Shown here: one piece after another, positions 1 through 64,000 of the stretch
Numbering within the stretch: the stretch's first letter is position 1
How the letters are laid out: every line of letters starts with the position of its first letter
Translations under genes and position numbers: made by a program
The notes under the pieces: model-generated
What the model saw: the letters and a program-made list of their open reading frames with translations, nothing else
Told to the model about the DNA's origin: nothing
Databases searched by the model: none
NCBI RefSeq assembly: GCF_009765985.1
Contig: NZ_LMUM01000034.1
Span: 698,910-762,909 of the forward strand
Direction of reading: 5' to 3'
Source: Acidobacterium sp. S8
GTDB taxonomy: Bacteria > Acidobacteriota > Terriglobia > Terriglobales > Acidobacteriaceae
Length of the DNA stretch: 64,000 bases

Positions 1-2
1 AT

Positions 3-623
3 CATCCGCTCGCGGTGTATGCAGATATCGACCTGTTGCAGACGCTTTCCAACCGCGAACTGAGAGCGGGCCTTTTCGAAAGTATCAAAGCCGGTATCAT
101 TCGCGATGCGCGCCTTTTCCGCTTCATGGAGCGCAATGTCGAAGCTATCCTCAGACGGGATAGCAAAGCGCTCGAGTACGTCATATCCGTTTCGATCAAA
201 ATGAAGGCTGAAGTAGTTGGCATTGATGAGCGAGAGTCAGGCTTGCGCATGATTCTGAACCTGGGCCACACCGTCGGACATGCCATTGAGGTTGCAACTC
301 ACTACCGAAAGCTGCTGCACGGCGAAGCGATAGCCTGGGGCATGCTGGCGGCCCTTCAGCTTGGCCGTTCGCGTAACACAATCTCTTCCGCAGACGCCGA
401 TCGCGTGCAACGGACCATCCTTGCCTACGGGCCGCTGCCGCCATTCAAAGCCACCGCGCAAAAATTGATTGAAGCTGCCTCGCGCGACAAGAAGAATCGT
501 GCCGGAGTACGTCGTTTCATACTGCCGGAAGGAATCGGCAGCGCAACCGTGGTAGAAGATGTAAAAGACGTCGAGTTGATCGAGGCGATCGACTGGATGC
601 TCGCCCGCGTTCGAGAGGTATGA
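3..623 (+). CDS. aroB: 3-dehydroquinate synthase, C-terminal part (cut by window start)
   Basis: Second step of the shikimate pathway: converts DAHP to 3-dehydroquinate using NAD and a divalent metal, in the cytosol. The visible 206 residues are the C-terminal metal-binding half. They show the [15 protein letters not shown] stretch, the [12 protein letters not shown] motif with metal-ligand histidines, and HGEAIAWGM with a further ligand His. The family is usually about 360 residues, so roughly 150 residues (the NAD-binding half) lie before the window. The reading frame is open back to base 3 ([10 protein letters not shown]), so the GTG at base 15 in the ORF track is not the true start. Its stop overlaps the ATG of the next gene (ATGA), indicating translational coupling. 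Family assignment is secure. Confidence 0.95.
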
Positions 624-1363
624 TGCCGACTCAGGGAGCACAGCCAGCTGGGACGTCCGATCCGCAGAGTGCTGCGCGCGCTGTGCGTGACATGTTCGAC
701 AGCATCGCGCCACGCTACGACCTGCTGAACCATGTGCTCTCGATGAATATCGATCGCCTGTGGTGGTGGCGCACTGCTCGTAAATTCCAGAATATTCTCG
801 CGCGCCCTGAAACGACTATCCTCGATATATGCTGCGGCACAGGCGATATGACGATGGCCTTGCTGCGCCATCGCCCTGCGAACGCGAAGCCTGTTCTTGC
901 CGCCGATTTCTCCCACCAGATGCTGATTCGCGGCAATAGCAAATTCTTAAGACACAACGCCGTTGCCGTGGAAGCAGACGCGCTGCAACTGCCGTTGGCA
1001 TCCTCATCCATCGACCTCGTTACCTCGGCCTTCGGCTTCCGCAACCTGTCGAACTACCTCGCAGGCCTCACAGAGTTTTACCGCGTTCTCCGGCCCGGCG
1101 GCGAGTTCGGCATCCTCGACTTCAGCGAGCCTTCCGGCATTACCGGCAAGCTCTACGCCTTTTACTTCCGGCGCGTTCTTCCAGCCATCGGGTCACGCAT
1201 CTCTGGCACGACCGGACCTTATGCCTATCTGCCGGCTTCCGTGCATCATTTTCCGCCGCCAGCTGAAATGCTCGACCAAATGCGCAGCGCCGGTTTCGTC
1301 GATGTTTCCTGGCAGCCGTACAGCTTCGGCATTGCAGGTCTCTACCGTGGTGTGAAACCCTAG
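620..1363 (+). CDS. ubiE: Demethylmenaquinone/ubiquinone C-methyltransferase
   Basis: SAM-dependent methyltransferase of the UbiE/MenG family, which carries out the C-methylation step of menaquinone (or ubiquinone) synthesis. It is 247 residues, the usual family length. The N-terminal signature [21 protein letters not shown] is followed by the SAM-binding motif DICCGTGD near residue 70 and the downstream DFSEPSG and [13 protein letters not shown] stretches. The start ATG overlaps the aroB stop by four bases; a second ATG follows directly at 623, so the start may be one codon later. Acidobacteria use menaquinone, so the menG role is the likelier one; the quinone type cannot be read from the sequence. 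Confidence 0.93.
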
Positions 1364-1369
1364 TTAGCA

Positions 1370-2806
1370 GTGATGATGCACGCCACAACAGCAACGACAT
1401 CTTCTCGCGCCCGGAGCGAAAAACGTTCTGTTGCCATGGTCTCGGTGCTGGCGGCAAGCGTGATGACGCTACTCAAACTCATCACTGGACTTTTAACCGG
1501 AAGCCTCGGCATGCTCTCTGACGCCGCACATTCCGGCATTGATCTGGCTGGCGCGGGGCTGACATTTCTCTCCGTACGAGTCTCCGATAAGCCCGCCGAC
1601 GAGGACCATCCCTACGGCCACGGCAAAATCGAGAATGTTTCTGCATTTGTCGAAACGTTTCTCATGCTGGCCTCAAGCATCTGGATTACATCCGAGGCCG
1701 TCAGGCGCATCTTCGTTCATTCAGTCGCCATTCACTATTCGTTCTGGCCGCTGCTGGTTCTGCTACTTTCTATCGGCGTCGATCTATGGCGCTCGCGCCA
1801 GCTCCTTGCGGTCGCGAACAAATATCGCAGTCAGGCACTGGAGGCAGATGCGCTGCACTTTGCTTCAGATATCTGGTCAACCGTGGCCGTCTTTATCGGA
1901 CTCTGCGCCTCGTGGCTTGGAGGACAATTTCATATTTCATGGCTAAGGCTCGCCGACCCCATCGCCGCAATTTGCGTCTCGATGATGATTCTTTATTTCA
2001 GCGGCAAGCTGGCATACCGTACCGTTGCTGCATTGGTGGACACGGTTCCGGTTGAAACCCGGCACCGAGTTCTAACCGAAGTCCGGCATACACCAGGCGT
2101 GCTCTCTGTCGATCAGGCGCGCATGCGGCGGTCCGGCAATTCTTACTTCGCCGACCTCACGCTGTCACTCTCTCGTCAATCAACATTCCAACACACCGAA
2201 CAGCTCGTAAAAGAAGCCACTGAAGCAGTGCAGCGCGTGCTGCCCGACGCCGATGTCGTCATCCATACTGTGCCGAGACCCGGCATTGCGGAAAGCATCT
2301 TCGACAAGATACGGGCAATCGCTGCGCGCAATAATGTCGTATTGCACGATGTCAGCGTGCAATCTTTTAACGACAAGCTGAGAGTAGAACAACATATTGA
2401 AGTCGCTGAAAAGATGACGCTGCGTGAAGCTCATACTTTCGTCAAGCTCATTGAACAGGAGATTCGTGACGAGCTGCCACAGATCGAATCCGTGTTGACG
2501 CACATTGAGAGCGAGCCCGCGACGATCGAGCGCCCGCTCAGTGTGGCAACCGACCAGACGATCGAGAAGCATTTGCGCCATGCAGCTTCGATTCTCCCGG
2601 AAATTATCGACATCCATGAAGTCGTCGTCGGGCGCATCGGCGATGGTGTACAGGTTTCCTGTCATTGCACCTTGCCAGACAACATGCGAATGCAGCGCGT
2701 CCATGAGGTCATCACTGCTCTTGAAGACCGCTTTAAGGTTGAGTGCCCCGAAGCGAATCGCGTGCTCATTCATCCGGAACCAGCTACCGACAATCATCAT
2801 CACTAA
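1370..2806 (+). CDS. Cation diffusion facilitator (CDF) metal exporter with extended C-terminus
   Basis: Proton-coupled efflux pump for divalent metals (Zn, Fe, Mn, Co or Cd) in the inner membrane. Six hydrophobic segments lie within residues 20-225. Transport-site HxxxD motifs are visible in TM2 (AHSGID) and TM5 (LHFASD), a pair typical of zinc-type CDFs, and DHPYGHGKIEN follows TM2. Typical CDFs are about 300 residues with one cytosolic ferredoxin-like domain. This one is 478 residues, and the tail after residue 225 looks like three successive domains of that kind, ending in a His-rich ATDNHHH tail. It starts six bases after ubiE. Metal specificity cannot be stated firmly. Confidence 0.9.
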   Translation: MMMHATTATTSSRARSEKRSVAMVSVLAASVMTLLKLITGLLTGSLGMLSDAAHSGIDLAGAGLTFLSVRVSDKPADEDHPYGHGKIENVSAFVETFLMLASSIWITSEAVRRIFVHSVAIHYSFWPLLVLLLSIGVDLWRSRQLLAVANKYRSQALEADALHFASDIWSTVAVFIGLCASWLGGQFHISWLRLADPIAAICVSMMILYFSGKLAYRTVAALVDTVPVETRHRVLTEVRHTPGVLSVDQARMRRSGNSYFADLTLSLSRQSTFQHTEQLVKEATEAVQRVLPDADVVIHTVPRPGIAESIFDKIRAIAARNNVVLHDVSVQSFNDKLRVEQHIEVAEKMTLREAHTFVKLIEQEIRDELPQIESVLTHIESEPATIERPLSVATDQTIEKHLRHAASILPEIIDIHEVVVGRIGDGVQVSCHCTLPDNMRMQRVHEVITALEDRFKVECPEANRVLIHPEPATDNHHH

Positions 2807-2816
2807 AAGGAAGATC

Positions 2817-3233
2817 ATGATCGCCAGCGCAGAATGGAAATCAGGCATGCAGTTTGACGGCCGCTCTGAAAGTGGCCACACCATCCACTTTGACGCAGAT
2901 CCGGCACACACCGCTGGTCCCACTCCCATGGAAGCTGTGCTGGCCGCGCTCTGCGGTTGCACTTCAGTCGATGTCGTCAGCATTCTTCAAAAAAAGCGCG
3001 AATCCTTCACCAGCCTCGTCGTATCAGCCGAAGCGCAACAGGCCCCCGCGCCTCCTCGCGTCTTTACACACATACGGCTGATTTATCGGGTCGACGGCAA
3101 AGTATCAAAAAAAGCGATGGAAGATGCCGTAGCGCTGTCCAAAGACAAATACTGTTCTATCAGCAAAATGCTCGAGAAGAGCGCAGCCATCGACTTCGCC
3201 ATCGAATATGCCGACGAGGCGCAGGGCAAATGA
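2817..3233 (+). CDS. OsmC/Ohr-family peroxiredoxin-like protein
   Basis: Small cytosolic thiol-dependent hydroperoxide reductase family (OsmC-like), 138 residues. Two conserved cysteine regions are visible, LAALCGCTSVD near residue 48 and KYCSISKML near residue 106, matching the paired reactive cysteines of the family. The ORF-track entry starting at 2505 runs far upstream inside the CDF gene. The ATG at 2817 is preferred because it follows an AGGAAGA ribosome-binding site ten bases after the CDF stop, and because the family fold begins there. Its stop overlaps the next start (ATGA). Substrate unknown. Confidence 0.88.
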   Translation: MIASAEWKSGMQFDGRSESGHTIHFDADPAHTAGPTPMEAVLAALCGCTSVDVVSILQKKRESFTSLVVSAEAQQAPAPPRVFTHIRLIYRVDGKVSKKAMEDAVALSKDKYCSISKMLEKSAAIDFAIEYADEAQGK

Positions 3234-3991
3234 TCCGCTTCTTCCGTCTCGGGCTGGTGGCGTTGTTACTATGCGTGGTGGCGCTGCTATCGGCGATCAC
3301 CACCATGCACTTCGCCATCCACGGGGCGGAGGTGTCTGTTCCCGATTTTCGCGGACTGACGGTAGCAGAAGCGATGCGCAAAGCGGCTGCACTTGATCTG
3401 AACCTCAGCGTTGACAATCGCTTCTATAGCGCTGAAATGCCCTCAGGGCGCGTGCTCACGCAAACACCTGCATCCGGCGTCACCGTTCGTCGCGAGTGGC
3501 GCGTTCGCATCACACAAAGCCTCGGCCCGCAACGCATGGCCATTCCGAACGTAATCGGACAGCCCGAACGCACTGCAACCATCTCCATTCGGCGAGGCGG
3601 CCTTGACCTCGGCAACGTGGCCCACATGCCTTACCCCGGAGTGGCTGGCGGTACAGTAATTGCACAGAACCCTGCGCCAGACGCGGAAGGGGTCGAGCGC
3701 CCTAGCCTCAGCCTGCTCGTTGCGGATGCAACAACACCCGCACCGCCGGCCTACGTGATGCCCGACTTTACCGGACAGCTCTTTCCGACCGCCGCGGCCA
3801 CCATCGTACACAGCGGCTTAAAAACAGGGCCGCCGCTTGAGGCGAGAATGCCGATTGCATCCATTACGCCCACCGACGCAGGACAAGCACCCACTACGCC
3901 GGTACCCCCAGGCACCGTCATTAGTCAAGCGCCACCGCCCGGATCTCACATCGATGCGAGCACACCGGTACAATTCACGGTTGCACACTAA
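3230..3991 (+). CDS. Membrane-anchored PASTA-domain protein
   Basis: 253-residue protein with one N-terminal hydrophobic segment (residues about 5-28, LGLVALLLCVVALLSAI) followed by three PASTA repeats (about 36-100, 105-170 and 176-250). PASTA domains bind peptidoglycan or beta-lactam-like groups in penicillin-binding proteins and Ser/Thr kinases. Here no kinase or transpeptidase domain is attached, so the protein probably sits outside the membrane as a cell-wall ligand binder or scaffold. The start at 3230 overlaps the osmC stop by four bases; the ORF-track start at 2957 is inside the previous gene. The stop overlaps the convergent rsmB stop by four bases. Confidence 0.85.
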   Translation: MIRFFRLGLVALLLCVVALLSAITTMHFAIHGAEVSVPDFRGLTVAEAMRKAAALDLNLSVDNRFYSAEMPSGRVLTQTPASGVTVRREWRVRITQSLGPQRMAIPNVIGQPERTATISIRRGGLDLGNVAHMPYPGVAGGTVIAQNPAPDAEGVERPSLSLLVADATTPAPPAYVMPDFTGQLFPTAAATIVHSGLKTGPPLEARMPIASITPTDAGQAPTTPVPPGTVISQAPPPGSHIDASTPVQFTVAH

Positions 3992-5343
3992 TTGTGACGT
4001 GTAAGCAGCGCAGCGAAGAATCCATCGCATTGGTGGACTCCGGGAATTGTACGCAAACAGCCATCAACCACGGCCGTATCGCGCAGTTGCTGCGCTCCCT
4101 CACGTAGCAGGACTCTAGCCTGTTCCAGTCGATCAATCTCTCCGTCCAATGGAACGATTTCAAAATCCTCGCGGCTGCGAAGAGCGGCCTGCACCACAGC
4201 CTCATTCTCCTCAGGCTCGAGAGAGCACGTTGAATAGAGCAGCTTCCCTCCCGGTTTTACACTGCGCATCAGGGAAGTCAGAATTTCTATCTGACGCGTC
4301 TGCTGACGCTTCAGTCCATCCTCGTTGAGCCGATGGCGAATCTCCGGGTTTCGCGCCAGTGTTCCCGTTCCGCTGCACGGAGCATCGCACAAGACAAGAT
4401 CGAATTCCGGATGGAACGCTCTTTTTGCAACATCATCGGTTACAAACTCTATAGAGCAGTCAAACCGTTCTATCCTAAGCATCCGCTGCATTGCATCCAG
4501 ACGACGCTTGCTAACATCACAAGCGGTAATCTGCGCTCCTGGATTACGTTCCGCAAGGATTGCCGTCTTGCCGCCAGGAGCGGCACATGCATCAAGAATT
4601 TTCTGTCCCCTGCCTGCGAGTTCAGCGACAAGCTGTGAACCCTCATCCTGAATACGCGCCACCCCTTCATGAAACGTGGTCGAAGCTGAGATATCTCCCC
4701 ATAGCACTCTGCGTACATTTGCAAGATAACTTGAGGGCGCAAGCTCGATGCCCTCAGCGAGCAGCCGTTCTTCTGCATCCGGCGCTAGCAATCGGACGAA
4801 TGCAGGCGCAGGCTCCTGATCATATTCACAGATAAGTTTGGCCGCTTGAAATCCAAGATTTCTGCCCCAGCGCTCAACCAGCCATCGTGGATGCGCAGAT
4901 AGATCGGCGAGTGTCGATAGATTTGTAACTTCTACTGTATCGTTTGTTTTACCCTGGCCCGCAATTTTGCGCAGGATGGCATTCACCATACCAGCGGCAA
5001 ATTTATTCCCGTCGCTCTTAGCCAACTCGACGCTCTCTCCAATTGCGGCATAGGGGGGAACACGATCAAGATATAGCAACTGGAAAGCACCGAGACGCAT
5101 GGCGACTCGCACAGCTGTATCGAGCTGTGCTTTCGGACGGCTAAGAAGAGCCGCAATACGCGCATCCAGTGCAATCTGCCACCGAAGCACGCCCATCACG
5201 AGATTCATAGTCAGATTGCGGTCCTGTGGCGAGAGATCTTCCATCGCTGGTTGATACAGCAGCTCGTCGCTGTTTCCCGAACCGCGTTCCACCGCCAACA
5301 ATATTTCAAAAGCAGCCGCGCGCGCTGGAGCAACGCCTTTCAT
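3988..5343 (-). CDS. rsmB: 16S rRNA (cytosine(967)-C5)-methyltransferase
   Basis: Methylates C967 of 16S rRNA. The 451 residues comprise an N-terminal NusB-like RNA-binding domain (about 1-140) and a Rossmann methyltransferase domain (about 170-450). The SAM-binding region LDACAAPGGKTA is followed by the motif IV cysteine in DAPCSGTGTLARNPE and the catalytic cysteine in STCSLEPEENE, the two-cysteine pattern of RNA m5C methyltransferases. Its start overlaps the fmt stop by four bases, giving the widespread def-fmt-rsmB order. It ends tail to tail with the PASTA gene. Confidence 0.95.
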   Translation of the reverse strand: MKGVAPARAAAFEILLAVERGSGNSDELLYQPAMEDLSPQDRNLTMNLVMGVLRWQIALDARIAALLSRPKAQLDTAVRVAMRLGAFQLLYLDRVPPYAAIGESVELAKSDGNKFAAGMVNAILRKIAGQGKTNDTVEVTNLSTLADLSAHPRWLVERWGRNLGFQAAKLICEYDQEPAPAFVRLLAPDAEERLLAEGIELAPSSYLANVRRVLWGDISASTTFHEGVARIQDEGSQLVAELAGRGQKILDACAAPGGKTAILAERNPGAQITACDVSKRRLDAMQRMLRIERFDCSIEFVTDDVAKRAFHPEFDLVLCDAPCSGTGTLARNPEIRHRLNEDGLKRQQTRQIEILTSLMRSVKPGGKLLYSTCSLEPEENEAVVQAALRSREDFEIVPLDGEIDRLEQARVLLREGAQQLRDTAVVDGCLRTIPGVHQCDGFFAALLTRHN

Positions 5344-6275
5344 CCCAGTCGATCGCCGTTTTTCAACTGGTAGCCGCGCAGAAAATCCGCAGCTGGCATG
5401 CGCTTCTTGCCTTCCATCTGGACTTCAAAAATCTCCAGTCGGCTGCTCGAGCCGCAATCGACGAAAAGCCGCTCACGATCCACTCGCACTTGGGCCGGAA
5501 TACTCTGTTCTCCACTCAACTCCATCGGATGCATATGATGCAGCGACAATTTTTTCCCGCGAAAAGACGTGTAGACCCCCGGCCACGGCTGAAAGCCGCG
5601 CCAGCGGTTGTAAATCGTCATCGCAGGACGCGTGAAATCAATCGAGCCGTCTTCCCTTTTCAAAATAGGAGCGAGCGTCGCTTGCTTATCATCCTGCTTC
5701 TTCGCCGCTATCGTGCCTGCTGTCAGCTGTTCCAGCGTTTCCACCATCAGCGGCGCGCCCATCTCGGCAAGCAGCGGAAAGATATCCTCCGATGTCTGAT
5801 CGGGGGCGATCGGCATCTCGCGCTGCAGAAGCATGTCGCCCGTATCCAGCCCTTCGTCAATGCGCATGGTCGTCGCGCCGGTAACCGGCTCGCCGTTGGC
5901 TACAGCCCATTGAATAGGGGCCGCGCCGCGGTATTTCGGCAGCAGCGATGCATGCAGGTTCAGGTTGCCAAAGCGAGGCAGATCCAGCATCCACTTCGGG
6001 ATGATACGGCCATAAGCGACAACAATGATGGCCTCTGGTTGAATCGCCTCCAGCTGCGCACGAAATTCCTGGTTATTCTTGATCTTTTCCGGCTGCACTG
6101 CCGGCAGACCGACCTCTAGTGCCGTTTGCTTCACTGGGGGAGCCACAAGTTGCATACCACGCCCGCTTGGCCGATCCGGCTGCGTTACCACAAGCTGGAT
6201 ATCATGCCCGGCATGCAGCAGCGCCTTCAGCGTGGAAACAGCAAACTGCGGCGTGCCACAAAAGACGAGGCGCAT
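5340..6275 (-). CDS. fmt: Methionyl-tRNA formyltransferase
   Basis: Formylates initiator Met-tRNA from 10-formyl-THF before translation initiation. At 311 residues it has the normal length. The catalytic region NLHASLLPKYRGAAPIQWA carries the Asn and His of the active site, and the Asp lies in DEGLDTGDML. The C-terminal tRNA-binding barrel begins near residue 205. It lies three bases after def and overlaps rsmB by four bases, so the three are surely co-transcribed. Functionally it is paired with deformylase, which removes the formyl group that this enzyme installs. Confidence 0.96.
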   Translation of the reverse strand: MRLVFCGTPQFAVSTLKALLHAGHDIQLVVTQPDRPSGRGMQLVAPPVKQTALEVGLPAVQPEKIKNNQEFRAQLEAIQPEAIIVVAYGRIIPKWMLDLPRFGNLNLHASLLPKYRGAAPIQWAVANGEPVTGATTMRIDEGLDTGDMLLQREMPIAPDQTSEDIFPLLAEMGAPLMVETLEQLTAGTIAAKKQDDKQATLAPILKREDGSIDFTRPAMTIYNRWRGFQPWPGVYTSFRGKKLSLHHMHPMELSGEQSIPAQVRVDRERLFVDCGSSSRLEIFEVQMEGKKRMPAADFLRGYQLKNGDRLG

Positions 6276-6278
6276 GGT

Positions 6279-6788
6279 CTACCACTCGCCATTTTTCTGC
6301 ATCTTGCGAATTTTGCGCAACAACAGATCGCGTTTGAGTGCGCTCACACGGAAGATAAAAAGAATTCCGTCGAGATGGTCGATTTCATGTTGAAAGGCGC
6401 GCGCCAGTAATTCGTCGCCATCAAGTTCAAACCACTTGCCATTGACATCCTGCGCACGAACGCGCACCTTCTCGGCCCGCGAAACTTTTTCCCGAATTTC
6501 CGGCAAGCTCAGACACCCTTCCTCTTCGCTCTGCTTGCCTTCTTTATAGATGACCTCAGGATTGATAAGAACAATCTTGTCTTTCGGATCCTTCTTGAAA
6601 CTGAGATCGATCACGGTCAACCGCTTCGAGACACCTACCTGCGGCGCAGCCAGACCGATACCATGAGCCGCATACATGGACTCGAACATATCATCGACAA
6701 GCGTGCGCAGCTCGTCATCGAACTCAGTCACGAGTTCGGTTTGCTTCTGCAAAATCGGATCGGGGTATTTAACAATCTCTCGAATCAT
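6279..6788 (-). CDS. def: Peptide deformylase
   Basis: Metalloenzyme that removes the N-formyl group from nascent proteins. All three signature motifs are present in 169 residues: GIGLAAPQVG at about 43-52, EEGCLSLPE with metal ligand Cys92, and HEIDHLDG with ligands His134 and His138 and catalytic Glu135. It is 12 bases downstream of aroC and three bases upstream of fmt. The short AT-rich stretch before its ATG contains a purine-rich run that can act as ribosome-binding site. Confidence 0.97.
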   Translation of the reverse strand: MIREIVKYPDPILQKQTELVTEFDDELRTLVDDMFESMYAAHGIGLAAPQVGVSKRLTVIDLSFKKDPKDKIVLINPEVIYKEGKQSEEEGCLSLPEIREKVSRAEKVRVRAQDVNGKWFELDGDELLARAFQHEIDHLDGILFIFRVSALKRDLLLRKIRKMQKNGEW

Positions 6789-6800
6789 TCTTCTTAAAAC

Positions 6801-7982
6801 TCAATAGGCGCGAATCTGCTCCACGTAACCATCATAGTTACGTTTTAATTCCTTCAACGAGTCTCCGCCGAATTTCTCCAGAACCAGGCGCGCAAATGCC
6901 AGGGCGACCATCGCTTCCGCTGCTACACCTGCTGCCGGAACCACACACACATCGCTGCGCTCGTAAGCAGCCTTCGTCTCTTCCCGCGTATCGAAGCGCA
7001 CCGACTGCAGTGGTCTGCGCAGCGTCGATATGGGCTTCAAATAGCCCCGGACAATCACGTCCTCGCCGTTCGAAATGCCACCCTCAACGCCGCCCGCGTT
7101 ATTGTGATCTCGGATAAAGCGCGTTGCCCTGCCGTCGACAGCTTCGCTGCTGTAGCCGATAGCGTCGTGCACTTCCGAACCGAACGACTCCGCAGCCGTA
7201 ACACCGCGGCCAATCTCGACCGCCTTCACTGCCTGTAACGACATCACAGCCTGCGCCAAGATGCCATCCAGTCGTTCATCCCAGTTCACATGGGTGCCAA
7301 CACCCGCAGGCGCACCGTGAATCACCACCTCGAAGACACCGCCGACTGTATCCCCCGTGCGCAACACTTTGTCGACCTCAGCCTTCATGAGCGCTTCTGC
7401 TTCTTCGTCGACGCAGCCCAACAGCACTTCATTCTTCGCACGCAATGCCGCCACTTCATCCCAGCTCGCATCCCGATCAAGCTCAGCCTGACCTACTCGG
7501 ATGACGTGGCTGGCAATATCGATGCCGAGCGGTAAAAGCAGCAGCTTCGCCAGAGCGCCCGCAGCTACGCGCGCGGTCGATTCCCTGGCTGAAGCCCGTT
7601 CCAGCACGTACCGCGCATCGGGAAAATCATACTTGAGAGCGCCGGCAAGATCCGCATGCCCCGGCCGCGGAGAAGCGACCGCCTTATGCTTTCCCGGATC
7701 GCCAGTTTCTACCGGAAGAATATCCACCCAATTCTTCCAGTCGCGATTCTCAATCTCCATCGCAACCGGCGAACCGATGGTCTTCCCATGCCGGACACCT
7801 GAAAGAATGTGCGCCGTGTCTTGTTCAATGCGCATGCGTCCGCCGCGACCATAGCCCTGTTGCCGCCGCCATAGCTCACGGTTGATGAAATTTGTGTCGA
7901 CTTCGATTCCGGCGGGCAGCCCCGAAACCAGGGCAATCAAACTCTCGCCGTGCGATTCACCTGCAGTAGAAAAACGTAACAT
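6801..7982 (-). CDS. aroC: Chorismate synthase
   Basis: Last step of the shikimate pathway: 5-enolpyruvylshikimate-3-phosphate to chorismate with reduced FMN. The 393 residues match the bacterial family. The N-terminal TAGESHGESL, the central SPRPGHADLAG, and the ERASARESTARVAAGALAK stretch are family signatures. It sits at the head of a def-fmt-rsmB run, 12 bases from def. Together with aroB and trpD elsewhere in the window it covers chorismate supply and its first tryptophan-branch use, though the three genes are not in one operon. Confidence 0.96.
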   Translation of the reverse strand: MLRFSTAGESHGESLIALVSGLPAGIEVDTNFINRELWRRQQGYGRGGRMRIEQDTAHILSGVRHGKTIGSPVAMEIENRDWKNWVDILPVETGDPGKHKAVASPRPGHADLAGALKYDFPDARYVLERASARESTARVAAGALAKLLLLPLGIDIASHVIRVGQAELDRDASWDEVAALRAKNEVLLGCVDEEAEALMKAEVDKVLRTGDTVGGVFEVVIHGAPAGVGTHVNWDERLDGILAQAVMSLQAVKAVEIGRGVTAAESFGSEVHDAIGYSSEAVDGRATRFIRDHNNAGGVEGGISNGEDVIVRGYLKPISTLRRPLQSVRFDTREETKAAYERSDVCVVPAAGVAAEAMVALAFARLVLEKFGGDSLKELKRNYDGYVEQIRAY

Positions 7983-8030
7983 GTGCGTGCTGTGCCAGTT
8001 TTGATTGTAGCGCAGCCGCGAGCGTCATAT

Positions 8031-8408
8031 TCACTCCACAAGCCACGCGTACTGTTCACCAGTCAGTGGCACCACAGATAATCTTCCCTGGCTCACCAAC
8101 GGCGAATCGGCGAAGAGCTTGTGCGCCTTGATGTCGGTCAGCGTCTTTGGCGACTTGACGGGCTTACCAGCTTTGATGCGCACAAGAGGAAGCTTCGCAT
8201 CCGTCGCATCCACAGAAACCACTGTCGCCGTGCCTACAGCCGAGCGCTCGTCGCCCGTGTGATAGATCACCAGTTTTTCGCCCGGCTTCATGCCGCGAAG
8301 AAACTTCACCGCCGCAGGATTGGTCACGCCATCCCAGATGGTCTCTTTGTCGCGCTCGAGGTCACTCATCGAATAAACCGATGGCTCGGTCTTCAACAGG
8401 TAAGGCAT
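8031..8408 (-). CDS. EVE-domain protein
   Basis: Single-domain EVE protein of 125 residues, a PUA-like fold whose members bind modified bases in DNA or RNA. The opening MPYLLKTEPSVYSMSDLE and the WDGVTNPAAVKFLRGMKPGE stretch are the family hallmarks, and the start at 8408 is fixed by the conserved N-terminus. That start lies 47 bases inside the preceding HD-nuclease gene, an unusually long overlap. The ligand in this organism is unknown. Some EVE proteins sit near modification-dependent restriction systems, but no such system is seen here. Confidence 0.88.
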   Translation of the reverse strand: MPYLLKTEPSVYSMSDLERDKETIWDGVTNPAAVKFLRGMKPGEKLVIYHTGDERSAVGTATVVSVDATDAKLPLVRIKAGKPVKSPKTLTDIKAHKLFADSPLVSQGRLSVVPLTGEQYAWLVE

Positions 8409-9423
8409 TGGCTTCTTCCTCCGGCTCTGGTTCTATCACAACAGCAGGCGGTTCTTCCTCAAGAAACCCCGCCGTATTCAGCAGCGGACGATCCATCGAG
8501 CGTACCCATTCCGTCACCTGTCCCGGCGCTCGCCCCTGCGTCGCGGCGCGTGCAAACTCGCTGCGCATCGTCTGCATCTTCGCATCCAGGTCATCGAGAT
8601 AATGCAACAGCAGTGCCTCAGGAGTCATGGGCAGCTTGGGCGAGCCGAATTCATATTTTCCATGATGGCTGAGAATCATGTGCTTCACCAGCAGGCGCAG
8701 CTTGTCAGGAAAATCTGGCAGGCTCGCCAGCTTTGTCTCGATCATTCCTACGCCGATTGAGATATGCCCGATGAGCTGACCTTCAAGCGTATAGTCGAAG
8801 CTCGTTCCCCACCGCAACTCCTGCAGTTTGCCAATATCATGCAGAATCACGCCCGTCAGCAGAAGATCGCGATTGACCTCCGCATAGTGGCGCGCCGCCG
8901 GATCAGCAATCCCAAGCAGTGAAACGATGTGCTCCAGCAAGCCGCCAATCCACGCATGATGCATACTCTTGGCCGCTGGCGCATTCTTCAGCGGTACCGC
9001 AATCTCCGGATCATCCAGAAAAGCGCGCACCAGCGCCTGCAAATGAGGATTGGTAAAGGTGGCGACATAGCCGTTCAGTTCCGCCCATAGCTCTTCCACA
9101 TCGCGCAAAGTCCTGGGAACAAAATCGCCAAGATCGTACTCGGCTTCCTCCGCACGGCGAATTCTATCGAGCGTAAGCTGCAGCTTGTCCTGGTAGCGCG
9201 AAACCTGTCCGCGCGCCTTTACAACATCGCCTGATGCGAACTCCTGAGCATCGGCAACTTCCCACATACGGGTCTCAAGCTGGCCGGTGCAGTCGCTCAG
9301 GGTGAGAGCGAAGTAGGGCGCGCCATCTTTCCGGCTGCGGACTTGCTTTGTGGTGACGGCAAAAAAGCCCGTCACCACTTGATTTTCAAATTTGTTCAAA
9401 TCCGCGATGAACAGGTCTTTCAT
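8362..9423 (-). CDS. OB-fold/HD-domain 3'-5' exoribonuclease, YhaM-like
   Basis: 353 residues combining an N-terminal OB-fold nucleic-acid-binding domain (about 15-95, with SDCTGQLETRMW) and a C-terminal HD phosphohydrolase domain. HD-type residues are visible in HHAWIGGLLEHIVSL and the core metal motif ILHDIGKLQEL. This arrangement matches the YhaM 3'-5' exonuclease family of Firmicutes. The last 25 or so residues form an acidic Pro/Glu-rich tail (EPEPEEEANALP), part of which overlaps the EVE gene. It lies 11 bases downstream of the surA-like gene. Enzymatic activity is inferred from the family. Confidence 0.85.
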   Translation of the reverse strand: MKDLFIADLNKFENQVVTGFFAVTTKQVRSRKDGAPYFALTLSDCTGQLETRMWEVADAQEFASGDVVKARGQVSRYQDKLQLTLDRIRRAEEAEYDLGDFVPRTLRDVEELWAELNGYVATFTNPHLQALVRAFLDDPEIAVPLKNAPAAKSMHHAWIGGLLEHIVSLLGIADPAARHYAEVNRDLLLTGVILHDIGKLQELRWGTSFDYTLEGQLIGHISIGVGMIETKLASLPDFPDKLRLLVKHMILSHHGKYEFGSPKLPMTPEALLLHYLDDLDAKMQTMRSEFARAATQGRAPGQVTEWVRSMDRPLLNTAGFLEEEPPAVVIEPEPEEEANALPVEDRAIGLFDE

Positions 9424-9434
9424 CGTAGTCGTTT

Positions 9435-11294
9435 CTATGGCTGCGAAGCGGGTGCCCCGGTTGAGGGCGTCGGCGCGGAAGGAGTAGCAGGCTCCGTGGT
9501 GCGCGGTCCCTCAGGATTTGGCACTGGCTCGGGCTTTGGTTCTTCCTTCGGCTTGTCGGAAAGCCGCGTCTTTTCTGCCGGCTTCGGTGCTTTCTTGGGC
9601 TTCCCGGTGTCGCCATTCAACCCAAGTGGAGTCGATTGCTCCTGCCGAGCTGCCAGCTCATCCTGGCTCTCGGGAGAAGGCGCGAATGGATCGGTCTTAT
9701 CCTTTGACTTTTTCTGCTTCGGCTCCTTGGCCCGTGCCGAGTAACGGGTTTTTTCCTTCTTCTCTTCTACGTGCTGATTTTCGACTGTGCCATCCGGCCC
9801 TACGACCTGCACATTCTGCGGCACATTGTTGCTTGCTACCTGTGTGCCCGTGGCGCCGGCATCTTCTGTCTTTGTCTGAGCAGAAGGCAGCGTCTCACGC
9901 GGAGCCTGCCCGAAGCGGATCTTCTCTTTCTTGCCCGGCTTCTCGACACCAGCATTGCTGGCAACCTGCGATTTCTGCGCCGGGGCGCTCGCAGCCGGTG
10001 CTGTAGTGGTTGCAACTGGAGCAGCTGCAGCCGTTTCCGTCGCAGCGCCAGTTTGTGTGGCATTGGCCTGTGGAATATCTGCTAACGAGGGCACATTCGC
10101 CGGAGCAGCAGCTGGGGCGGCGGCGCTCGCAGTTTGTGTCGTAGTCGCTGGATGCGAAGACTTCTGCCGATAACGTGTGCGCTCGACGTGTTTTTTCTTG
10201 CCCGTTGGCGGCGTATATGCGGTATATGTCGTCGTAGGATTTGTTTCGTTCGGAGTAGCCGCAGAATCTTCGTATCCCTGCTTCACTACGACATATGAGT
10301 CTTCACGCAGCTTCGTCAGATACTGTCGAAGCGCTGGAGCCATCTTCTGGCTGTAGAGCGCATCTTCTACCTGCGGTTCCACGTCTTTCAAAGGCTGTAC
10401 ACCGCCTGGCGTATGGTCTGTCACCTTCAGGATCACAAAGCCCTGTTTCGTGCGAATCGGCTGTGTCAATTCACCGGCTTTCAAGTTGAACGTCTGATCT
10501 TCCAGAACCTTCGCAAGCTGTCCGCGCTTGAATTCTCCTAGTTCCCCGCCCTGCGCCGCCGTTGGTCCGCCCGACTGCGACTTTGCCACCTGCGCGAAAT
10601 CGGCTCCCGATTTCAGTTGCGAAGCAACATCGTCAGCCTTCTTTTGCGCCGCGTCTACCTGCGCCGCATCATCCGGATTCGCTGTTGGAATCAGGATCTC
10701 GCTCAGTTTCACCTGCTCGGGACTATCAAAATCTGCCTTGTGCGTGTCGTAATACTTCTGCACATCCGACTGGCTGAGGTTCAAATGCCGTCCTACCTCA
10801 TCGCGGATCACGGACGACGAGATAATGCCATCCTTGATGTGCTGCTTGAAATCTTCAAAAGAAACGCCCTGAGATTCGGCCGCTTTCTGCAGGTCGTCCA
10901 TGCTGTCCAGGTGGTTCTGCTTGCGAATATCGTCGAGCCGCTTGATCGTCTCGCTCTCGCCCGTAACCCCGAGTTCCTTGCCCTTGGAAAGCAATAGCTG
11001 CTGATCGATCAGGTCGCGAAGCAAATCGTGCTTCGCTTCAAAAATCTGCTGCTGCGACCAGCCCTGCTGTTGTCCCTGGGAAACCAGTTCCTGCTCGGCG
11101 CGCTTGTAGTCAGCATTGCTGATTACCTGATCGTTCACGCGCGCTACGATCTCGGTCACCACAGCGCCCTGGTAGGGCGATTGCTGCTCGGCAGCCGTCG
11201 GCGCCTTGGCCGGAGTCTGGGCGACAGATGGAATTGCCAGAAAGACGATGCCTGCAGCGAACGCGGCCGGGAGCGATAAGGATCGATAAATCAT
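9435..11294 (-). CDS. SurA-like periplasmic peptidyl-prolyl isomerase with long disordered tail
   Basis: Periplasmic chaperone/foldase candidate of 619 residues. From the ATG at 11294 there is a clear signal peptide (SLSLPAAFAAGIVFLAIPSVAQ). A SurA N-domain-like segment follows (about 45-190), then one parvulin PPIC domain (about 192-300, with QGGELGEFKRGQLAK and IRTKQGFVILKV). The last 280 residues are low-complexity Ala/Pro/Thr/Lys/Glu, absent from classical SurA. An upstream ATG at 11369 has a better ribosome-binding site (GGAG eight bases before it) but would put 25 extra residues before the signal peptide, so the start is unsettled. Likely client proteins are the many outer-membrane receptors of this genome. 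Confidence 0.85.
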   Translation of the reverse strand: MIYRSLSLPAAFAAGIVFLAIPSVAQTPAKAPTAAEQQSPYQGAVVTEIVARVNDQVISNADYKRAEQELVSQGQQQGWSQQQIFEAKHDLLRDLIDQQLLLSKGKELGVTGESETIKRLDDIRKQNHLDSMDDLQKAAESQGVSFEDFKQHIKDGIISSSVIRDEVGRHLNLSQSDVQKYYDTHKADFDSPEQVKLSEILIPTANPDDAAQVDAAQKKADDVASQLKSGADFAQVAKSQSGGPTAAQGGELGEFKRGQLAKVLEDQTFNLKAGELTQPIRTKQGFVILKVTDHTPGGVQPLKDVEPQVEDALYSQKMAPALRQYLTKLREDSYVVVKQGYEDSAATPNETNPTTTYTAYTPPTGKKKHVERTRYRQKSSHPATTTQTASAAAPAAAPANVPSLADIPQANATQTGAATETAAAAPVATTTAPAASAPAQKSQVASNAGVEKPGKKEKIRFGQAPRETLPSAQTKTEDAGATGTQVASNNVPQNVQVVGPDGTVENQHVEEKKEKTRYSARAKEPKQKKSKDKTDPFAPSPESQDELAARQEQSTPLGLNGDTGKPKKAPKPAEKTRLSDKPKEEPKPEPVPNPEGPRTTEPATPSAPTPSTGAPASQP

Positions 11295-11476
11295 GTCTAT
11301 ACGTCTCAACTTGAACGCACTCCCCAATTCTGCAAGTACCAGTTTTAGATCGGATTGCGCTTCCGTCATTCTAAACACTCCGGGCAGGCGAATGCGAATC
11401 GAACTAAATGAAAGACGCCTTTATCGGCCACTGGATAGCAAAAAGCGGTAGTCCGACGTCTCTTCGTCCGCCTCCT

Positions 11477-11485
11477 TGCTATACT
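11477..11485 (+). promoter_or_regulatory. Extended -10 promoter for the S41 protease gene
   Basis: The sequence TGCTATACT has the TGn extension plus a near-consensus -10 hexamer. No convincing -35 is present, as expected for extended -10 promoters. Transcription would start near 11492, giving a leader of about 28 bases that contains AGAGGG ahead of the ATG at 11520. Confidence 0.4.
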
Positions 11486-11519
11486 TTCCACAAGGATGCC
11501 CAGAGGGTCCTTAGCGATC

Positions 11520-13160
11520 ATGCCTTCCCGTACTCGACGCACCGTCTTCTCCTTAGCAGTCTTTTTTACCGCCTGCGGCATTGCGGGCATGGTCGTCAGC
11601 CAGCGGGTTGGCGCACAATCAAGCTCCGACGAATCACAGTTCCGCGACAGCCTGAAGTCGTTCACCAGCGTCTATGACGTGGTGGCGCAGAACTACGCCG
11701 AGCCGCTTGATGGCGATAAACAGGACAGAGCCATCTACGATGGTGCGATTCCAGGCATGCTGCGCGTGCTCGATCCACACTCGAATTTTTACGATCCCAA
11801 AGCCTACGCCCGCATGAAGGAAGACCAGCACGGCAAATACTACGGCGTCGGTATGACCATCCAGCCGCAGAGCGTCAGCGGCGTACAGCGGATTGTGGTG
11901 CTTTATCCCTACGAAGGCACGCCATCGTTTAAGGCCGGCGTTCGTCCGGGGGACGTCATCGTCTCTGTCGATGGCAAGGCTACCGATAATATGAACTCCG
12001 AACAGGTTGCGAACATGCTCAAGGGACCGAAAGGCACGCATGTTCACCTCACCGTATCGCGTGAAGGCGCCAATGCGGCTCTGACATTCGACCTCGTTCG
12101 TGATGAAATCCCCCATCCCAGCATCGACCTGAAAGAAGAGATTCGCCCAGGTATTGGCTACATCCATATCACGCAGTTTCAGGAATCGACCGGCCGCGAA
12201 GTTGGTGACGCTCTCGACTCCTTCGGCCCCGGCATCAAAGGGCTCGTGCTCGATCTGCGCGGAAATCCCGGCGGGCTGCTTAATGAAGCAGTGGCCACCT
12301 GCGACAAGTTCCTGAATAAGGGCCAGCTCATCGTCTCGCAACGCGGTCGCGCTTTCCCGGAGCAATCCTACCACGCCATGCACGGCAATGGCGGCAAGAC
12401 GTATCCGATCGTCATACTCGTCAATCACGGAACTGCTTCCGCGGCGGAGATTGTCAGCGGCGCGATGCAGGATCATGACCGCGCCATCGTCGTAGGCGAA
12501 ACAACCTTCGGCAAGGGCTTGGTCCAGACGGTCTATCCGCTCTCTGACAACACCGGCCTGGCGCTCACCACTTATCACTACTTCACGCCCAGCGGACGCC
12601 TTATCCAGCGCAACTATAGTGGTGTTTCACTCTACGACTACTACTACAACCACGACCAGATCCAGCAGGATTCCAAAGACCGCGAAGTCAAACTGACTGA
12701 CTCAGGCCGCACAGTCTATGGTGGCGGCGGTATCACACCGGACTACAAGGTCGACACGCCGAAATCCACCCATATCCAGGAAGTTCTGCTTGCGCACTAC
12801 GCCTTCTTTAACTTTGCCGGTCACTATCTTGCGAACCGCACCGTCACAAAAGACTTCCAGGTAGATGACGGCGTCATGGCAGATTTCAAGCAGTTTCTCG
12901 GATCGCAGCAGATCACCTACTCCGATCAGGAGCTGAATGCCGTTATGGATTGGGTGAAGGCAAACATCAAGGCTGAAATCTTCACCACTCAATTCGGTCA
13001 GGCCGAAGGCCTGAAGGTCCGCGCCGCATGGGACCCGATGATCAACCAGGCACTCGGCTACATGCCACAGGCTACAACCTTGGAACAGACAGCCATGAAA
13101 ACGGACTCGCAGAAGACCACCACCGCCCGCAACACGGCAACCGTTCCAGCTACCGAATAA
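11520..13160 (+). CDS. S41-family C-terminal processing peptidase
   Basis: Periplasmic serine protease of the CtpA/Prc family (546 residues) that trims or degrades proteins from their C-termini. An N-terminal signal/anchor segment (about 8-28) is followed by a PDZ domain (about 110-185, GVRPGDVIVSVDG) and the S41 catalytic domain. The catalytic Ser is in HGTASAAE (Ser307) and the catalytic Lys in TTFGKGLVQT (Lys332). The ATG at 11520 is chosen over 11496 because AGAGGG lies at a workable distance and the signal peptide follows directly. The C-terminal 30 residues are Thr/Ala-rich. It is monocistronic and followed by a strong terminator. Confidence 0.93.
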   Translation: MPSRTRRTVFSLAVFFTACGIAGMVVSQRVGAQSSSDESQFRDSLKSFTSVYDVVAQNYAEPLDGDKQDRAIYDGAIPGMLRVLDPHSNFYDPKAYARMKEDQHGKYYGVGMTIQPQSVSGVQRIVVLYPYEGTPSFKAGVRPGDVIVSVDGKATDNMNSEQVANMLKGPKGTHVHLTVSREGANAALTFDLVRDEIPHPSIDLKEEIRPGIGYIHITQFQESTGREVGDALDSFGPGIKGLVLDLRGNPGGLLNEAVATCDKFLNKGQLIVSQRGRAFPEQSYHAMHGNGGKTYPIVILVNHGTASAAEIVSGAMQDHDRAIVVGETTFGKGLVQTVYPLSDNTGLALTTYHYFTPSGRLIQRNYSGVSLYDYYYNHDQIQQDSKDREVKLTDSGRTVYGGGGITPDYKVDTPKSTHIQEVLLAHYAFFNFAGHYLANRTVTKDFQVDDGVMADFKQFLGSQQITYSDQELNAVMDWVKANIKAEIFTTQFGQAEGLKVRAAWDPMINQALGYMPQATTLEQTAMKTDSQKTTTARNTATVPATE

Positions 13161-13176
13161 TAATCTCCACTCAAAA

Positions 13177-13213
13177 ATAAAAGGCAGGCTAAAAAAAGCC
13201 CTGCCTTTTTATT
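13177..13213. terminator. Bidirectional terminator between ctp and sucD
   Basis: A hairpin with AAAAGGCAGG on the left arm and CCTGCCTTTT on the right arm, A-rich before and T-rich after. It can serve the protease gene on the plus strand and sucD on the minus strand, which converge here. Confidence 0.85.
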
Positions 13214-13226
13214 TTGTCTTTGCCTC

Positions 13227-14099
13227 TTACTTTCCGATCACTCGAGCAACCGTCTCGCCAATCGCCGCAGGACTCTCCACTACATGAATTCCCGCAGCCG
13301 TGAGTGCTTTCATCTTCTCGGCAGCAGTTCCCTGACCGCCTGAGATGATCGCGCCGGCATGGCCCATGCGGCGTCCCGGAGGCGCCGTCTGACCAGCGAT
13401 GAATCCAACCACCGGCTTCTTGACATGCTGCTTCACGTACTCAGCAGCCGTCTCTTCCGCCGTGCCGCCGATTTCGCCGATCATAATGATCGCCTCCGTC
13501 TCCGGATCTTCATTTAGCAGCTTCAAAGCATCGATGTGAGTTGTGCCGATGATCGGATCGCCGCCAATGCCGATAGCAGTCGACTGTCCGATGCCACGCT
13601 GCGTCAGCTGATACACGGCTTCATACGTCAGCGTTCCAGACCGCGAAACGATGCCGATGTTACCTTCTTTGTGAATGCGACCAGGCATAATGCCGATCTT
13701 AGCCTTGCCAGGCGAGATCACGCCGGGGCAGTTCGGCCCCACAAGCGTAGATTTGGAGTGCTTCAGCACGCTCCAGACCTTCACCATATCGTTGACCGGA
13801 ATACCTTCCGTGATGCAGATAATCAGCGGAAGTCCGGCTTCATTCGCTTCAAGGATTGCATCCGCAGCAAACGGTGGCGGCACAAAGATAACCGTCGCAT
13901 TCGCACCGGTTTCAGCGACAGCCTTCTCAACCGTGTCGAATACCGGCCAGCCTTCGTGAATCGTTCCGCCCTTGCCCGGCGTTACGCCACCAACAACCTT
14001 GGTGCCGTACTCGGCGCAGCCCTTCGCATGGAAGGTGCCTTCTTTACCGGTGATGCCCTGCACGATGAGGCGAGTGTTTTTATCGACCAGAACTGCCAT
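13227..14099 (-). CDS. sucD: Succinate--CoA ligase, alpha subunit
   Basis: TCA-cycle enzyme subunit (290 residues) that binds CoA and carries the phosphorylated histidine. The N-terminal CoA-binding Rossmann domain ([16 protein letters not shown]) is followed by the ligase domain with the active-site His in [10 protein letters not shown] near residue 247. It begins two bases after sucC, the usual beta-alpha order, and the two form one operon. Length and motifs are normal. Confidence 0.97.
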
Positions 14100-14101
14100 G
14101 T

Positions 14102-15280
14102 TTACTTGCCTCCTTTGGCTGCGGCAACAACCTTTTCCGCCGCTTCCTGCATGGTTGCGCCTACCTGGAAATTCAGTCCTGAATCCGCCAGGATCTTGCG
14201 GCCTTCTTCCACGTTCGTGCCCTCAAGACGAAGCACAATCGGCACCGCAACCTTCAACTTCTGCGCCGCGCCCACAACGCCTTGCGCCAATGTATCCACA
14301 CGCAGAATCCCGCCGAAGATATTGATGAAGACAGCCTTTACATTCTTGTCAGAGAGCAAAATCTCAAAAGCGTGCTCAATCTGCTGCTGGTTCGCGCCGC
14401 CTCCTACATCGAGGAAGTTCGCGGGCGAACCGCCTGCGTACTGGATGATGTCCATCGTCGCCATGGCCAGACCAGCGCCGTTCACCATGCAGGCGATGTT
14501 GCCGTCGAGCTTGATGTAGTTCAGCGCATACTTCGAAGCTTCGACTTCCAGCGGATCTTCTTCCGCGACATCGCGCAGTTCCTTCAATTCCTTGTGGCGG
14601 AACATCGCGTTGTCGTCGAAATTGATCTTGCAATCAAGCGCGAAGAGCTTGTCGTCCTTCGTCGTGATGAAAGGATTGATCTCAAGCAGCGAAGCATCCG
14701 TATCGATATAGACCTTGTAGAGGCCCAGCATGAACTTCACCGCTTCGTTGATCTGCGTCGGCTTCAATCCCAGCGCAAAAGCAAGCTGGCGCGCCTGGTA
14801 GGGCTGGAAGCCCACGGCGGGATCAATATAAGCCTTATGAATCGCGCTCGGGTCTTTCGCGGCGACCTCTTCGATCTCCATGCCGCCCGCCTGCGAGGCC
14901 ATGAAGGCCAGCTTCGAAACCGCGCGGTCGAGCACGATGCCGAGATACAGCTCGCGGTCAATCGCCGCCGTCTCTTCGATCAGCAGCCGCTGCACTTTCT
15001 GGCCCTGCGGACCCGTCTGGTGCGTAATCAGCTGCATACCGAGGATCTGCTTCGCGTACTGCTCGGCCTCTTCGATGTTCTTCGCTACCTTCACGCCGCC
15101 GCCTTTGCCGCGGCCTCCGGCGTGAATCTGCGCCTTGACTACGACGCCGTTCGCTCCGCCGGTAAAGAGCTTCTTAGCCACATCTAACGCTTCGTCGAGC
15201 GTGTTGGCCACCTCACCCCGCGGCACGGCAACGCCGTGTTTCGCAAGGATGTCTTTCGCCTGATACTCGTGGATTTTCAT
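14102..15280 (-). CDS. sucC: Succinate--CoA ligase, beta subunit
   Basis: Nucleotide- and succinate-binding subunit of the same enzyme, 392 residues, with an ATP-grasp fold in the first 240 residues ([22 protein letters not shown] at the start). The glycine-rich [14 protein letters not shown] nucleotide loop and, in the C-terminal half, [15 protein letters not shown] are visible. First gene of the sucCD operon, divergent from trpD across 158 bases. No strong ribosome-binding site precedes the ATG, but the conserved N-terminus fixes the start. Confidence 0.97.
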
Positions 15281-15438
15281 AGCTTATATGCGCCGCAGAT
15301 TTCTCCCAGTACGGTTTCAACGCCTGTTTACAAAGAGAATTGGGGCTGACACTTCATAGTACAGTCCGCGATGCCCGCTTGTCAGGTCGCGCCATCCCCG
15401 GCTGCGAAACGCACTTAACTTCGATACGATGACACTAG

Positions 15439-16482
15439 ATGGCAAGCCCGAAAGAACTGCTTCCGGAACCAGCCGCAGAACCGCGCCCGCTCACACGTGA
15501 AGAAGCACGCACAGCGTTGCGCGAAATCCTTGCCGGCGCGGCAGATGACGCCGAAATCGCAGCGCTTCTCACCGCTATGGCACGGCGCGGCGAAACCATC
15601 GACGAGCTGACCGGCTTCGCCGAAACCATGCGCGAGCTGTCCATACCGGTTCCGCTCACAGCCGAAGAGCGCGCCCAGCTTATCGATACCTGCGGCACGG
15701 GAGGCGACGATCGCGGCACTTTCAACATCTCGACCGGCGCTGCGCTGGTCGCTGCTGCTGCGGGAGCCAGGGTCGCCAAGCATGGCAATCGCGCCGTCAC
15801 CTCGAAGTGCGGCTCCGCCGATGTGCTTGAGGCCCTCGGCGTTGCCGTTGCGCTGCCTCCGGAACTGGCCGTCGAATCGCTGCGCGAAACCGGCTTCATG
15901 TTCCTCTACGCTCCGGCTCTGCATCCGGCGATGAAGCGCGTCGCACATATCCGGCGCGCGCTTGGCTTTCGCACTATCTTCAACATCGCCGGGCCGCTCA
16001 CCAATCCAGCCGGAGCACCCGCACAGATTATGGGCGTTTTCGCCCGCGATCGCGTCAGCCTTGTCGCCGAGACGATGACAAGGCTCGGCGTCCGTCATGC
16101 CTTTGTCGTCCATGGCAGCGATGGCCTCGACGAGCTGACCATCTCCGGCCCAAGTCACGTTGCCGAAGTGCGGGAGTTATCAAGCAGCGTGCAGCTCTCC
16201 GAAATCACTCCCGAGGATGCAGGCCTCCCACGCGCAGCGCTCTCTGAGCTGTCTGCAGCTGAAAATCCAGCCGATAATGCGGCCATCCTCGAGCGCATCT
16301 TCAGCGGCGAACGCGGTCCCCGACGCGACATCGTCGTACTCAACGCAGCTGCCGCGCTGGTCACGAGCCGCATCGCCGCCAACCTTAGCGAAGGCGTTGC
16401 GCGCGCAACCGAAGCCATCGACTCCGGTGCGGTGCAGCACACACTCCGCAGGCTGCGCGACTTCGCCAAGAAGATCGGTTGA
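15439..16482 (+). CDS. trpD: Anthranilate phosphoribosyltransferase
   Basis: Second step of tryptophan synthesis: transfers phosphoribose from PRPP to anthranilate. The 347 residues carry DTCGTGGDDRGTFNIS (the PRPP-binding glycine loop), AKHGNRAVTSKCGSADVLEALG and the HGSDGLDELT metal/substrate region. It stands alone rather than in a trp operon. Family assignment is firm; no other trp biosynthetic gene is in the window. Confidence 0.96.
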   Translation: MASPKELLPEPAAEPRPLTREEARTALREILAGAADDAEIAALLTAMARRGETIDELTGFAETMRELSIPVPLTAEERAQLIDTCGTGGDDRGTFNISTGAALVAAAAGARVAKHGNRAVTSKCGSADVLEALGVAVALPPELAVESLRETGFMFLYAPALHPAMKRVAHIRRALGFRTIFNIAGPLTNPAGAPAQIMGVFARDRVSLVAETMTRLGVRHAFVVHGSDGLDELTISGPSHVAEVRELSSSVQLSEITPEDAGLPRAALSELSAAENPADNAAILERIFSGERGPRRDIVVLNAAAALVTSRIAANLSEGVARATEAIDSGAVQHTLRRLRDFAKKIG

Positions 16483-16502
16483 AGACAGACACAGCAACAA
16501 AG

Positions 16503-16524
16503 CTGGCGATATACTTTGCCAGCG
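16503..16524. promoter_or_regulatory. Hairpin containing a -10-like TATACT before the SIMPL gene
   Basis: GCTGGC and GCCAGC form a six-base inverted repeat around a TATACT hexamer, 28 bases upstream of the next ATG. The geometry suggests an operator overlapping a promoter, but no matching -35 is visible. Low confidence. Confidence 0.25.
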
Positions 16525-16551
16525 CCTGATCGAACAGGAGGACCAGTACGC

Positions 16552-17292
16552 ATGCAGCTTGTAGCACGTTATGCAACATCGCTTCTGGCAGCCGTCATCG
16601 CAACCACCGGACTCATCCACGCGCAGACCATCCAGGTCGATAAGAACAACCGCACCATCGCAATCACCGCCAGCGACAAGGCCATCACCGATGCCGATCT
16701 TGCCGTCGTACACATCGGCTTCCAGGTTTATGGGGCCGATGAGACCTCCACGTATGCAGCCGGATCGACAACCTCTAACGCCATCATCGACGCGCTCAAG
16801 AAGGCTGGAATTCCGGAGAAGTCGATTGAGAGCGAAAACCAGAACCTGCAGCCGAACAACTTCCACGATCCGCAGGAATCTCAGATGGACCGCGCCAAGA
16901 AGCAGTTCATGCTCAACCAGTCTTGGACGGTAAAGACCAAGCCCGACGATGCGGCCAAGACGCTTCACCTCGCTGTCGAGGCGGGCGCAAACCAAAGCGG
17001 GCAGATCGACTGGAAATACCAGGACATGAATGATCTGCAGGCTAAAGCCGCAGCCAATGCTCTGGCCAAGGCGCAGGTCATCGCACAGCAGATGGCGCAA
17101 GGACTCAACGTGAAGCTCGCCGGACTGATCTATGCCAGCAATCAGGCGCCTGAGAGTCCGGTTCGGCCGATGCCGATGATGGCGATGTCCGTCCACGGCA
17201 GGTTGTCTGCGGCCAAAGTCGCTCCTCTGGCTATCACTGGGCGACAGATCGAAGAATCGGCCACGGTTTACGCGGTCTTCGCCATTGAGTAA
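16552..17292 (+). CDS. SIMPL (DUF541) domain periplasmic protein
   Basis: 246-residue exported protein of the SIMPL/BP26 family. A signal peptide (ATSLLAAVIATTGLIHAQ) precedes the domain, which begins ITASDKAITDADLAVVHIGF and continues with the typical ALKKAGIPEKSIESENQNL and QAKAAANALAKAQVIAQQMA helices. The ATG at 16552 is preferred to the track start at 16516 because AGGAGG lies nine bases ahead and the signal peptide starts there. Family members are linked to outer-membrane stability or signalling, but the role here is unknown. Confidence 0.87.
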   Translation: MQLVARYATSLLAAVIATTGLIHAQTIQVDKNNRTIAITASDKAITDADLAVVHIGFQVYGADETSTYAAGSTTSNAIIDALKKAGIPEKSIESENQNLQPNNFHDPQESQMDRAKKQFMLNQSWTVKTKPDDAAKTLHLAVEAGANQSGQIDWKYQDMNDLQAKAAANALAKAQVIAQQMAQGLNVKLAGLIYASNQAPESPVRPMPMMAMSVHGRLSAAKVAPLAITGRQIEESATVYAVFAIE

Positions 17293-17301
17293 ACATGGTT
17301 T

Positions 17302-17448
17302 GGGTAGAAGCACTGGGCTTTAGCCCAGTGAAATCCCGGCAAACTCAAAAGGGGCTTCAGCCCCGGCATCATTTTGCGGAAATGCCCAGGGCTAAAGCCC
17401 TTGTCTTTCAACCTTTGGTCGCCGGGCTGAAGCCCGGCGCTTCTACCA
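17302..17448. repeat. Compound palindromic repeat, GGGCTnnAGCCC family
   Basis: Four palindromic units (CTGGGCTTTAGCCCAG, GGGGCTTCAGCCCC, AGGGCTAAAGCCCT and CCGGGCTGAAGCCCGG) lie in 147 bases. The block is framed by GGTAGAAGC on the left and GCTTCTACC on the right, an inverted pair. The same units recur at 20828, 40405 and 57811. Confidence 0.85.
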
Positions 17449-17500
17449 GTTTATGAGACCTTCAATAGCAACGATACGTCAGTCGAGTTAGGAATCCATC

Positions 17501-18352
17501 ATGCCTCGTTATGAATACCGTGATCTGCATCCCACACGCGAAGCCGAAGAAGTCTATCTGCGCTGGCTCAAGTATCTGGACGAAGAGTTCACCAAGCACC
17601 GCAAGCCGGAGCTGCGCGCCGAGCTGGTACATGACAACCTGCACCAGTTGATGCTGGGCCAGCCCAAGGGCGGAAGGCTTAACTTTACGTTGACCAGCGA
17701 ACTGCCCTTTAACGTGCTGCAGCTCTCCTTCAACTCAGCCAACATCACGCTTGAGCCGGAATACTACGGCGACATCGACGAGAAGAAATATGCCTGCATC
17801 AAGCCGCTCATCTACTTCTGGCAGATGTTCGATCGTTCGCCGGTAAGCCTGAACCACTGGCTCGGCTTCCGCTTCCGCGCCATGCTCGGCAGGCACATCT
17901 TCAAGCACATCGGGAAGAACGTAAAGATCTTCCACGGCGTCGAGTTCACCTTCGGCTACAACCTCACCATCGAAGACGACTGCGTCATCCACAAGTACGT
18001 CATGCTCGATGACCGTGGCGAGCTCATTATCCGCAAAGGCACGTCCATCTCCGACTACGCTGCCGTCTACTCGCACGCGCACGATCCGGTCGAATCCGGC
18101 ATCGTCGAAAATCGGAAGACCGAGATCGGTCCGGGCGCGCGGCTGACCTACCATTCTGCCGTCATGGCTGGCGTCAAAGTCGGCGAAAACACCATGCTCG
18201 GAGCCATGGGCGTGGCTACGAAAGATGTCGCCGATCACTCGATTGTCGGCGGAGTTCCGGCAAAACAGCTCAAGACCAAGGATGACGCGCGCCAGTTTGA
18301 GGACCGCGAGACCTACAAAGCTCCGCCTTCGACCGGTGAACACTGCGAATAG
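17501..18352 (+). CDS. Hexapeptide-repeat acyltransferase
   Basis: 283 residues. The N-terminal 120 residues are a lineage-specific alpha/beta region. They are followed by a left-handed beta-helix of hexapeptide repeats (about 135-260: GVEFTFGYNLTIEDDCVIHK, then AVYSHAHDPVESG with the catalytic-type His, MAGVKVGENTMLGAMGVATKDV and the closing SIVGGVPAKQLK). This is the fold of sugar and maltose O-acetyltransferases and other CoA-dependent acyltransferases. It stands alone, with repeats on both sides. The acceptor cannot be told from sequence; a surface polysaccharide or sugar is likely. Confidence 0.82.
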   Translation: MPRYEYRDLHPTREAEEVYLRWLKYLDEEFTKHRKPELRAELVHDNLHQLMLGQPKGGRLNFTLTSELPFNVLQLSFNSANITLEPEYYGDIDEKKYACIKPLIYFWQMFDRSPVSLNHWLGFRFRAMLGRHIFKHIGKNVKIFHGVEFTFGYNLTIEDDCVIHKYVMLDDRGELIIRKGTSISDYAAVYSHAHDPVESGIVENRKTEIGPGARLTYHSAVMAGVKVGENTMLGAMGVATKDVADHSIVGGVPAKQLKTKDDARQFEDRETYKAPPSTGEHCE

Positions 18353-18383
18353 TACGTACTGTTCTCCTGATGCCAATACCTTC

Positions 18384-18461
18384 GTCATTCTGAGGAATGA
18401 AGCGACGAAGAATCTCAAGCCACGATGATTGGAGATTCTTTGCCTACGGCTCAGAATGACG
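18384..18461. repeat. Inverted repeat of the GTCATTCTGAG family
   Basis: GTCATTCTGAG with GAAGAATCTC is mirrored by GAGATTCTT and CTCAGAATGAC about 60 bases on. Copies or half-copies are at 21851, 29771, 47511, 47653 and 55273, all between genes. Confidence 0.8.
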
Positions 18462-18582
18462 CTTCTTTTGCCCGACGCTGGAAATTGATCCAGTAGAAGA
18501 GAAGCGTAACAAGACCATAATCCATGGCGGCAAAGCGGCGTTTCGCCGTGCGCGCAGCACCTGATACGATCGTTGTGGTGGT

Positions 18583-19290
18583 ATGAGCCAGCAAGAGATC
18601 GTCCTCAAAATCTTTCAGTTCGTCATCCTCGTCTTCGCATTGAGCCTGCATGAAGCGGCGCATGCGTGGATGGCATCCCGCCTGGGTGACCAGACGGCGC
18701 GCATGCTGGGGCGCGTCACGCTGAACCCGACCAAGCACATCGACCCGGTCGGAACCATCCTGATTCCGCTGGCCATGCTCTTTCTGCCCGGCTCCCGAGG
18801 CTTCCTCATCGGCTGGGCGCGGCCCACTCCGGTCAATACCCGAAATTTCAAGCGCATTGTGCGCGACGACATCCTGACGACGCTGGCCGGACCGGCCAGC
18901 AACCTTGTTGCCGCCGTGGCCTCGCTGCTGGCCCTTGTCATTGTAGCTAAAGTGACTCCGGTGGGCGCGGTTGCCATCAAGGAGCTGGCGGTGATGGGTG
19001 GTATCGACCCGCAGCTAATGGCTGCCAGCCCGATCGTTTCGCCCATGATCATCCTGTTCTACATGGGCATCTGGCTCAATCTGCTGCTTGCGGCCTTCAA
19101 CCTAATTCCGCTGCCGCCGCTCGACGGTTCGCACATCATCCGGCACATGCTGCCCTATAAAGCCCTGCGCGTTTACGACTCGCTGGGGATGATCAGCCTG
19201 ATCCTGATTCTCTTCTTCGGCGGTCCGGTGATCAGCCTGATGGTCAGTCCAGCATGGGCGGTCTTCAACCACGTACTGCTGGCCCTGTGA
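18583..19290 (+). CDS. Site-2-type (M50) membrane metalloprotease
   Basis: 235-residue polytopic membrane protein with the zinc motif HEAAH in LSLHEAAHAWMASRLGD near residue 22, and the third-ligand region NLIPLPPLDGSH near residue 170. About five hydrophobic segments are visible. It lacks PDZ or CBS domains, so it belongs to the small, minimal branch of site-2 proteases (rhomboid-sized M50B). Such enzymes cut membrane-bound substrates during regulated proteolysis; the substrate is unknown. No linked anti-sigma factor is present. A terminator lies about 155 bases downstream. Confidence 0.88.
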   Translation: MSQQEIVLKIFQFVILVFALSLHEAAHAWMASRLGDQTARMLGRVTLNPTKHIDPVGTILIPLAMLFLPGSRGFLIGWARPTPVNTRNFKRIVRDDILTTLAGPASNLVAAVASLLALVIVAKVTPVGAVAIKELAVMGGIDPQLMAASPIVSPMIILFYMGIWLNLLLAAFNLIPLPPLDGSHIIRHMLPYKALRVYDSLGMISLILILFFGGPVISLMVSPAWAVFNHVLLAL

Positions 19291-19440
19291 CCCCGGGGTA
19301 CCCCTCCCCCTCCCTCTTGCACCGTGTCCTTTGTTTTCAATGGTTTCGCGGGGGATCATCCCCAGCTATCCTGCTGATTCTTATAGAGTTAGATGCGCTC
19401 TAGTGTTTTCAATAACTTAGCTGGGGGTCCTGTTTCGTAT
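19291..19440. other. Gene-free structured intergenic region after the M50 protease
   Basis: No coding sequence was seen. The stretch holds a short palindrome GGGGATCATCCCC, two diverged direct copies of a TGTTTTCAAT element (19332 and 19404), and an inverted pair CCCCAGCTA / TAGCTGGGG about 50 bases apart. Together with the terminator and the repeat that follow, it makes 429 bases without a gene before trpS. Confidence 0.5.
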
Positions 19441-19445
19441 CCAAG

Positions 19446-19475
19446 AAAAAAGCCCGCTTCAAGCGGGCTTTTTCT
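19446..19475 (+). terminator. Rho-independent terminator
   Basis: AAAAAAGCCCGCTT and AAGCGGGCTTTTTC form a near-perfect hairpin with A-rich and T-rich flanks. It most likely ends the transcript of the M50 protease gene and isolates trpS. Confidence 0.9.
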
Positions 19476-19601
19476 TTCCTGTTTCTATGATAGCAATTTT
19501 AGCGGTAATTCTCTGCCAACTATCTTGATGGGTTAAGTAGTTTAATTTGAACTGTTTGTGGGGAATGGGAGACGTCTTAGGGCTTGACAGCTTTTGAAAG
19601 A

Positions 19602-19634
19602 CCCACCTTAGCTTCGCGAAGGTGGGGCACCCGG
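19602..19634. repeat. REP-like palindrome, CCCACC...GGGGCACCC family
   Basis: CCCACCTTAGCTTCGCGAAGGTGGGG-type hairpin with the conserved GCACCC tail. An almost identical unit lies at 21801. It belongs to the family that flanks the RAYT transposase gene at 40.7 kb. Confidence 0.8.
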
Positions 19635-19719
19635 TTTTGCTTGGCTCCATTGTGCATTTCTCAATGCTGAGAAAACTTCCGTACAATAGGCAAAAGTAAT
19701 TTCTTACGTGAAGGATACG

Positions 19720-20766
19720 GTGTCGATTTCCACTTCTGCTCCCCTGAAACGCGTGCTGAGCGGCATGCGTCCGACTGGCAAACTGCATCTGGGCAATTAC
19801 ATGGGCGCGCTGCACAACTGGGTGCGGCTGCAGCATGAATACGATTGCTTCTTCTTTATCGCCGACTGGCATGCCCTGACGACCGATTACGCCGATACGT
19901 CGCAGATCAAGGCCAATACGCGTGAGGTGATTCTCGACTTCCTGGGAGCAGGACTGGACCCGGCGAAGAGCGTGCTCTTTGTCCAAAGTGACGTGAAACA
20001 GCACGCCGAACTGCATCTGCTCTTCTCGATGATTACGCCGCTGGGCTGGTTGGAGCGCGTGCCTACCTACAAAGAACAGCAGGAGAACATTTCGGGGAAA
20101 GACCTGTCGACGTATGGGTTCCTTGGGTATCCCCTGCTGCAGGCTGCGGATATTCTGCTCTATGGGGGCCGCGATACCACCAGCAGTCGAATCGTCGAAC
20201 TCTTTGTCCCAGTTGGCCAGGATCAGGTGGCACACGTGGAGCTGACGCGTGAAGTGGCGCGGCGATTTAACCAGTTCTACAAGGTGCGCGAGAAGGAAAT
20301 ACTGCCGGAGCCACAGGTTCTGCTGACACCATCGCCCAAGCTGCCCGGTACCGATGGCCGCAAGATGTCGAAGAGCTACGGGAATACGATCATGCTGACC
20401 GATCCGGAGCCGGTGGTGCGGCAGAAGCTGAAGCCCATGGTCACCGATCCGGCGCGCGTGCGGCGGACCGATCCCGGCAATCCGGATGTCTGCCCGGTCG
20501 GCGATCTGCATAAGGTCTTCTCATCGCAGGAGACGCTGGCGAAGGTCTACGAGGGCTGCACGACGGCTTCGATTGGCTGCATCGAATGCAAGGGATGGGT
20601 CGCCGACTCCGTAGTGCGGGTGCTGGAGCCGATTCAGCAGCGGCGCAGCGGATATGAGCAGAATCCCAAGCTGGTTGACGAGATTTTAGAGGACGGTAAG
20701 AACCGGGCGGCGGCGCGTGCCGAGCAGACGATGGTGGAAGTACGGTCTGCGGTCGGGATCGGGTGA
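19720..20766 (+). CDS. trpS: Tryptophan--tRNA ligase
   Basis: Class I aminoacyl-tRNA synthetase charging tRNA-Trp. The HIGH-equivalent is KLHLGNYMGAL near residue 23, and KMSKS appears exactly in GRKMSKSYGNTI. The family's LGYPLLQAADILLY and VPVGQDQVAHVELTRE stretches are present. About 348 residues, normal length. Two GTG starts are possible, 19708 and 19720; the second is favoured because GAAGGA precedes it at about five bases. There is no ATG before the conserved region. scpA follows within ten bases. Confidence 0.95.
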   Translation: MSISTSAPLKRVLSGMRPTGKLHLGNYMGALHNWVRLQHEYDCFFFIADWHALTTDYADTSQIKANTREVILDFLGAGLDPAKSVLFVQSDVKQHAELHLLFSMITPLGWLERVPTYKEQQENISGKDLSTYGFLGYPLLQAADILLYGGRDTTSSRIVELFVPVGQDQVAHVELTREVARRFNQFYKVREKEILPEPQVLLTPSPKLPGTDGRKMSKSYGNTIMLTDPEPVVRQKLKPMVTDPARVRRTDPGNPDVCPVGDLHKVFSSQETLAKVYEGCTTASIGCIECKGWVADSVVRVLEPIQQRRSGYEQNPKLVDEILEDGKNRAAARAEQTMVEVRSAVGIG

Positions 20767-20772
20767 GTGGTC

Positions 20773-21795
20773 ATGATGGATGAATTGAAACCCGAGGATG
20801 CAAGTCCAGAATTACAGCCTGAATCAGACCCGGGGCTAAAGCCCTCGGACGCTGAGACTGTATTCCCCGGGCTGAAGCCCGGGGCTTCTACCGAAACACC
20901 AACTGCTGAGCCTTCTACCCAGACGCCAACTACACCGGCTTCTACACAGAACACCGATCCTCAAGGTAAATCGAAAGACCGGGAGACAAGCAAGAAGGAA
21001 AAGCCTAAAGAAGAGAGTGCGTCTCCTTTCTCGATTACTGTCGCCAAGGTGTATGACGGGCCGCTGGACCTGCTGCTGGACCTGATCCGGAAGCAGGACA
21101 TCGACATCTACGACATTCCTATCGCCAAGATTACGGCGCAGTTTCTAGCGTATGTCGAACAATTGAAAGCCTCTGACGTGGACACAGCGGGCGAGTTTAT
21201 CTACACCGCTTCGCTGCTGATTCATATCAAGAGCAAGATGCTGCTGCCGCGCTCGCCCATCGAAGTCGCGGAGGGCGAGATCGACGATCCACGTCGCGAG
21301 CTGGTAGAACGGCTGCTCGAGCACGAGCGCTTCAAGAACGCCGCGCAAATGCTGGCGCAGAAGCAGCTCATTGAGGAATCGACCTGGTCGAATCCGTCGC
21401 TCAAGGAATTTCGCAACGACGAGGGCACGGAACAGGAGATTGCGGCGGATACGGTCGATCTGGTCCGCGTCTTCCGCGAAATTCTGGATCGGTTGAAGCA
21501 GCGTCCGGTGCTCGATCTCGAAGAGGATTCGGTCACCGTGGGGCAGATGATCGATTACATGCGGCGGCGGCTGATTACCGAGGATAAACCGGTAGCCCTG
21601 CGGAAGCTGCTGGGGAATGCCCGGTCGGAGAAAACGCTGGTGGCGATGTTTCTGGCGGTGCTGGAATTGGTGCGTTTACAGGCCATTTTGCTGCGCCAGG
21701 ATCGCGTTTTCGACGATATTTTCGTCAAAAAACACGCTGATTTTGAAGCCGTGATTACGGAGCGCATGAACCAGATGCGGGACGACTGGACCTAG
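20773..21795 (+). CDS. scpA: Segregation and condensation protein A
   Basis: Kleisin subunit of the SMC-ScpAB condensin that organises chromosomes. The kleisin core starts near residue 84 (VYDGPLDLLLDLIRKQDIDIYDIPIAKI) and ends with a winged-helix region (LFLAVLELVRLQAI-type). The first 80 residues are a disordered Pro/Thr/Glu-rich extension. Part of it is encoded by a palindromic repeat identical in kind to the intergenic GGGCTAAAGCCC elements. The start at 20773 or 20776 lies 7-10 bases after trpS; the GTG at 20767 is less likely. The partner scpB is two genes away. Confidence 0.93.
   Translation: MMDELKPEDASPELQPESDPGLKPSDAETVFPGLKPGASTETPTAEPSTQTPTTPASTQNTDPQGKSKDRETSKKEKPKEESASPFSITVAKVYDGPLDLLLDLIRKQDIDIYDIPIAKITAQFLAYVEQLKASDVDTAGEFIYTASLLIHIKSKMLLPRSPIEVAEGEIDDPRRELVERLLEHERFKNAAQMLAQKQLIEESTWSNPSLKEFRNDEGTEQEIAADTVDLVRVFREILDRLKQRPVLDLEEDSVTVGQMIDYMRRRLITEDKPVALRKLLGNARSEKTLVAMFLAVLELVRLQAILLRQDRVFDDIFVKKHADFEAVITERMNQMRDDWT
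20828..20893. repeat. GGGCTAAAGCCC-family repeat inside the scpA coding sequence
   Basis: CGGGGCTAAAGCCCTCGG is followed after a short spacer by CCCGGGCTGAAGCCCGGGG and CTTCTACC. This has the same two-palindrome layout as the intergenic copy at 57811. In the scpA frame it reads PGLKPSD...PGLKPGAST without a stop. Confidence 0.85.
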
Positions 21796-21800
21796 AACTA

Positions 21801-21833
21801 GCCCACCTTAGCTTCGCGAAGGTGGGGCACCCG
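21801..21833. repeat. REP-like palindrome downstream of scpA
   Basis: Near-identical to the unit at 19602 (CCCACCTTAGCTTCGCGAAG core, GGGGCACCC tail). A GTCATTCTGAG-type half-element (CTTCGCTCCGGTCGGGATGACA) follows at about 21851-21900. These fill most of the 221-base gap before the phosphate transporter. Confidence 0.75.
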
Positions 21834-22016
21834 TTTTTCGCGCTGCCTGATGCAAACTGCAGGTCCCTCCACTTCGCTTCGCTCCGGTCGGGATGACAAG
21901 GTGTGAGCCAGCCGTATTCACCGAAAATTAACAGAATTTTTGGGTTCGTTTTTACACATGGCCTCCATCGGCCCTGATAGGGTGCTTGCACGCATCTGAT
22001 TCGGAGCCAATTTTTT

Positions 22017-23642
22017 ATGAACGACGTTTCGTCTGTCGCACTTCCTCCTGCATCTGCACCAGGTAAAAGTATTCTCGATCAAAAAATGAAGAAGTCGCCC
22101 GGGCTGATTGGCTCGCTGGTGTTTGGCGCGGTCCTGCTGGGCGGTGTTGGGTACGCCGGATTTCATCTGGCGAACGACCTCTCCGGCACACGCCTTTTAA
22201 GTGTGTGGCCGTATGTGCTGCTGGGCGTGGCGCTGCTGATTGCGCTGGGCTTCGAGTTCGTCAACGGTTTTCATGACACGGCGAACGCCGTAGCTACGGT
22301 GATTTACACGCATTCGCTTGAGCCGAATATTGCGGTGGTTTGGTCGGGAATGTGGAACCTGATTGGCGTGCTGACGTCGTCGGGTGGCGTGGCGTTTTCG
22401 ATTCTGTCACTGCTGCCGGTGGAATTGATTTTGCAGGTCGGCAAGGGCGCGGGATTTGCCATGGTCTTCGCGCTGTTGATTTCGGCGATCATCTGGAACC
22501 TGAGCACATGGGCGCTGGGACTGCCGGCGTCGAGTTCGCACACGCTGATCGGTTCGATCATTGGCGTGGGCCTGGCGAACCAGCTGATCGGAGGCCATAA
22601 CGGCACGAGCGGCGTGGACTGGTCGCAGGTAACCAATGTTTTTCGCGTGCTGCTGATCTCGCCTGTGGTCGGTTTCGGCCTGGCGGCACTCCTGCTGTTG
22701 CTCTTGAAGGTTCTGGTCAAGAATCCGGCGCTGTACGAGTCGCCGAAAGGCAATGAACCGCCGCCGTTCTGGATTCGCGGATTGCTGATTCTGACCTGCA
22801 CCGGTGTGAGCTTCGGGCACGGCTCGAATGACGGGCAGAAGGGCATGGGGCTGATCATGCTGATCCTGATCGGTACGGTACCTACGGCTTATGCACTCAA
22901 CCACGCGATCGGTTTCGCGCAGGTGCCGGATTTTGCCGCTGTTTCTGAGCAGGCGGCCCATGTGCTGAGCGGATACGTATCGCAGGACGCGGTGATGGAC
23001 GATGCGCGCAGCGATCTGACGGATTACATCCGCACCAAGCAGTACACGCCGAACACTGCGCTGGCGGCGCGGCAGCTGGCTATCGATATCAGCCATGAAG
23101 TACAGCAATACAAATCGCTGGCAGGAGTGCCGGCTAACCAGCAGCAGAACGTCCGCAACGATATGTATGTGGAAAGCGAAACTCTGCGGCTGATGGCCAA
23201 GGCCAAGACGCCGGCCTATACCCCGGCCGAAACAGCCGTGCTGGTGAATTACAAGAAGCACCTTGATGATTCGACAAAGTTCATTCCCACGTGGGTGAAG
23301 GTTGCCGTGGCTCTCGCCCTCGGGATGGGAACCATGGTCGGCTGGAAACGCATTGTCGTCACGGTGGGCGAGAAGATCGGCAAAGAGCACCTTACCTATG
23401 CTCAGGGAGCTTCAGCGGAGATTGTGGCTGCTGTGACGATCATCGCTGCCGACCAGTTCAAGATGCCGGTATCGACGACGCATGTGCTGTCGTCAGGCAT
23501 TGCCGGAACGATGCTGGCCAATGGATCGGGACTGCAGCTGGCGACGATCCGCAATATCGCGCTGGCATGGGTCTTTACACTGCCCGCTGCGGCGCTGCTT
23601 GCCGGATGTCTCTTCTGGCTGCTGCGGCAGTTTATCCACTGA
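22017..23642 (+). CDS. PiT-family inorganic phosphate transporter
   Basis: Inner-membrane low-affinity phosphate (metal-phosphate) symporter, 541 residues, with about ten hydrophobic segments. The two inverted family signatures are visible: GFEFVNGFHDTANAVATVIYTHS near residue 80, with GVSFGHGSNDGQKGMG near 265, and PVSTTHVLSSGIAGTM near 485. A soluble insert of about 110 residues (roughly 300-420) separates the halves. No Pho box was recognised upstream, so phosphate regulation is not shown. It stands apart from the trpS-scpA pair, separated by repeats. Confidence 0.93.
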   Translation: MNDVSSVALPPASAPGKSILDQKMKKSPGLIGSLVFGAVLLGGVGYAGFHLANDLSGTRLLSVWPYVLLGVALLIALGFEFVNGFHDTANAVATVIYTHSLEPNIAVVWSGMWNLIGVLTSSGGVAFSILSLLPVELILQVGKGAGFAMVFALLISAIIWNLSTWALGLPASSSHTLIGSIIGVGLANQLIGGHNGTSGVDWSQVTNVFRVLLISPVVGFGLAALLLLLLKVLVKNPALYESPKGNEPPPFWIRGLLILTCTGVSFGHGSNDGQKGMGLIMLILIGTVPTAYALNHAIGFAQVPDFAAVSEQAAHVLSGYVSQDAVMDDARSDLTDYIRTKQYTPNTALAARQLAIDISHEVQQYKSLAGVPANQQQNVRNDMYVESETLRLMAKAKTPAYTPAETAVLVNYKKHLDDSTKFIPTWVKVAVALALGMGTMVGWKRIVVTVGEKIGKEHLTYAQGASAEIVAAVTIIAADQFKMPVSTTHVLSSGIAGTMLANGSGLQLATIRNIALAWVFTLPAAALLAGCLFWLLRQFIH

Positions 23643-23740
23643 TTTCCACCCTGCACCTGACGTAATCTGCGGCGCTTCGGTAGTATCAAAGAGAACCGGA
23701 GCGCCGTTTTACGTTCGGGCGTATCCTGTCCCCTGAAAGC

Positions 23741-24808
23741 ATGAGCCTAAAAGCGAAAATTGAGGCGGTGATCTACGCCGCGGAAGAACCTGTCACGCTG
23801 GCGCAGCTTGCCGCGCTGTTTGGCGATGAAGCGCTGGAAGAGAAACGCGCACGCGAGGCTGCAGCGCAGTCGGTTGAGCCTGCGAACGAGCCTGAGGGCG
23901 TCGTCAGCGCAGGCAATGTGTCGCCGGATGATGGCGTGCTGCCGGTGGAACTGGCGGATGGGCTGATTCCGGATGAGTCGGCTCCGCTGACGGTGGAAGA
24001 AGCTGCGGTGATGGGTGGCCATGCTTCGGAAGACGAGGTTCCCGCGACTGAAACTGTTTCTTCACCGGAAGACGAAAAGAAGGCGGCGCGGCAGCGGGAC
24101 CGCGAGGTGCGCGAGGAATTGCGGCGCACTGTGGGCGAGCTGATTGCCGATTATGCGGACAGCGACCGTGGCATGGAAGTCCGCGAGATTGCGGGCGGGT
24201 ATCGGGTTGGTACGAAGCCCGAGTATCACGATGCGGTGCGCGGATTTGTGAAGAGTCTGAAGCCGCCGATGAAGCTGTCTTTGCAGGCGCTGGAGACGCT
24301 GGCGGTGATTGCCTACAAGCAGCCGGTGACGGCGCCTGAGGTGGGCGAGATTCGCGGCGTGGATTCGGCGGGTGTGATTGGATCGTTGATCAGCCGTAAG
24401 CTGATTACGACTGCGGGACGCAAGCAGGTAATCGGCAGGCCGATTCTCTATAAGACGACCAAGGAATTTCTGCTGCGCTTTGGATTGAAAGACCTGAACG
24501 AGCTGCCGTCGATTGAGGAATTTGAGAAGATGGCGGCGGGTGAGCTGGCGGAGTCGGAAGATCTGCCGTTCCAGCAACACCAGGCGTCGCATGCAGAGGC
24601 CGAGCTGGACGAGGTAGACGAAGAAGCCGACGCTGAAGAAGCAGCCCGTGCGCAGGCGGCTGTCGAAGTCACCGATGAAACGGCGGAGGAAGCGGCGGAT
24701 CTTCCGGGAGTGGCAGTCGAGATAACCGAGATTGAAATTGAAGTGGAAGAGACAGATGTAAACGTCGAAGCTATTTCAGAGGAAGCGGCGGAAGCTACCC
24801 ATGAGTGA
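23741..24808 (+). CDS. scpB: Segregation and condensation protein B with acidic insertion
   Basis: Winged-helix partner of ScpA in condensin, here 355 residues against a usual 180-230. The first helices (LKAKIEAVIYAAEEPVTLAQLAALFG) are separated from the remainder of the first winged-helix domain (ELRRTVGELIADYADSDRGMEVREIAGGYRVGTKPEY) by about 85 acidic low-complexity residues. The second domain (LSLQALETLAVIAYKQPVTAPEVGEIRGVDS) is normal, and a further 85-residue acidic tail follows. The last eight bases overlap the next gene. The assignment is firm despite the insertions. Confidence 0.93.
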   Translation: MSLKAKIEAVIYAAEEPVTLAQLAALFGDEALEEKRAREAAAQSVEPANEPEGVVSAGNVSPDDGVLPVELADGLIPDESAPLTVEEAAVMGGHASEDEVPATETVSSPEDEKKAARQRDREVREELRRTVGELIADYADSDRGMEVREIAGGYRVGTKPEYHDAVRGFVKSLKPPMKLSLQALETLAVIAYKQPVTAPEVGEIRGVDSAGVIGSLISRKLITTAGRKQVIGRPILYKTTKEFLLRFGLKDLNELPSIEEFEKMAAGELAESEDLPFQQHQASHAEAELDEVDEEADAEEAARAQAAVEVTDETAEEAADLPGVAVEITEIEIEVEETDVNVEAISEEAAEATHE

Positions 24809-25682
24809 ACCGGTTCGGCTGCAGAAGATTATTGCCCAGGCAGGGATTGTTTCGCGTCGCAAAGCCGAGGAGCTGATTCTCGACGGACGCGTACAGGTGA
24901 ATGGGCAGATCATCACCGAATTGGGCACGAAGGCCGATCCGGAGCGTGACCATATCCGCGTAGACGGCAAGCTGTTGCATGGCGCACAGCAGCAGCGCTA
25001 CCTGATGCTGAACAAGCCGAAGGGCTACGTCACGACGGCGAGCGATCCTGAAGGCCGCCCTACCGTCATGAAGTTTGTTGAGCGTGCCGGGGTGCGCGTC
25101 TTTCCTGTGGGCCGACTCGATTACCAGAGCGAAGGCCTGCTGCTGATGACCAACGACGGCGAGCTGGCCAATGCTCTGACACGCGCTGCAGCGAAGGTGG
25201 AGAAAGTTTACCTGGTGAAGGTCAGCGGTAAGCCACCTGAATCGGGGCTGGATCAGCTGCGCTCGGGCATCATGATTGAGCGCGGCAAGCCGGGAGAGCG
25301 CGCAGGCCGCGTGATGACGGCTCCGACCAGGATCAAGCTGATCCGCGACGCTGAGAATCCCTGGTATGAGATGACGTTGATCGAGGGCCGCAACCGCGAG
25401 ATCCGCAAAATGTTCGAAGAGATCGGGCACCATGTGGAGAAGATTCGGCGGGTTGGATATGGGCCGCTGGTGCTCGATGTGCCTCCGGGTGAGGTACGGG
25501 AGCTTTCGGCGGATGAAGTAGAAGCGTTGCGCAGAGCGGTTCGGCCTAAGAGGGCGGCTGCTGTTAAGAGCGTTGCCGCGCCGGTGTCGAGGCCGAAGAA
25601 GCATGCTGATAATTTTCGCGGGCGTCCTGCGGCGAAGAAGAGTGTGCGGAGCTCGAAGCCGGCTCCGCGTAAGACAAAGTAA
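24801..25682 (+). CDS. rluB: Large-subunit rRNA pseudouridine synthase, RluB-type
   Basis: Isomerises uridine in 23S rRNA. The 293 residues have an N-terminal S4 RNA-binding domain (about 4-55, RLQKIIAQAGIVSRRKAEELIL). The RsuA/RluB/E/F catalytic domain carries the catalytic Asp in PVGRLDYQSEGLLLMTNDGEL near residue 105 and GRNREIRKMFEEIGHHVEKIRR. A basic Lys/Arg/Ala-rich tail of about 40 residues follows. The ATG lies inside scpB (eight-base overlap), the common scpB-rluB coupling. RluB is the best fit; RluE/F cannot be fully excluded. Confidence 0.9.
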   Translation: MSEPVRLQKIIAQAGIVSRRKAEELILDGRVQVNGQIITELGTKADPERDHIRVDGKLLHGAQQQRYLMLNKPKGYVTTASDPEGRPTVMKFVERAGVRVFPVGRLDYQSEGLLLMTNDGELANALTRAAAKVEKVYLVKVSGKPPESGLDQLRSGIMIERGKPGERAGRVMTAPTRIKLIRDAENPWYEMTLIEGRNREIRKMFEEIGHHVEKIRRVGYGPLVLDVPPGEVRELSADEVEALRRAVRPKRAAAVKSVAAPVSRPKKHADNFRGRPAAKKSVRSSKPAPRKTK

Positions 25683-25705
25683 CTGTTCCACGCTGAATCC
25701 AGCAT

Positions 25706-25780
25706 CCCACCCTTTGCTGCGCAAAGGATGGGGCACCCAGCAGAATCCCACCCTTCGCATTCGCTCAGGATGGGGCACCC
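25706..25780. repeat. Tandem pair of REP-like palindromes
   Basis: Two successive units, one with CCTTTGCTGCGCAAAGG and one with CCTTCGCATTCGCTCAGG cores, each starting CCCACC and ending GGGGCACCC. They fill most of the space between rluB and the cupin gene. Confidence 0.85.
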
Positions 25781-25801
25781 GGGCGGTTAAGATCGACAGT
25801 C

Positions 25802-26149
25802 ATGCAATCATCTCCTTTCTCAGCAATCGGCGGGTCGTTCGAGATACATGAGTGGCGCGGCAGTGGTCCGGCCACACTGCACGTTCACCATTGCGACGAC
25901 GAAGCGTGGCATGTCCTGGAAGGCGAACTGGTTTTTCGCTATTCCGATCGGACGGAGACTGCGGGTCCCGGAACGACAGTATTCGTTCCGGCAGGCGTCG
26001 CCCATACTTACACTGCCGAAGTGGATGCTCGATATCTCATTGTTCTGACGCCGCGTCTGAGCGCACTGATCGCTGCGCTTCACGCCGATCGCGACCCGAT
26101 CCATCAGAAAGAGATTTATCTACAGTTCGAATCCGAACTATTGGAGTAG
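25802..26149 (+). CDS. Small cupin-domain protein
   Basis: 115-residue single-domain cupin. Motif 1 is visible as HVHHCDDEAWHVLEGELVF (two His, one Glu and a further His as metal ligands) and motif 2 as PGTTVFVPAGVAHTY (His). The complete ligand set suggests a working metal site. Substrate is unknown; such proteins range from isomerases to dioxygenases and sensors. It converges on the PAP2 gene and has only a repeat block before it. Confidence 0.82.
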   Translation: MQSSPFSAIGGSFEIHEWRGSGPATLHVHHCDDEAWHVLEGELVFRYSDRTETAGPGTTVFVPAGVAHTYTAEVDARYLIVLTPRLSALIAALHADRDPIHQKEIYLQFESELLE

Positions 26150-26170
26150 AAGTCAGATTCGAAAAATCCC

Positions 26171-26995
26171 TTAGCGGCGGCCCAGATTGATGTCCAGCTG
26201 CACGCCTTTGCCGTTGTAGGTATTCACGGCTGAAAGGGAAAAGAGGCTGGCTTCTCTTGAGCGGTGGCGGAAGACATAATCGCCGATGAGATAGCCGAAG
26301 GTGCTGCCGACGATCACGTCTGAGGGGAAGTGTTCGCGCGAAAGAACACGCGACACCGAGACAGCTGTCGCCAGCGAGTAGACTGTGATCTTCGTAGGTG
26401 TGGTGTCGTACTGACCGGCAATGACGCGGGCGAACGACCATGCGATCATGCAGTGATTCGATGGCATCGATTGGCCATCTGGCCAGGTGCTGGGTCCATG
26501 CGGCCAGAAGCGGCCTGTGCCGTCACCCTGATTAGGACGCTCGCGATCGATGGCGTACTTCAAGCCTTCATTCAGGATCAGCGCGTCAAGCGTTGCCTCG
26601 CCTGCGAGCACGGACGATTCCTGCAGATAATCGTTATGCGTTGCGGCTGCAACAAAATAGCCGACAACGGGCGCGGCGGATGGTCCGTAGAGGCCGACAT
26701 AATCGGAAAACTTTTTGAATTTATCTTCGCGGCTGGGATGCGAGCCCAGCTTGCGCATCATGTTCGCGTCGTAGTCGATGGCGAAACCGGTAGCGACGCC
26801 AAAGGGAGCGATCCAGAGCATGTCCTTTGCGGTGATGCGCAAGGGACTGGTGACGATGCCGGCCTCATCCTGCGCGACATGCGTGATGCAGGGCTTGATG
26901 GAGTGGAGGGTGCAATCGTCATTCGACGCGGATTGCGCAAGCAATCTGCCTGCACAGAAAACAGATAGGACAATTGCCGCGAACCTCGGAAACAT
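26171..26995 (-). CDS. PAP2-superfamily phosphatase
   Basis: 274-residue exported acid-phosphatase/lipid-phosphatase family protein. After a signal peptide (FAAIVLSVFCAGRLLAQ) come the three phosphatase signatures: KYAIDRERP near 160, SMPSNHC near 190 (PSNH instead of the commoner PSGH) and SRVLSREHFPSDV near 230. The ATG at 26995 is preferred to the TTG at 27001. In acidobacteria such proteins may act on lipid or undecaprenyl pyrophosphates; the substrate is unproven. It follows two ADOP permease genes on the same strand. Confidence 0.85.
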   Translation of the reverse strand: MFPRFAAIVLSVFCAGRLLAQSASNDDCTLHSIKPCITHVAQDEAGIVTSPLRITAKDMLWIAPFGVATGFAIDYDANMMRKLGSHPSREDKFKKFSDYVGLYGPSAAPVVGYFVAAATHNDYLQESSVLAGEATLDALILNEGLKYAIDRERPNQGDGTGRFWPHGPSTWPDGQSMPSNHCMIAWSFARVIAGQYDTTPTKITVYSLATAVSVSRVLSREHFPSDVIVGSTFGYLIGDYVFRHRSREASLFSLSAVNTYNGKGVQLDINLGRR

Positions 26996-27069
26996 ACGCA
27001 AACGTTGAGCGTATCACGCCGAAGCTTAAGCCTCTCTTAAGAGCGAGGGTTAGGCTTTCGGCAATTGCT

Positions 27070-29613
27070 CTACTCCGTTCGCAATGCATGCATCGGCTCG
27101 GTATTCGCAGCCCTGCGCGCGGGCACAACGGCAGCAATGAACGCAGCCGTAAGCAGAACCAGCGTCGTGATGACAATGATCAGCGGATCGTACGGCTTAA
27201 TACCATACAGCTGATTCGCCATGGCGCGGCCACCGAGAATCGTTGCGGGTATTCCGATAGCAAGTCCGATGACAACCTGCAGGAACGCGCCCGCCAGGAC
27301 CAGCTTCAGCACTGCGGTACGATCCGCGCCGAGCGCCATGCGAATACCGATCTCGCTCGTGCGCCGCTCGACCGAATACGCCGTCACGCCGTAGAGGCCG
27401 ATCGATGCCAGCACCAGCGCCAGCAATCCGAAGAGCGATGTAAGCTGCGCGATCATTCCCTGCTGGTTGAAATTGTTCTGCACCTGCTCGGCGAAAGTTT
27501 CGAAATCAATCACTGTCAGATTCGGATTCACCTGCGAGATCGCGTGTCTCACCTGCGACTCCAGGCCGGGCACAAAACCGGCTGTGTGCAGCTCAATCGC
27601 ATTCAGCTTGGTGTGGGAGACATTCTCGAAGACTCCCATATCCGGGTCCTGATATTTCACCCACTGCTGCGAAGACAGAAAGAACATGGGCCGGATCTTG
27701 CTCGTCGGCTGCCAGTACTGCGTGTCTTCCGTTACACCAACGATCTCGTAGGTTCCAGAGGTCTTCTGATCGATACCGAAATGCTTGCCGATGGCATTGC
27801 CGTCTTTGAAGAATTTTTTGGCGAATGTTTTATTCACCACCGCAACCGGACGCGTCGCGGAAGTATCCTGATCGGTAAATTCGCGGCCCTGAATCAGCTT
27901 CGTTCCGATCGTGTCGAAATAGCCGGCGCTTGCGCGTACCCATGAAGCGTTGTTCTCATCGCTGCCGGGCTGCGGCGGCGGCTGTCCTTCAAAGTAGACG
28001 CCGGTACCCCAGTTGTCGCCTTCCATCGGGCTGTACAGCGAATAGGCCACGCTCTTCATTCCCGGAATCTCCGCCAGCCCGTCGTGCAGCTGGCGATAAA
28101 ACGCATCCATCTGTTCCGGCTTGTAACCGGCCATTTGCGGATCGATATGCAGGATGTAGCGGTTGCTGGTATCGAAGCCGAATTGCTGATGCTGCATATT
28201 GCGCAGGCTCTGCGTCAGCAGTCCGGCGGCACACAGCAGAACGAGTGAAACCGCTGCCTGCACCACGACCAGAGTTTTCTGGGTAATCGAGCTTCCCTTG
28301 CCTGTTGAACGATTCGCTCCGCGCAGAGCCTCAATCGGATTGGCATGCGCCGTCATCCACGCCGGAGCGACGCCAAAGACAATTCCGGTCACGAGCGAAA
28401 CAGCGAAAGCAAAGGCCAGCACCGGCAACGAAGGTGAAGCATGGATGGGCACATACGTCTTCTGGAAGGCGAGATGCAGGATCAGTTTGGTGCCGCCGTA
28501 AGCAAACGCGAGACTGACGGCGCCGCCAAGCACGGCCAGTACAACGCTTTCCGTCAACGCCTGCCGCACTAACCGTGTGCGGGGTGCGCCGAGCGCTGAA
28601 CGCACGGAGGTCTGCAGCTTGCGAGTGGCCGCGCGCACCAGCATCAGGTTTGCAAGATTCGCGCAGGCAATCAGCAGCACGAAGGACGAGATCCACATCA
28701 GCAGATGCAGGCCATCCTGATACTCATCGCGCATGCGCTGCACGCCGCCGCCACCGGGCACGATGTGCAGTGTCTGTTTCGGAACGAGCGGCTTGGCGCG
28801 CTCGTCCACCTTGCTCTGCGGGCTCAGCAGAAACTGTCGCAACTGCACCTGCATGCGTGATTCGATCTGCTTGATGTTGATGCCCGGATTGGCGCGAGCA
28901 ATCAGGTTGAGCCATTGCATATCGGGCCGGTCGCGCACCGTCATGACGCCATCGATCTGCGGTTCGCTCGATATCGGGAACCAGAAGGACGCGGGATCGC
29001 TTGTCAATCGTTCGCCGTAGTAACCCGGAGGGGTCACGCCGATCATGGTGTAGGGCTGGCCGTTGATGATGAAGCTCGAGCCGATTACCGAAGGATCCTG
29101 CCCGAACTTCTGCTGCCAGGTGCGGAAGCTCATGACCACGACAGGAGCCGCGCCTATCTTATCGTCAGAGGGCTGGAGCAGACGCCCGGCATAGGCGTTG
29201 ATACCAAATGTTTCAAAAGCATTGCCGGAGACGAATTGGCTGACGAAGCTCTCAGCGGGATGATCGCTGGTCTGCCGCCGCACACTTACCTGATCCGCGC
29301 CGGCCTGGAAGGCCGCCATCTGCGGGAACTCGGGATTGTTATCGCGGAAGACCTTGTACTGCTCATAGGAAAAGAGCGACCATTCGTCCTGCATGCCACC
29401 GTTGATGCAGCAGTTCTCGTTATTGCCAATGCGCCACAGGTCTTCGGGCTTCGTCACAGGCAGCGACTTCAACAGCACGGCATGCACCAACGTAAAGATC
29501 GCCGTCGTCGCACCAATACCGAGCGCCAGCGTCAGAACCGCTGTCGCTGTGAATCCCGGAGCCTTGCGGAACTGCCGCATGGCATAACGAATATCTTCAA
29601 GAATTGCCTGCAT
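27070..29613 (-). CDS. ADOP-type ABC transporter permease (MacB/FtsX-like)
   Basis: 847-residue orphan permease of the acidobacterial duplicated type. It starts ILEDIRYAMRQFRKAPGFTATAVLTLALGIG, the family's N-terminal signature and first membrane segment. A MacB-like periplasmic core domain follows (about 50-270), then three membrane segments near 310-450, a second periplasmic domain (about 480-680) and a C-terminal FtsX group (about 720-845, YSVERRTSEIGIRMALGA). AGGAG lies six bases before the ATG. No ATPase gene is nearby. Proteins of this type are presumed to couple to a distant MacB-like ATPase for efflux or lipoprotein handling. Confidence 0.9.
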   Translation of the reverse strand: MQAILEDIRYAMRQFRKAPGFTATAVLTLALGIGATTAIFTLVHAVLLKSLPVTKPEDLWRIGNNENCCINGGMQDEWSLFSYEQYKVFRDNNPEFPQMAAFQAGADQVSVRRQTSDHPAESFVSQFVSGNAFETFGINAYAGRLLQPSDDKIGAAPVVVMSFRTWQQKFGQDPSVIGSSFIINGQPYTMIGVTPPGYYGERLTSDPASFWFPISSEPQIDGVMTVRDRPDMQWLNLIARANPGINIKQIESRMQVQLRQFLLSPQSKVDERAKPLVPKQTLHIVPGGGGVQRMRDEYQDGLHLLMWISSFVLLIACANLANLMLVRAATRKLQTSVRSALGAPRTRLVRQALTESVVLAVLGGAVSLAFAYGGTKLILHLAFQKTYVPIHASPSLPVLAFAFAVSLVTGIVFGVAPAWMTAHANPIEALRGANRSTGKGSSITQKTLVVVQAAVSLVLLCAAGLLTQSLRNMQHQQFGFDTSNRYILHIDPQMAGYKPEQMDAFYRQLHDGLAEIPGMKSVAYSLYSPMEGDNWGTGVYFEGQPPPQPGSDENNASWVRASAGYFDTIGTKLIQGREFTDQDTSATRPVAVVNKTFAKKFFKDGNAIGKHFGIDQKTSGTYEIVGVTEDTQYWQPTSKIRPMFFLSSQQWVKYQDPDMGVFENVSHTKLNAIELHTAGFVPGLESQVRHAISQVNPNLTVIDFETFAEQVQNNFNQQGMIAQLTSLFGLLALVLASIGLYGVTAYSVERRTSEIGIRMALGADRTAVLKLVLAGAFLQVVIGLAIGIPATILGGRAMANQLYGIKPYDPLIIVITTLVLLTAAFIAAVVPARRAANTEPMHALRTE

Positions 29614-29770
29614 GCCATCTCCTACGATGGAAATAAGTTCATGGTTCCGAAAAAATCCCTTTCAGAAGCTGTCATCCTCGGCGAAGTGCCGAAGGCGCGC
29701 AATCGAAGAGTATGCGAAGGAACCTGTTTTTTTCGTGAATCAGATCACTTGCTGTAGTTATGAGCCGCCG

Positions 29771-29844
29771 TTCTTTTTGAGCCGCAGGCGAAGAATTCTT
29801 AACCAAGATGGCTGGAGATTCTTCGCCTGCGGCTCAGAATGACG
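29771..29844. repeat. Inverted repeat of the GTCATTCTGAG family between the ADOP genes
   Basis: TTTTTGAGCCGCAGGCGAAG is mirrored by CTTCGCCTGCGGCTCAGAAT about 40 bases on, giving a long hairpin between two genes on the minus strand. It could attenuate read-through between them. Confidence 0.8.
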
Positions 29845-29888
29845 ACTTATCTCTACACCTGCAGCAAGTTTATCTTCATGCAACTGCA

Positions 29889-32318
29889 TCACTCATTGCG
29901 CAACGTCGTCGCCGGATCGACGGAAGCCGCCCGCCGTGCCGGAAGCAGGCCCGCCACGCTGCCAATCGTTAGCAGCGCTGCCACCGCAATAGCCAATGAT
30001 GACACCACTCCATTGCCAAAGTCTGCGAACTGCTGGCGGAGCATCTCCGTCGCCAGCATCGACATGGCAATACCGATGACGAGCCCGATACCAACCCAGG
30101 CGAGCGCGCCTTTCATCACCAGGCTCACCACCTGGAGTCGCTGCGCGCCGAGCGCCATGCGGATGCCGATCTCGTTCGTGCGCTGCGCCGTCACATAGCT
30201 GATGAGTCCGTAGATGCCGACCAGAGCCAGCACGAGTGCCAGTCCGGCAAAGGCCGTCAGCAGCCACACGATCAGTTTGCGCGGAGCCAGCGAGGCATTC
30301 ACGGCAGCTTCGAGCGTTCCCGTATCGGCTACCGTTTGCGAGGGATCGATACCTGCGACCGCACGCTTGAGTCCGCTAATCATCCCCGCTGCATCGCCGT
30401 CAGTGCGCACGACGAAGATAGCCCGATCGTTCGTTCCCTGCGCATAGGGATAGTAGCGCATGCCGTCGCTGGTATCTTCTTCAAGCGAACTTACACGTAT
30501 ATCGCCCACAACTCCGATCACCTCGGACCACTGCTTGCCGTCGTCGAAGCGCAGATGCTGTCCGATTGGATTCTGGTTTGGCCAGTATTTATGCGCCAGT
30601 CGCTGGTCGATTACCACGACCGGCTGCGTGTTGCTGCGATCCTCGTCGCTGACCCAGCGGCCTGCCACCAGCGGAATCTGCATGACCTTCAAATAGTTCG
30701 CAGTGGCAAAACTCAGCTGGCTGTGCGGTCCTGGATCAGTCGTGCTTCTTGGCCTTCCTTCGATATTGAACGAGTTTGCGCTGCTTCCATCTGTAAACGG
30801 CAAAAAGGTGATCGCAGCAGCAGCTTTCACTCCCGGCTGCGCGCTCAGATTATCGAGCACGGAAGAAACAAACGTACCCTGCCGCTGCTGATCTTCCTTG
30901 TAAGCTTGTCCGGAATAAAACACTTTGCCTTCCGCCACACCCTGCGGATTGAAGCCCGGATTCACCTGCTGCAACTGTTGCAGGCTGGCGAGGAAAAGCC
31001 CGGTCCCTGTCAGCAACATGAATGCCAGCGCCACTTCGGCGATGACGAAAACGCTGCGCATCCTCTGCTTGTCTACCGATGCGGTCGCGCTCCTGCCGCC
31101 TTCATGCAATTCAAGCTTCTTCTGCGCGCTGACAATCTTCGCCGCTGGAGCCAGCCCGGCAATGAGTGCCGTTAATATGCCGATGCCCGCAGTAAACGCC
31201 AGTACGCCGAAAGACGTTTGCACCGTATAGCCTTCCGCCATGCTCTGCGGAACCATCCACAGCAGCATGCGTCCAAAGACAGGGCCAAGGGCGATGCCGA
31301 TGATTGTCGCCATCGACGCCAGCATTAACGTCTCCGTCATCATCTGGCGCACCAGCCGCCACGCATTTGCGCCGAGCGCGGTGCGAATCGCGAACTCGCG
31401 AGTGCGGGTCGACGACCGCGCCAGAAATAAACCGGCAACGTTCGCCGAGGCAATCAGCAGCACCAGCACCACTACTCCGAACAGCACATAGAGCGGCTTG
31501 CGTAGCGGTCCCGCTGCAAATTCAGTCAGCGAGGTTGCAGTCATTCCCCATCGTGCGCTGCCACCAAAACCGCCAGATCCTTTGCGCAGAACTTCTTCGT
31601 GGCTCTTAGCCACCAGCCCGGCGTTCAACTGTTCCACGCTCACGCCCGGCTTTAACCGAAGCGCGGCGTTATACGATTCGTTAAAGCGATTCCCATCGTC
31701 ATACGCGTCTGGCGCGAGTCCCATCGGAATCCACATATCTTTGTCGCGCGGCCAGTCGAAATCACTGCGCATCACGCCAATCACTCGATACGGCTTCTGA
31801 TCGAGCACTACGCTCTGGCCAATCACATTGCGGTCGCCGCCGAAGACGCGACGCCACGCGGCATAGCTGAGCACCACAACCTGATTCGCACCCGCATGAT
31901 CTTCTTCCGGCGCAAAGGTGCGGCCCAGAATCGGCTTGGCGCCAAATACCTGGAACCACTGCCATGTGACGCGATCTGCGTTGAAATGCTCGGTCACGCC
32001 ATCGTGGACAAGGTTCATGCTGTCGCCCTCTTCGAGCGCAGCAGCATCCACCTGATTCTTCATCGAGGCAGCATCGGCAAAGTCCGGAACCGAGACCACG
32101 GGAAAATCGAGGCCCAGCTGCTTGTACTCGGTGCGCATCACCGCGACGCGCTCTGGCGCGTCCACACCCGAGGGATGCATCAGTACGGCATGAATCACAC
32201 TAAAGATTGCTGTATTTGCCCCGATGCCAAGCGCAAGCGTCACAATTGCCGTTGCCGCAAATCCAGGAGCCTTGCCTATCTGACGCAGCGCGAACCGCAG
32301 ATCCTCGAAGAAAGCCAT
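29889..32318 (-). CDS. ADOP-type ABC transporter permease (MacB/FtsX-like), second copy
   Basis: 809-residue paralogue of the preceding permease: FFEDLRFALRQIGKAPGFAATAIVTLALGIG at the N-terminus, a MacB-like periplasmic core (about 50-260), a middle group of membrane segments, a second periplasmic domain and the C-terminal YVTAQRTNEIGIRMALGAQ FtsX segment. GGAGGG lies six bases ahead of the ATG. The two copies differ greatly in periplasmic sequence, which suggests different cargo. It lies upstream of the other ADOP gene with a repeat hairpin between them. Confidence 0.9.
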   Translation of the reverse strand: MAFFEDLRFALRQIGKAPGFAATAIVTLALGIGANTAIFSVIHAVLMHPSGVDAPERVAVMRTEYKQLGLDFPVVSVPDFADAASMKNQVDAAALEEGDSMNLVHDGVTEHFNADRVTWQWFQVFGAKPILGRTFAPEEDHAGANQVVVLSYAAWRRVFGGDRNVIGQSVVLDQKPYRVIGVMRSDFDWPRDKDMWIPMGLAPDAYDDGNRFNESYNAALRLKPGVSVEQLNAGLVAKSHEEVLRKGSGGFGGSARWGMTATSLTEFAAGPLRKPLYVLFGVVVLVLLIASANVAGLFLARSSTRTREFAIRTALGANAWRLVRQMMTETLMLASMATIIGIALGPVFGRMLLWMVPQSMAEGYTVQTSFGVLAFTAGIGILTALIAGLAPAAKIVSAQKKLELHEGGRSATASVDKQRMRSVFVIAEVALAFMLLTGTGLFLASLQQLQQVNPGFNPQGVAEGKVFYSGQAYKEDQQRQGTFVSSVLDNLSAQPGVKAAAAITFLPFTDGSSANSFNIEGRPRSTTDPGPHSQLSFATANYLKVMQIPLVAGRWVSDEDRSNTQPVVVIDQRLAHKYWPNQNPIGQHLRFDDGKQWSEVIGVVGDIRVSSLEEDTSDGMRYYPYAQGTNDRAIFVVRTDGDAAGMISGLKRAVAGIDPSQTVADTGTLEAAVNASLAPRKLIVWLLTAFAGLALVLALVGIYGLISYVTAQRTNEIGIRMALGAQRLQVVSLVMKGALAWVGIGLVIGIAMSMLATEMLRQQFADFGNGVVSSLAIAVAALLTIGSVAGLLPARRAASVDPATTLRNE

Positions 32319-32494
32319 GCTTGTCCCTCCGGCAATTTACTCGCACATGGAGTGCCACACACCGAAAGTCAGCATATCTCATTGAAAATGGGTGGATTTG
32401 CTTGCTCAGATGAACCCTTAGGCAGCTAAGATCCTGTCCGAATCTGGACGAAGCTGTTCATTTTCGGGCATAACAAATTTGATATCGAGATCTT

Positions 32495-33655
32495 TCACCA
32501 AACAGGTGGCGGTTCGGTCAAAGGAGGCAGCTCAGGCAAAGGCGGTTCTGTGTGGACCGCAACGAGATTCTCATCCGGCGGCTCCAGTCGATTCCCCAAC
32601 TCCCGATACCGCGAGCCGAAGAAATATGCTGCATACGATTGTTTGAAGACTGCCGCGGTTCCGTAAACCGCCGCCATCGCGAGCAGATAAATTACCAATA
32701 ATACGAGTGTCATTACCCCGACAATCACTACAAAGGCGATCTGCAGTCCGATTCCGCCATGCCACAAGGCGTGATACAACCCGAAGCCAACCGCCAGACC
32801 GGCGACGGCGGCCACCATCAGGGCGATGAACACAACCAACATCAGTACCCAGCTGATACCGATGGATACGACGAATCGAAGTAGTAGATAGACGAGAAGT
32901 TGTCCCGGCTCTGCCCGGAACAGATTGAAGAACCTGCCCAGCGCGCCCTCGATCGGAGCGTCTTCGATCGCCATCGGGGGCAACACAAAATCCTGCAGAA
33001 TGGCGTCAATTACCACCCAAACCAGCGCCAGCAATAAGCAAATGCCAAGAAAAGGAAGCATCTGCGCAAATATCGGCCAGGGATTGGAATTCGCAGCTTG
33101 CGCCCCTGCAGTCTTTAGCGTCTTCAAAAGGTGGACGACAAATGGCCCCGTACTAATGGCTGCCAGAATCAGAAATATGAACGATGTCAGCAGCATGACG
33201 CCGAAATACCGCCATGTTTGCCGCCCGTATTTTCTCCATGCCTCGCGCACTCGGCCCTGCCGGTATACCACCAGATCAAACAGGGTAAAACGCAGGCGGC
33301 AGAAGAGATACGTTGCCACCACCCAGATAACAAGCCCGATCAGCAGCATGATCGCGAAGATGGCAAAGATAGCCACTCCGCTAACTCCCCCGGCGAGCGA
33401 TCCTATGCCTGCTCCGGTCGGGACCGGATCGACGGAGCCAAAGTTCATCCGACCCGGATGCCGCATGGCCGCGCCTCCGGCCATCTGCGCGCCCTGCATC
33501 GGATACGAGATGATGACCGAATAGAAACTCGGCTGCGTCAACGCTGCAACCAGCGCAATCTTCAAGAAGAATCCCAGCCGGAAGGGCGCGGCCATCACAA
33601 GGCGCGCTCTCCGGAAGGCAGGTCCCAGGGCATCGGCGGCGGAAAGCATCTTCAT
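32495..33655 (-). CDS. Polytopic membrane protein of unknown function
   Basis: 386 residues from the ATG at 33655 (the track start at 33694 adds an unlikely 13-residue Arg-rich leader). About six or seven hydrophobic segments are seen, for example LGFFLKIALVAALT, GVAIFAIFAIMLLIGLVIWVV, FGVMLLTSFIFLILAAI and IAFVVIVGVMTLVLLVIYLLA. The C-terminus is Pro/Glu-rich (PPLPELPPLTEPPPVW). The layout resembles membrane domains found in many acidobacterial and actinobacterial proteins of unknown role. I do not recognise a function. Gene 32318 starts 176 bases downstream. Confidence 0.75.
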   Translation of the reverse strand: MKMLSAADALGPAFRRARLVMAAPFRLGFFLKIALVAALTQPSFYSVIISYPMQGAQMAGGAAMRHPGRMNFGSVDPVPTGAGIGSLAGGVSGVAIFAIFAIMLLIGLVIWVVATYLFCRLRFTLFDLVVYRQGRVREAWRKYGRQTWRYFGVMLLTSFIFLILAAISTGPFVVHLLKTLKTAGAQAANSNPWPIFAQMLPFLGICLLLALVWVVIDAILQDFVLPPMAIEDAPIEGALGRFFNLFRAEPGQLLVYLLLRFVVSIGISWVLMLVVFIALMVAAVAGLAVGFGLYHALWHGGIGLQIAFVVIVGVMTLVLLVIYLLAMAAVYGTAAVFKQSYAAYFFGSRYRELGNRLEPPDENLVAVHTEPPLPELPPLTEPPPVW

Positions 33656-33765
33656 GCGTGCCCTGAGGGTACGGTATCCGCCCGCGCGCCGCAATACCGA
33701 TCGTCGTGTTGTTAATTCCTACAATATTCACACTCCACCATTTGATCGATATTGCATAGTTTCTC

Positions 33766-33795
33766 TTGACAACTATTCGGCAGAGTCACTACATT
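33766..33795 (+). promoter_or_regulatory. Sigma70-type promoter before the first Oar-like receptor
   Basis: A perfect -35 TTGACA at 33766 is followed, 18 bases later, by TACATT (four of six -10 matches). Transcription would start near 33802, giving a leader of about 95 bases that ends in the GAGGAG ribosome-binding site of the receptor gene. Confidence 0.45.
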
Positions 33796-33897
33796 TCGGC
33801 CTCGAAGTTGGTATCGATTCCAAGGCACGTACAGAACGACGAGTAGCGGTTCCACCCAAGCTTGAAATTGCAGCACTTTTTCTGAGGAGAAGGTTTC

Positions 33898-36800
33898 ATG
33901 CTCATTCGATGGAGGCTGTTCATCTTTCTATCCCTGGGGCTGCTTCTAGCCCCTTTGGCGCAAGCTCAATCTGACAACGCATCCATTTCCGGCACGATCA
34001 CGGATTCAGCAGGCGCAGTGTTGCCTCGCGCGACTGTCACTATCCGCAATGAAGCCACCACCGAAGTTCGCTCAGCAACTTCCAACGATGGTGGCTTCTA
34101 CACCGTAACGAATCTCGCTCCCGGCACCTACACCGTGCGCATTGAAGCCCAGGGCTTTGAAAGCTATGTGCAGAGCCACGCACATCTGGACCCGAGCATA
34201 GGTCTGCGTATCGATGCCAATCTGCGCATCGGCAGCTCGGCGACGACTGTTAACGTCGTGGCCAATGCCAACGTTGTGCAGACGCAGACGGCAGCTGTGG
34301 GCCAGCTCGTAACCCAGCAGCAGGTGCAGGCCATTCAGCTGAACGGCCGCAATCCGATGTACCTGGCTCAACTCGAACCCGGCGTGCGCCGCAGCTCATC
34401 GATCTCGAACTTTAACTTCGGTCTCGACAATGGCATCAACATCAACGGTTCCAACAGCCGTGAAAACGGCATGACCTTTGACGGCGCTCCCATGGTACGC
34501 AGCCGCGGCAACGGCACCAGCATTGGCGTGGCAGATACCGATTCGACGTCTGAAATGCAGGTACTCACCGCTGCTTATCCGGCGGAATATGGGCGCGCCT
34601 CCGGCGGCATCATACGTATCGTCCCGAAGAGCGGTACCAGCGACTTCCACGGAGCCGCCTTCGAATACCTGCGCAACTCCTTCCTCAACGCGAATACCTG
34701 GAGCCGCAAGTTATCCACCGACCCGTCGATTTACGGTCACCCGCCGGCGTTCCGGTTTAATCAGTTCGGCTGGAATTTTAACGGGCCGGTCTGGATTCCC
34801 GGAGTACACTTCAACACGAACAAGAACAAGCTTTTCTTCCTTGCCGGGCAGGAGTGGATTCGCTACCGCCACGTCGATACGGATACCCGCAAAGTGCCCA
34901 CAGCGCTGATGCGCGGCGGTGACTTCAGCGAGCTTCTCAACCCATCGAATATCTTCTACGGCAAAGCCATCCAGCTGGTGAATCCAACCACTGGAGCTCC
35001 TTACCCTGGAAATATCATTCCGCCGGACCAGCTCAGCGCTAACGGTCTGGCGTTGCTCAATGCCTACCCTGCGCCGAATGCCGCCAACCCGACGTATAAC
35101 TGGATCGACGCGGCCATTTATCCGGAAGATCAGCGAAAAGATACGCTCGTCGTCGACTATCTTCCTTCCGATAGCCATCACATCCGTTTCTCGCTGCTGA
35201 ACTACAACTACGACAGCGTCTCGCCGCACTACGGCAACTTCAACCGCACGCCGCAGGTATGGCATCGTCCCAATCAGGTCGCCGTCTTCCACTACACTTG
35301 GACCGTCAGCCCGACCATGGTCAACGAGGCTTACGTTTCAGGAAGCGCGGACCACGTAAGAATCGGCATCGATCTCAGCAGCGGGCTTTACAACCGAACA
35401 AATTACGGCATCAACTATCCATATCTCTTCCCGGGCGGCGATAAGGAAATCCCGGATAAGATTCCCACCATCCAGATTGCCAACTTCGACACCCTCGACG
35501 GTGGTCCGTACCCCTCACATTCCGGCGGCGTAGTGTGGGATTTTGCCGACAGCCTCACGAAAATCATTGGCAATCACACCCTCAAGGCTGGTGTTCTTTA
35601 TGAGCGCGAGAGCCAGAACGACTTCGACCAGATCAACGTAAGCTCCACCACTCCAGGCGCCACTAATAACCAGAACGGTTTCTTCACCTTTACCGATACG
35701 CGCGGCGGCAATCCTTCATCGAACGCCGGCGTCGGAAACACTGCCCTGGGTCTGTTCGACACCTACGGTGAAATCGGCGTTCGCGCCTACACCATCTTCC
35801 TCGCCAACATGTACGAATACTTTGTTCAGGACACATGGCGCGCCAAGCCCAACCTCGTCATTGAATACGGCCTCCGCCACAGCATCATGCAGCCCTACTA
35901 CGCCCGGTGGGGAAATCTCTCTGTCTTCTCGCCTGCTACTTATGATCCGTCGACTGCGCCTACTGTCGATCCCACCACGGGATTCGTCTCCGGCAGCAAC
36001 CTCTATGACGGCATCGTGATCCCCGGCAGCAGCTTTCCCAGCGAAGCCAAAGGACACGTGCCCGATGACATCCTGAATGGGCAGTACAACAATCTCTTTC
36101 ACGGATTCGATCGCGGCTATAACCCCACGGTCTGGACCAACATTCAGCCGCGTGTCGGCATCACTTACTCGCTCGACTCGAGGACCGTCATCCGCGCCGG
36201 AGCAGGCCGCTACTTCGACCGCCTCGGTGTGAGTGACAGCGTTCACCTCGGCGGAAACCCGCCATTCCAGCCGTCGGCAACCGTCAGCTACGGCGCGGTG
36301 AATGATCCCGGCGGCATCGGAGCCAACAACTACCCGATTAACATGACGTCCTATGCTTACCATTTCCCTTCACCGGAAGCATGGTCGTGGACATTCACCA
36401 CCGAGCATGAATTTTCCGGCTTGGGCGTCTTTACCCTCGGCTACGTGGGACGGCACGGACTTCACCTGCAGCATCTGGAAAATATCAACCAGCTGGTCGC
36501 AGGAACCCGGCAGGCAAATCCGGACATTGCGAAGCCTGACGCGCTGCGTCCCTTCCAGGGGTTCTCGGTCATCCAGCAGCAAACCAACGACGGCATCTCG
36601 ATGTACCACGGTCTGCAGGCGAACCTGAAACGCCGTGTCACTCACGGACTGATGTTCGGCGTTGCTTACACCTGGTCGAAGAGCACGGATACCGCTTCCG
36701 ACGCCGGCACCAATATCCCCAATTACTACGATCCGAAGGAATTCTACGGCCCCAGCGACTATGACACTCGCCACATCCTCGTCATTAACTACGTCTGGGA

Positions 36801-37332
36801 TCTCAGCTTCGCCGACCATGCTTCCAACTGGGCGGAAAGAAATGTCTTCGGCAGATGGCAGCTCTCCGGAACGTCACAGTTCCAGAGCGGCTATCCGCTC
36901 TCCGTATCCACTGGCGACGACTTCGCCGGAGTAGGACCGGGATCGGGCAATCAGCTATGGACAATCACTGGACCCGTGCAGATGCTCAAGAAAAGTTCGC
37001 CCAACAATTCAAATGGCAACTTATGGTTCACTCCAGGGGTATTTCAGCAGCCAGCCGCGGGAACGTTCTCTGCACGTGAAACACGGAACCAGGTCTATGG
37101 GCCGGGCTTCCAGAGCTGGAACATCGCCATGCAGAAAGCCTTTTCGATCATTCCCGCGCATGAAAACAACCGTCTCATCTTCAAGGCCGAGGCTTTCAAT
37201 TTTCTGAATCACCCCAACCTCGACAATCCCAACACCACGCCAACCAGCAATACCTTTGGGAAGGCGACCGCCAAGGGAAATACTTACGCCTCTGACCGCC
37301 AGATGCAGTTCAGCCTGCGCTATCAGTTCTAA
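33898..37332 (+). CDS. TonB-dependent receptor with carboxypeptidase-regulatory-like domain (Oar-like)
   Basis: 1144-residue outer-membrane receptor. A signal peptide (FIFLSLGLLLAPLAQAQ) precedes a carboxypeptidase-regulatory-like beta-sandwich (about 27-110, ISGTITDSAGAVLPRATVTI). A plug domain follows (about 120-250, ending YGRASGGIIRIVPKSGTSDFHG) and then a large beta-barrel ending MQFSLRYQF, whose final Phe is a typical barrel-assembly signal. GAGGAG lies ahead of the ATG. No SusD-like partner or TonB gene is adjacent, as usual for acidobacterial Oar-like receptors. Ligand unknown; polysaccharide breakdown products are a common guess. A strong terminator follows. Confidence 0.92.
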   Translation: MLIRWRLFIFLSLGLLLAPLAQAQSDNASISGTITDSAGAVLPRATVTIRNEATTEVRSATSNDGGFYTVTNLAPGTYTVRIEAQGFESYVQSHAHLDPSIGLRIDANLRIGSSATTVNVVANANVVQTQTAAVGQLVTQQQVQAIQLNGRNPMYLAQLEPGVRRSSSISNFNFGLDNGININGSNSRENGMTFDGAPMVRSRGNGTSIGVADTDSTSEMQVLTAAYPAEYGRASGGIIRIVPKSGTSDFHGAAFEYLRNSFLNANTWSRKLSTDPSIYGHPPAFRFNQFGWNFNGPVWIPGVHFNTNKNKLFFLAGQEWIRYRHVDTDTRKVPTALMRGGDFSELLNPSNIFYGKAIQLVNPTTGAPYPGNIIPPDQLSANGLALLNAYPAPNAANPTYNWIDAAIYPEDQRKDTLVVDYLPSDSHHIRFSLLNYNYDSVSPHYGNFNRTPQVWHRPNQVAVFHYTWTVSPTMVNEAYVSGSADHVRIGIDLSSGLYNRTNYGINYPYLFPGGDKEIPDKIPTIQIANFDTLDGGPYPSHSGGVVWDFADSLTKIIGNHTLKAGVLYERESQNDFDQINVSSTTPGATNNQNGFFTFTDTRGGNPSSNAGVGNTALGLFDTYGEIGVRAYTIFLANMYEYFVQDTWRAKPNLVIEYGLRHSIMQPYYARWGNLSVFSPATYDPSTAPTVDPTTGFVSGSNLYDGIVIPGSSFPSEAKGHVPDDILNGQYNNLFHGFDRGYNPTVWTNIQPRVGITYSLDSRTVIRAGAGRYFDRLGVSDSVHLGGNPPFQPSATVSYGAVNDPGGIGANNYPINMTSYAYHFPSPEAWSWTFTTEHEFSGLGVFTLGYVGRHGLHLQHLENINQLVAGTRQANPDIAKPDALRPFQGFSVIQQQTNDGISMYHGLQANLKRRVTHGLMFGVAYTWSKSTDTASDAGTNIPNYYDPKEFYGPSDYDTRHILVINYVWDLSFADHASNWAERNVFGRWQLSGTSQFQSGYPLSVSTGDDFAGVGPGSGNQLWTITGPVQMLKKSSPNNSNGNLWFTPGVFQQPAAGTFSARETRNQVYGPGFQSWNIAMQKAFSIIPAHENNRLIFKAEAFNFLNHPNLDNPNTTPTSNTFGKATAKGNTYASDRQMQFSLRYQF

Positions 37333-37349
37333 GTTTGATGTGCCTCCTG

Positions 37350-37387
37350 AAGCGACAGCAGCCAGGTGCTGCTGTCGCTTATTTTTT
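37350..37387 (+). terminator. Rho-independent terminator after the first Oar-like receptor
   Basis: AAGCGACAGCAGC and GCTGCTGTCGCTT form a perfect 13-base stem with a five-base loop, followed by ATTTTTTCC. Confidence 0.95.
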
Positions 37388-37425
37388 CCTGCAAAAAATC
37401 TCTATGCCGGGTGATCGCAAGCTAT

Positions 37426-37541
37426 CCCACCCTTTACCTTCGGCTCAGGATGGGTACCCGGAATTCAGTGCCGCGTCGAAAACTGCGTTCCGAGACAAGG
37501 GTGCGGGTGCCCGATCCTGAGCGCAGCGAAGATTCTCTCTC
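37426..37541. repeat. REP-like palindrome plus a degraded second copy
   Basis: CCCACCCTTTACCTTCGGCT-type unit ending in GGGTACCC at 37426-37459. A partial inverse copy follows (GGGTGCCCGATCCTGAGCG, about 37508-37527), running into GAAGATTCTCTC of the other repeat family. Confidence 0.65.
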
Positions 37542-37595
37542 GCACTTCAAGCATTTTTTTCTCTTTAGGGGTGTCCAGAGGGGATATTTCTCTTT

Positions 37596-37919
37596 TTAGA
37601 TGGCGGGCAGGAGCGCGGGGAAGAGTTTGCTTCCGTCGTAGGGTGTTTCACTGCGAAGCATCCCATAAATGGCATGGAGCAGTTTGCGAGCGACGGCGAT
37701 GATCGCCTGCAGCTTGGCCTTGTGACGACTCAGAAGTGTTTCGTAGAACGCCTTCAGGTGGGGATCGAGACGAACGGCGACCAGGGCGGGCATGTAGAGC
37801 GCGCGACGCAGATACCGATTGCCAGCCCGACTCATGCGGGAGGGCTTGTGCACCGAGGTTCCCGAGACCTGATGTACTGGGTCCAGGCCACTGTGCGCCA
37901 CCCACTGCCTGCATGTTCA
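37596..37919 (-). pseudogene. IS110-family transposase, C-terminal remnant
   Basis: About 100 residues match the C-terminal Transposase_20 region of IS110 elements: QWVAHSGLDP, SRMSRAGNRYLRRALYMPAL with the catalytic-type Ser, and IAVARKLLHAIYGMLR. Upstream a stop at 37917 and frame changes destroy the reading frame, and the N-terminal DEDD nuclease domain is absent. The remnant is therefore inactive. Remaining sequence to about 38030 may be further decayed element. It lies between the receptor terminator and the DUF1254 gene in an 800-base stretch without an intact gene. Confidence 0.85.
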
Positions 37920-38136
37920 AGGGCGGCGTCCATCCATGCAGTCCACCGTATTTTGCGGCATTGATGTGAGCGCCGCGACTCTTGCCGTAGCCCTTCATCA
38001 AGAAGATCAGCGGTTCGAGCAACGTGTTTTCAGCAATAACGGACCGAGATTAAGAAGCCTTGACCCCATTTTCCTCGCAAGGGGTTTGAAAATCCTCTCC
38101 CCGGTATAAAACGCAAATCATCCGTCGATACTTTCC

Positions 38137-39603
38137 CTATGGCTGCTGCATGACTCGCTGGATTGCGGGTGATTTCCATTGTCCGGTCAACAGCTCGGGC
38201 TTGGGCCAGTAATAGCGCAGGGTGAGCATAAACGGTCCTTTGGGAGCGGGAAGCCAATTGGCGTCCTTCTCTTTTCCGGGGGAGTCGGCCTGGATGTAGA
38301 TAGTCAGCCCGCCGTCGGGGTCGGTTTTCAGGTGCGGAAGCATGGGCGAGTTGATCAGGTAGCGGTGGATGGGGTTCGCGACCAGCAACTGCTCCGGCAA
38401 CTTATACATGGTGAGCGACCAGAAGGCATTGACGGGAGGCAGCTGTCCGGCGGCGAAACGGAGTGTGTATTTGTTCGCGCTGCCGTCGAGCGGCTGACCG
38501 GAGGAGTCTTTGTCGAGGATCGGGTAAAGGGCTTCATCGCGAGAGTTGGCGCCGATACCCATCTCTGTGCCGGTAGCGCGCGCGAGGTAATCGTTCTTTA
38601 GATAGTCGCGCGATCCGAAGAGAGTGTCGGTCTTGCCTGCCATGGACGCACGCTTGGCTTCAATGGCCTTCTGCCCTTCTTCCAGACCGGTCTTAAGAAA
38701 GGTCTGCAGCTGAGGCGAAAAGGCGGAGGCATCGAAAGGCTTTCCGGGAAGAACGCCGATTCTCGCAAACTCGTTGCGCAACTGCACTTCGCTGGGGTGT
38801 GGCGGCACGGCGAACTGCAGAAGGAAGGCGAGCTGATTGAGGAATGGAAGCGAGGTCTGCTCGGCCGGTGCGATGGGCTTCGGCCAGTCGATGGCTGGCG
38901 GTTGGGGCGGCGCGGGGGTGTGCAGATACTCATGCAGGGTCTGGATTTTGTAGCCTGCCTGAATTTTTTTGACGTGGGCGAGGTCGGCGGGGTTGAAGAG
39001 CTGGGTGCGTCCGACAACGTTGACGAACGAAGTCTCTGACGGGAAGGTTCTGGTGATGTCCTTTGGGACTTCGCCCTTCCAGCCGGGACCGGTGATCAGG
39101 TATTTTCCGCCCTCATTTCCCGTGGTGCGGGTGCCGATGTAGGCGAAGTTGAAGGTATAGAGATCCATCAGCTGAAAGACGAAGTAGCGGTCCTTCTCCA
39201 TGGGGGGAATGGTGATGACGACGGGCTCGGCGCGGAGATCGAGGCCGGCAAAGGAGTATGGCGTGTCGGAGTTGGGAGTGACGAAGGCGGTATCGTCGGG
39301 AGTGAAGACGCGCGCGATGTTCAGGATGGTGTTGAAGGGGCCTTTGTACTGGGGATTATCCTTGTCGACGCTGAAGGCGTAGATGGTTTTGTAGACGGCG
39401 ACCATGGGCACACCGTAGATGTAGGCCTGTTTGGCGATCAGGCGCGCTTCGATCGGATTGAGAGAGGCGATGCTGGGCTGCGGTTGCGGTGAAGCTTTTT
39501 CAGGCGATGATGGCGCCGGTGCTGATTTGCATCCCGCGACTGCGACCACCAGGGCAAGCATCGATACAGCAAAACACTTCGCTGTTTGTATCGTGTCTCT
39601 CAC
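38137..39603 (-). CDS. DUF1254/DUF1214 lipoprotein
   Basis: 488 residues from the GTG at 39603, which has GGAGAGAG ahead of it. The track start at 39717 adds an unlikely non-exported leader. A lipoprotein signal (FAVSMLALVVAVAGCKS, lipobox VAGC) is followed by the DUF1254 domain (about 60-190, IYGVPMVAVYKTIYAF and FVTPNSDTPYSFAGLDLRAEP) and the DUF1214 domain (about 370-480, FWSLTMYKLPEQLLVANP). These paired domains are common in soil bacteria and bind unknown ligands. Catalytic activity is not established. Confidence 0.87.
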   Translation of the reverse strand: MRDTIQTAKCFAVSMLALVVAVAGCKSAPAPSSPEKASPQPQPSIASLNPIEARLIAKQAYIYGVPMVAVYKTIYAFSVDKDNPQYKGPFNTILNIARVFTPDDTAFVTPNSDTPYSFAGLDLRAEPVVITIPPMEKDRYFVFQLMDLYTFNFAYIGTRTTGNEGGKYLITGPGWKGEVPKDITRTFPSETSFVNVVGRTQLFNPADLAHVKKIQAGYKIQTLHEYLHTPAPPQPPAIDWPKPIAPAEQTSLPFLNQLAFLLQFAVPPHPSEVQLRNEFARIGVLPGKPFDASAFSPQLQTFLKTGLEEGQKAIEAKRASMAGKTDTLFGSRDYLKNDYLARATGTEMGIGANSRDEALYPILDKDSSGQPLDGSANKYTLRFAAGQLPPVNAFWSLTMYKLPEQLLVANPIHRYLINSPMLPHLKTDPDGGLTIYIQADSPGKEKDANWLPAPKGPFMLTLRYYWPKPELLTGQWKSPAIQRVMQQP

Positions 39604-39702
39604 GCTGCTCTCTCCGTTTGTGAATAGAGGAACTCTGATTCCTGAGTGGGGATCATTGTATGTCACGGTGGTTGGGGCTTGCGGGTTTGAAAGTTTCTGT
39701 AT

Positions 39703-39741
39703 CCCACCCTTTCGCAAAGTGCGCGAAAGGATGGGGCACCC
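39703..39741. repeat. REP-like palindrome
   Basis: CCCACCCTTTCGCAAAGTGCGCGAAAGG-type unit ending GGGGCACCC, between the DUF1254 and DinB genes. Confidence 0.8.
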
Positions 39742-39786
39742 AGGTTTTGGGGATTGCTTGAGGCTGGCTGACGGGCCGGAGGTACT

Positions 39787-40362
39787 ATGGTGGCGGAGCA
39801 GGAAGCGGTGATGACGCGTTCACCCAGGGTTCAGAATCAACTCGGCCGATCCGCGGTGCGAATGTTTGCCGCCAATGATCGCATGAACCAGATGCTGATC
39901 GAGCACCTTGACCCCGCGGCGTGGAGAGCCAAACCGCCGGGCAAGGTGCGTCCGATTGCGGCGATTTTTACGCATATGCACAATGTTCGCTGCAAGTGGG
40001 TGAGGCTGACGGCTCCGCACCTGAAGGTTCCGGCGCTGCTCAATCGTGCGCATTGCACTCCCGAGGAGGTTCGCGCTGGATTGGCGGAGAGCGCCGCTCG
40101 CTGCGTGGAGATGCTGGCGGAAGCGTTTGGTGATGGTGAGGGTCGGATTGAGGAATTTCGCAGAGATGGCTGGGCTCCGGCGTGGCCGGTTGGCGTGGAG
40201 ATGCTTTGCTACATGCTCGCTCATGAGGCTCATCATCGCGGGCAGGTGCTGATGCTGGCGCATCAGCTTGGGTTTTCGCTGGAGTATGAGGTGGCGGATG
40301 GGATCTGGAATTGGGAGAAGCTTTGGAGGGAGTGTGGGGCGGATGGTGGACCTGGTTCTTGA
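39787..40362 (+). CDS. DinB-family metal-dependent protein
   Basis: 191-residue four-helix-bundle protein of the DinB/YfiT superfamily. The three metal-ligand histidines appear in IFTHMHNVR (about 59-65) and LAHEAHHRGQVLML (about 150-160). The ATG at 39787 follows CGGAGG directly. The helical order and the HxxHHRGQ motif are diagnostic. Family members include thiol-dependent S-transferases, but the substrate here is unknown. Monocistronic, in a repeat-rich neighbourhood. Confidence 0.85.
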   Translation: MVAEQEAVMTRSPRVQNQLGRSAVRMFAANDRMNQMLIEHLDPAAWRAKPPGKVRPIAAIFTHMHNVRCKWVRLTAPHLKVPALLNRAHCTPEEVRAGLAESAARCVEMLAEAFGDGEGRIEEFRRDGWAPAWPVGVEMLCYMLAHEAHHRGQVLMLAHQLGFSLEYEVADGIWNWEKLWRECGADGGPGS

Positions 40363-40404
40363 GGCTGGAGGGGGTGAGGTGGTCGCCTTCGGCGACGGTT
40401 TTAT

Positions 40405-40434
40405 TCCGGGGACTGAAGTCCCCGGCTTCTACCG
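40405..40434. repeat. Single GGGGACTGAAGTCCCC palindrome with GCTTCTACC-type tail
   Basis: GGGGACTGAAGTCCCCGGCT followed by TCTACC, a diverged single copy of the family seen at 17302, 20828 and 57811. It sits in the 357-base gap between the DinB and RAYT genes, which holds only repeats. Confidence 0.7.
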
Positions 40435-40483
40435 GGAGGCGCGAAAGCGCCTCTTTTGTTTACGACCTCGAAGATTCTGCTTT

Positions 40484-40516
40484 CCCACCCTTTGCTTCGC
40501 AAAGGATGGGGCACCC
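40484..40516. repeat. REP-like palindrome upstream of RAYT (outer copy)
   Basis: CCTTTGCTTCGCAAAGG core with CCCA before and GGGGCACCC after. Nearly the same sequence as the copy at 41248 downstream of the transposase gene, and in the same orientation. Confidence 0.9.
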
Positions 40517-40612
40517 GGCATAACGATTACGTTTATCGATGGAACTTAAACAGCATTGCCGAAAAATCTGGATTTTCGGCGCGAGCCAATTACTGAGGCT
40601 TAAATGCTGGTT

Positions 40613-40652
40613 GGGTGCCCCATCCTTTCGCGGTTTTTGCGAAAGGGTGGGA
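40613..40652. repeat. REP-like palindrome upstream of RAYT (inner copy, inverted)
   Basis: GGGTGCCCCATCCTTTCGCG...GCGAAAGGGTGGG, the inverse orientation of the copies at 40484 and 41248. With the copy at 41248 it forms inverted ends of a 668-base unit carrying the transposase gene. Confidence 0.9.
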
Positions 40653-40719
40653 GACGACTACTCTTCGGTAATCTTTTACCAAGTTGTCTTAGGTGAAAAG
40701 ATGAGAACCGAACCTCGTC

Positions 40720-41235
40720 ATGCCTAAAGGACTTGTCCGATACTACGGTGGAGACGATCTCCATTTCATCACTTTTAGTTGCTACCATCGGCTTCCTTTT
40801 CTGGATACCGCCGAAGCGCGGAGTGTCTTTCTGGAAATGCTCGAAGACGCTCGACGAAAATATCTGTTTCGCGTGGCTGGATACGTGGTTATGCCGGAAC
40901 ATGTTCATCTGCTTGTGAGCGAGCCGCAGATCGGAACTCCTTCCACGGTTCTACAGGTTGTGAAGCAGCGTACCGCGAGAAAGATTCACGATGTCATTCG
41001 AGGGCAGATGTGGCAGCGGCGTTTTTATGACTTCAACGTTTTCACTCAGGAGAAGGTGACTGAGAAATTGTTTTATATGCATGAGAATCCGGTGAAGCGC
41101 GGGCTGGTTTTGTCTGCGGAGGAATGGAGTTGGAGTAGTGCGCGGTTCTATCGTTCAGGGGAGCAGGGTGTGGTGAAGATTCTGGATGAGAAGATTGTTG
41201 CTTGTCAGGAATTGACTCGAGTATCGCTTGTTTAG
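40720..41235 (+). CDS. REP-associated tyrosine transposase (RAYT, Y1_Tnp family)
   Basis: 171-residue single-domain HUH nuclease related to IS200/IS605 transposases. The HUH motif is VMPEHVHLLV near residue 60. The family signature YMHENPVKRGLVLSAEEWSWSSAR (quoted in part: NPVKRGLV) is near residue 120. RAYTs are single-copy domesticated transposases that process REP palindromes. Here such palindromes lie on both sides (40484, 40613, 41248) and elsewhere in the window, which fits the role directly. The frame is intact, so it may be active. Confidence 0.92.
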   Translation: MPKGLVRYYGGDDLHFITFSCYHRLPFLDTAEARSVFLEMLEDARRKYLFRVAGYVVMPEHVHLLVSEPQIGTPSTVLQVVKQRTARKIHDVIRGQMWQRRFYDFNVFTQEKVTEKLFYMHENPVKRGLVLSAEEWSWSSARFYRSGEQGVVKILDEKIVACQELTRVSLV

Positions 41236-41247
41236 ATTTTTTGCTTT

Positions 41248-41280
41248 CCCACCCTTTGCTTCGCAAAGGATGGGGCACCC
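41248..41280. repeat. REP-like palindrome downstream of RAYT
   Basis: CCTTTGCTTCGCAAAGG core with CCCA before and GGGGCACCC after, 12 bases after the transposase stop. It may also work as a transcription stop for that gene. Confidence 0.9.
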
Positions 41281-41307
41281 GACATTTTGGCAACCGATGT
41301 AGAAAGT

Positions 41308-41336
41308 AAAAGCCCGGCGCTTGGCCGGGCTTTTTG
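41308..41336. terminator. Rho-independent terminator between RAYT and the radical SAM gene
   Basis: AAAAGCCCGGC and GCCGGGCTTTTT form a strong hairpin with A and T flanks on either side. The genes converge here, so it can act in both directions. Confidence 0.88.
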
Positions 41337-41375
41337 CTTTTGCGCCGAAGGCGCGTGTCGCTGGACGCGTAGTCC

Positions 41376-43466
41376 CTAGTCACCCATGACTTCTTCGGTA
41401 GCGGGGGCTGGCTTTGGGGCCGGGGCGATGGAGTTGATGGAGACGAGGCCTTCGACTGGCTTTTCGCCGAGGACGTGCTCGCGATAGAGCTTGGCCATCT
41501 GCGCGTTTTCGGCGTCCTGCTTGAGCTTGGCGTCGCGGGCGCGAATCTTTTCTTCGCGCGAGTTCTTGGCTACGCCCAGCTTGTCGAGGGTGTCGTTGGC
41601 GGCGGCGTTCACGTGCTCGTCGTTCAGGAGCAGCGTGTGCTGCGCGTCGCCCATGCCCACCTTCTTACCACCGGCGAAGATTTCGTGACGGCCATGCTCG
41701 TCGTACCACTTGGTGAGCGTGGAGGTCATATGCATCTTCTCGATGATGTTGCGCCAGCCCACGCCCGTGTTGTAGGCGCAGAAGCTGATTTCGCCTTCCT
41801 GGGTGGCGTAAGGGATGATGCACTGCTCGGTGCGGCGGAAATCGTAGTTGAAGAGATCCTGGAACCACATGCCGGCGATGAAGAGGAAGTTCCAGCGATC
41901 GGCGCGACGCATTTCGATGTCGGCCATGGTGCGGTCAGCCTTCACCGAGCCGTACTTGCGGTTGGTGGAGCCGGAGAACTTGTCGAACTTCTTCAGAAGG
42001 TCGCCGATGCGCATGTGCGTGGGCGCCTTGGTCGGATCATAGTTCCGCAGAAGCGCGAGCGTGATGCCGACGAGCGAGAGGAACTTGCCGCGAGCGGCAT
42101 CGTTGACCTTGGCTACGTCTTTGGCGAGGCGATCGGCGTTGAGGAAGGCGGTGACGGGCACGGCTTCCTTGGTTTCCTTGTCGATCATGATGGCCATGCC
42201 GATGCCGCAGTTCGGGTGGCATCCGCAGGAGATCTGTCCCCAGTCGCGGTCAGGGCCGTGGACGAGGTCGGCGAAGTCGGAGAAGGTCGAAATGAAGCTG
42301 ATGGGGAACCAGTCGCGGGTCGGCTCGCCGATGCCGGTCTGGTTCTTCACGTCGTGCGCGAGGTGCGAGAGGGTGTAACGCTGGGCTTCGCGGCGCTCAT
42401 CGCTAACTTCCTCGTCGCGGCCGGTAAAGGATACGGGCTGGAAGCTGAGGAAGTTGATTTTCTTGGGGTTGTCGAGGGCGAACTGGATGATGTGGCCGAC
42501 CTGCTCGTTATTGATGCCGTTGATGATGGTCGTTACGGGAACGATGTCGACACCGGCTTCGTGCAGGTTGTGGATGGCCTGGAGCTTCACATCAAAGAGG
42601 TTACCGACCTTGCGGTGCGAGTTGGCAGCGTTGCCGATGCCGTCGAACTGGAGGTAAGCGTAACGCAGACCGGCTTCGGCTGCGGCGCGGCTGAACTCCT
42701 TCGACTTAGCGAACTCGATACCGTTGGTCGCGGCCTGGACGGACTCGTAACCGACCTTGCGGGCGTAGGCGACCGCGTCGAGGAAGTAGGGCGAGAGCGT
42801 CGGCTCACCGCCGGAGAACTGGACCGACATCTGACGACGCGGCTTGATGGTGATCGCGTTGTCGAGCATGGTCTTGATTTCGTCCCACGTCAGCTCGTGG
42901 ACGAAGCCAACCTGGTTGGCGTCCATGAAGCAGGGGTCGCACATCATGTTGCAGCGGTTGGTCAGATCGATGGTGAGGACCGAGCCGCGGCCATGGGTGA
43001 CCGTCGAAGTGCCGTGGTTGTGAAGCTTTTCGTCGTTGTGGGCCTTGATGTCGCGGCCGGGGAAGACCTCTTCGAGGTGCTTGAAGAAGGCGGTGTCGAT
43101 GGACATGACGTCTTCGAAGTGGCCGTGCTTGGGGCAGTCCTTAACCATAAGGATCTTGCCGTCGCGCTCGATGATCTGCGCCTTGATCTCGCCAACCTTC
43201 TCATTCAGAAGGATTTCGTGAGGCAGCTTGCCGTCGATGATCTGCTGGCGGATCTCAGGGATGCACTTGGGGCAAAGGGAATCGGTGGTGCGGGGCCATC
43301 CAAGGGGGGGCTTTTCCTTCTGGTAGGACTTCAACAGAGGCTTGTCGGACCACTTGGGGGTGAATGATTCGTTGGGGCTGATGCGGTTCAGTCTCTCGAA
43401 GACGGACCATGCGCCTTGTGCGGCGATGGTGACCGCGCGCTCTGCGTATTTGGTGGCTTTCGACAT
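41376..43466 (-). CDS. Tes-like radical SAM protein, candidate membrane-spanning-lipid synthase
   Basis: 696-residue cysteine-rich radical SAM protein. The radical SAM cluster is bound by CNMMCDPC (Cys172, 176, 179), with SGGEPT at 218-223 for SAM. An N-terminal metal-site-like pattern SLCPKC (65, 68) plus VKDCPKHGHF (111) and extra cysteines in SCGCHPNCGIG (414, 416, 420) and further on (549, 563) suggest additional iron centres. The N-terminal CPxC...CPxHGxF layout is that of the archaeal tetraether synthase (Tes/MJ0619) family, which joins lipid tails carbon to carbon. Acidobacteria make iso-diabolic acid and branched tetraethers, so the same chemistry is the best guess. AGGAG precedes the ATG; monocistronic. 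Family firm, substrate inferred. Confidence 0.72.
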   Translation of the reverse strand: MSKATKYAERAVTIAAQGAWSVFERLNRISPNESFTPKWSDKPLLKSYQKEKPPLGWPRTTDSLCPKCIPEIRQQIIDGKLPHEILLNEKVGEIKAQIIERDGKILMVKDCPKHGHFEDVMSIDTAFFKHLEEVFPGRDIKAHNDEKLHNHGTSTVTHGRGSVLTIDLTNRCNMMCDPCFMDANQVGFVHELTWDEIKTMLDNAITIKPRRQMSVQFSGGEPTLSPYFLDAVAYARKVGYESVQAATNGIEFAKSKEFSRAAAEAGLRYAYLQFDGIGNAANSHRKVGNLFDVKLQAIHNLHEAGVDIVPVTTIINGINNEQVGHIIQFALDNPKKINFLSFQPVSFTGRDEEVSDERREAQRYTLSHLAHDVKNQTGIGEPTRDWFPISFISTFSDFADLVHGPDRDWGQISCGCHPNCGIGMAIMIDKETKEAVPVTAFLNADRLAKDVAKVNDAARGKFLSLVGITLALLRNYDPTKAPTHMRIGDLLKKFDKFSGSTNRKYGSVKADRTMADIEMRRADRWNFLFIAGMWFQDLFNYDFRRTEQCIIPYATQEGEISFCAYNTGVGWRNIIEKMHMTSTLTKWYDEHGRHEIFAGGKKVGMGDAQHTLLLNDEHVNAAANDTLDKLGVAKNSREEKIRARDAKLKQDAENAQMAKLYREHVLGEKPVEGLVSINSIAPAPKPAPATEEVMGD

Positions 43467-43973
43467 TTTTCGGATTCTCCTGATGCTTCCCTACCGGGCT
43501 ACAAACTGACCAAAAAAGCTGCTTTCGGACAGGAAAGCCAAGCTTAAATGTTTACGGCCCTCAGCGGAAGTGCGTTTTAAGGTAACTGCCGCTTCCAGAG
43601 GACTTTACCAGCATCCAGCATAGGCTCTCGGAAGGGATTGAAGAAACGACTTCGGCTGAATGGGGAAAATTGGTGTTCAGACGGGAATCGTTGGGGGTGA
43701 ATGGGACGGATGTTCGGCCCTGCTGGTTTTGTACCGCGGTCCGGAGGGCCGAGAAGCGGCTGCAAGGAAGCGCTGGAAGAACCCAAGTTCAGGTGTTGTT
43801 GAGGAGGTAGCTTATCTGTTAATGAAACTTAAATTTTGTACTTGCGCAATGAGTAAAGTTTGCGGATGATGTTGACTAATTTATATACCGGCGCGCTGGA
43901 TCGATCGGCAAGCGCCGGCTGTCTGTAAGGCGGCGCGAAGCGCGCAAATCACCCTATTTGAGAGGCCCCATAA
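43467..43973. other. 507-base divergent intergenic region
   Basis: Separates the radical SAM gene (-) from a receptor gene (+). No convincing gene: the 69-residue ORF at 43660 lacks a ribosome-binding site and recognisable features. An AT-rich stretch at 43820-43890 contains TTGCGG and TATATA spaced by 16 bases, a weak promoter candidate for the receptor. GAGAGG lies eight bases before the receptor ATG. Confidence 0.4.
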
Positions 43974-46900
43974 ATGCACATGCTCCGATGTTCATGGAAG
44001 ACGCGTGTATGCGTTTCCAGATGTGTACAGACAGCCAGTTGTCTGGTCACCCTGCTCATTCTCCTGTGTTCCCCCCTTGTGGGCCAGAACATCTCAGGCA
44101 CGATCACCGGCACAGTAAGGGATTCGTCGGGAGCCGTGGTTTCCGGCGCTTCTGTCACGATTACCAATGCGAACCAGAATGCTGTTGTCTTTAGCGGGAA
44201 GACGAACGCTGCCGGACAATATACCGCGCCGTTTCTTCCAGTGGGCGGCTACTCGGTTGCCGTGGAGGCTCCGGGCTTCAAGAAGGTGGAACGCACCGAT
44301 ATCAAGCTGGATGTGGGCCAGAACCTTACGGCGGATATCACTCTTGAGCCGGGCAGCGAGCAGCAGACGGTGAGCGTGAGCGCTTCTGCCCTGCAAGTGG
44401 ATTTACAGAGCGCGCAGGCGCAGACGGTCATCAGCGGAAGGCAGATCCAGGAGCTTTCGCTGAATACGCGCAATTATGAGCAGCTGGTTTCGCTCATGCC
44501 CGGCGTTTCGACTGGATTGGCTTCCGACCAGTTGTATGTGGGCGCCAGCAATCCGGTGGGCACCTCGAACCAGATCAATTTTTCGATCAACGGCAGCCGT
44601 CCTACGCAGAACACCTGGAATATCGATGGCGCGGATAACGTGGATCGCGGCGCGAATCTGACGCTACTGGCTTATCCCAGCATTGACTCGATCGCAGAAT
44701 TCTCTGTACAACGCAGCAATTACAACGCTGAGTTTGGCCGCAGCTCGAGCGGACAGATCAATGTGATTACCAATGCCGGTACGAATCAGTTTCACGGCGA
44801 TCTGTATGAGTTCTTCCGCAACGACGTGCTCGATGCGAATACCTACCTGAACAATCGGCATAACATTCCGATTCCGTCGCTGCGATATAACGACTTTGGC
44901 GGGACGGTGGGCGGCCCGATCTGGCGCGACCATACTTTCTTTTTCTTTTCGGAAGAGGCACGGCGCGTCGTGACGCATACGAATTTTCTTGCGGACGTGC
45001 CGAGTACGGCGGAGCTGGCGGGCGACCTGTCGGCGTCTCCGACTCCTGTCTGCGTGCTTTGGAGTGCGCCTGGGGCGAACCAGACCTGTCTGCAGACGGG
45101 CTACCAGGTGACTCAATTCTCGCCTGCGGCACAGGCGTACCTGACCGATATCTTCAACAAGCTACCGAAGCCTGATGATCCGAATTGCACGGGAGCCTGC
45201 ACCCTGACCTCGAATGGCCTGAATATCTTCAATATGCACCAGGAAATTGTGCGCATTGACCAGGTATTCAGCCCAAAATTCAGGATTTTCGGTCGGTTTG
45301 AAAACGATACGATTCCAACGACCGAACCGGGCGGCTTGTTCATTGGAAGCGCATTACCGGGTGTTTCGACGTCGTCGACCAACTCGCCGGGGCGCATCGT
45401 CTCGATTCACGCTACGAATGCGTTTTCGCCGACCCTCATCAACGATGCCGGCTACAACTATTCCCACGGCGGCATTTTGAGCACACCAATTGGCCTCACG
45501 GCGGGAGCGAATTCTCCCGATATTCTTTCCGCCATCAGTCTTCCCTATGCTTCTTCACTGAATGTCGCTCCTACGCTGGGATTCACCTATTTCTCCGGCA
45601 TTTCGGATCGCGGCCAGTATCGCGACTTTAACGACGACAATAATGGCTTCGATCATCTCTCGAAGGTTTTCGGGCGTCACTCGACGAAATTTGGCGTGAC
45701 ATATCACTGGTACCAGAAGGATGAGAACTCGGCGTCTGGTAATCAAGGCTCTTTTGCTTTTCCAACGACAGCCCCGAGTGGCAGCAACAGCGAATACCAG
45801 GAGTGGGCCAATTTCCTGACCGGCAATACCAGCTCCTTTACCCAGGCGTCTCAGGATTTTCGCGCTGTGATTCGCCAGCAACAGTGGGAAATGTATGGGG
45901 AGGATACCTTCCAGGCACGACCCAACCTGACCCTCACCTACGGCTTGCGCTACTCGCTCTTCCGCCAGCCTACGGATGCGAAGGGACACCTGACGAACTT
46001 CGATCCTTCAGTATTTGACCCCAGCAGCGCTCCGGCGATCGATCCTACTACCGGTCAATTTGCAGCCGCCGGCGCCAGTGCGAACCTGAACGGTATTATC
46101 GTCGGCGGCAATGGATCGCGTTATGGGGATGCGATCAATCAGCAGAACAATCTCAGCTTCGCTCCCCGTGTGGGCTTTGCCTGGGATCCGAAGGGCCACG
46201 GCACGATGTCTGTCCGCGGCGGCTACGGTATGTTCTTTGATTCGTCGGCAGTCAGCCGTTATGAGATCAATGTCTTCACCAACCCGCCGTTCGTGACGAG
46301 CCTGTCACTTGGGCCGAGTCCTCTGGACAGTCCGAGCGGGGAGGCGAAGGTATCGAATTATCCCGCCGCGCTTGCCGCGGTGGCTCCGAAATGGCATACG
46401 CCGTATACGCAGGAGTACAACCTGGACGTGCAGCAGCAGTTCCCTTCGCAGTGGCTGCTAGACATTGGCTACTACGGAGCGATCGGCACGCATCTGCTGG
46501 GTGAAGTGGATCTGAACCAGCCGCTTCCGGGCGCGTATGTGACGGCGCTGGCTCCTTATGGAGTAACCGGGCCGCCGACGCGCGGCAAGACAACGCAGCA
46601 GTTGAACTATATTCGCCCGTACCAGGGATATGACTCGATCAACGATCAGATCACGAGCTTTACGTCGAACTACAACGGCATGCAAGTGGCGTTGCAGAAG
46701 CGTTTCGGCGCGAATTCGCTCCTGAATCTGAATTACACGTGGTCGAAGGCGATGACGACTGCGTTCAACGATACTTCTCCGGCGCAGAACACTTACGATC
46801 TGAAGGCGGAGTATGGCCCGGCGCGCTATGACCGGACAAATATCTTCAATGCGAATTTCGTCTATGATCTGCCGTTCTTCCAAGCGCAGTCCGGTTTTGT

Positions 46901-47429
46901 TGGGCATGTGCTGGGAGGATGGGAGTTCTCGGGCATCATCAATTCCTATTCCGGATTGCCGTATACCGTCACTGGAGTGCTGAACGATCCTGCAGGGCAG
47001 GGAGTGCTCGACGGCAGCAGCTCAGTCAGCGGGCGGCCTGACCTTGTAGGGAATCCGAACATGGCCAGCGCTGCAAGCGGGCCGATCCATAACAACAATG
47101 GCATTCAGCCCTGGTTCAATACGGCGGCTTATGCCCAGGTGTGTCCGACGGTGGGTGGTGTCACGACTTGTCCTACGGGCGCCCGGCCGGGTGATGAGCA
47201 TCCGGGCAGCGTGCGCGGGCCGGGACTGTGGCGCGCCGATCTTTCACTGTTCAAGAACATTAAGTTCAACGACCGCTTTCATATGCAGTTCCGTGCGGAA
47301 TCATTCAATACTTTGAACCACACGAATCCTGATCTCATCAGCACGTCGTATACGTCGGGGACGTTTGGCAAGGTCACCTCGTATCGCGATCCGCGTATTC
47401 TGCAGCTGGCTTTGAAGTTGTACTTCTAA
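43974..47429 (+). CDS. TonB-dependent receptor with carboxypeptidase-regulatory-like domain (Oar-like), second copy
   Basis: 1151-residue outer-membrane receptor. The N-terminus is long and Arg/Cys-rich before the hydrophobic core of the signal peptide (ASCLVTLLILLCSPLVGQ). The carboxypeptidase-regulatory-like domain spans about 38-125 (ITGTVRDSSGAVVSGASVTI), and the plug follows with IDGADNVDRGANLTLL and GRSSSGQINVITNAGTNQFHG. The barrel ends LQLALKLYF. An alternative ATG at 43980 would shorten the leader by two residues. Ligand unknown; no dedicated transport partner nearby. Confidence 0.92.
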   Translation: MHMLRCSWKTRVCVSRCVQTASCLVTLLILLCSPLVGQNISGTITGTVRDSSGAVVSGASVTITNANQNAVVFSGKTNAAGQYTAPFLPVGGYSVAVEAPGFKKVERTDIKLDVGQNLTADITLEPGSEQQTVSVSASALQVDLQSAQAQTVISGRQIQELSLNTRNYEQLVSLMPGVSTGLASDQLYVGASNPVGTSNQINFSINGSRPTQNTWNIDGADNVDRGANLTLLAYPSIDSIAEFSVQRSNYNAEFGRSSSGQINVITNAGTNQFHGDLYEFFRNDVLDANTYLNNRHNIPIPSLRYNDFGGTVGGPIWRDHTFFFFSEEARRVVTHTNFLADVPSTAELAGDLSASPTPVCVLWSAPGANQTCLQTGYQVTQFSPAAQAYLTDIFNKLPKPDDPNCTGACTLTSNGLNIFNMHQEIVRIDQVFSPKFRIFGRFENDTIPTTEPGGLFIGSALPGVSTSSTNSPGRIVSIHATNAFSPTLINDAGYNYSHGGILSTPIGLTAGANSPDILSAISLPYASSLNVAPTLGFTYFSGISDRGQYRDFNDDNNGFDHLSKVFGRHSTKFGVTYHWYQKDENSASGNQGSFAFPTTAPSGSNSEYQEWANFLTGNTSSFTQASQDFRAVIRQQQWEMYGEDTFQARPNLTLTYGLRYSLFRQPTDAKGHLTNFDPSVFDPSSAPAIDPTTGQFAAAGASANLNGIIVGGNGSRYGDAINQQNNLSFAPRVGFAWDPKGHGTMSVRGGYGMFFDSSAVSRYEINVFTNPPFVTSLSLGPSPLDSPSGEAKVSNYPAALAAVAPKWHTPYTQEYNLDVQQQFPSQWLLDIGYYGAIGTHLLGEVDLNQPLPGAYVTALAPYGVTGPPTRGKTTQQLNYIRPYQGYDSINDQITSFTSNYNGMQVALQKRFGANSLLNLNYTWSKAMTTAFNDTSPAQNTYDLKAEYGPARYDRTNIFNANFVYDLPFFQAQSGFVGHVLGGWEFSGIINSYSGLPYTVTGVLNDPAGQGVLDGSSSVSGRPDLVGNPNMASAASGPIHNNNGIQPWFNTAAYAQVCPTVGGVTTCPTGARPGDEHPGSVRGPGLWRADLSLFKNIKFNDRFHMQFRAESFNTLNHTNPDLISTSYTSGTFGKVTSYRDPRILQLALKLYF

Positions 47430-47448
47430 GCTGGATGGCAGTTAGAAA

Positions 47449-47499
47449 TGAAGGAAGAGTTTCAGCCGAGTTTGCTCGGCTGGGATTCTTCCTTTTTTG
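47449..47499 (+). terminator. Long-stem terminator after the second Oar-like receptor
   Basis: AAGGAAGA...CAGCCGAG and CTCGGCTG...TCTTCCTT form a long stem with a TTTG loop, followed by TTTTTTG. Confidence 0.9.
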
Positions 47500-47510
47500 T
47501 TGCTTGTAAT

Positions 47511-47762
47511 TGTTATTTCGAGCTGCGGGCTAAGAGCCTAGAGCTGTCATGGTTTGAGATTCTTCCTCCCTTTGGTCGTCAGAATGACGGCGATGATTGG
47601 GCAGTGACGTTGACTGTGGCTACGGCGGGCGATTTGTTCTGTGCAGGTGGCTGTTGTTTCGAGCTGCGGACTAAGAGCCTAGAGCCGTCATGGTTTGAGA
47701 TTCTTCCTTCCGTTGGTCGTCAGAATGACGGCTATGATTGGGCTGTGACGGTGACTGTGGGA
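47511..47762. repeat. Two direct copies of a 110-base repeat (GTCATTCTGAG family)
   Basis: Copy A (about 47511-47620) and copy B (about 47653-47762) share TTTCGAGCTGCGG, GAGATTCTTCC and GGTCGTCAGAATGACGG at a period of 142 bases. Each contains the ...TCAGAATGACGG end typical of the family. The 112-residue ORF across them is just translated repeat. This explains the 362-base gap before maf. Confidence 0.85.
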
Positions 47763-47791
47763 TACGACGGCCATTTTTCGAAATAAAAAAT

Positions 47792-48403
47792 CTAATTGCT
47801 GATGGTGGTTGCTTCTTTGCGCAGGCGCGCTTCAGTGCCTTCGAGCATTCTGTTGACGAGGGCCAGAGGCAGGCCGACGACGTTGAAGTAGCAGCCGTGA
47901 ATGCGCGGGATCCAGAGTGAGGCGTATCCCTGGATGCCGTAGGCTCCAGCCTTGTCCATGGGTTCGCCAGTGTTGATGTAGGTATCGATCTCGACTTCGG
48001 AGAGGGTGGACATGGTGACGTAGGTCAGCTCCGAGGCGATCTCTTTGCCGTCGCGAGAGACGACCGCGACACCGGTGACGACGGAATGCGTCTGACCGGA
48101 GAGCAGGCGGAGCATGCGCGCGGCGTCGTTAGCATCCTTGGGCTTGCCGAGGATTTCTTTTTCAGGTGAGACGACGATAGTGTCGGCTCCGAGGACGATC
48201 AAAGGATCATCGGGCAAGTCGAGCATATGGAGCTCGGAGTAAACGGCTTCGGCCTTTTCCCGCGCGAGCCTGGTGGCGAAGGCGATGGGGTCTTCGGTGA
48301 AGCGAAGCTCCTCGGGGATGGCTGAGGCGTGAATGCGGAAGCTGAATCCGGCTGTCGTAAGCAGCTCTTTACGGCGCGGCGATGAGGAAGCAAGTACGAG
48401 CAT
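47792..48403 (-). CDS. maf: Maf-family nucleoside triphosphate pyrophosphatase
   Basis: House-cleaning pyrophosphatase (203 residues) hydrolysing non-canonical or methylated nucleotides such as dTTP/UTP or m7GTP. The signature SSSPRRKELLTTAGF is at the N-terminus, the catalytic region VLGADTIVVSPEKEILGKPKD is central, and the IDTYINTGEPMDKAGAYGIQG stretch near 145 follows the dTTP/UTP-type consensus. It lies 17 bases downstream of the asparaginase gene in the same orientation. Confidence 0.94.
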   Translation of the reverse strand: MLVLASSSPRRKELLTTAGFSFRIHASAIPEELRFTEDPIAFATRLAREKAEAVYSELHMLDLPDDPLIVLGADTIVVSPEKEILGKPKDANDAARMLRLLSGQTHSVVTGVAVVSRDGKEIASELTYVTMSTLSEVEIDTYINTGEPMDKAGAYGIQGYASLWIPRIHGCYFNVVGLPLALVNRMLEGTEARLRKEATTISN

Positions 48404-48420
48404 AGAAAAAATTACAGTCC

Positions 48421-49365
48421 TTAAAGATGGATGCCGGTGCGCGGTCCCTGCGCATCGCAGATGCCCCAGGCCATGCGCGGCGTATTATGTGCGATGCCGA
48501 AGCGGCCATCAGGAGCGAGCAGGATGATGCCGCCGTGTCCGCCGAGGCGCTTGTGGAGATAGGCCATGGCGTCGGGAGCGACCTGCTCCGGCGAGCGGCC
48601 CAGCTGCACGCGATCGACGGCCCATTTGCCCAGTACCAGCTTCATGATCGGCTCGCCCCATCCGGTAAGCGAGACGGCGGCACTGGAGTTATCGGCATAG
48701 CAGCCGCAACCAATGAGCGACGAGTCGCCGACGCGGCCGGGGGCCTTGTTCAGGGTGCCTCCGGTAGAAGTGGCGGCGGCGATGTTGCCTTTCGCGTCGA
48801 GGGCGACGGCGCCGACGGTATCGTGTGAGGCGAGCTCGGCCGCGGTTTCCGGAGATTTGTCGTCGCCTGCGAAGGTGAGGTCGGGAAGGCCGGCGCGTTC
48901 CTTGGCCTGTGCATCTTCGAGGCGGCGCTGCTCGCGTTCGAGCACTAATTCCCCGTTGTCGATCAGCTCCATGCCGTGCTGCTGCGCGAATTCTTCGGCT
49001 CCCTGGCCGACGAAGTAGACGTGCGGGCTTTTGTCGAGGACGAGCCGCGCCGCCTGAATGGGATTGCGCAGCCGCTCGACGCAGGCGACGCCTCCGGCGC
49101 GCATACTGCCGCCATCCATCAGGAGCGCGTCGAGCTGGACGCGGCCATCGCGGGTGAGGAAGCTGCCGCGTCCGGCGTCGAAGGTGTCGTCGTCTTCGAG
49201 TACGGAGACGGCTGCCTCGACTGCGTCGACGGCGGACGCGCCTTTCTGGAGCTGGGCGTAGCCGGCAGAGAGCGCGTTGGAGACGCCGCGCTGATGGGCC
49301 TCGACCATGTCGTCGGGAATGGCCCAGGCTCCTCCGTGAACGAGCAAAATTGGTGTGCGTGGCAT
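48421..49365 (-). CDS. Isoaspartyl peptidase / L-asparaginase (Ntn hydrolase)
   Basis: Plant-type asparaginase of 314 residues that self-cleaves before a catalytic threonine to give alpha and beta chains. The nucleophile is Thr183 in HDTVGAVALD, and STGGTLNKAPGRVGDSSLIGCG holds the substrate-binding residues. The N-terminal VHGGAWAIP is typical. It removes isoaspartyl residues from damaged proteins and hydrolyses asparagine. It lies between a small membrane-anchored protein gene and maf; the three probably form one operon. Confidence 0.93.
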   Translation of the reverse strand: MPRTPILLVHGGAWAIPDDMVEAHQRGVSNALSAGYAQLQKGASAVDAVEAAVSVLEDDDTFDAGRGSFLTRDGRVQLDALLMDGGSMRAGGVACVERLRNPIQAARLVLDKSPHVYFVGQGAEEFAQQHGMELIDNGELVLEREQRRLEDAQAKERAGLPDLTFAGDDKSPETAAELASHDTVGAVALDAKGNIAAATSTGGTLNKAPGRVGDSSLIGCGCYADNSSAAVSLTGWGEPIMKLVLGKWAVDRVQLGRSPEQVAPDAMAYLHKRLGGHGGIILLAPDGRFGIAHNTPRMAWGICDAQGPRTGIHL

Positions 49366-49405
49366 AGGCGAACTTCTGATTGTATCGGAGAGGCGTGGCA
49401 GAGGC

Positions 49406-49858
49406 TTAACAGAGGGCGGGTTCGTTGATATCGCAGCGCTTTACGGTAATGGTGAGGGAGTGTTTCCGTTTAAGAATGCCGGAGATGGTTTCGCTGCGGT
49501 CCAGCTCTTTGAGGTCGCCAGCCGCGCCGATGGTGTAGTGATTGCCGCATGGAGACTCCATGCCTTCGCGGCTGTGATAGGCAAAGCAGCCGAGAAGACG
49601 CTCGGCCAGTGGCGCGCGCAGAGTGCGCTGTGGCAGGTCGGTTTCGCCCTGCGCGTCGGTCATGATCTGTTCAAGATGCTCTGAGCGCTCGGCGGAGGCC
49701 TGCTGCCACAGTTCGCTTACGGCGGTGTCGGCCATTGGCTTACCGAACTGGTCTACCAGCTTGACGTGGTATGCGGGGACTACCGTCAACTTTTCCGGAT
49801 AAAGCAAAATGACAAGCACCAGGATAGAGAATAACCACCAGGGCCATTGTTTTCTCAT
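49406..49858 (-). CDS. Membrane-anchored small protein with carboxypeptidase-regulatory-like fold
   Basis: 150 residues from the ATG at 49858; the long ORF in the track (to 50365) is mostly shadow of the GH9 gene. One membrane segment (WWLFSILVLVILLY, about 7-20) is followed by an exported domain with VKLVDQFGKPMADTAVSELWQ, typical of carboxypeptidase-regulatory-like or Ig-like beta sandwiches. Three cysteines (about 106, 119 and 144) could form a disulphide. Function unknown. It is divergent from the GH9 gene across 117 bases and 40 bases upstream of the asparaginase gene. Confidence 0.7.
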   Translation of the reverse strand: MRKQWPWWLFSILVLVILLYPEKLTVVPAYHVKLVDQFGKPMADTAVSELWQQASAERSEHLEQIMTDAQGETDLPQRTLRAPLAERLLGCFAYHSREGMESPCGNHYTIGAAGDLKELDRSETISGILKRKHSLTITVKRCDINEPALC

Positions 49859-49975
49859 CGCCGCTACTGTATCTCGATTCTGTCTGCGTGGGTATGGTTT
49901 CCTTTTCGGGCGTTGTTTTTCGCAACATAAGAGGAGCGGGACGAGATGAAGGCAAATTGTGTGAGAATGTAGCCG

Positions 49976-51712
49976 ATGATGCGTCGCCGGGATTTTCTTC
50001 TTTCTTCTGCCCGTTCTCTTGCAGCTGCCGCCGTGGGGACGACGTTTCTTTCTAGCCGGATGGCGGTGGCCGCGCCTGATCAGAATGCGCTTGCCGGAAC
50101 GATAGCCTTGAACCAGCTTGGGTATCTGCCGTCGCAGCCGAAGATGGCGAGCGTGCGCGGCAACGCTGCTTCGTTTGTCATCCGCTCGGCGAAGAATGCG
50201 GTTGCGCTGCAAGGGAAGCTTGGAGAGGCTCGCGCGGATGCGGCTTCCGGAGACACGCTGCGAAGTGTGGATTTTTCTGCGCTGACAAAGCCGGGAAGCT
50301 ATGTGCTCGAACTTGATACCGGCGAGCGATCGGATGCCTTCCAGATTGGGCGCGATGTGTATCACGATGCGCTACGGCTTGCGATGCGCTCATATTATGG
50401 CCAGCGTTGCGGCTGCGCGGTCGATCTGGGCGGAGGCTATGCGCATCCGGCATGCCATATGTCTGCGGGCTATCATGCGTCTTCCGGAAAGAGCGGAGCG
50501 CTGCAAAACCATGGCGGATGGCATGATGCGGGGGATTATGGCCGGTATATCGTGAACGCTGCTGTGAGCACAGCGACGCTGCTGTGGGCGTGGGAGTTGT
50601 ATCAGCCTGTGCTGAAAACTCTGGGATTGCAGATTCCAGAGTCAGGCGGGAAGCTGCCGGATTATCTTGCGGAGATTCGCTGGAATCTGGACTGGATTCT
50701 GACGCTGCAGGATGACGACGGCGGCGTCTGGCACAAGCAGACGAGCCTGCAGTTCTGCGGCTTCATTATGCCGCAGGCGGATACGCTTACCAGCTACGTG
50801 ATTGGAACTGGCGAGCCAGCGTACAAGGGTACTTGCGCGAGCGCCGATTTCGCAGCAGTGATGGCGGTGGCTGCGCGCTGTTACGGTTCTTACGATTCGG
50901 AGTACGCGAAGCGCTGCCTGGATGCGGCGCGAAAAGCGTGGGCGTGGAGCGTAAAGCACCCTGATGTGACTTTTCATAATCCGCCGGATGTGGGCACGGG
51001 CGAATATGGCGATACGGATTGCGCCGATGAGATGTTGTGGGCTGCGGGTGAGCTCTGGCGCACCACCGGCGATGATGAATATGAGAAGTTCTTTGCTTCG
51101 GCGGCCGGCAAGGGCGATGAGATCAAGATTGCCGCTCCGGACTGGAGCGGTGTATCGCCGCTTGGCTATTGGAGCTATGCTCTTTCCGAAAGGAAAGATG
51201 CGGCGGGGCTGCGAAGCGCCATTCAGCAGGCTACGGTGAAAGCGGCGGAGAGTCTGGTTGCAAATAGTAACAGTAACGGTTACGACAATACGCTGACAGA
51301 GACGGATTACGTTTGGGGATCGAACGGCGTGGCGGGAAACCAAGCGCTGCTGCTGCTGGTAGCGAACCATTTTCATCCAGACAGCTCTTTTGTACATGCG
51401 GCGCTCAACAATCTGCACTATCTGCTGGGGCGCAACTGCTTCTCGCTCTCGTGGGTGACGCAGGTGGGCACGCGATCGTTCCAGCATCCGCATCACCGTC
51501 CCAGCGCGGCCGACGGTATCACTGCGCCGTGGCCGGGGCTTCTGTCGGGCGGACCGAACCGGCGACCGGCTGACCCCGTGGCGAAGACGCTGGCGATGGC
51601 ACCGCCGATGCGAATGTATGTCGATGACTCGGGAGCGTATTCGATGAATGAGATTGCGATCAACTGGAACGCGCCACTGGTGTTTCTTCTCGCTGCGGCG
51701 AATAGTCTTTAG
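49976..51712 (+). CDS. Glycoside hydrolase family 9 enzyme, Tat-exported
   Basis: 578-residue endoglucanase/cellobiosidase-type enzyme. A twin-arginine leader (RRRDFLLSSARSLAAAAV) precedes an Ig-like CelD-N domain (about 40-122, LNQLGYLPSQPKMASV) and the (alpha/alpha)6 GH9 catalytic domain. The catalytic Asp pair is in GGWHDAGDYGRY (Asp184, Asp187) and the general acid Glu559 in NEIAINWNAPLVF. The cluster Cys145, Cys147, Cys160 and His161 matches the GH9 zinc site. No carbohydrate-binding module is present. Substrate is beta-1,4-glucan or a related beta-glucan; other activities exist in the family. Confidence 0.92.
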   Translation: MMRRRDFLLSSARSLAAAAVGTTFLSSRMAVAAPDQNALAGTIALNQLGYLPSQPKMASVRGNAASFVIRSAKNAVALQGKLGEARADAASGDTLRSVDFSALTKPGSYVLELDTGERSDAFQIGRDVYHDALRLAMRSYYGQRCGCAVDLGGGYAHPACHMSAGYHASSGKSGALQNHGGWHDAGDYGRYIVNAAVSTATLLWAWELYQPVLKTLGLQIPESGGKLPDYLAEIRWNLDWILTLQDDDGGVWHKQTSLQFCGFIMPQADTLTSYVIGTGEPAYKGTCASADFAAVMAVAARCYGSYDSEYAKRCLDAARKAWAWSVKHPDVTFHNPPDVGTGEYGDTDCADEMLWAAGELWRTTGDDEYEKFFASAAGKGDEIKIAAPDWSGVSPLGYWSYALSERKDAAGLRSAIQQATVKAAESLVANSNSNGYDNTLTETDYVWGSNGVAGNQALLLLVANHFHPDSSFVHAALNNLHYLLGRNCFSLSWVTQVGTRSFQHPHHRPSAADGITAPWPGLLSGGPNRRPADPVAKTLAMAPPMRMYVDDSGAYSMNEIAINWNAPLVFLLAAANSL

Positions 51713-51789
51713 CCGTCAAGTCACCTTCGTAACGCCTGGAGCGTGGCGGAGGCTTGTATTGCAGGGTGCGACGTCCTACGCTGAAGTGC

Positions 51790-52482
51790 ATGGAACGTAA
51801 GCGCGCGGGGCTTTCTATTCTTATGCTGACGATTGCCCTGCGTGGTTCCTTATTTGCTGCTCCTGCCAAGTCACACGCAGTGGGATTGGGAGCAGTGAAG
51901 ACGGTGCCGTACTCTGTCGCCGGCGATCCGGCTGGTGCAGCGCAGGGTGAGACGGAACTGCGGGTGCGTCCGCTGGTGGTGGATGCAAAGGTAAAAGAGT
52001 GGACGACCGGAGAAGTTCACGATGTGACGGATCGCAGCTTCGCGGTGCGCCGCGCGATCCGGCTCAATGATGCCCTCCCCACAGAAAAAAAAGAGCATTG
52101 GGTCTGGCAGCGCGGTCCGTGGCTGCTGATCGACCGGGCCAGCGGACACATTACTCCGATCAAGCTGCCTGATTATGATCCGGCGGTGTCGAGCGTTGTG
52201 TGGTTTCGCGACTATGCGGCTTACTGCGGTCTGAATGCCAGCGGCAAGCAGTTGTTTGCGGTGGTGGCGCAGATAGCCGCGCGGAAGCCAGTGCTGTCGA
52301 AAAAGCTCAAGGCGTGGGATGTTGCTGACCATCCAACACCGGCGTGCGCTCCTTCCGCATGGCAGCGCGAGCCGCTGCGCATTACTTTTCAGGCTACTGG
52401 ATCGGAGCAGGTCAGCTACGATCTCGTGGGTCAGTCGTCGGTGCTGGTAGAAGACGGCGACGACAGCGACACGGGAAATTAG
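51790..52482 (+). CDS. Exported protein of unknown function
   Basis: 230 residues from the ATG at 51790, where a signal peptide begins (AGLSILMLTIALRGSLFAAPAKSHA). The track start at 51754 adds 12 residues before it. The mature part contains VRPLVVDAKVKEWTTGEVHDVTDR and a region with two cysteines, ending in an acidic EDGDDSDTGN tail. I do not recognise a family. It follows GH9 on the same strand by 77 bases, and the following small Cys-rich gene begins 79 bases on. Confidence 0.65.
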   Translation: MERKRAGLSILMLTIALRGSLFAAPAKSHAVGLGAVKTVPYSVAGDPAGAAQGETELRVRPLVVDAKVKEWTTGEVHDVTDRSFAVRRAIRLNDALPTEKKEHWVWQRGPWLLIDRASGHITPIKLPDYDPAVSSVVWFRDYAAYCGLNASGKQLFAVVAQIAARKPVLSKKLKAWDVADHPTPACAPSAWQREPLRITFQATGSEQVSYDLVGQSSVLVEDGDDSDTGN

Positions 52483-52561
52483 CGTCCATTTCTGCGATGC
52501 AATGCACATGAACTTTCATCGTCTGGTTTGAGCTGTCGTCGCGTTCGGCTACACTGTTGGT

Positions 52562-52927
52562 GTGCGACGCTCGCTCGCCATCTCGTTGTTGCTGCTCTTC
52601 AGCTTCTCACTTCTGACGCCTTTCTTCGCGCCGGATGCGGAAGCTGCTGTGCCCGCCTGCTGCCGTCGTGGAGGCAGGCATCACTGCGTAGAATCGGACG
52701 GAGATGCCAAGGACAACGGAACCAGGATGATCGCTCAGCGGTGTCCGTATGCCCCGGAAGCTCCGGCGATCGTGCATCTGACGGCTTTTACTCCGGCTCC
52801 GAACGAAGCGGTATTCGCCGGACTGGTCAGCCATCCGTCAGTTCATGCACAGATAGCCGCACAGTACCGCATCTCATTCGATCGCTCGCGCCAGAAGCGC
52901 GGACCTCCCGTCTTCTTCTTTCTGTAG
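52562..52927 (+). CDS. Small secreted Cys/His-rich protein
   Basis: 121 residues from a GTG start. A signal peptide (SLAISLLLLFSFSLLTPFFA) is followed by PACCRRGGRHHC, a compact Cys/His cluster that looks able to bind a soft metal, then a Pro/Ala-rich stretch and a basic tail ending KRGPPVFFFL. The next gene, 72 bases downstream, is a TonB-dependent receptor, so a metal or metallophore uptake role is a reasonable guess. No recognised family name. Confidence 0.7.
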   Translation: MRRSLAISLLLLFSFSLLTPFFAPDAEAAVPACCRRGGRHHCVESDGDAKDNGTRMIAQRCPYAPEAPAIVHLTAFTPAPNEAVFAGLVSHPSVHAQIAAQYRISFDRSRQKRGPPVFFFL

Positions 52928-52999
52928 CTGCCAGTATCCGAACTCCGATTCGCGGAGTTCCTGAGAATTCTCCAGCCACATAGAGGAGGTTTCTGCCGT

Positions 53000-55270
53000 A
53001 TGCGCAGAACTGCATTGCTTTTTCTTTTTGCCTGCCTGTTTTTGAGTTTGCAGGCACATGCCAGTGTCTTTGGACAGGTGGAAGGCATCGTGCATGATCC
53101 GCAGCATCGACCGATTTCGGGAGCGCAGGTTGTTCTTAAGTCGGCTACTTCTGATTTTTCGCAGCAGATACAGACGAACAATGACGGGGCTTTCCGTTTT
53201 GCTGCTATTCCGGCGGGCGATTATCTGGTCACGATCCGGCAATCGGGCTTCAGTGCTCTCGAACAACACATCACCGTTGCTTCGGGCGCGTCACCGCTTC
53301 TGCATTTCGAGCTTTCGGTTGCGGGTGTTCAGCAATCCGCTGTGGTTACGGCGGAAGCGCAGACTGCCAATGTCGATACGGTGACTCCTACAACTTTGGT
53401 CAGCCGCGAAGATATTGCCCGCACGCCTGGAGCGAGCCGCACGAACGGCTTTGAAATGATCACGGACTATGTTCCGGGTTCGTATGAAACGCATGACATG
53501 CTGCATATGCGCGGCGGTCACCAGGTGAGCTGGCTGATTGATGGCGTTCAGATTCCCAACACCAACATTGGAAGCAACCTCGGCGCGCAGATTGATCCCA
53601 AGGATATCGATTACCTTGAAGCGCAGCGTGGGAGCTATAACGCCGATGTGGGCGATCGCACCTATGGCGTTTTCAATGTGGTGCCACGCACGGGTTTCGC
53701 CGGCAACAACCAGGCTGAGCTTGTTTTGAGCGCTGGCAACTTCTACCAGACCAATGACCAGCTCAACTTTGGCAGCCACAGCGAAAAGTTTGCATATTAC
53801 GGCAGTCTTAACGGCAACCGCAGCAACTATGGATTGCAGCCGCCTATCTCGCAGGTGTATCACGATGCTGTGAATGGTTACGGCGGCTTTGCTTCATTCA
53901 TTTACAACCGCACTCCGCAGGATCAGTTTCGTCTTATCACCCAGTTGCGGACCGACTACTTTCAGGTTCCGTATGATCCGGACCCTAACAGCTGGGAGAA
54001 TCAGGAATATGACTCAAGCGGGTTGCGCGATGGCCAGCATGAGACCGATGGACTGACGACATTCTCGTGGGTTCACACATTCAACACATCGACACTGTTA
54101 CAGATTTCGCCGTTCTACCACTACAACAGCGCCAACTATGAACCAAAGCCATATGACTTTCCTGTAGCCACGACCAGTGATCGAGCTTCGAACTACGGCG
54201 GAGTGCAGGGATCGATCAGCACCGAGATTGCCAGCAATAACATTCAGGCGGGCATCTACTCGTTTGGTCAGCATGACAGTTATCTGTTCGGAAGCATCTT
54301 CAACGATGGAAGCTTCGAAAATTTTTCGACTCCCGATGCGGCGAGCGGCGGGCTGGTAGAAGAATTCATCTCTGACAATTACAAAATCACACCCTGGCTT
54401 ACGCTGATTGGCGGATTGCGCCAGTCGTGGTTTCGAGGCGATTTTACGGAGAAGGCGACAAGCCCGCGTGTGGGCGCTGCGGTGCAGATACCGAAGCTTA
54501 ATTGGGTCTTCCGCGGATTCTATGGCCACTATTACCAGCCGCCTCCGCTCCTCACGGCGACAGGGCCGATTCTTGGATATGCGAATTCGCAAAATACCGC
54601 ATTCGAGCCGTTGCATGGCGAACGGGATGAAGAGCACCAGTTTGGAGTGCAGATTCCCTTTCGTGGATGGCTGCTGGACGCCGATACATTCCGTACACGC
54701 GCGAAGAACTTTCTCGATCACAGCAATGTCGGCGAATCGAGCCTCTATTATCCTGTCACGATCGATGGAGCGCTGATTCGCGGATGGGAGCTGACGCTGC
54801 GCTCGCCGCGTCTCTGGCGTTATGGACAGGCGCACCTGGCGTACTCAAACCAGATTGCCGAGCAGCGGGGAGCGATTACGGGAGGGCTGGTCTGCGCGCC
54901 TATAAGCTCACCGGACTGCGAGGCGGATTTCAGCTATTCGCCGCTCGATCATGATCAGCGCAACACTCTTAACGTAGGCTACGACGTTTCATTGCCGTGG
55001 CGCGTCTTCGCATCAACAAATGTTTATTACGGGTCGGGCTTCAGTAATGGAGATCCGAATGAGCAGTATCCGGGCAACTATCTGCCACAGCATACGACCT
55101 TCGATCTAACGGCAGGAAAGACATTCGGAGAAAATGTAACCGTATCGGTTACATCACTCAACGTCGCTGACCACCGGGTATTGCTGGATAACAGCCTTAC
55201 CTTTGGAGGCTTTCACTATAACGATCCTCGCCAGATTTATGGCGAAGTTCGCTATCGCTTTCATTATTAG
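53000..55270 (+). CDS. TonB-dependent receptor, shorter type
   Basis: 756-residue outer-membrane receptor. A signal peptide (ALLFLFACLFLSLQAHA) precedes a carboxypeptidase-regulatory-like domain (about 27-105, VEGIVHDPQHRPISGAQVVL). A classical plug follows (about 125-230, MLHMRGGHQVSWLIDGVQIPNT), then the barrel ending VRYRFHY. AGGAGG lies nine bases ahead of the ATG. It is about 350 residues shorter than the three Oar-like receptors of this window and closer in layout to siderophore or metal receptors. Likely co-transcribed with the upstream Cys/His-rich protein. Confidence 0.9.
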   Translation: MRRTALLFLFACLFLSLQAHASVFGQVEGIVHDPQHRPISGAQVVLKSATSDFSQQIQTNNDGAFRFAAIPAGDYLVTIRQSGFSALEQHITVASGASPLLHFELSVAGVQQSAVVTAEAQTANVDTVTPTTLVSREDIARTPGASRTNGFEMITDYVPGSYETHDMLHMRGGHQVSWLIDGVQIPNTNIGSNLGAQIDPKDIDYLEAQRGSYNADVGDRTYGVFNVVPRTGFAGNNQAELVLSAGNFYQTNDQLNFGSHSEKFAYYGSLNGNRSNYGLQPPISQVYHDAVNGYGGFASFIYNRTPQDQFRLITQLRTDYFQVPYDPDPNSWENQEYDSSGLRDGQHETDGLTTFSWVHTFNTSTLLQISPFYHYNSANYEPKPYDFPVATTSDRASNYGGVQGSISTEIASNNIQAGIYSFGQHDSYLFGSIFNDGSFENFSTPDAASGGLVEEFISDNYKITPWLTLIGGLRQSWFRGDFTEKATSPRVGAAVQIPKLNWVFRGFYGHYYQPPPLLTATGPILGYANSQNTAFEPLHGERDEEHQFGVQIPFRGWLLDADTFRTRAKNFLDHSNVGESSLYYPVTIDGALIRGWELTLRSPRLWRYGQAHLAYSNQIAEQRGAITGGLVCAPISSPDCEADFSYSPLDHDQRNTLNVGYDVSLPWRVFASTNVYYGSGFSNGDPNEQYPGNYLPQHTTFDLTAGKTFGENVTVSVTSLNVADHRVLLDNSLTFGGFHYNDPRQIYGEVRYRFHY

Positions 55271-55272
55271 TA

Positions 55273-55352
55273 AGCGTCATCCGAGGGAAGAGTCTCCAGT
55301 CATCCTGGCTTGAGATTCTTCCTCCGTTCGCGTTGCTCAGGGTCGTCAGAAG
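55273..55352. repeat. Degraded repeat of the GTCATTCTGAG family
   Basis: GCGTCATCCGAGGGAAGAGTCTC and GAGATTCTTCC...GGTCGTCAGAAGGACGGCG form the two arms. It lies between convergent genes. Confidence 0.65.
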
Positions 55353-55395
55353 GACGGCGTCTTACAGTCATGCGCGGCGGCGCATGGAGCGCGAA

Positions 55396-55875
55396 TCATT
55401 TCTTGATGGTGCGCGAATCCCATTGTGTACAGCCGGTGGGCTGGCTGTAGTCGAGCATCTTGCAACCGGCGACGCTGCCCGGCGCCTGCTTATCTGTGCT
55501 GAAGGGCATGAGCGTTGGCGGTCCAAGGATGCCGAGGAACTGGCTGTCCCATTTCACGGGGATGAGCGAGTTGTGTTTGAGCGTGAATGTGGCGGGAGAC
55601 GGCGACGGTTTGTCCTCAACGGTATCGAAGGTGATCGCCAGCGTTTTCCCGTCAAGGGTCCAATGGACATGCCATACTTCGGGGTCTTTCTCGTGCCAGT
55701 TCTGTTGCAGAACCGCGGTGCCGTCTTTGGCAAGCGTCAGCAGGACGACGCGATGCACTTCGGCGGAATATCCACCGCTGCCCATGTAGAAGTTCTTGAG
55801 CTTATCGGCGTAGCTGGAAGCCGAAATCGAGAGCGCAAGCAGGAGCACGAGAGCCGCCAAAGGTTTGATACGCAT
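55396..55875 (-). CDS. Exported protein of unknown function
   Basis: 159 residues from the ATG at 55875, where a signal peptide begins (LAALVLLLALSISASSYA). The longer track ORF overlaps the next gene. The mature part includes YMGSGGYSAEVHRVVLLTLAKDGTAVLQQNW and VEVWHVHWTLDGKTLAITFD-type beta-strand alternation (quoted in part), resembling lipocalin-like or copper-resistance NlpE-like strands. Two cysteines lie near the C-terminus. Five bases downstream of the FAD enzyme gene, so probably in the same operon. No confident family. Confidence 0.62.
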   Translation of the reverse strand: MRIKPLAALVLLLALSISASSYADKLKNFYMGSGGYSAEVHRVVLLTLAKDGTAVLQQNWHEKDPEVWHVHWTLDGKTLAITFDTVEDKPSPSPATFTLKHNSLIPVKWDSQFLGILGPPTLMPFSTDKQAPGSVAGCKMLDYSQPTGCTQWDSRTIKK

Positions 55876-55880
55876 ATGGT

Positions 55881-57119
55881 CTACATCGTATCGCGTATAG
55901 CGGACTTGTCGAGCGGAGAATGAATATGCTCGGGACGAACTCCGAGTCCGACGACACGCGCCATGATGCGCTGAAGGCCGGGCAGGTTGAGAATCGCACG
56001 CATCTGCCACGGAGCATGGGCTTTCTCCGGCTTGCCAAGGAAATTTAACGAGGCGTTATGCGCCCGTGCCTGCATGCCTTGTATTACGCGCACCGGGAAT
56101 TCGCGCCGTTCCTGAACGCGAGCCAGCAGATCGCGGGTGACCGCTTTCTGGCGTAGCGGCTGAGCCAGTATGTTCGCCGCGGCAACTGCATCCTGCACTG
56201 CGAGGTTGATGCCGACGCCTCCGGCCGGCGACATGGCGTGAGCCGCGTCTCCGATGCAGAGCAATCCATCTCTGTACCACTGCCGCAGGCGGTTGATCTG
56301 GATGGAAAGCAGCTTCACCTGGTCCCAGTCCTTGATCTCTTCGACGCGTTTGCCGAGGAACGGGCTGACCTGCAGCAGCGATTCTCTGAAGGCGGGAATG
56401 CCCGCGGCCTTTATCTGGTCGAACATGCCCTTGCGGATGATGAGACCAGCCTGAAAATATTCTTCGCGGTTGATGAGGATGAGCATCTGGCCATAGTCGA
56501 TATTTCCCAATGAATGGTAGGGATCGTCGGGATGACGGCTGATGTGGAACCAGAGCACATCGACGGGCGCGCCGTGATCGATGACGTCGAACTTTGCCGT
56601 GTCGCGGACGATCGAATGGCGGCCATCGCAGCCTACGGTTAGATCGGCTTCGATTTCGGCTTCCCCTTGCGGCGTCTTGACGCGAACTCCCTGCACGCGG
56701 CCGCTCTCTTCTATAAGCCCAATCACTTCGTGTTCCATGCGCAGGTCGAAGGTCGTAAACCTGTTACCGTGCTCGGAGAGGAAATTCAGGAAGTCCCACT
56801 GCGGCATCAGGCCGATGAATTTGCAATGTGTGGGCAGGTGAGAGAAATCGGCTGCGGTAAAGGCGAAATCGCCGAACTGGCCGCCGACGCTGTGAAGTTC
56901 CTGATGAGGCAGCTTGAGGAACTCGTCGAGCAGACCGAGTTCATACATCAGTTCCAGCGTCGAAGGATGAATGGTGTCGCCGCGGAAGTCGCGGAAGAAA
57001 TCTTTGTGCTTTTCGAGCACTGTTACGCGAACGCCTGCACGCGCCAGCAGGTAGCCGAGCATGACGCCTGCCGGGCCGCCGCCCGCAACACAGCATGTTG
57101 TTTTATCCCGTTTCTGCAT
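55881..57119 (-). CDS. FAD-dependent monooxygenase/oxidoreductase (PHBH fold)
   Basis: 412 residues from the ATG at 57119 (the track ORF extends into an upstream shadow). The N-terminal FAD dinucleotide motif is VAGGGPAGVMLGYLLARAG, the DG motif is VGCDGRHSIVRD near 160, and the second FAD motif is CIGDAAHAMSPAGGVGINLAVQDA near 290. This is the class A flavin monooxygenase pattern (p-hydroxybenzoate hydroxylase, UbiH, aromatic hydroxylases). Substrate unknown. Divergent from the FmdE-like gene across 65 bases. Confidence 0.87.
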   Translation of the reverse strand: MQKRDKTTCCVAGGGPAGVMLGYLLARAGVRVTVLEKHKDFFRDFRGDTIHPSTLELMYELGLLDEFLKLPHQELHSVGGQFGDFAFTAADFSHLPTHCKFIGLMPQWDFLNFLSEHGNRFTTFDLRMEHEVIGLIEESGRVQGVRVKTPQGEAEIEADLTVGCDGRHSIVRDTAKFDVIDHGAPVDVLWFHISRHPDDPYHSLGNIDYGQMLILINREEYFQAGLIIRKGMFDQIKAAGIPAFRESLLQVSPFLGKRVEEIKDWDQVKLLSIQINRLRQWYRDGLLCIGDAAHAMSPAGGVGINLAVQDAVAAANILAQPLRQKAVTRDLLARVQERREFPVRVIQGMQARAHNASLNFLGKPEKAHAPWQMRAILNLPGLQRIMARVVGLGVRPEHIHSPLDKSAIRDTM

Positions 57120-57184
57120 CCTTTTCCTTCGAAAATACAAGCATTGCGCCAGAGGGTTAAAACTTACAGGACTACGATACATGT

Positions 57185-57772
57185 ATGGATGCGTTTGAAG
57201 ACTTATTGAGGCAGGCGGAGGTGGCTCATGGGCATCTTTGCGCCGGACAGATTCTCGGCGTCCGGATGGCCATGCTTGGCTGCGCGCGACTTGGCATCGA
57301 TGAGCCGCGCGGTAAGGACCGCAAGCGCCTGGTGACGTATATCGAGATTGACCGCTGCGCCACGGATGCGATCGGAGTGGTGACGGGCTGTCGCCTGGGC
57401 AAGCGCGCGTTGAAGTTCCGCGACTGGGGCAAGATGGCCGCGACGTTTGTCGATCTCGCCGCGGATAAGGCGATCCGCATCGCAGCAAAAGAGTCGTCGA
57501 AGGCGCTGGCGCGCGAGATGTATCCGGAGATAGAGAACAAGAACCAGCAGCAGATGAAGGCTTATCGCGAGATGAGCGACGGCGATCTCTTCGATGAGCA
57601 GTGGGTACGGGTGGTGATTGGGCCGAAGGAATTTCCCGGTTACAAGGGCGAGCGCATTGTTTGTGATCGCTGTAGTGAGGGCATTAACTATGACCGCTTC
57701 GTGCGGCGGGATGGGCAGAATCTTTGCTTCAGCTGCGCTGCGCCGGAAGAGCGCTATTATCAGCCGCTCTAG
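57185..57772 (+). CDS. FmdE-like protein with C-terminal zinc finger
   Basis: 195 residues related to subunit E of formylmethanofuran dehydrogenase. The FmdE domain (about 8-140) shows AEVAHGHLCAGQILGVRMAM and IEIDRCATDAIGVVTGC, whose His/Cys residues likely bind metal. A TraR-type four-cysteine zinc finger follows (CDRC at about 160 and CFSC at about 178). Most bacteria with FmdE-like proteins lack methanogenesis, and a molybdenum-enzyme accessory role has been suggested. No such enzyme is adjacent. Divergent from the FAD monooxygenase. Confidence 0.85.
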   Translation: MDAFEDLLRQAEVAHGHLCAGQILGVRMAMLGCARLGIDEPRGKDRKRLVTYIEIDRCATDAIGVVTGCRLGKRALKFRDWGKMAATFVDLAADKAIRIAAKESSKALAREMYPEIENKNQQQMKAYREMSDGDLFDEQWVRVVIGPKEFPGYKGERIVCDRCSEGINYDRFVRRDGQNLCFSCAAPEERYYQPL

Positions 57773-57810
57773 TGATGTTTTCATTTTAAGGTCCAAATTC
57801 AGACGGAGAA

Positions 57811-57878
57811 AGGCCCAGGGCTAAAGCCCTCCAGAGCGGTGCGCCTATTCACCGGGCTAAAGCCCGGTGCTTCTACCT
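57811..57878. repeat. GGGCTAAAGCCC-family repeat downstream of the FmdE-like gene
   Basis: CAGGGCTAAAGCCCTCC, a spacer of about 20 bases, then CCGGGCTAAAGCCCGG and GCTTCTACC. Same layout as the copy inside scpA at 20828. Confidence 0.88.
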
Positions 57879-57899
57879 GAATGAAGAGTGATAAATAAC

Positions 57900-57924
57900 A
57901 AAGCCCGCCATGATGGCGGGCTTT
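57900..57924 (-). terminator. Rho-independent terminator of the fourth receptor gene
   Basis: AAAGCCCGCC and GGCGGGCTTT form a perfect ten-base stem. The T-rich tail is on the minus strand (GTTATTTATC), so it serves the receptor gene that ends at 57941. Confidence 0.8.
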
Positions 57925-57940
57925 GCTGGCTGAGGATGAA

Positions 57941-60900
57941 TTAGAAGCTGAAGCGCGCTCCAAATTCACCGGTGAAGGATTGCGGAGTTACAGTGCTGCT
58001 GGGTGTGATGAAGTTCGTTGGTTTCAGGAAGGATGACGGATCGGTCGCATCGAGCGAATTGATGTTGCTCTGAAGGTTCGGTCCGAAGTTAGCGCGGTTC
58101 GTAAGATCGAAGCTCTGGAAGAAAAGATTGACGTTGTATCTTTCTCCGAAGGTGATCGTCTTGCCGATTCTGGCATCGAGTTCTACGAAGGTCTGGCCGC
58201 CGGTTGTGTCGTAGGAAACCTCCTCGCAGGTTCCGGCTGAGAGGCAATTCTTGTAGAAAGTGCCGCTATACGCACTGCCGTCGGCGTTGAAGAGCGCAGT
58301 GAGCGAGCCGAAGTCATTCATCTTTCCGCCCTTGGGGATAATGGCGTGAGCGTTGCCGCGGCCACTTCCCACACCCCATATGTCGCTGCTAGAGAATACG
58401 TCCACGGGACGGCCCGAGCCGATCTGGAACAGCGGCGAAATGTCGATCTTCCAGGGAAGAGAGATAGTCGCCGAAGCGGTGAGGTGGTGGGTTTCGTCAT
58501 TTGGCGAGCGCCCATAGTCCTGGCGGCGGAATTGGCCAAGGAATGGATTCGTAGCAGTGTTACGGAAAGATGCCGCCGCACCCTCGAAAGCCAGGCTCTT
58601 CGACCAGGTGTAATTTGCAGTGCCTGTGATGCGCTTCCACATTTGCTGACGATAGCTCAGGTTGAGGGCGTCATAGTAGGAACGACCAATCGATTCTTCG
58701 TCAGCAATGCGGCCGAGTACCGGGACGCCGGCTGCGGTGAAAGCTGCGGAGAAGGGACGGGAGCCGTCGCTGTAGTAGCGGAGCGGGTTGATGTTGACGG
58801 TCTTGTCTTCATGAAGGCTACGCACCTGCACATATTCGACTTCCACTACAGAATGCACGTTTGGTGCGGCCTGCAAGCCAAAGTTGATCTGCTGCGTGTA
58901 GGGATTGCGGTAGTGGGGATCCATGAGTCGTCCGGTAGATCCCGGAGCCAGATCGTGCGTTGCAGGAGGAATGACTGGCATGGGATCGACTCCATACCGC
59001 CAGTTGCTCAGGACGATATCTGTACCAGGTACTGTGTTTCCACTGGAGCAGGTGGTGTCGCCGGGACCATTGCAGGAGATGCTGAAGGTATTGGCGAAGA
59101 CCAGATTATTTGCCTGCTGAATCATGAACAGCGGAATGTTTTCGAACGTCTGGCCATAGTAAAGGCCATAACCTCCGCGAACGACGACGCGAGCGTTGCC
59201 GAATACGTCGTAGGCGAAGCCGATGCGCGGGCTGATATCGAGATTGTCATTGCTGGGCAACCCCGTATAGGTACCGCCGATGTTGGCCAGGTTAGGAACA
59301 TAGCCGCTGAGGAAATTAATGGGGTTGCCCGCAGCGGGAACAGTTGGAACGCCGGTTGCTGCTGCGGCGATCAATTGCTGTACGGTGCGGCTGTTCTTCT
59401 GCTTGTCGATGCCGTAGGTATCGATGTCGCGGTCATAACGAATGCCGAGGTTCAGAAGCAGTCGGGGAGTCACCTTCCAATCGTCCTGAACGAAGAGGCC
59501 GAGCATCTTCGGAGAGAGGTTGAAGGATGGATCGCCCGATGTTCCCGTCATGGCCTGCACCAGGCCCGGCGTGGCAAAGCCCTGAGGATACTTGCCGGGG
59601 CTTCCAAGGATGTTGGAGGGCGTGTCGAAGAAGTCGAATTCAGGAGTCGGGTTGTTCTCGAAGAATCCGCCGACCTGAGGTTCGTAGATGAAGTCCACAC
59701 CAGCGCGCAGCGTGTGGGCACCGTGTGTCCAGGAGAAGTCATCGCGGAACTGGAACTTGTGCTGGCTCGATTTCTGCGGGACGTTGGCGTTGGTGCCGAA
59801 GCTGGTGCCGTCTGGGAAGGTGATCAGAGGCGTCTGCGTCGTGGTGTTGATGAGGTTGTTCCAATACTGGAAGCCAGCAGTGAAGTTATTGACAATGCTC
59901 GACGACAGAATGGAGTTCAACGTGAAGTTGGTGAGGATCAGATCGTTGATCGTGTAGTTGCCTTCTGACAAGTCGTTCTGCGAGGTCGACTGATCGTTGT
60001 TGCTTTTGTTGTCCTGCGCGGTGTAACTGAAGAAAGCTCTTTCGTTCGGACTGAAGGTGTGATCGATGCGACCGTTGTAGCGCTTGTCGTCATACGGGGT
60101 GGGAATTGTGTGAGAGACCTGCGGGCCGGGAGAGAAAGCTCCACTGCTGGCTGCAAGTGCAAGTTCGTTATATGAATCGGGGTTGACGGAGATGCTGGAG
60201 CGCTCGCGCAGACCTTCGTAGGCGAAGAAGCCGAAGTCCTTATCTTTGCGAATGGGACCGCCAAACGATCCGCCGTATTGCTGACGGCTGTAGTCGGGCT
60301 TTGACTGATCACCCTGTTCAGCAAAGTAGTTGTTGGTCTGGAAGGTCTGGGTGCGGAAGAAGCCATAGAGTGATCCGTGGAACTTGTTGGTGCCGGATTT
60401 GGTGATCACATTCAGTGCTGCGCCTTCGCTCTTGCCGTTTGCGGCAGAGAAGCGGTTCGGGCTGATATTGAACTCCTGCACAGCTTCGAGGGGCAACTGC
60501 ATGACGGCGCCGCCGACGGTGTTGTCCTTATTATCGATGCCGTTGACGGTGGTATTGGTATTGCGGCCGGAAGAGCCATTCACGGCATAGACGGCATAGC
60601 GGTTCTTGGTCGGGTCATAGCTATCGACCATTTTGACGCCGGGAGCGAGGATGGCCAGATTAGCAAAGTCGCGACCGTTGAGAGGCAGATCTTCAATCTG
60701 CTTGGTGCTGACCGTTGTCGAGACGTCAGTCTTCTCTGTATCGACAAGCTGACTGTTTGCCGTAACTTCGACGGTCTGGGAGACCTGTCCTGTCGTCATC
60801 GGCACATTGATGGTTGCTGTCGCGCCGACCAGCACCTGCAAGCCCTTTACTTGTGCCGAACTGAAGCCGCTGGCTTCCACCTGAAGCTGATATGCGCCGG

Positions 60901-61150
60901 GCGAGAGCAGGTCGAAGCGATATTCGCCGGTCCCGCTTGTCACCGTCCTGCGTTCGGCGTTAGTGGCCGTGTTGGTGACGGTTACGGCAGCATTGGGAAC
61001 TGCTGCACCGGTGGGATCGGTGACCACTCCTGAGATATTGCCGCTGGCGGTTGCCTGGGCGAGCAGTGTTTGCCGTCCCGATAAAATCGCCGTAGATAGT
61101 AAGCAGATGTAAAGAAAAGGACGCAAAAGCGCCCCGCGCGTCATAGCCAT
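57941..61150 (-). CDS. TonB-dependent receptor with carboxypeptidase-regulatory-like domain (Oar-like), third copy
   Basis: 1069 residues from the ATG at 61150, chosen because AAGGAG lies six bases ahead and a signal peptide follows (FLYICLLSTAILSGRQTLLAQ). The track start at 61240 adds 30 residues without support. The carboxypeptidase-regulatory-like domain (ISGVVTDPTGAAVPNAAVTV, about 36-120) is followed by a plug with LPLNGRDFANLAILAPG and SEGAALNVITKSGTNKFHG and a long barrel ending GEFGARFSF. A cluster of ATTGTCG elements upstream may regulate it. Ligand unknown. Confidence 0.92.
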   Translation of the reverse strand: MAMTRGALLRPFLYICLLSTAILSGRQTLLAQATASGNISGVVTDPTGAAVPNAAVTVTNTATNAERRTVTSGTGEYRFDLLSPGAYQLQVEASGFSSAQVKGLQVLVGATATINVPMTTGQVSQTVEVTANSQLVDTEKTDVSTTVSTKQIEDLPLNGRDFANLAILAPGVKMVDSYDPTKNRYAVYAVNGSSGRNTNTTVNGIDNKDNTVGGAVMQLPLEAVQEFNISPNRFSAANGKSEGAALNVITKSGTNKFHGSLYGFFRTQTFQTNNYFAEQGDQSKPDYSRQQYGGSFGGPIRKDKDFGFFAYEGLRERSSISVNPDSYNELALAASSGAFSPGPQVSHTIPTPYDDKRYNGRIDHTFSPNERAFFSYTAQDNKSNNDQSTSQNDLSEGNYTINDLILTNFTLNSILSSSIVNNFTAGFQYWNNLINTTTQTPLITFPDGTSFGTNANVPQKSSQHKFQFRDDFSWTHGAHTLRAGVDFIYEPQVGGFFENNPTPEFDFFDTPSNILGSPGKYPQGFATPGLVQAMTGTSGDPSFNLSPKMLGLFVQDDWKVTPRLLLNLGIRYDRDIDTYGIDKQKNSRTVQQLIAAAATGVPTVPAAGNPINFLSGYVPNLANIGGTYTGLPSNDNLDISPRIGFAYDVFGNARVVVRGGYGLYYGQTFENIPLFMIQQANNLVFANTFSISCNGPGDTTCSSGNTVPGTDIVLSNWRYGVDPMPVIPPATHDLAPGSTGRLMDPHYRNPYTQQINFGLQAAPNVHSVVEVEYVQVRSLHEDKTVNINPLRYYSDGSRPFSAAFTAAGVPVLGRIADEESIGRSYYDALNLSYRQQMWKRITGTANYTWSKSLAFEGAAASFRNTATNPFLGQFRRQDYGRSPNDETHHLTASATISLPWKIDISPLFQIGSGRPVDVFSSSDIWGVGSGRGNAHAIIPKGGKMNDFGSLTALFNADGSAYSGTFYKNCLSAGTCEEVSYDTTGGQTFVELDARIGKTITFGERYNVNLFFQSFDLTNRANFGPNLQSNINSLDATDPSSFLKPTNFITPSSTVTPQSFTGEFGARFSF

Positions 61151-61231
61151 AAACCACTCCTTCGGAAAAATGCAGCACAACAACCGGCCAAAACTGGACG
61201 ACCGAAAAACCTCTCTCCGCATGAAAATGCA

Positions 61232-61294
61232 GATTGTCACAAGTTCATGACCGGAGGATTGTCGAAGATACTAAACCGACAATGGGAATTGTCG
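61232..61294. promoter_or_regulatory. Cluster of ATTGTCG elements upstream of the fourth receptor
   Basis: ATTGTCG occurs at 61258 and 61288, its complement CGACAAT at 61277, and a one-mismatch copy ATTGTCA at 61232. The 61277/61288 pair forms a perfect seven-base inverted repeat with a four-base loop, the geometry of a dimeric repressor site. It lies about 110-145 bases ahead of the receptor ATG. Confidence 0.4.
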
Positions 61295-61389
61295 ATAGGA
61301 AAAAATGAAACGCCGCAGGCCCGCATAAATTCTGTTTATCAGCGATGGCAAGCGCCGAAACGAAAGCGATTTGTAACTTCGGCTGTATC

Positions 61390-62559
61390 TTATGCCAGCG
61401 CCAGCGTATACGCCTCATAGACGCTGTCGAATACCGAATCCCATGAAGCATTGAGCGCGACGGCCCGGGCGGCGGCACGCATCTGGTTGTGAGGCTCCGG
61501 ATCACCGATAAGGTGAAGGATGGTGTTGGCGAAGTTCTCATCGTCGGCGACGAAGCCGGTTTTGCCCTCCTCAACGATGTAGCGTGGGCCACCGTCGGGC
61601 GTAACGACGGCGGGAACACCGGAGGATAAGGCTTCGAGGACGACGTTGCCAAAGGTGTCAGTGTGGGAAGGAAAAACGAAGAGATCCATGTTCGCGTAGG
61701 CGGTGGAAAGCGCTTCGCCATGTAAGACGCCGGGAAATTCGGCGTTGGGCAAGTGCTGGCGCAGCCATGGTTCCTGTACACCGTGGCCGACGATGAGGAA
61801 GCGAAAATTGCTGATCCCCGCCGCCAGCAATTGCTCGCGGATGCGGACGAGCAGGGCGACATTCTTTTCGACGGACAGCCGACCGACGAAGCCGAGGACA
61901 AATGCCGTGTCGTCCGGCGTCCGGTTGCGAAACTGAGGTGAGAATTGCGTTGTGTTGATTCCTCTCTGCATCAGCTTGCAGGGGCGTCGTGTCACGTCCT
62001 CGAGCAGCTCGCAAAGCGCTTCATTCGGCGCAAAGAGCACGCGAGCCATGGAATAGAACTGTGCGCTGGCAAAGAGGCTGGAGCGTTCGATCTGTTCAGC
62101 CGCTAACATCGCTTGCCGCTCTGGCAAGACCTTGAGAAATTTCTGCGATCGCTTGGCAGCATATTCGTGAACATTTGTGTGCCAGGAGGCCACTAGAGGC
62201 AGGTGGTAATGGTTGGCCAGCGAGGCTCCGATCATGCCGAAATCGCTGGGTCCGGTGATGTGGATCAGGTCGGGGCGGAAGCTCCGCAGAGTTCGGGCGA
62301 TGAGAGGCAGATGACGGAAAAAAACAAGATCGAAACTCAGATCTTTTTCCAGGCCGAAGGAGAGCGGCCCGCGCGAAAGCTCGAGAGTTGTCAGTGCGCC
62401 TTCTGTTTGCAGGCGATCTGCGCGTCTACCGGCGCGAACACACAAAAACGGCAGGTTGCGCCGCCGGACAAAGGCCTCAAATTCCCGGCTGGTATGGGCC
62501 ACGCCGTTGATCTCGTGGAACGAATCGGGAAAATACGCAACGCGAGGCGGGAAGGACAT
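61390..62559 (-). CDS. GT4-family glycosyltransferase
   Basis: 389-residue GT-B-fold retaining glycosyltransferase. The acceptor-side N-terminal domain begins RVAYFPDSFHEINGVAHTSREFEAF. The donor-binding C-terminal domain shows FVGRLSVEKNV and the nucleotide-sugar motif SHTDTFGNVVLEALSSGVPAV with the conserved Glu. The pattern is that of lipid or phosphatidyl-inositol-type mannosyl/glucosyltransferases acting at the inner membrane. The ATG at 62559 is the most plausible start since homology begins there, though no clear ribosome-binding site is seen. Acceptor unknown. Confidence 0.87.
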   Translation of the reverse strand: MSFPPRVAYFPDSFHEINGVAHTSREFEAFVRRRNLPFLCVRAGRRADRLQTEGALTTLELSRGPLSFGLEKDLSFDLVFFRHLPLIARTLRSFRPDLIHITGPSDFGMIGASLANHYHLPLVASWHTNVHEYAAKRSQKFLKVLPERQAMLAAEQIERSSLFASAQFYSMARVLFAPNEALCELLEDVTRRPCKLMQRGINTTQFSPQFRNRTPDDTAFVLGFVGRLSVEKNVALLVRIREQLLAAGISNFRFLIVGHGVQEPWLRQHLPNAEFPGVLHGEALSTAYANMDLFVFPSHTDTFGNVVLEALSSGVPAVVTPDGGPRYIVEEGKTGFVADDENFANTILHLIGDPEPHNQMRAAARAVALNASWDSVFDSVYEAYTLALA

Positions 62560-62730
62560 ACAAAGGGAGTGTAAATGTCCTTTGCTGGTCTTTTGAGAAA
62601 AACGGCTGTCCATCTTGCGGCGAAGGGTGCTGGCGCGAGCATGACAACTGTCATCTCCGTTTGCTGACAAAGCATACTGCTGCCGCTCAGTGGTCTGATG
62701 CGATGCTTGTGGTGTCAGAGAGAGGGTTTT

Positions 62731-62904
62731 ATGAACAACATTCCTGCGCACACGCCATGGCATAAAGAAAAAGACTGCGACTCGTTCACCACTATCGTAA
62801 ACAGGCTGGGCATGGCGCTTTTCATTCTTGGGATATTCGTTCCCGGAGCGCATTCGCTCATGATGGTGGGCATGGCGTTGATCGCTATCTCATACATCTG
62901 GTAA
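62731..62904 (+). CDS. 57-residue membrane protein
   Basis: Begins MNNIPAHTPWHKEKDC and has one or two hydrophobic segments (LGMALFILGIFVPGA and LMMVGMALIAISYIW). The ATG at 62731 has GAGAGGG seven bases ahead; the track start at 62698 is 11 residues upstream and lacks such a site. Convergent with the following gene. Function unknown. The good ribosome-binding site and hydrophobicity support it as real. Confidence 0.55.
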   Translation: MNNIPAHTPWHKEKDCDSFTTIVNRLGMALFILGIFVPGAHSLMMVGMALIAISYIW

Positions 62905-62912
62905 GGACAGTT

Positions 62913-63818
62913 CTACGGGCTTTCTTCGGCTGCAATGCGGTTGATGACGCGTTGCACGAATACGGCGTGGAAGTTAACGTGACGGGCCAGGTCGGGCACA
63001 AACTCGGTGATGAAGTTGCCGATGGGATCAGTGGCGAGGGCGGTTCCATAGCGGGCGCTGGCGGCCGCCCAGCCTGTGTCACGATAAGGAACATAAGCAT
63101 CGCCAACGGCTTCTTCAAATATTCCGCCTACGACGGTAGCGTAGTTGAACATGCCCTCGCCATCATCTCCCTGCGTCCACGCGATCTGATAAATACAGTG
63201 CGCGATGCGGCGCGTGTATGAAGCATTGGGCATGCGATGGTAGTGCGGATCCTGGTGCGCGATCGCCGGGATGAGGAATGTTCCGAAGAATTCGTTGGTC
63301 ATGTCCTGCGTGAATGACACGCCGGAGAGTTTTGCCCATCCTTCCATGCCGGGTCCATAGGCCGAGTGAGAATCGGATGCCACGGAAATGGCGGAAATAC
63401 CACCGATGGTAAGCAAGTTGAACGGATCGAAGACATCCTTGGTGGCGAGGATGGCCTTCTGGCGAGGCGTCATGGGATGCGCCTCGGCATTGTCAATGAA
63501 TTTCTGGAATGGATTGTAATTTGGTCCGCAACTCATTTGTGGAGATGCCGCGGACTTCGACTGCATATCTTTGCAAGTGGGCAGCGAGGATGGAATCACG
63601 ATTGGTGGTGTTGGAGGCTGATTCTCAGACGCGGCTGGGGGGAAGCTCTGGCTCTCAGGGGTCGCGCCTGAGGCGAATTCTATAGCGGGGAGAGGTGCAT
63701 CCGGCAGCGTCTGCTGTCCATAGACAGAACGCGATGGCATGGCGACAACGAAGATTACGGTCCAACGAAATGTTTTAAGAAGGACCGTTATGTCCAATAG
63801 AGCGCGCAATCGCCGCAT
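62913..63818 (-). CDS. Exported protein of unknown function
   Basis: 301 residues from the ATG at 63818, which starts an Arg-rich signal peptide (MRRLRALLDITVLLKTFRW, cleavage near VYGQ). A Pro/Ser-rich linker (about 35-80) is followed by a globular region with FVDNAEAHPMTPRQKAIL-like helices (here FIDNAEAHPMTPRQKAIL), IPAIAHQDPHYHRMP and PIGNFITEFVPDLARH. I do not recognise a named family; comparable proteins seem frequent in acidobacteria. The track start at 63914 overlaps the next gene. Confidence 0.65.
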   Translation of the reverse strand: MRRLRALLDITVLLKTFRWTVIFVVAMPSRSVYGQQTLPDAPLPAIEFASGATPESQSFPPAASENQPPTPPIVIPSSLPTCKDMQSKSAASPQMSCGPNYNPFQKFIDNAEAHPMTPRQKAILATKDVFDPFNLLTIGGISAISVASDSHSAYGPGMEGWAKLSGVSFTQDMTNEFFGTFLIPAIAHQDPHYHRMPNASYTRRIAHCIYQIAWTQGDDGEGMFNYATVVGGIFEEAVGDAYVPYRDTGWAAASARYGTALATDPIGNFITEFVPDLARHVNFHAVFVQRVINRIAAEESP

Positions 63819-63873
63819 ATTGTGTTGGACGCAGGACGAGCCTGTTTTTCTGCCGGGAGATCCATGTTCAAGG

Positions 63874-63999
63874 CTAATCCGAGCGATGGCGGCGGAAAAA
63901 TTTGTCGCGTACATCGGGCCAGAACTCCGACCACAGATCGCCGCCTGCTTCGCCGAGCAGTGAGAATCCCCATGTTTCCATGACGACGGTGCCGTTCGC
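63874..63999 (-). CDS. 3' end of a gene running off the right edge
   Basis: The minus-strand frame from the window edge reads ETWGFSLLGEAGGDL...EFWPDVRDKFFRRHRSD and stops at TAG (63874). It is too short for the ORF track, but the codon pattern and the orderly end look coding. The SEFWPDV segment resembles TEFVPDL in the neighbouring gene, suggesting related proteins in tandem. Product unknown. Confidence 0.5.
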   Translation of the reverse strand, partial: ANGTVVMETWGFSLLGEAGGDLWSEFWPDVRDKFFRRHRSD

Positions 64000-64000
64000 G

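Follow-up and report, generated by a model that had tools for sequence, protein, structure and literature searches.

The small exported open reading frame that lies directly ahead of a short TonB-dependent receptor gene in Acidobacterium sp. S8 appears to be a metal-responsive translation arrest leader that would control the receptor in cis. We put the probability of this reading, which is built from sequence comparison, at about 80%. The window analysed here is the whole 64,000-nucleotide stretch of contig NZ_LMUM01000034.1 that carries the two genes, and the features on which the argument turns are collected in Table 1. A preliminary description had located a 121-aa exported ORF 72 bases before a comparatively short TonB receptor, and both the coordinates and the content were right: the segment PACCRRGGRHHC of the small ORF holds three Cys and two His within 12 residues, and the receptor has 756 aa, against 1099 aa for the Oar-like receptor of the window at 57941-61240. 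That description did not contain the invariant R[AG]PP motif at the C-terminus or the invariant C61. The small protein ends in RSRQK-RGPP-VFFFL, which places RGPP at residues 113-116. Experiments have established that RAPP and RGPP act as arrest motifs when they stand close to the end of small exported proteins; arrest is strongest with RGPP, and proteomes strongly avoid both sequences (PMC12992588). The mechanism by which the motif arrests translation has been described (PMC10951233).

Table 1. Features of the putative leader and its presumed target gene (positions are those of the window)
Feature	Position	Strand	Basis
Candidate arrest leader ORF, 121 aa, GTG start	52562..52927	+	ORF listing, homologues, 68-copy alignment
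N-terminal export signal MRRSLAISLLLLFSFSLLTPFFAPDAEA	52562..52645	+	By inspection; hydrophobic N-terminus kept in alignment
First Cys/His ligand cluster PACCRRGGRHHC, residues 31-42	52652..52687	+	68-copy alignment
C61-P62, Cys 52 residues before the arrest Arg	52742..52747	+	Alignment, spacing count
RGPP codons CGC GGA CCT CCC, predicted arrest motif, 5 residues from stop	52898..52909	+	
72-nt intergenic region, leader to receptor	52928..52999	+	Sequence, fold
TonB-dependent receptor, 756 aa, CarboxypepD_reg + Plug + TonB_dep_Rec barrel, presumed regulated gene	53000..55270	+	Pfam
HDMLHMRGGH in plug, holding H165, H169 and H174	53492..53521	+	Receptor-family conservation

The upstream neighbours of the small ORF, a family-9 glycosidase gene and a 242-aa gene, are conserved within the genus only, and the conserved unit therefore begins with the small ORF itself. 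A minus-strand gene at 55396-56010, encoding a 204-aa exported protein with no Pfam match, converges on the receptor gene, and a similar-sized minus-strand gene occupies the same position in two related loci (L085 and L086). The small ORF of the window had no match in Pfam, even at E=10, and none in NCBIfam; a defence role for the ORF and receptor pair was rejected, as PADLOC gave no match. Searches for solved structures of the leader found none, and no plasmid-borne relative was significant.

A homologue of the small ORF was found by sequence search in 38 of 100 relatives. When 396 genomes of the phylum were searched with a profile of the leader, 47 had a match, and almost all of these belong to the window's own family. 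We aligned 68 leader copies from 60 fetched loci. The preliminary description would have counted as refuted if the cysteines varied among homologues of the small protein, and all of C33, C34, C42 and C61 proved invariant in the 68 copies, as are R113, P115 and P116; P31, R35, G38, H40 and P62 are nearly invariant. R[AG]PP stands near the C-terminus in 68/68 copies (61 RGPP, 7 RAPP), a count that is partly circular, since RGPP is built into the family model, and for which divergent leaders found via the receptor provide an independent check. The motif usually lies 4-5 residues ahead of the stop. Among 565 control ORFs from the same loci (222,947 residues), R[AG]PP occurred twice and never at the C-terminus. 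Several loci (L117, L122, L124, L126, L134, L135 and L139) carry tandem R[AG]PP leaders before one receptor, 37-230 nt apart and with the second copy more divergent; such tandem leaders could possibly act as a two-input gate.

The distance between the lone cysteine and the arrest motif is nearly fixed. In 60 of 67 leader copies the Cys of the C-P motif precedes the arrest Arg by 51-53 residues, and this spacing varies less (sd 2.7) than the linker from HHC to the same Cys (sd 4.9). In the 12 divergent leaders found via the receptor the Cys is mostly at 51-53, with a second set at 46-47. Canonical CXXC leaders of the DUF2946 type in the same phylum have a spacing of 47-49, about three residues shorter than that of window-type leaders, as does a second RAPP leader encoded in the window's own genome; the distance in CruR is 49, from C90 to R139 (PMC9426467). 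The second leader of this genome (L143:4692-4970, minus strand) is a canonical one of 92 aa with CPIC and RAPP, and it lies directly upstream of genes for OEP, a CusB-like HlyD protein and an RND pump, so that the same motif also stands before an efflux system. If about 30 residues are accommodated in the ribosomal tunnel and about 17 cross the membrane, the values employed in PMC9973294, C61 of the window leader would be located near the periplasmic mouth of SecYEG at arrest, with the CC/HHC cluster beyond it.

A fixed distance from Cys to arrest motif is expected for a sensor that acts as a nascent chain, and is unexpected for a secreted chaperone. The small protein could nevertheless be a metallochaperone, the mature Cys/His protein binding periplasmic copper and passing it on in trans; an export signal, an invariant Cys/His cluster and a gene that adjoins a receptor, and sometimes CusF/SCO1, would all suit such a function. 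We consider this improbable. It offers no role for the invariant C-terminal RGPP, a sequence excluded from ordinary proteomes (PMC12992588), or for its constant distance from the Cys, and the mature chain outside the motifs is poorly conserved across the 68-copy alignment. Moreover, CutF fails to complement in trans (PMC9973294), and neither the CruR nor the CutF protein was detected in cells (PMC9426467, PMC9973294). The earlier suggestion of a soft-metal sensing module that includes the receptor thus holds in part: conservation of the pair and of its cysteines, together with copper-gene neighbours, speaks for sensing, whereas an arrest leader ending in RGPP is likelier than a secreted uptake partner.

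Whether the pair is conserved across acidobacteria had also been raised in the preliminary description, and the fetched loci answer it: the gene directly after the leader encodes a TonB receptor in 54 of 60 loci, PepSY_TM in 3, CusF-SCO1 in 1 and FeoAB in 1, with none in the remaining locus. Second genes include PepSY_TM (L117, L126, L128) and CusF or CusF-SCO1 (L105, L116). CusF adjoins the receptor in 4 loci, and only 10 CusF copies are present across 31 genomes. What the loci show directly is a conserved gene pair, a recurring set of motifs, a constant spacing and neighbours that handle copper. A BNR/Asp-box (sialidase-like) exported protein recurs after leader-bearing long Oar-like receptors, where it is the second gene in L088, L090, L097, L122 and L135.

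Approached from the receptor, the association extends beyond the family of the window. Of 61 relatives, 41 carry the receptor orthologue in a single copy, and an R[AG]PP leader lies directly upstream of it in 26 of 27 genomes of its own family. Class-wide, a small Cys-rich exported ORF with a C-terminal Pro-Pro precedes the receptor in 58 of 60 loci; the same loose filter applied to control genes selected 11 of 203, and roughly half of these are true leaders. Receptor-linked leaders outside the window's own family end in other Pro-Pro motifs, among them FHPPTA, SPPPR and DHPP. The pre-receptor leaders of L206-L212, L236-L244, L249, L256 and L257 have FHPP, DHPP or SPPPR at their ends, not RxPP. 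Comparison of these sequences suggests that such endings are lineage-specific arrest motifs.

The receptors themselves are marked by histidine. Twelve His are kept at 99-100% in 82 distinct receptors, including those of HDxLHxRGGH in the plug, and no Met or Cys is conserved. A profile search of solved structures with the receptor brought up only HasR and YncD, both as weak and partial matches, and no copper receptor. The CruR-controlled receptor CrtA (BfrG), which like the receptor of the window is encoded behind a CruR-type leader, also relies on conserved His, and neither Met nor Cys is conserved in it (PMC12914433). CrtA has two such His and the window receptor family twelve; the window receptor also differs from CrtA/BfrG in its N-terminal CarboxypepD_reg domain, and its subfamily appears to be unrelated to that of bfrG/crtA.

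Copper is probably the metal that the leader would bind. The recurrent metal-handling partners of the leader are CusF, SCO1 and PepSY_TM, and the first motif of other lineages, CCxxGxCPM, resembles a Cu(I) site. Both observations weigh against a leader that would respond instead to iron, zinc, cobalt/nickel or the redox state of its cysteines, which we hold to be rather unlikely. Such a signal would suit the conserved His, not Met or Cys, of the receptors, the VKOR or DsbA-like genes behind the receptor in L089, L201, L197 and L202, and the precedent of His-rich CutF-like proteins that adjoin nickel/cobalt genes (PMC9973294). It would also suit FeoA and FeoB, which stand behind one leader copy (L096:3485-5631), hinting that some members of the leader family respond to iron or control its uptake.

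The preliminary description had supposed that a module of this sort was not described as such, but the kind of system is already known (CruR-BfrG, PMC9426467; CutF, PMC9973294; see also PMC12992588). CruR (Bp2923, DUF2946) of Bordetella pertussis uses RAPP and CXXC to govern a TonB receptor by copper (PMC9426467), and in Rhodobacter capsulatus the ORF ahead of cutO encodes CutF, an exported copper sensor related to it (PMC9973294). The window pair resembles CruR-bfrG/crtA in its exported small first ORF, its C-terminal motif of the RAPP type (RxPP), the conserved spacing from Cys to RxPP, and the TonB receptor gene that comes next, PepSY_TM being present at some loci of both. Unlike CruR, the window leader has no CXXC and carries an extra upstream CCx7C cluster with HHC; it has RGPP, a Cys-Arg distance of 52 and a gap of 72 nt, compared with RAPP, 49 and 162 nt in CruR. 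With CutF it shares small size (at most 150 aa), an export signal (by inspection), a Cys motif, a Pro-Pro within 15 aa of the C-terminus, and a metal gene next to it across a short gap. It differs from CutF in having CC, CCx7C and the lone C61 instead of CxxxC, and in being followed by an importer gene, not one for a multicopper oxidase. ApdA, ApdP and the Streptomyces lividans set are likewise small exported proteins that carry an arrest motif near the C-terminus and lie upstream of the gene that they regulate (PMC10951233, PMC12992588); ApdA and ApdP monitor protein export, not metals as proposed for the window leader.

In Pfam searches the leader family overlaps in part with DUF2946. Matches to PF11162 at E<=0.01 were obtained for 15 of 68 leader copies (best 4.2e-6), and a homologue from L013/L037 scores above the gathering cut-off of that model. 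CXXC is present in 10 of 68 copies; the window copy reads CPYA. Because the window copy has no PF11162 match (none at E=10) and no CXXC, and because profile-profile comparison with canonical DUF2946 leaders gives a weak alignment confined to the motifs, we do not file it as a strict DUF2946/CruR member. Judged by its sequence, it would work like one, and it is linked to the family via intermediates. Novelty is limited to the acidobacterial variant, in which CC...HHC plus a lone Cys takes the place of CXXC and the ruler is three residues longer, together with its family of receptors with twelve conserved His and its putative arrest endings that differ by lineage.

From these comparisons we infer stalling, the metal, the side of the membrane on which the metal is met, and the sign of regulation. 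A ribosome translating the leader would bring the nascent chain to the Sec translocon and stall at RGPP, with Pro115 in the P site and Pro116 in the A site. At the stall C61, 52 residues from the arrest Arg, would be about at the SecYEG exit, and the CC/HHC cluster, some 80 residues out, would already be periplasmic. Binding of metal, most likely copper, at the Cys/His site of this chain would then alter the arrest. If the leader behaves as CruR does, arrest would persist when metal is scarce, allowing transcription or translation to continue into the receptor gene; metal binding would release the arrest and turn the receptor off, confining uptake to times of need. The receptor would import a copper chelate through its conserved His set. 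On balance, the CruR precedent leads us to expect that metal represses the receptor.

A CutF-like sign is also conceivable, in which metal would prolong the arrest and the paused ribosome would open a structure hiding the Shine-Dalgarno sequence of the receptor. The intergenic region offers some material for it, given its 72-nt length, a hairpin without a T run formed by GAACTCCG (52940-52947) and CGGAGTTC (52953-52960), and a minimum free energy fold that pairs TCTCC with the receptor Shine-Dalgarno GGAGG at 52985-52989. Across 49 loci, however, the accessibility of the Shine-Dalgarno equals that of shuffled sequence, and this argues against a CutF-type hairpin being common to window-type loci. 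Folding of the intergenic regions exceeds that of controls only slightly. Metal would, moreover, be inducing its own importer, which makes little physiological sense, and we regard a CutF-like sign as quite unlikely. Shine-Dalgarno sequestration as a conserved feature was rejected, as it did not rise above shuffles, and so was a strong conserved intergenic RNA structure, the excess over controls being slight.

Other routes from arrest to receptor expression were searched for in the same region. The scan found no intrinsic terminator between leader and receptor. Rfam gave no match in the window and, at the leader-receptor junction in 16 orthologous loci, none that reached GA; a riboswitch or known cis-RNA was rejected on this ground. 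An Acido-Lenti-1 small RNA (RF01687) lies inside one fetched receptor locus (L155:1151-1196). Stretches with C in excess of G are modestly higher in the intergenic region than in the receptor gene, an excess that is compatible with Rho sites and not diagnostic of them. We suggest tentatively, and at less than even odds, that Rho couples the arrest to expression of the receptor.

Looking across the class, metal-sensing arrest leaders may be general among these acidobacteria, with the arrest motif swapped between lineages (RGPP/RAPP, SPPPR, FHPP and others), the sensor Cys cluster and the receptor kept, some leaders in tandem, and a new twelve-histidine family of copper-importing TonB receptors under their control; we rate this wider proposal just short of an even chance. 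A conserved TonB receptor of a major soil phylum, otherwise annotated only as a carboxypeptidase-regulatory-domain receptor, gains a testable regulator and function. If the arrest-leader reading is right, nascent-chain metal sensing would be a standard means by which Acidobacteriota control metal uptake. The constant distance from Cys to arrest motif, combined with lineage-swapped motifs, would then provide a natural experiment on the way in which a metal bound outside the ribosome acts on the peptidyl-transferase centre.
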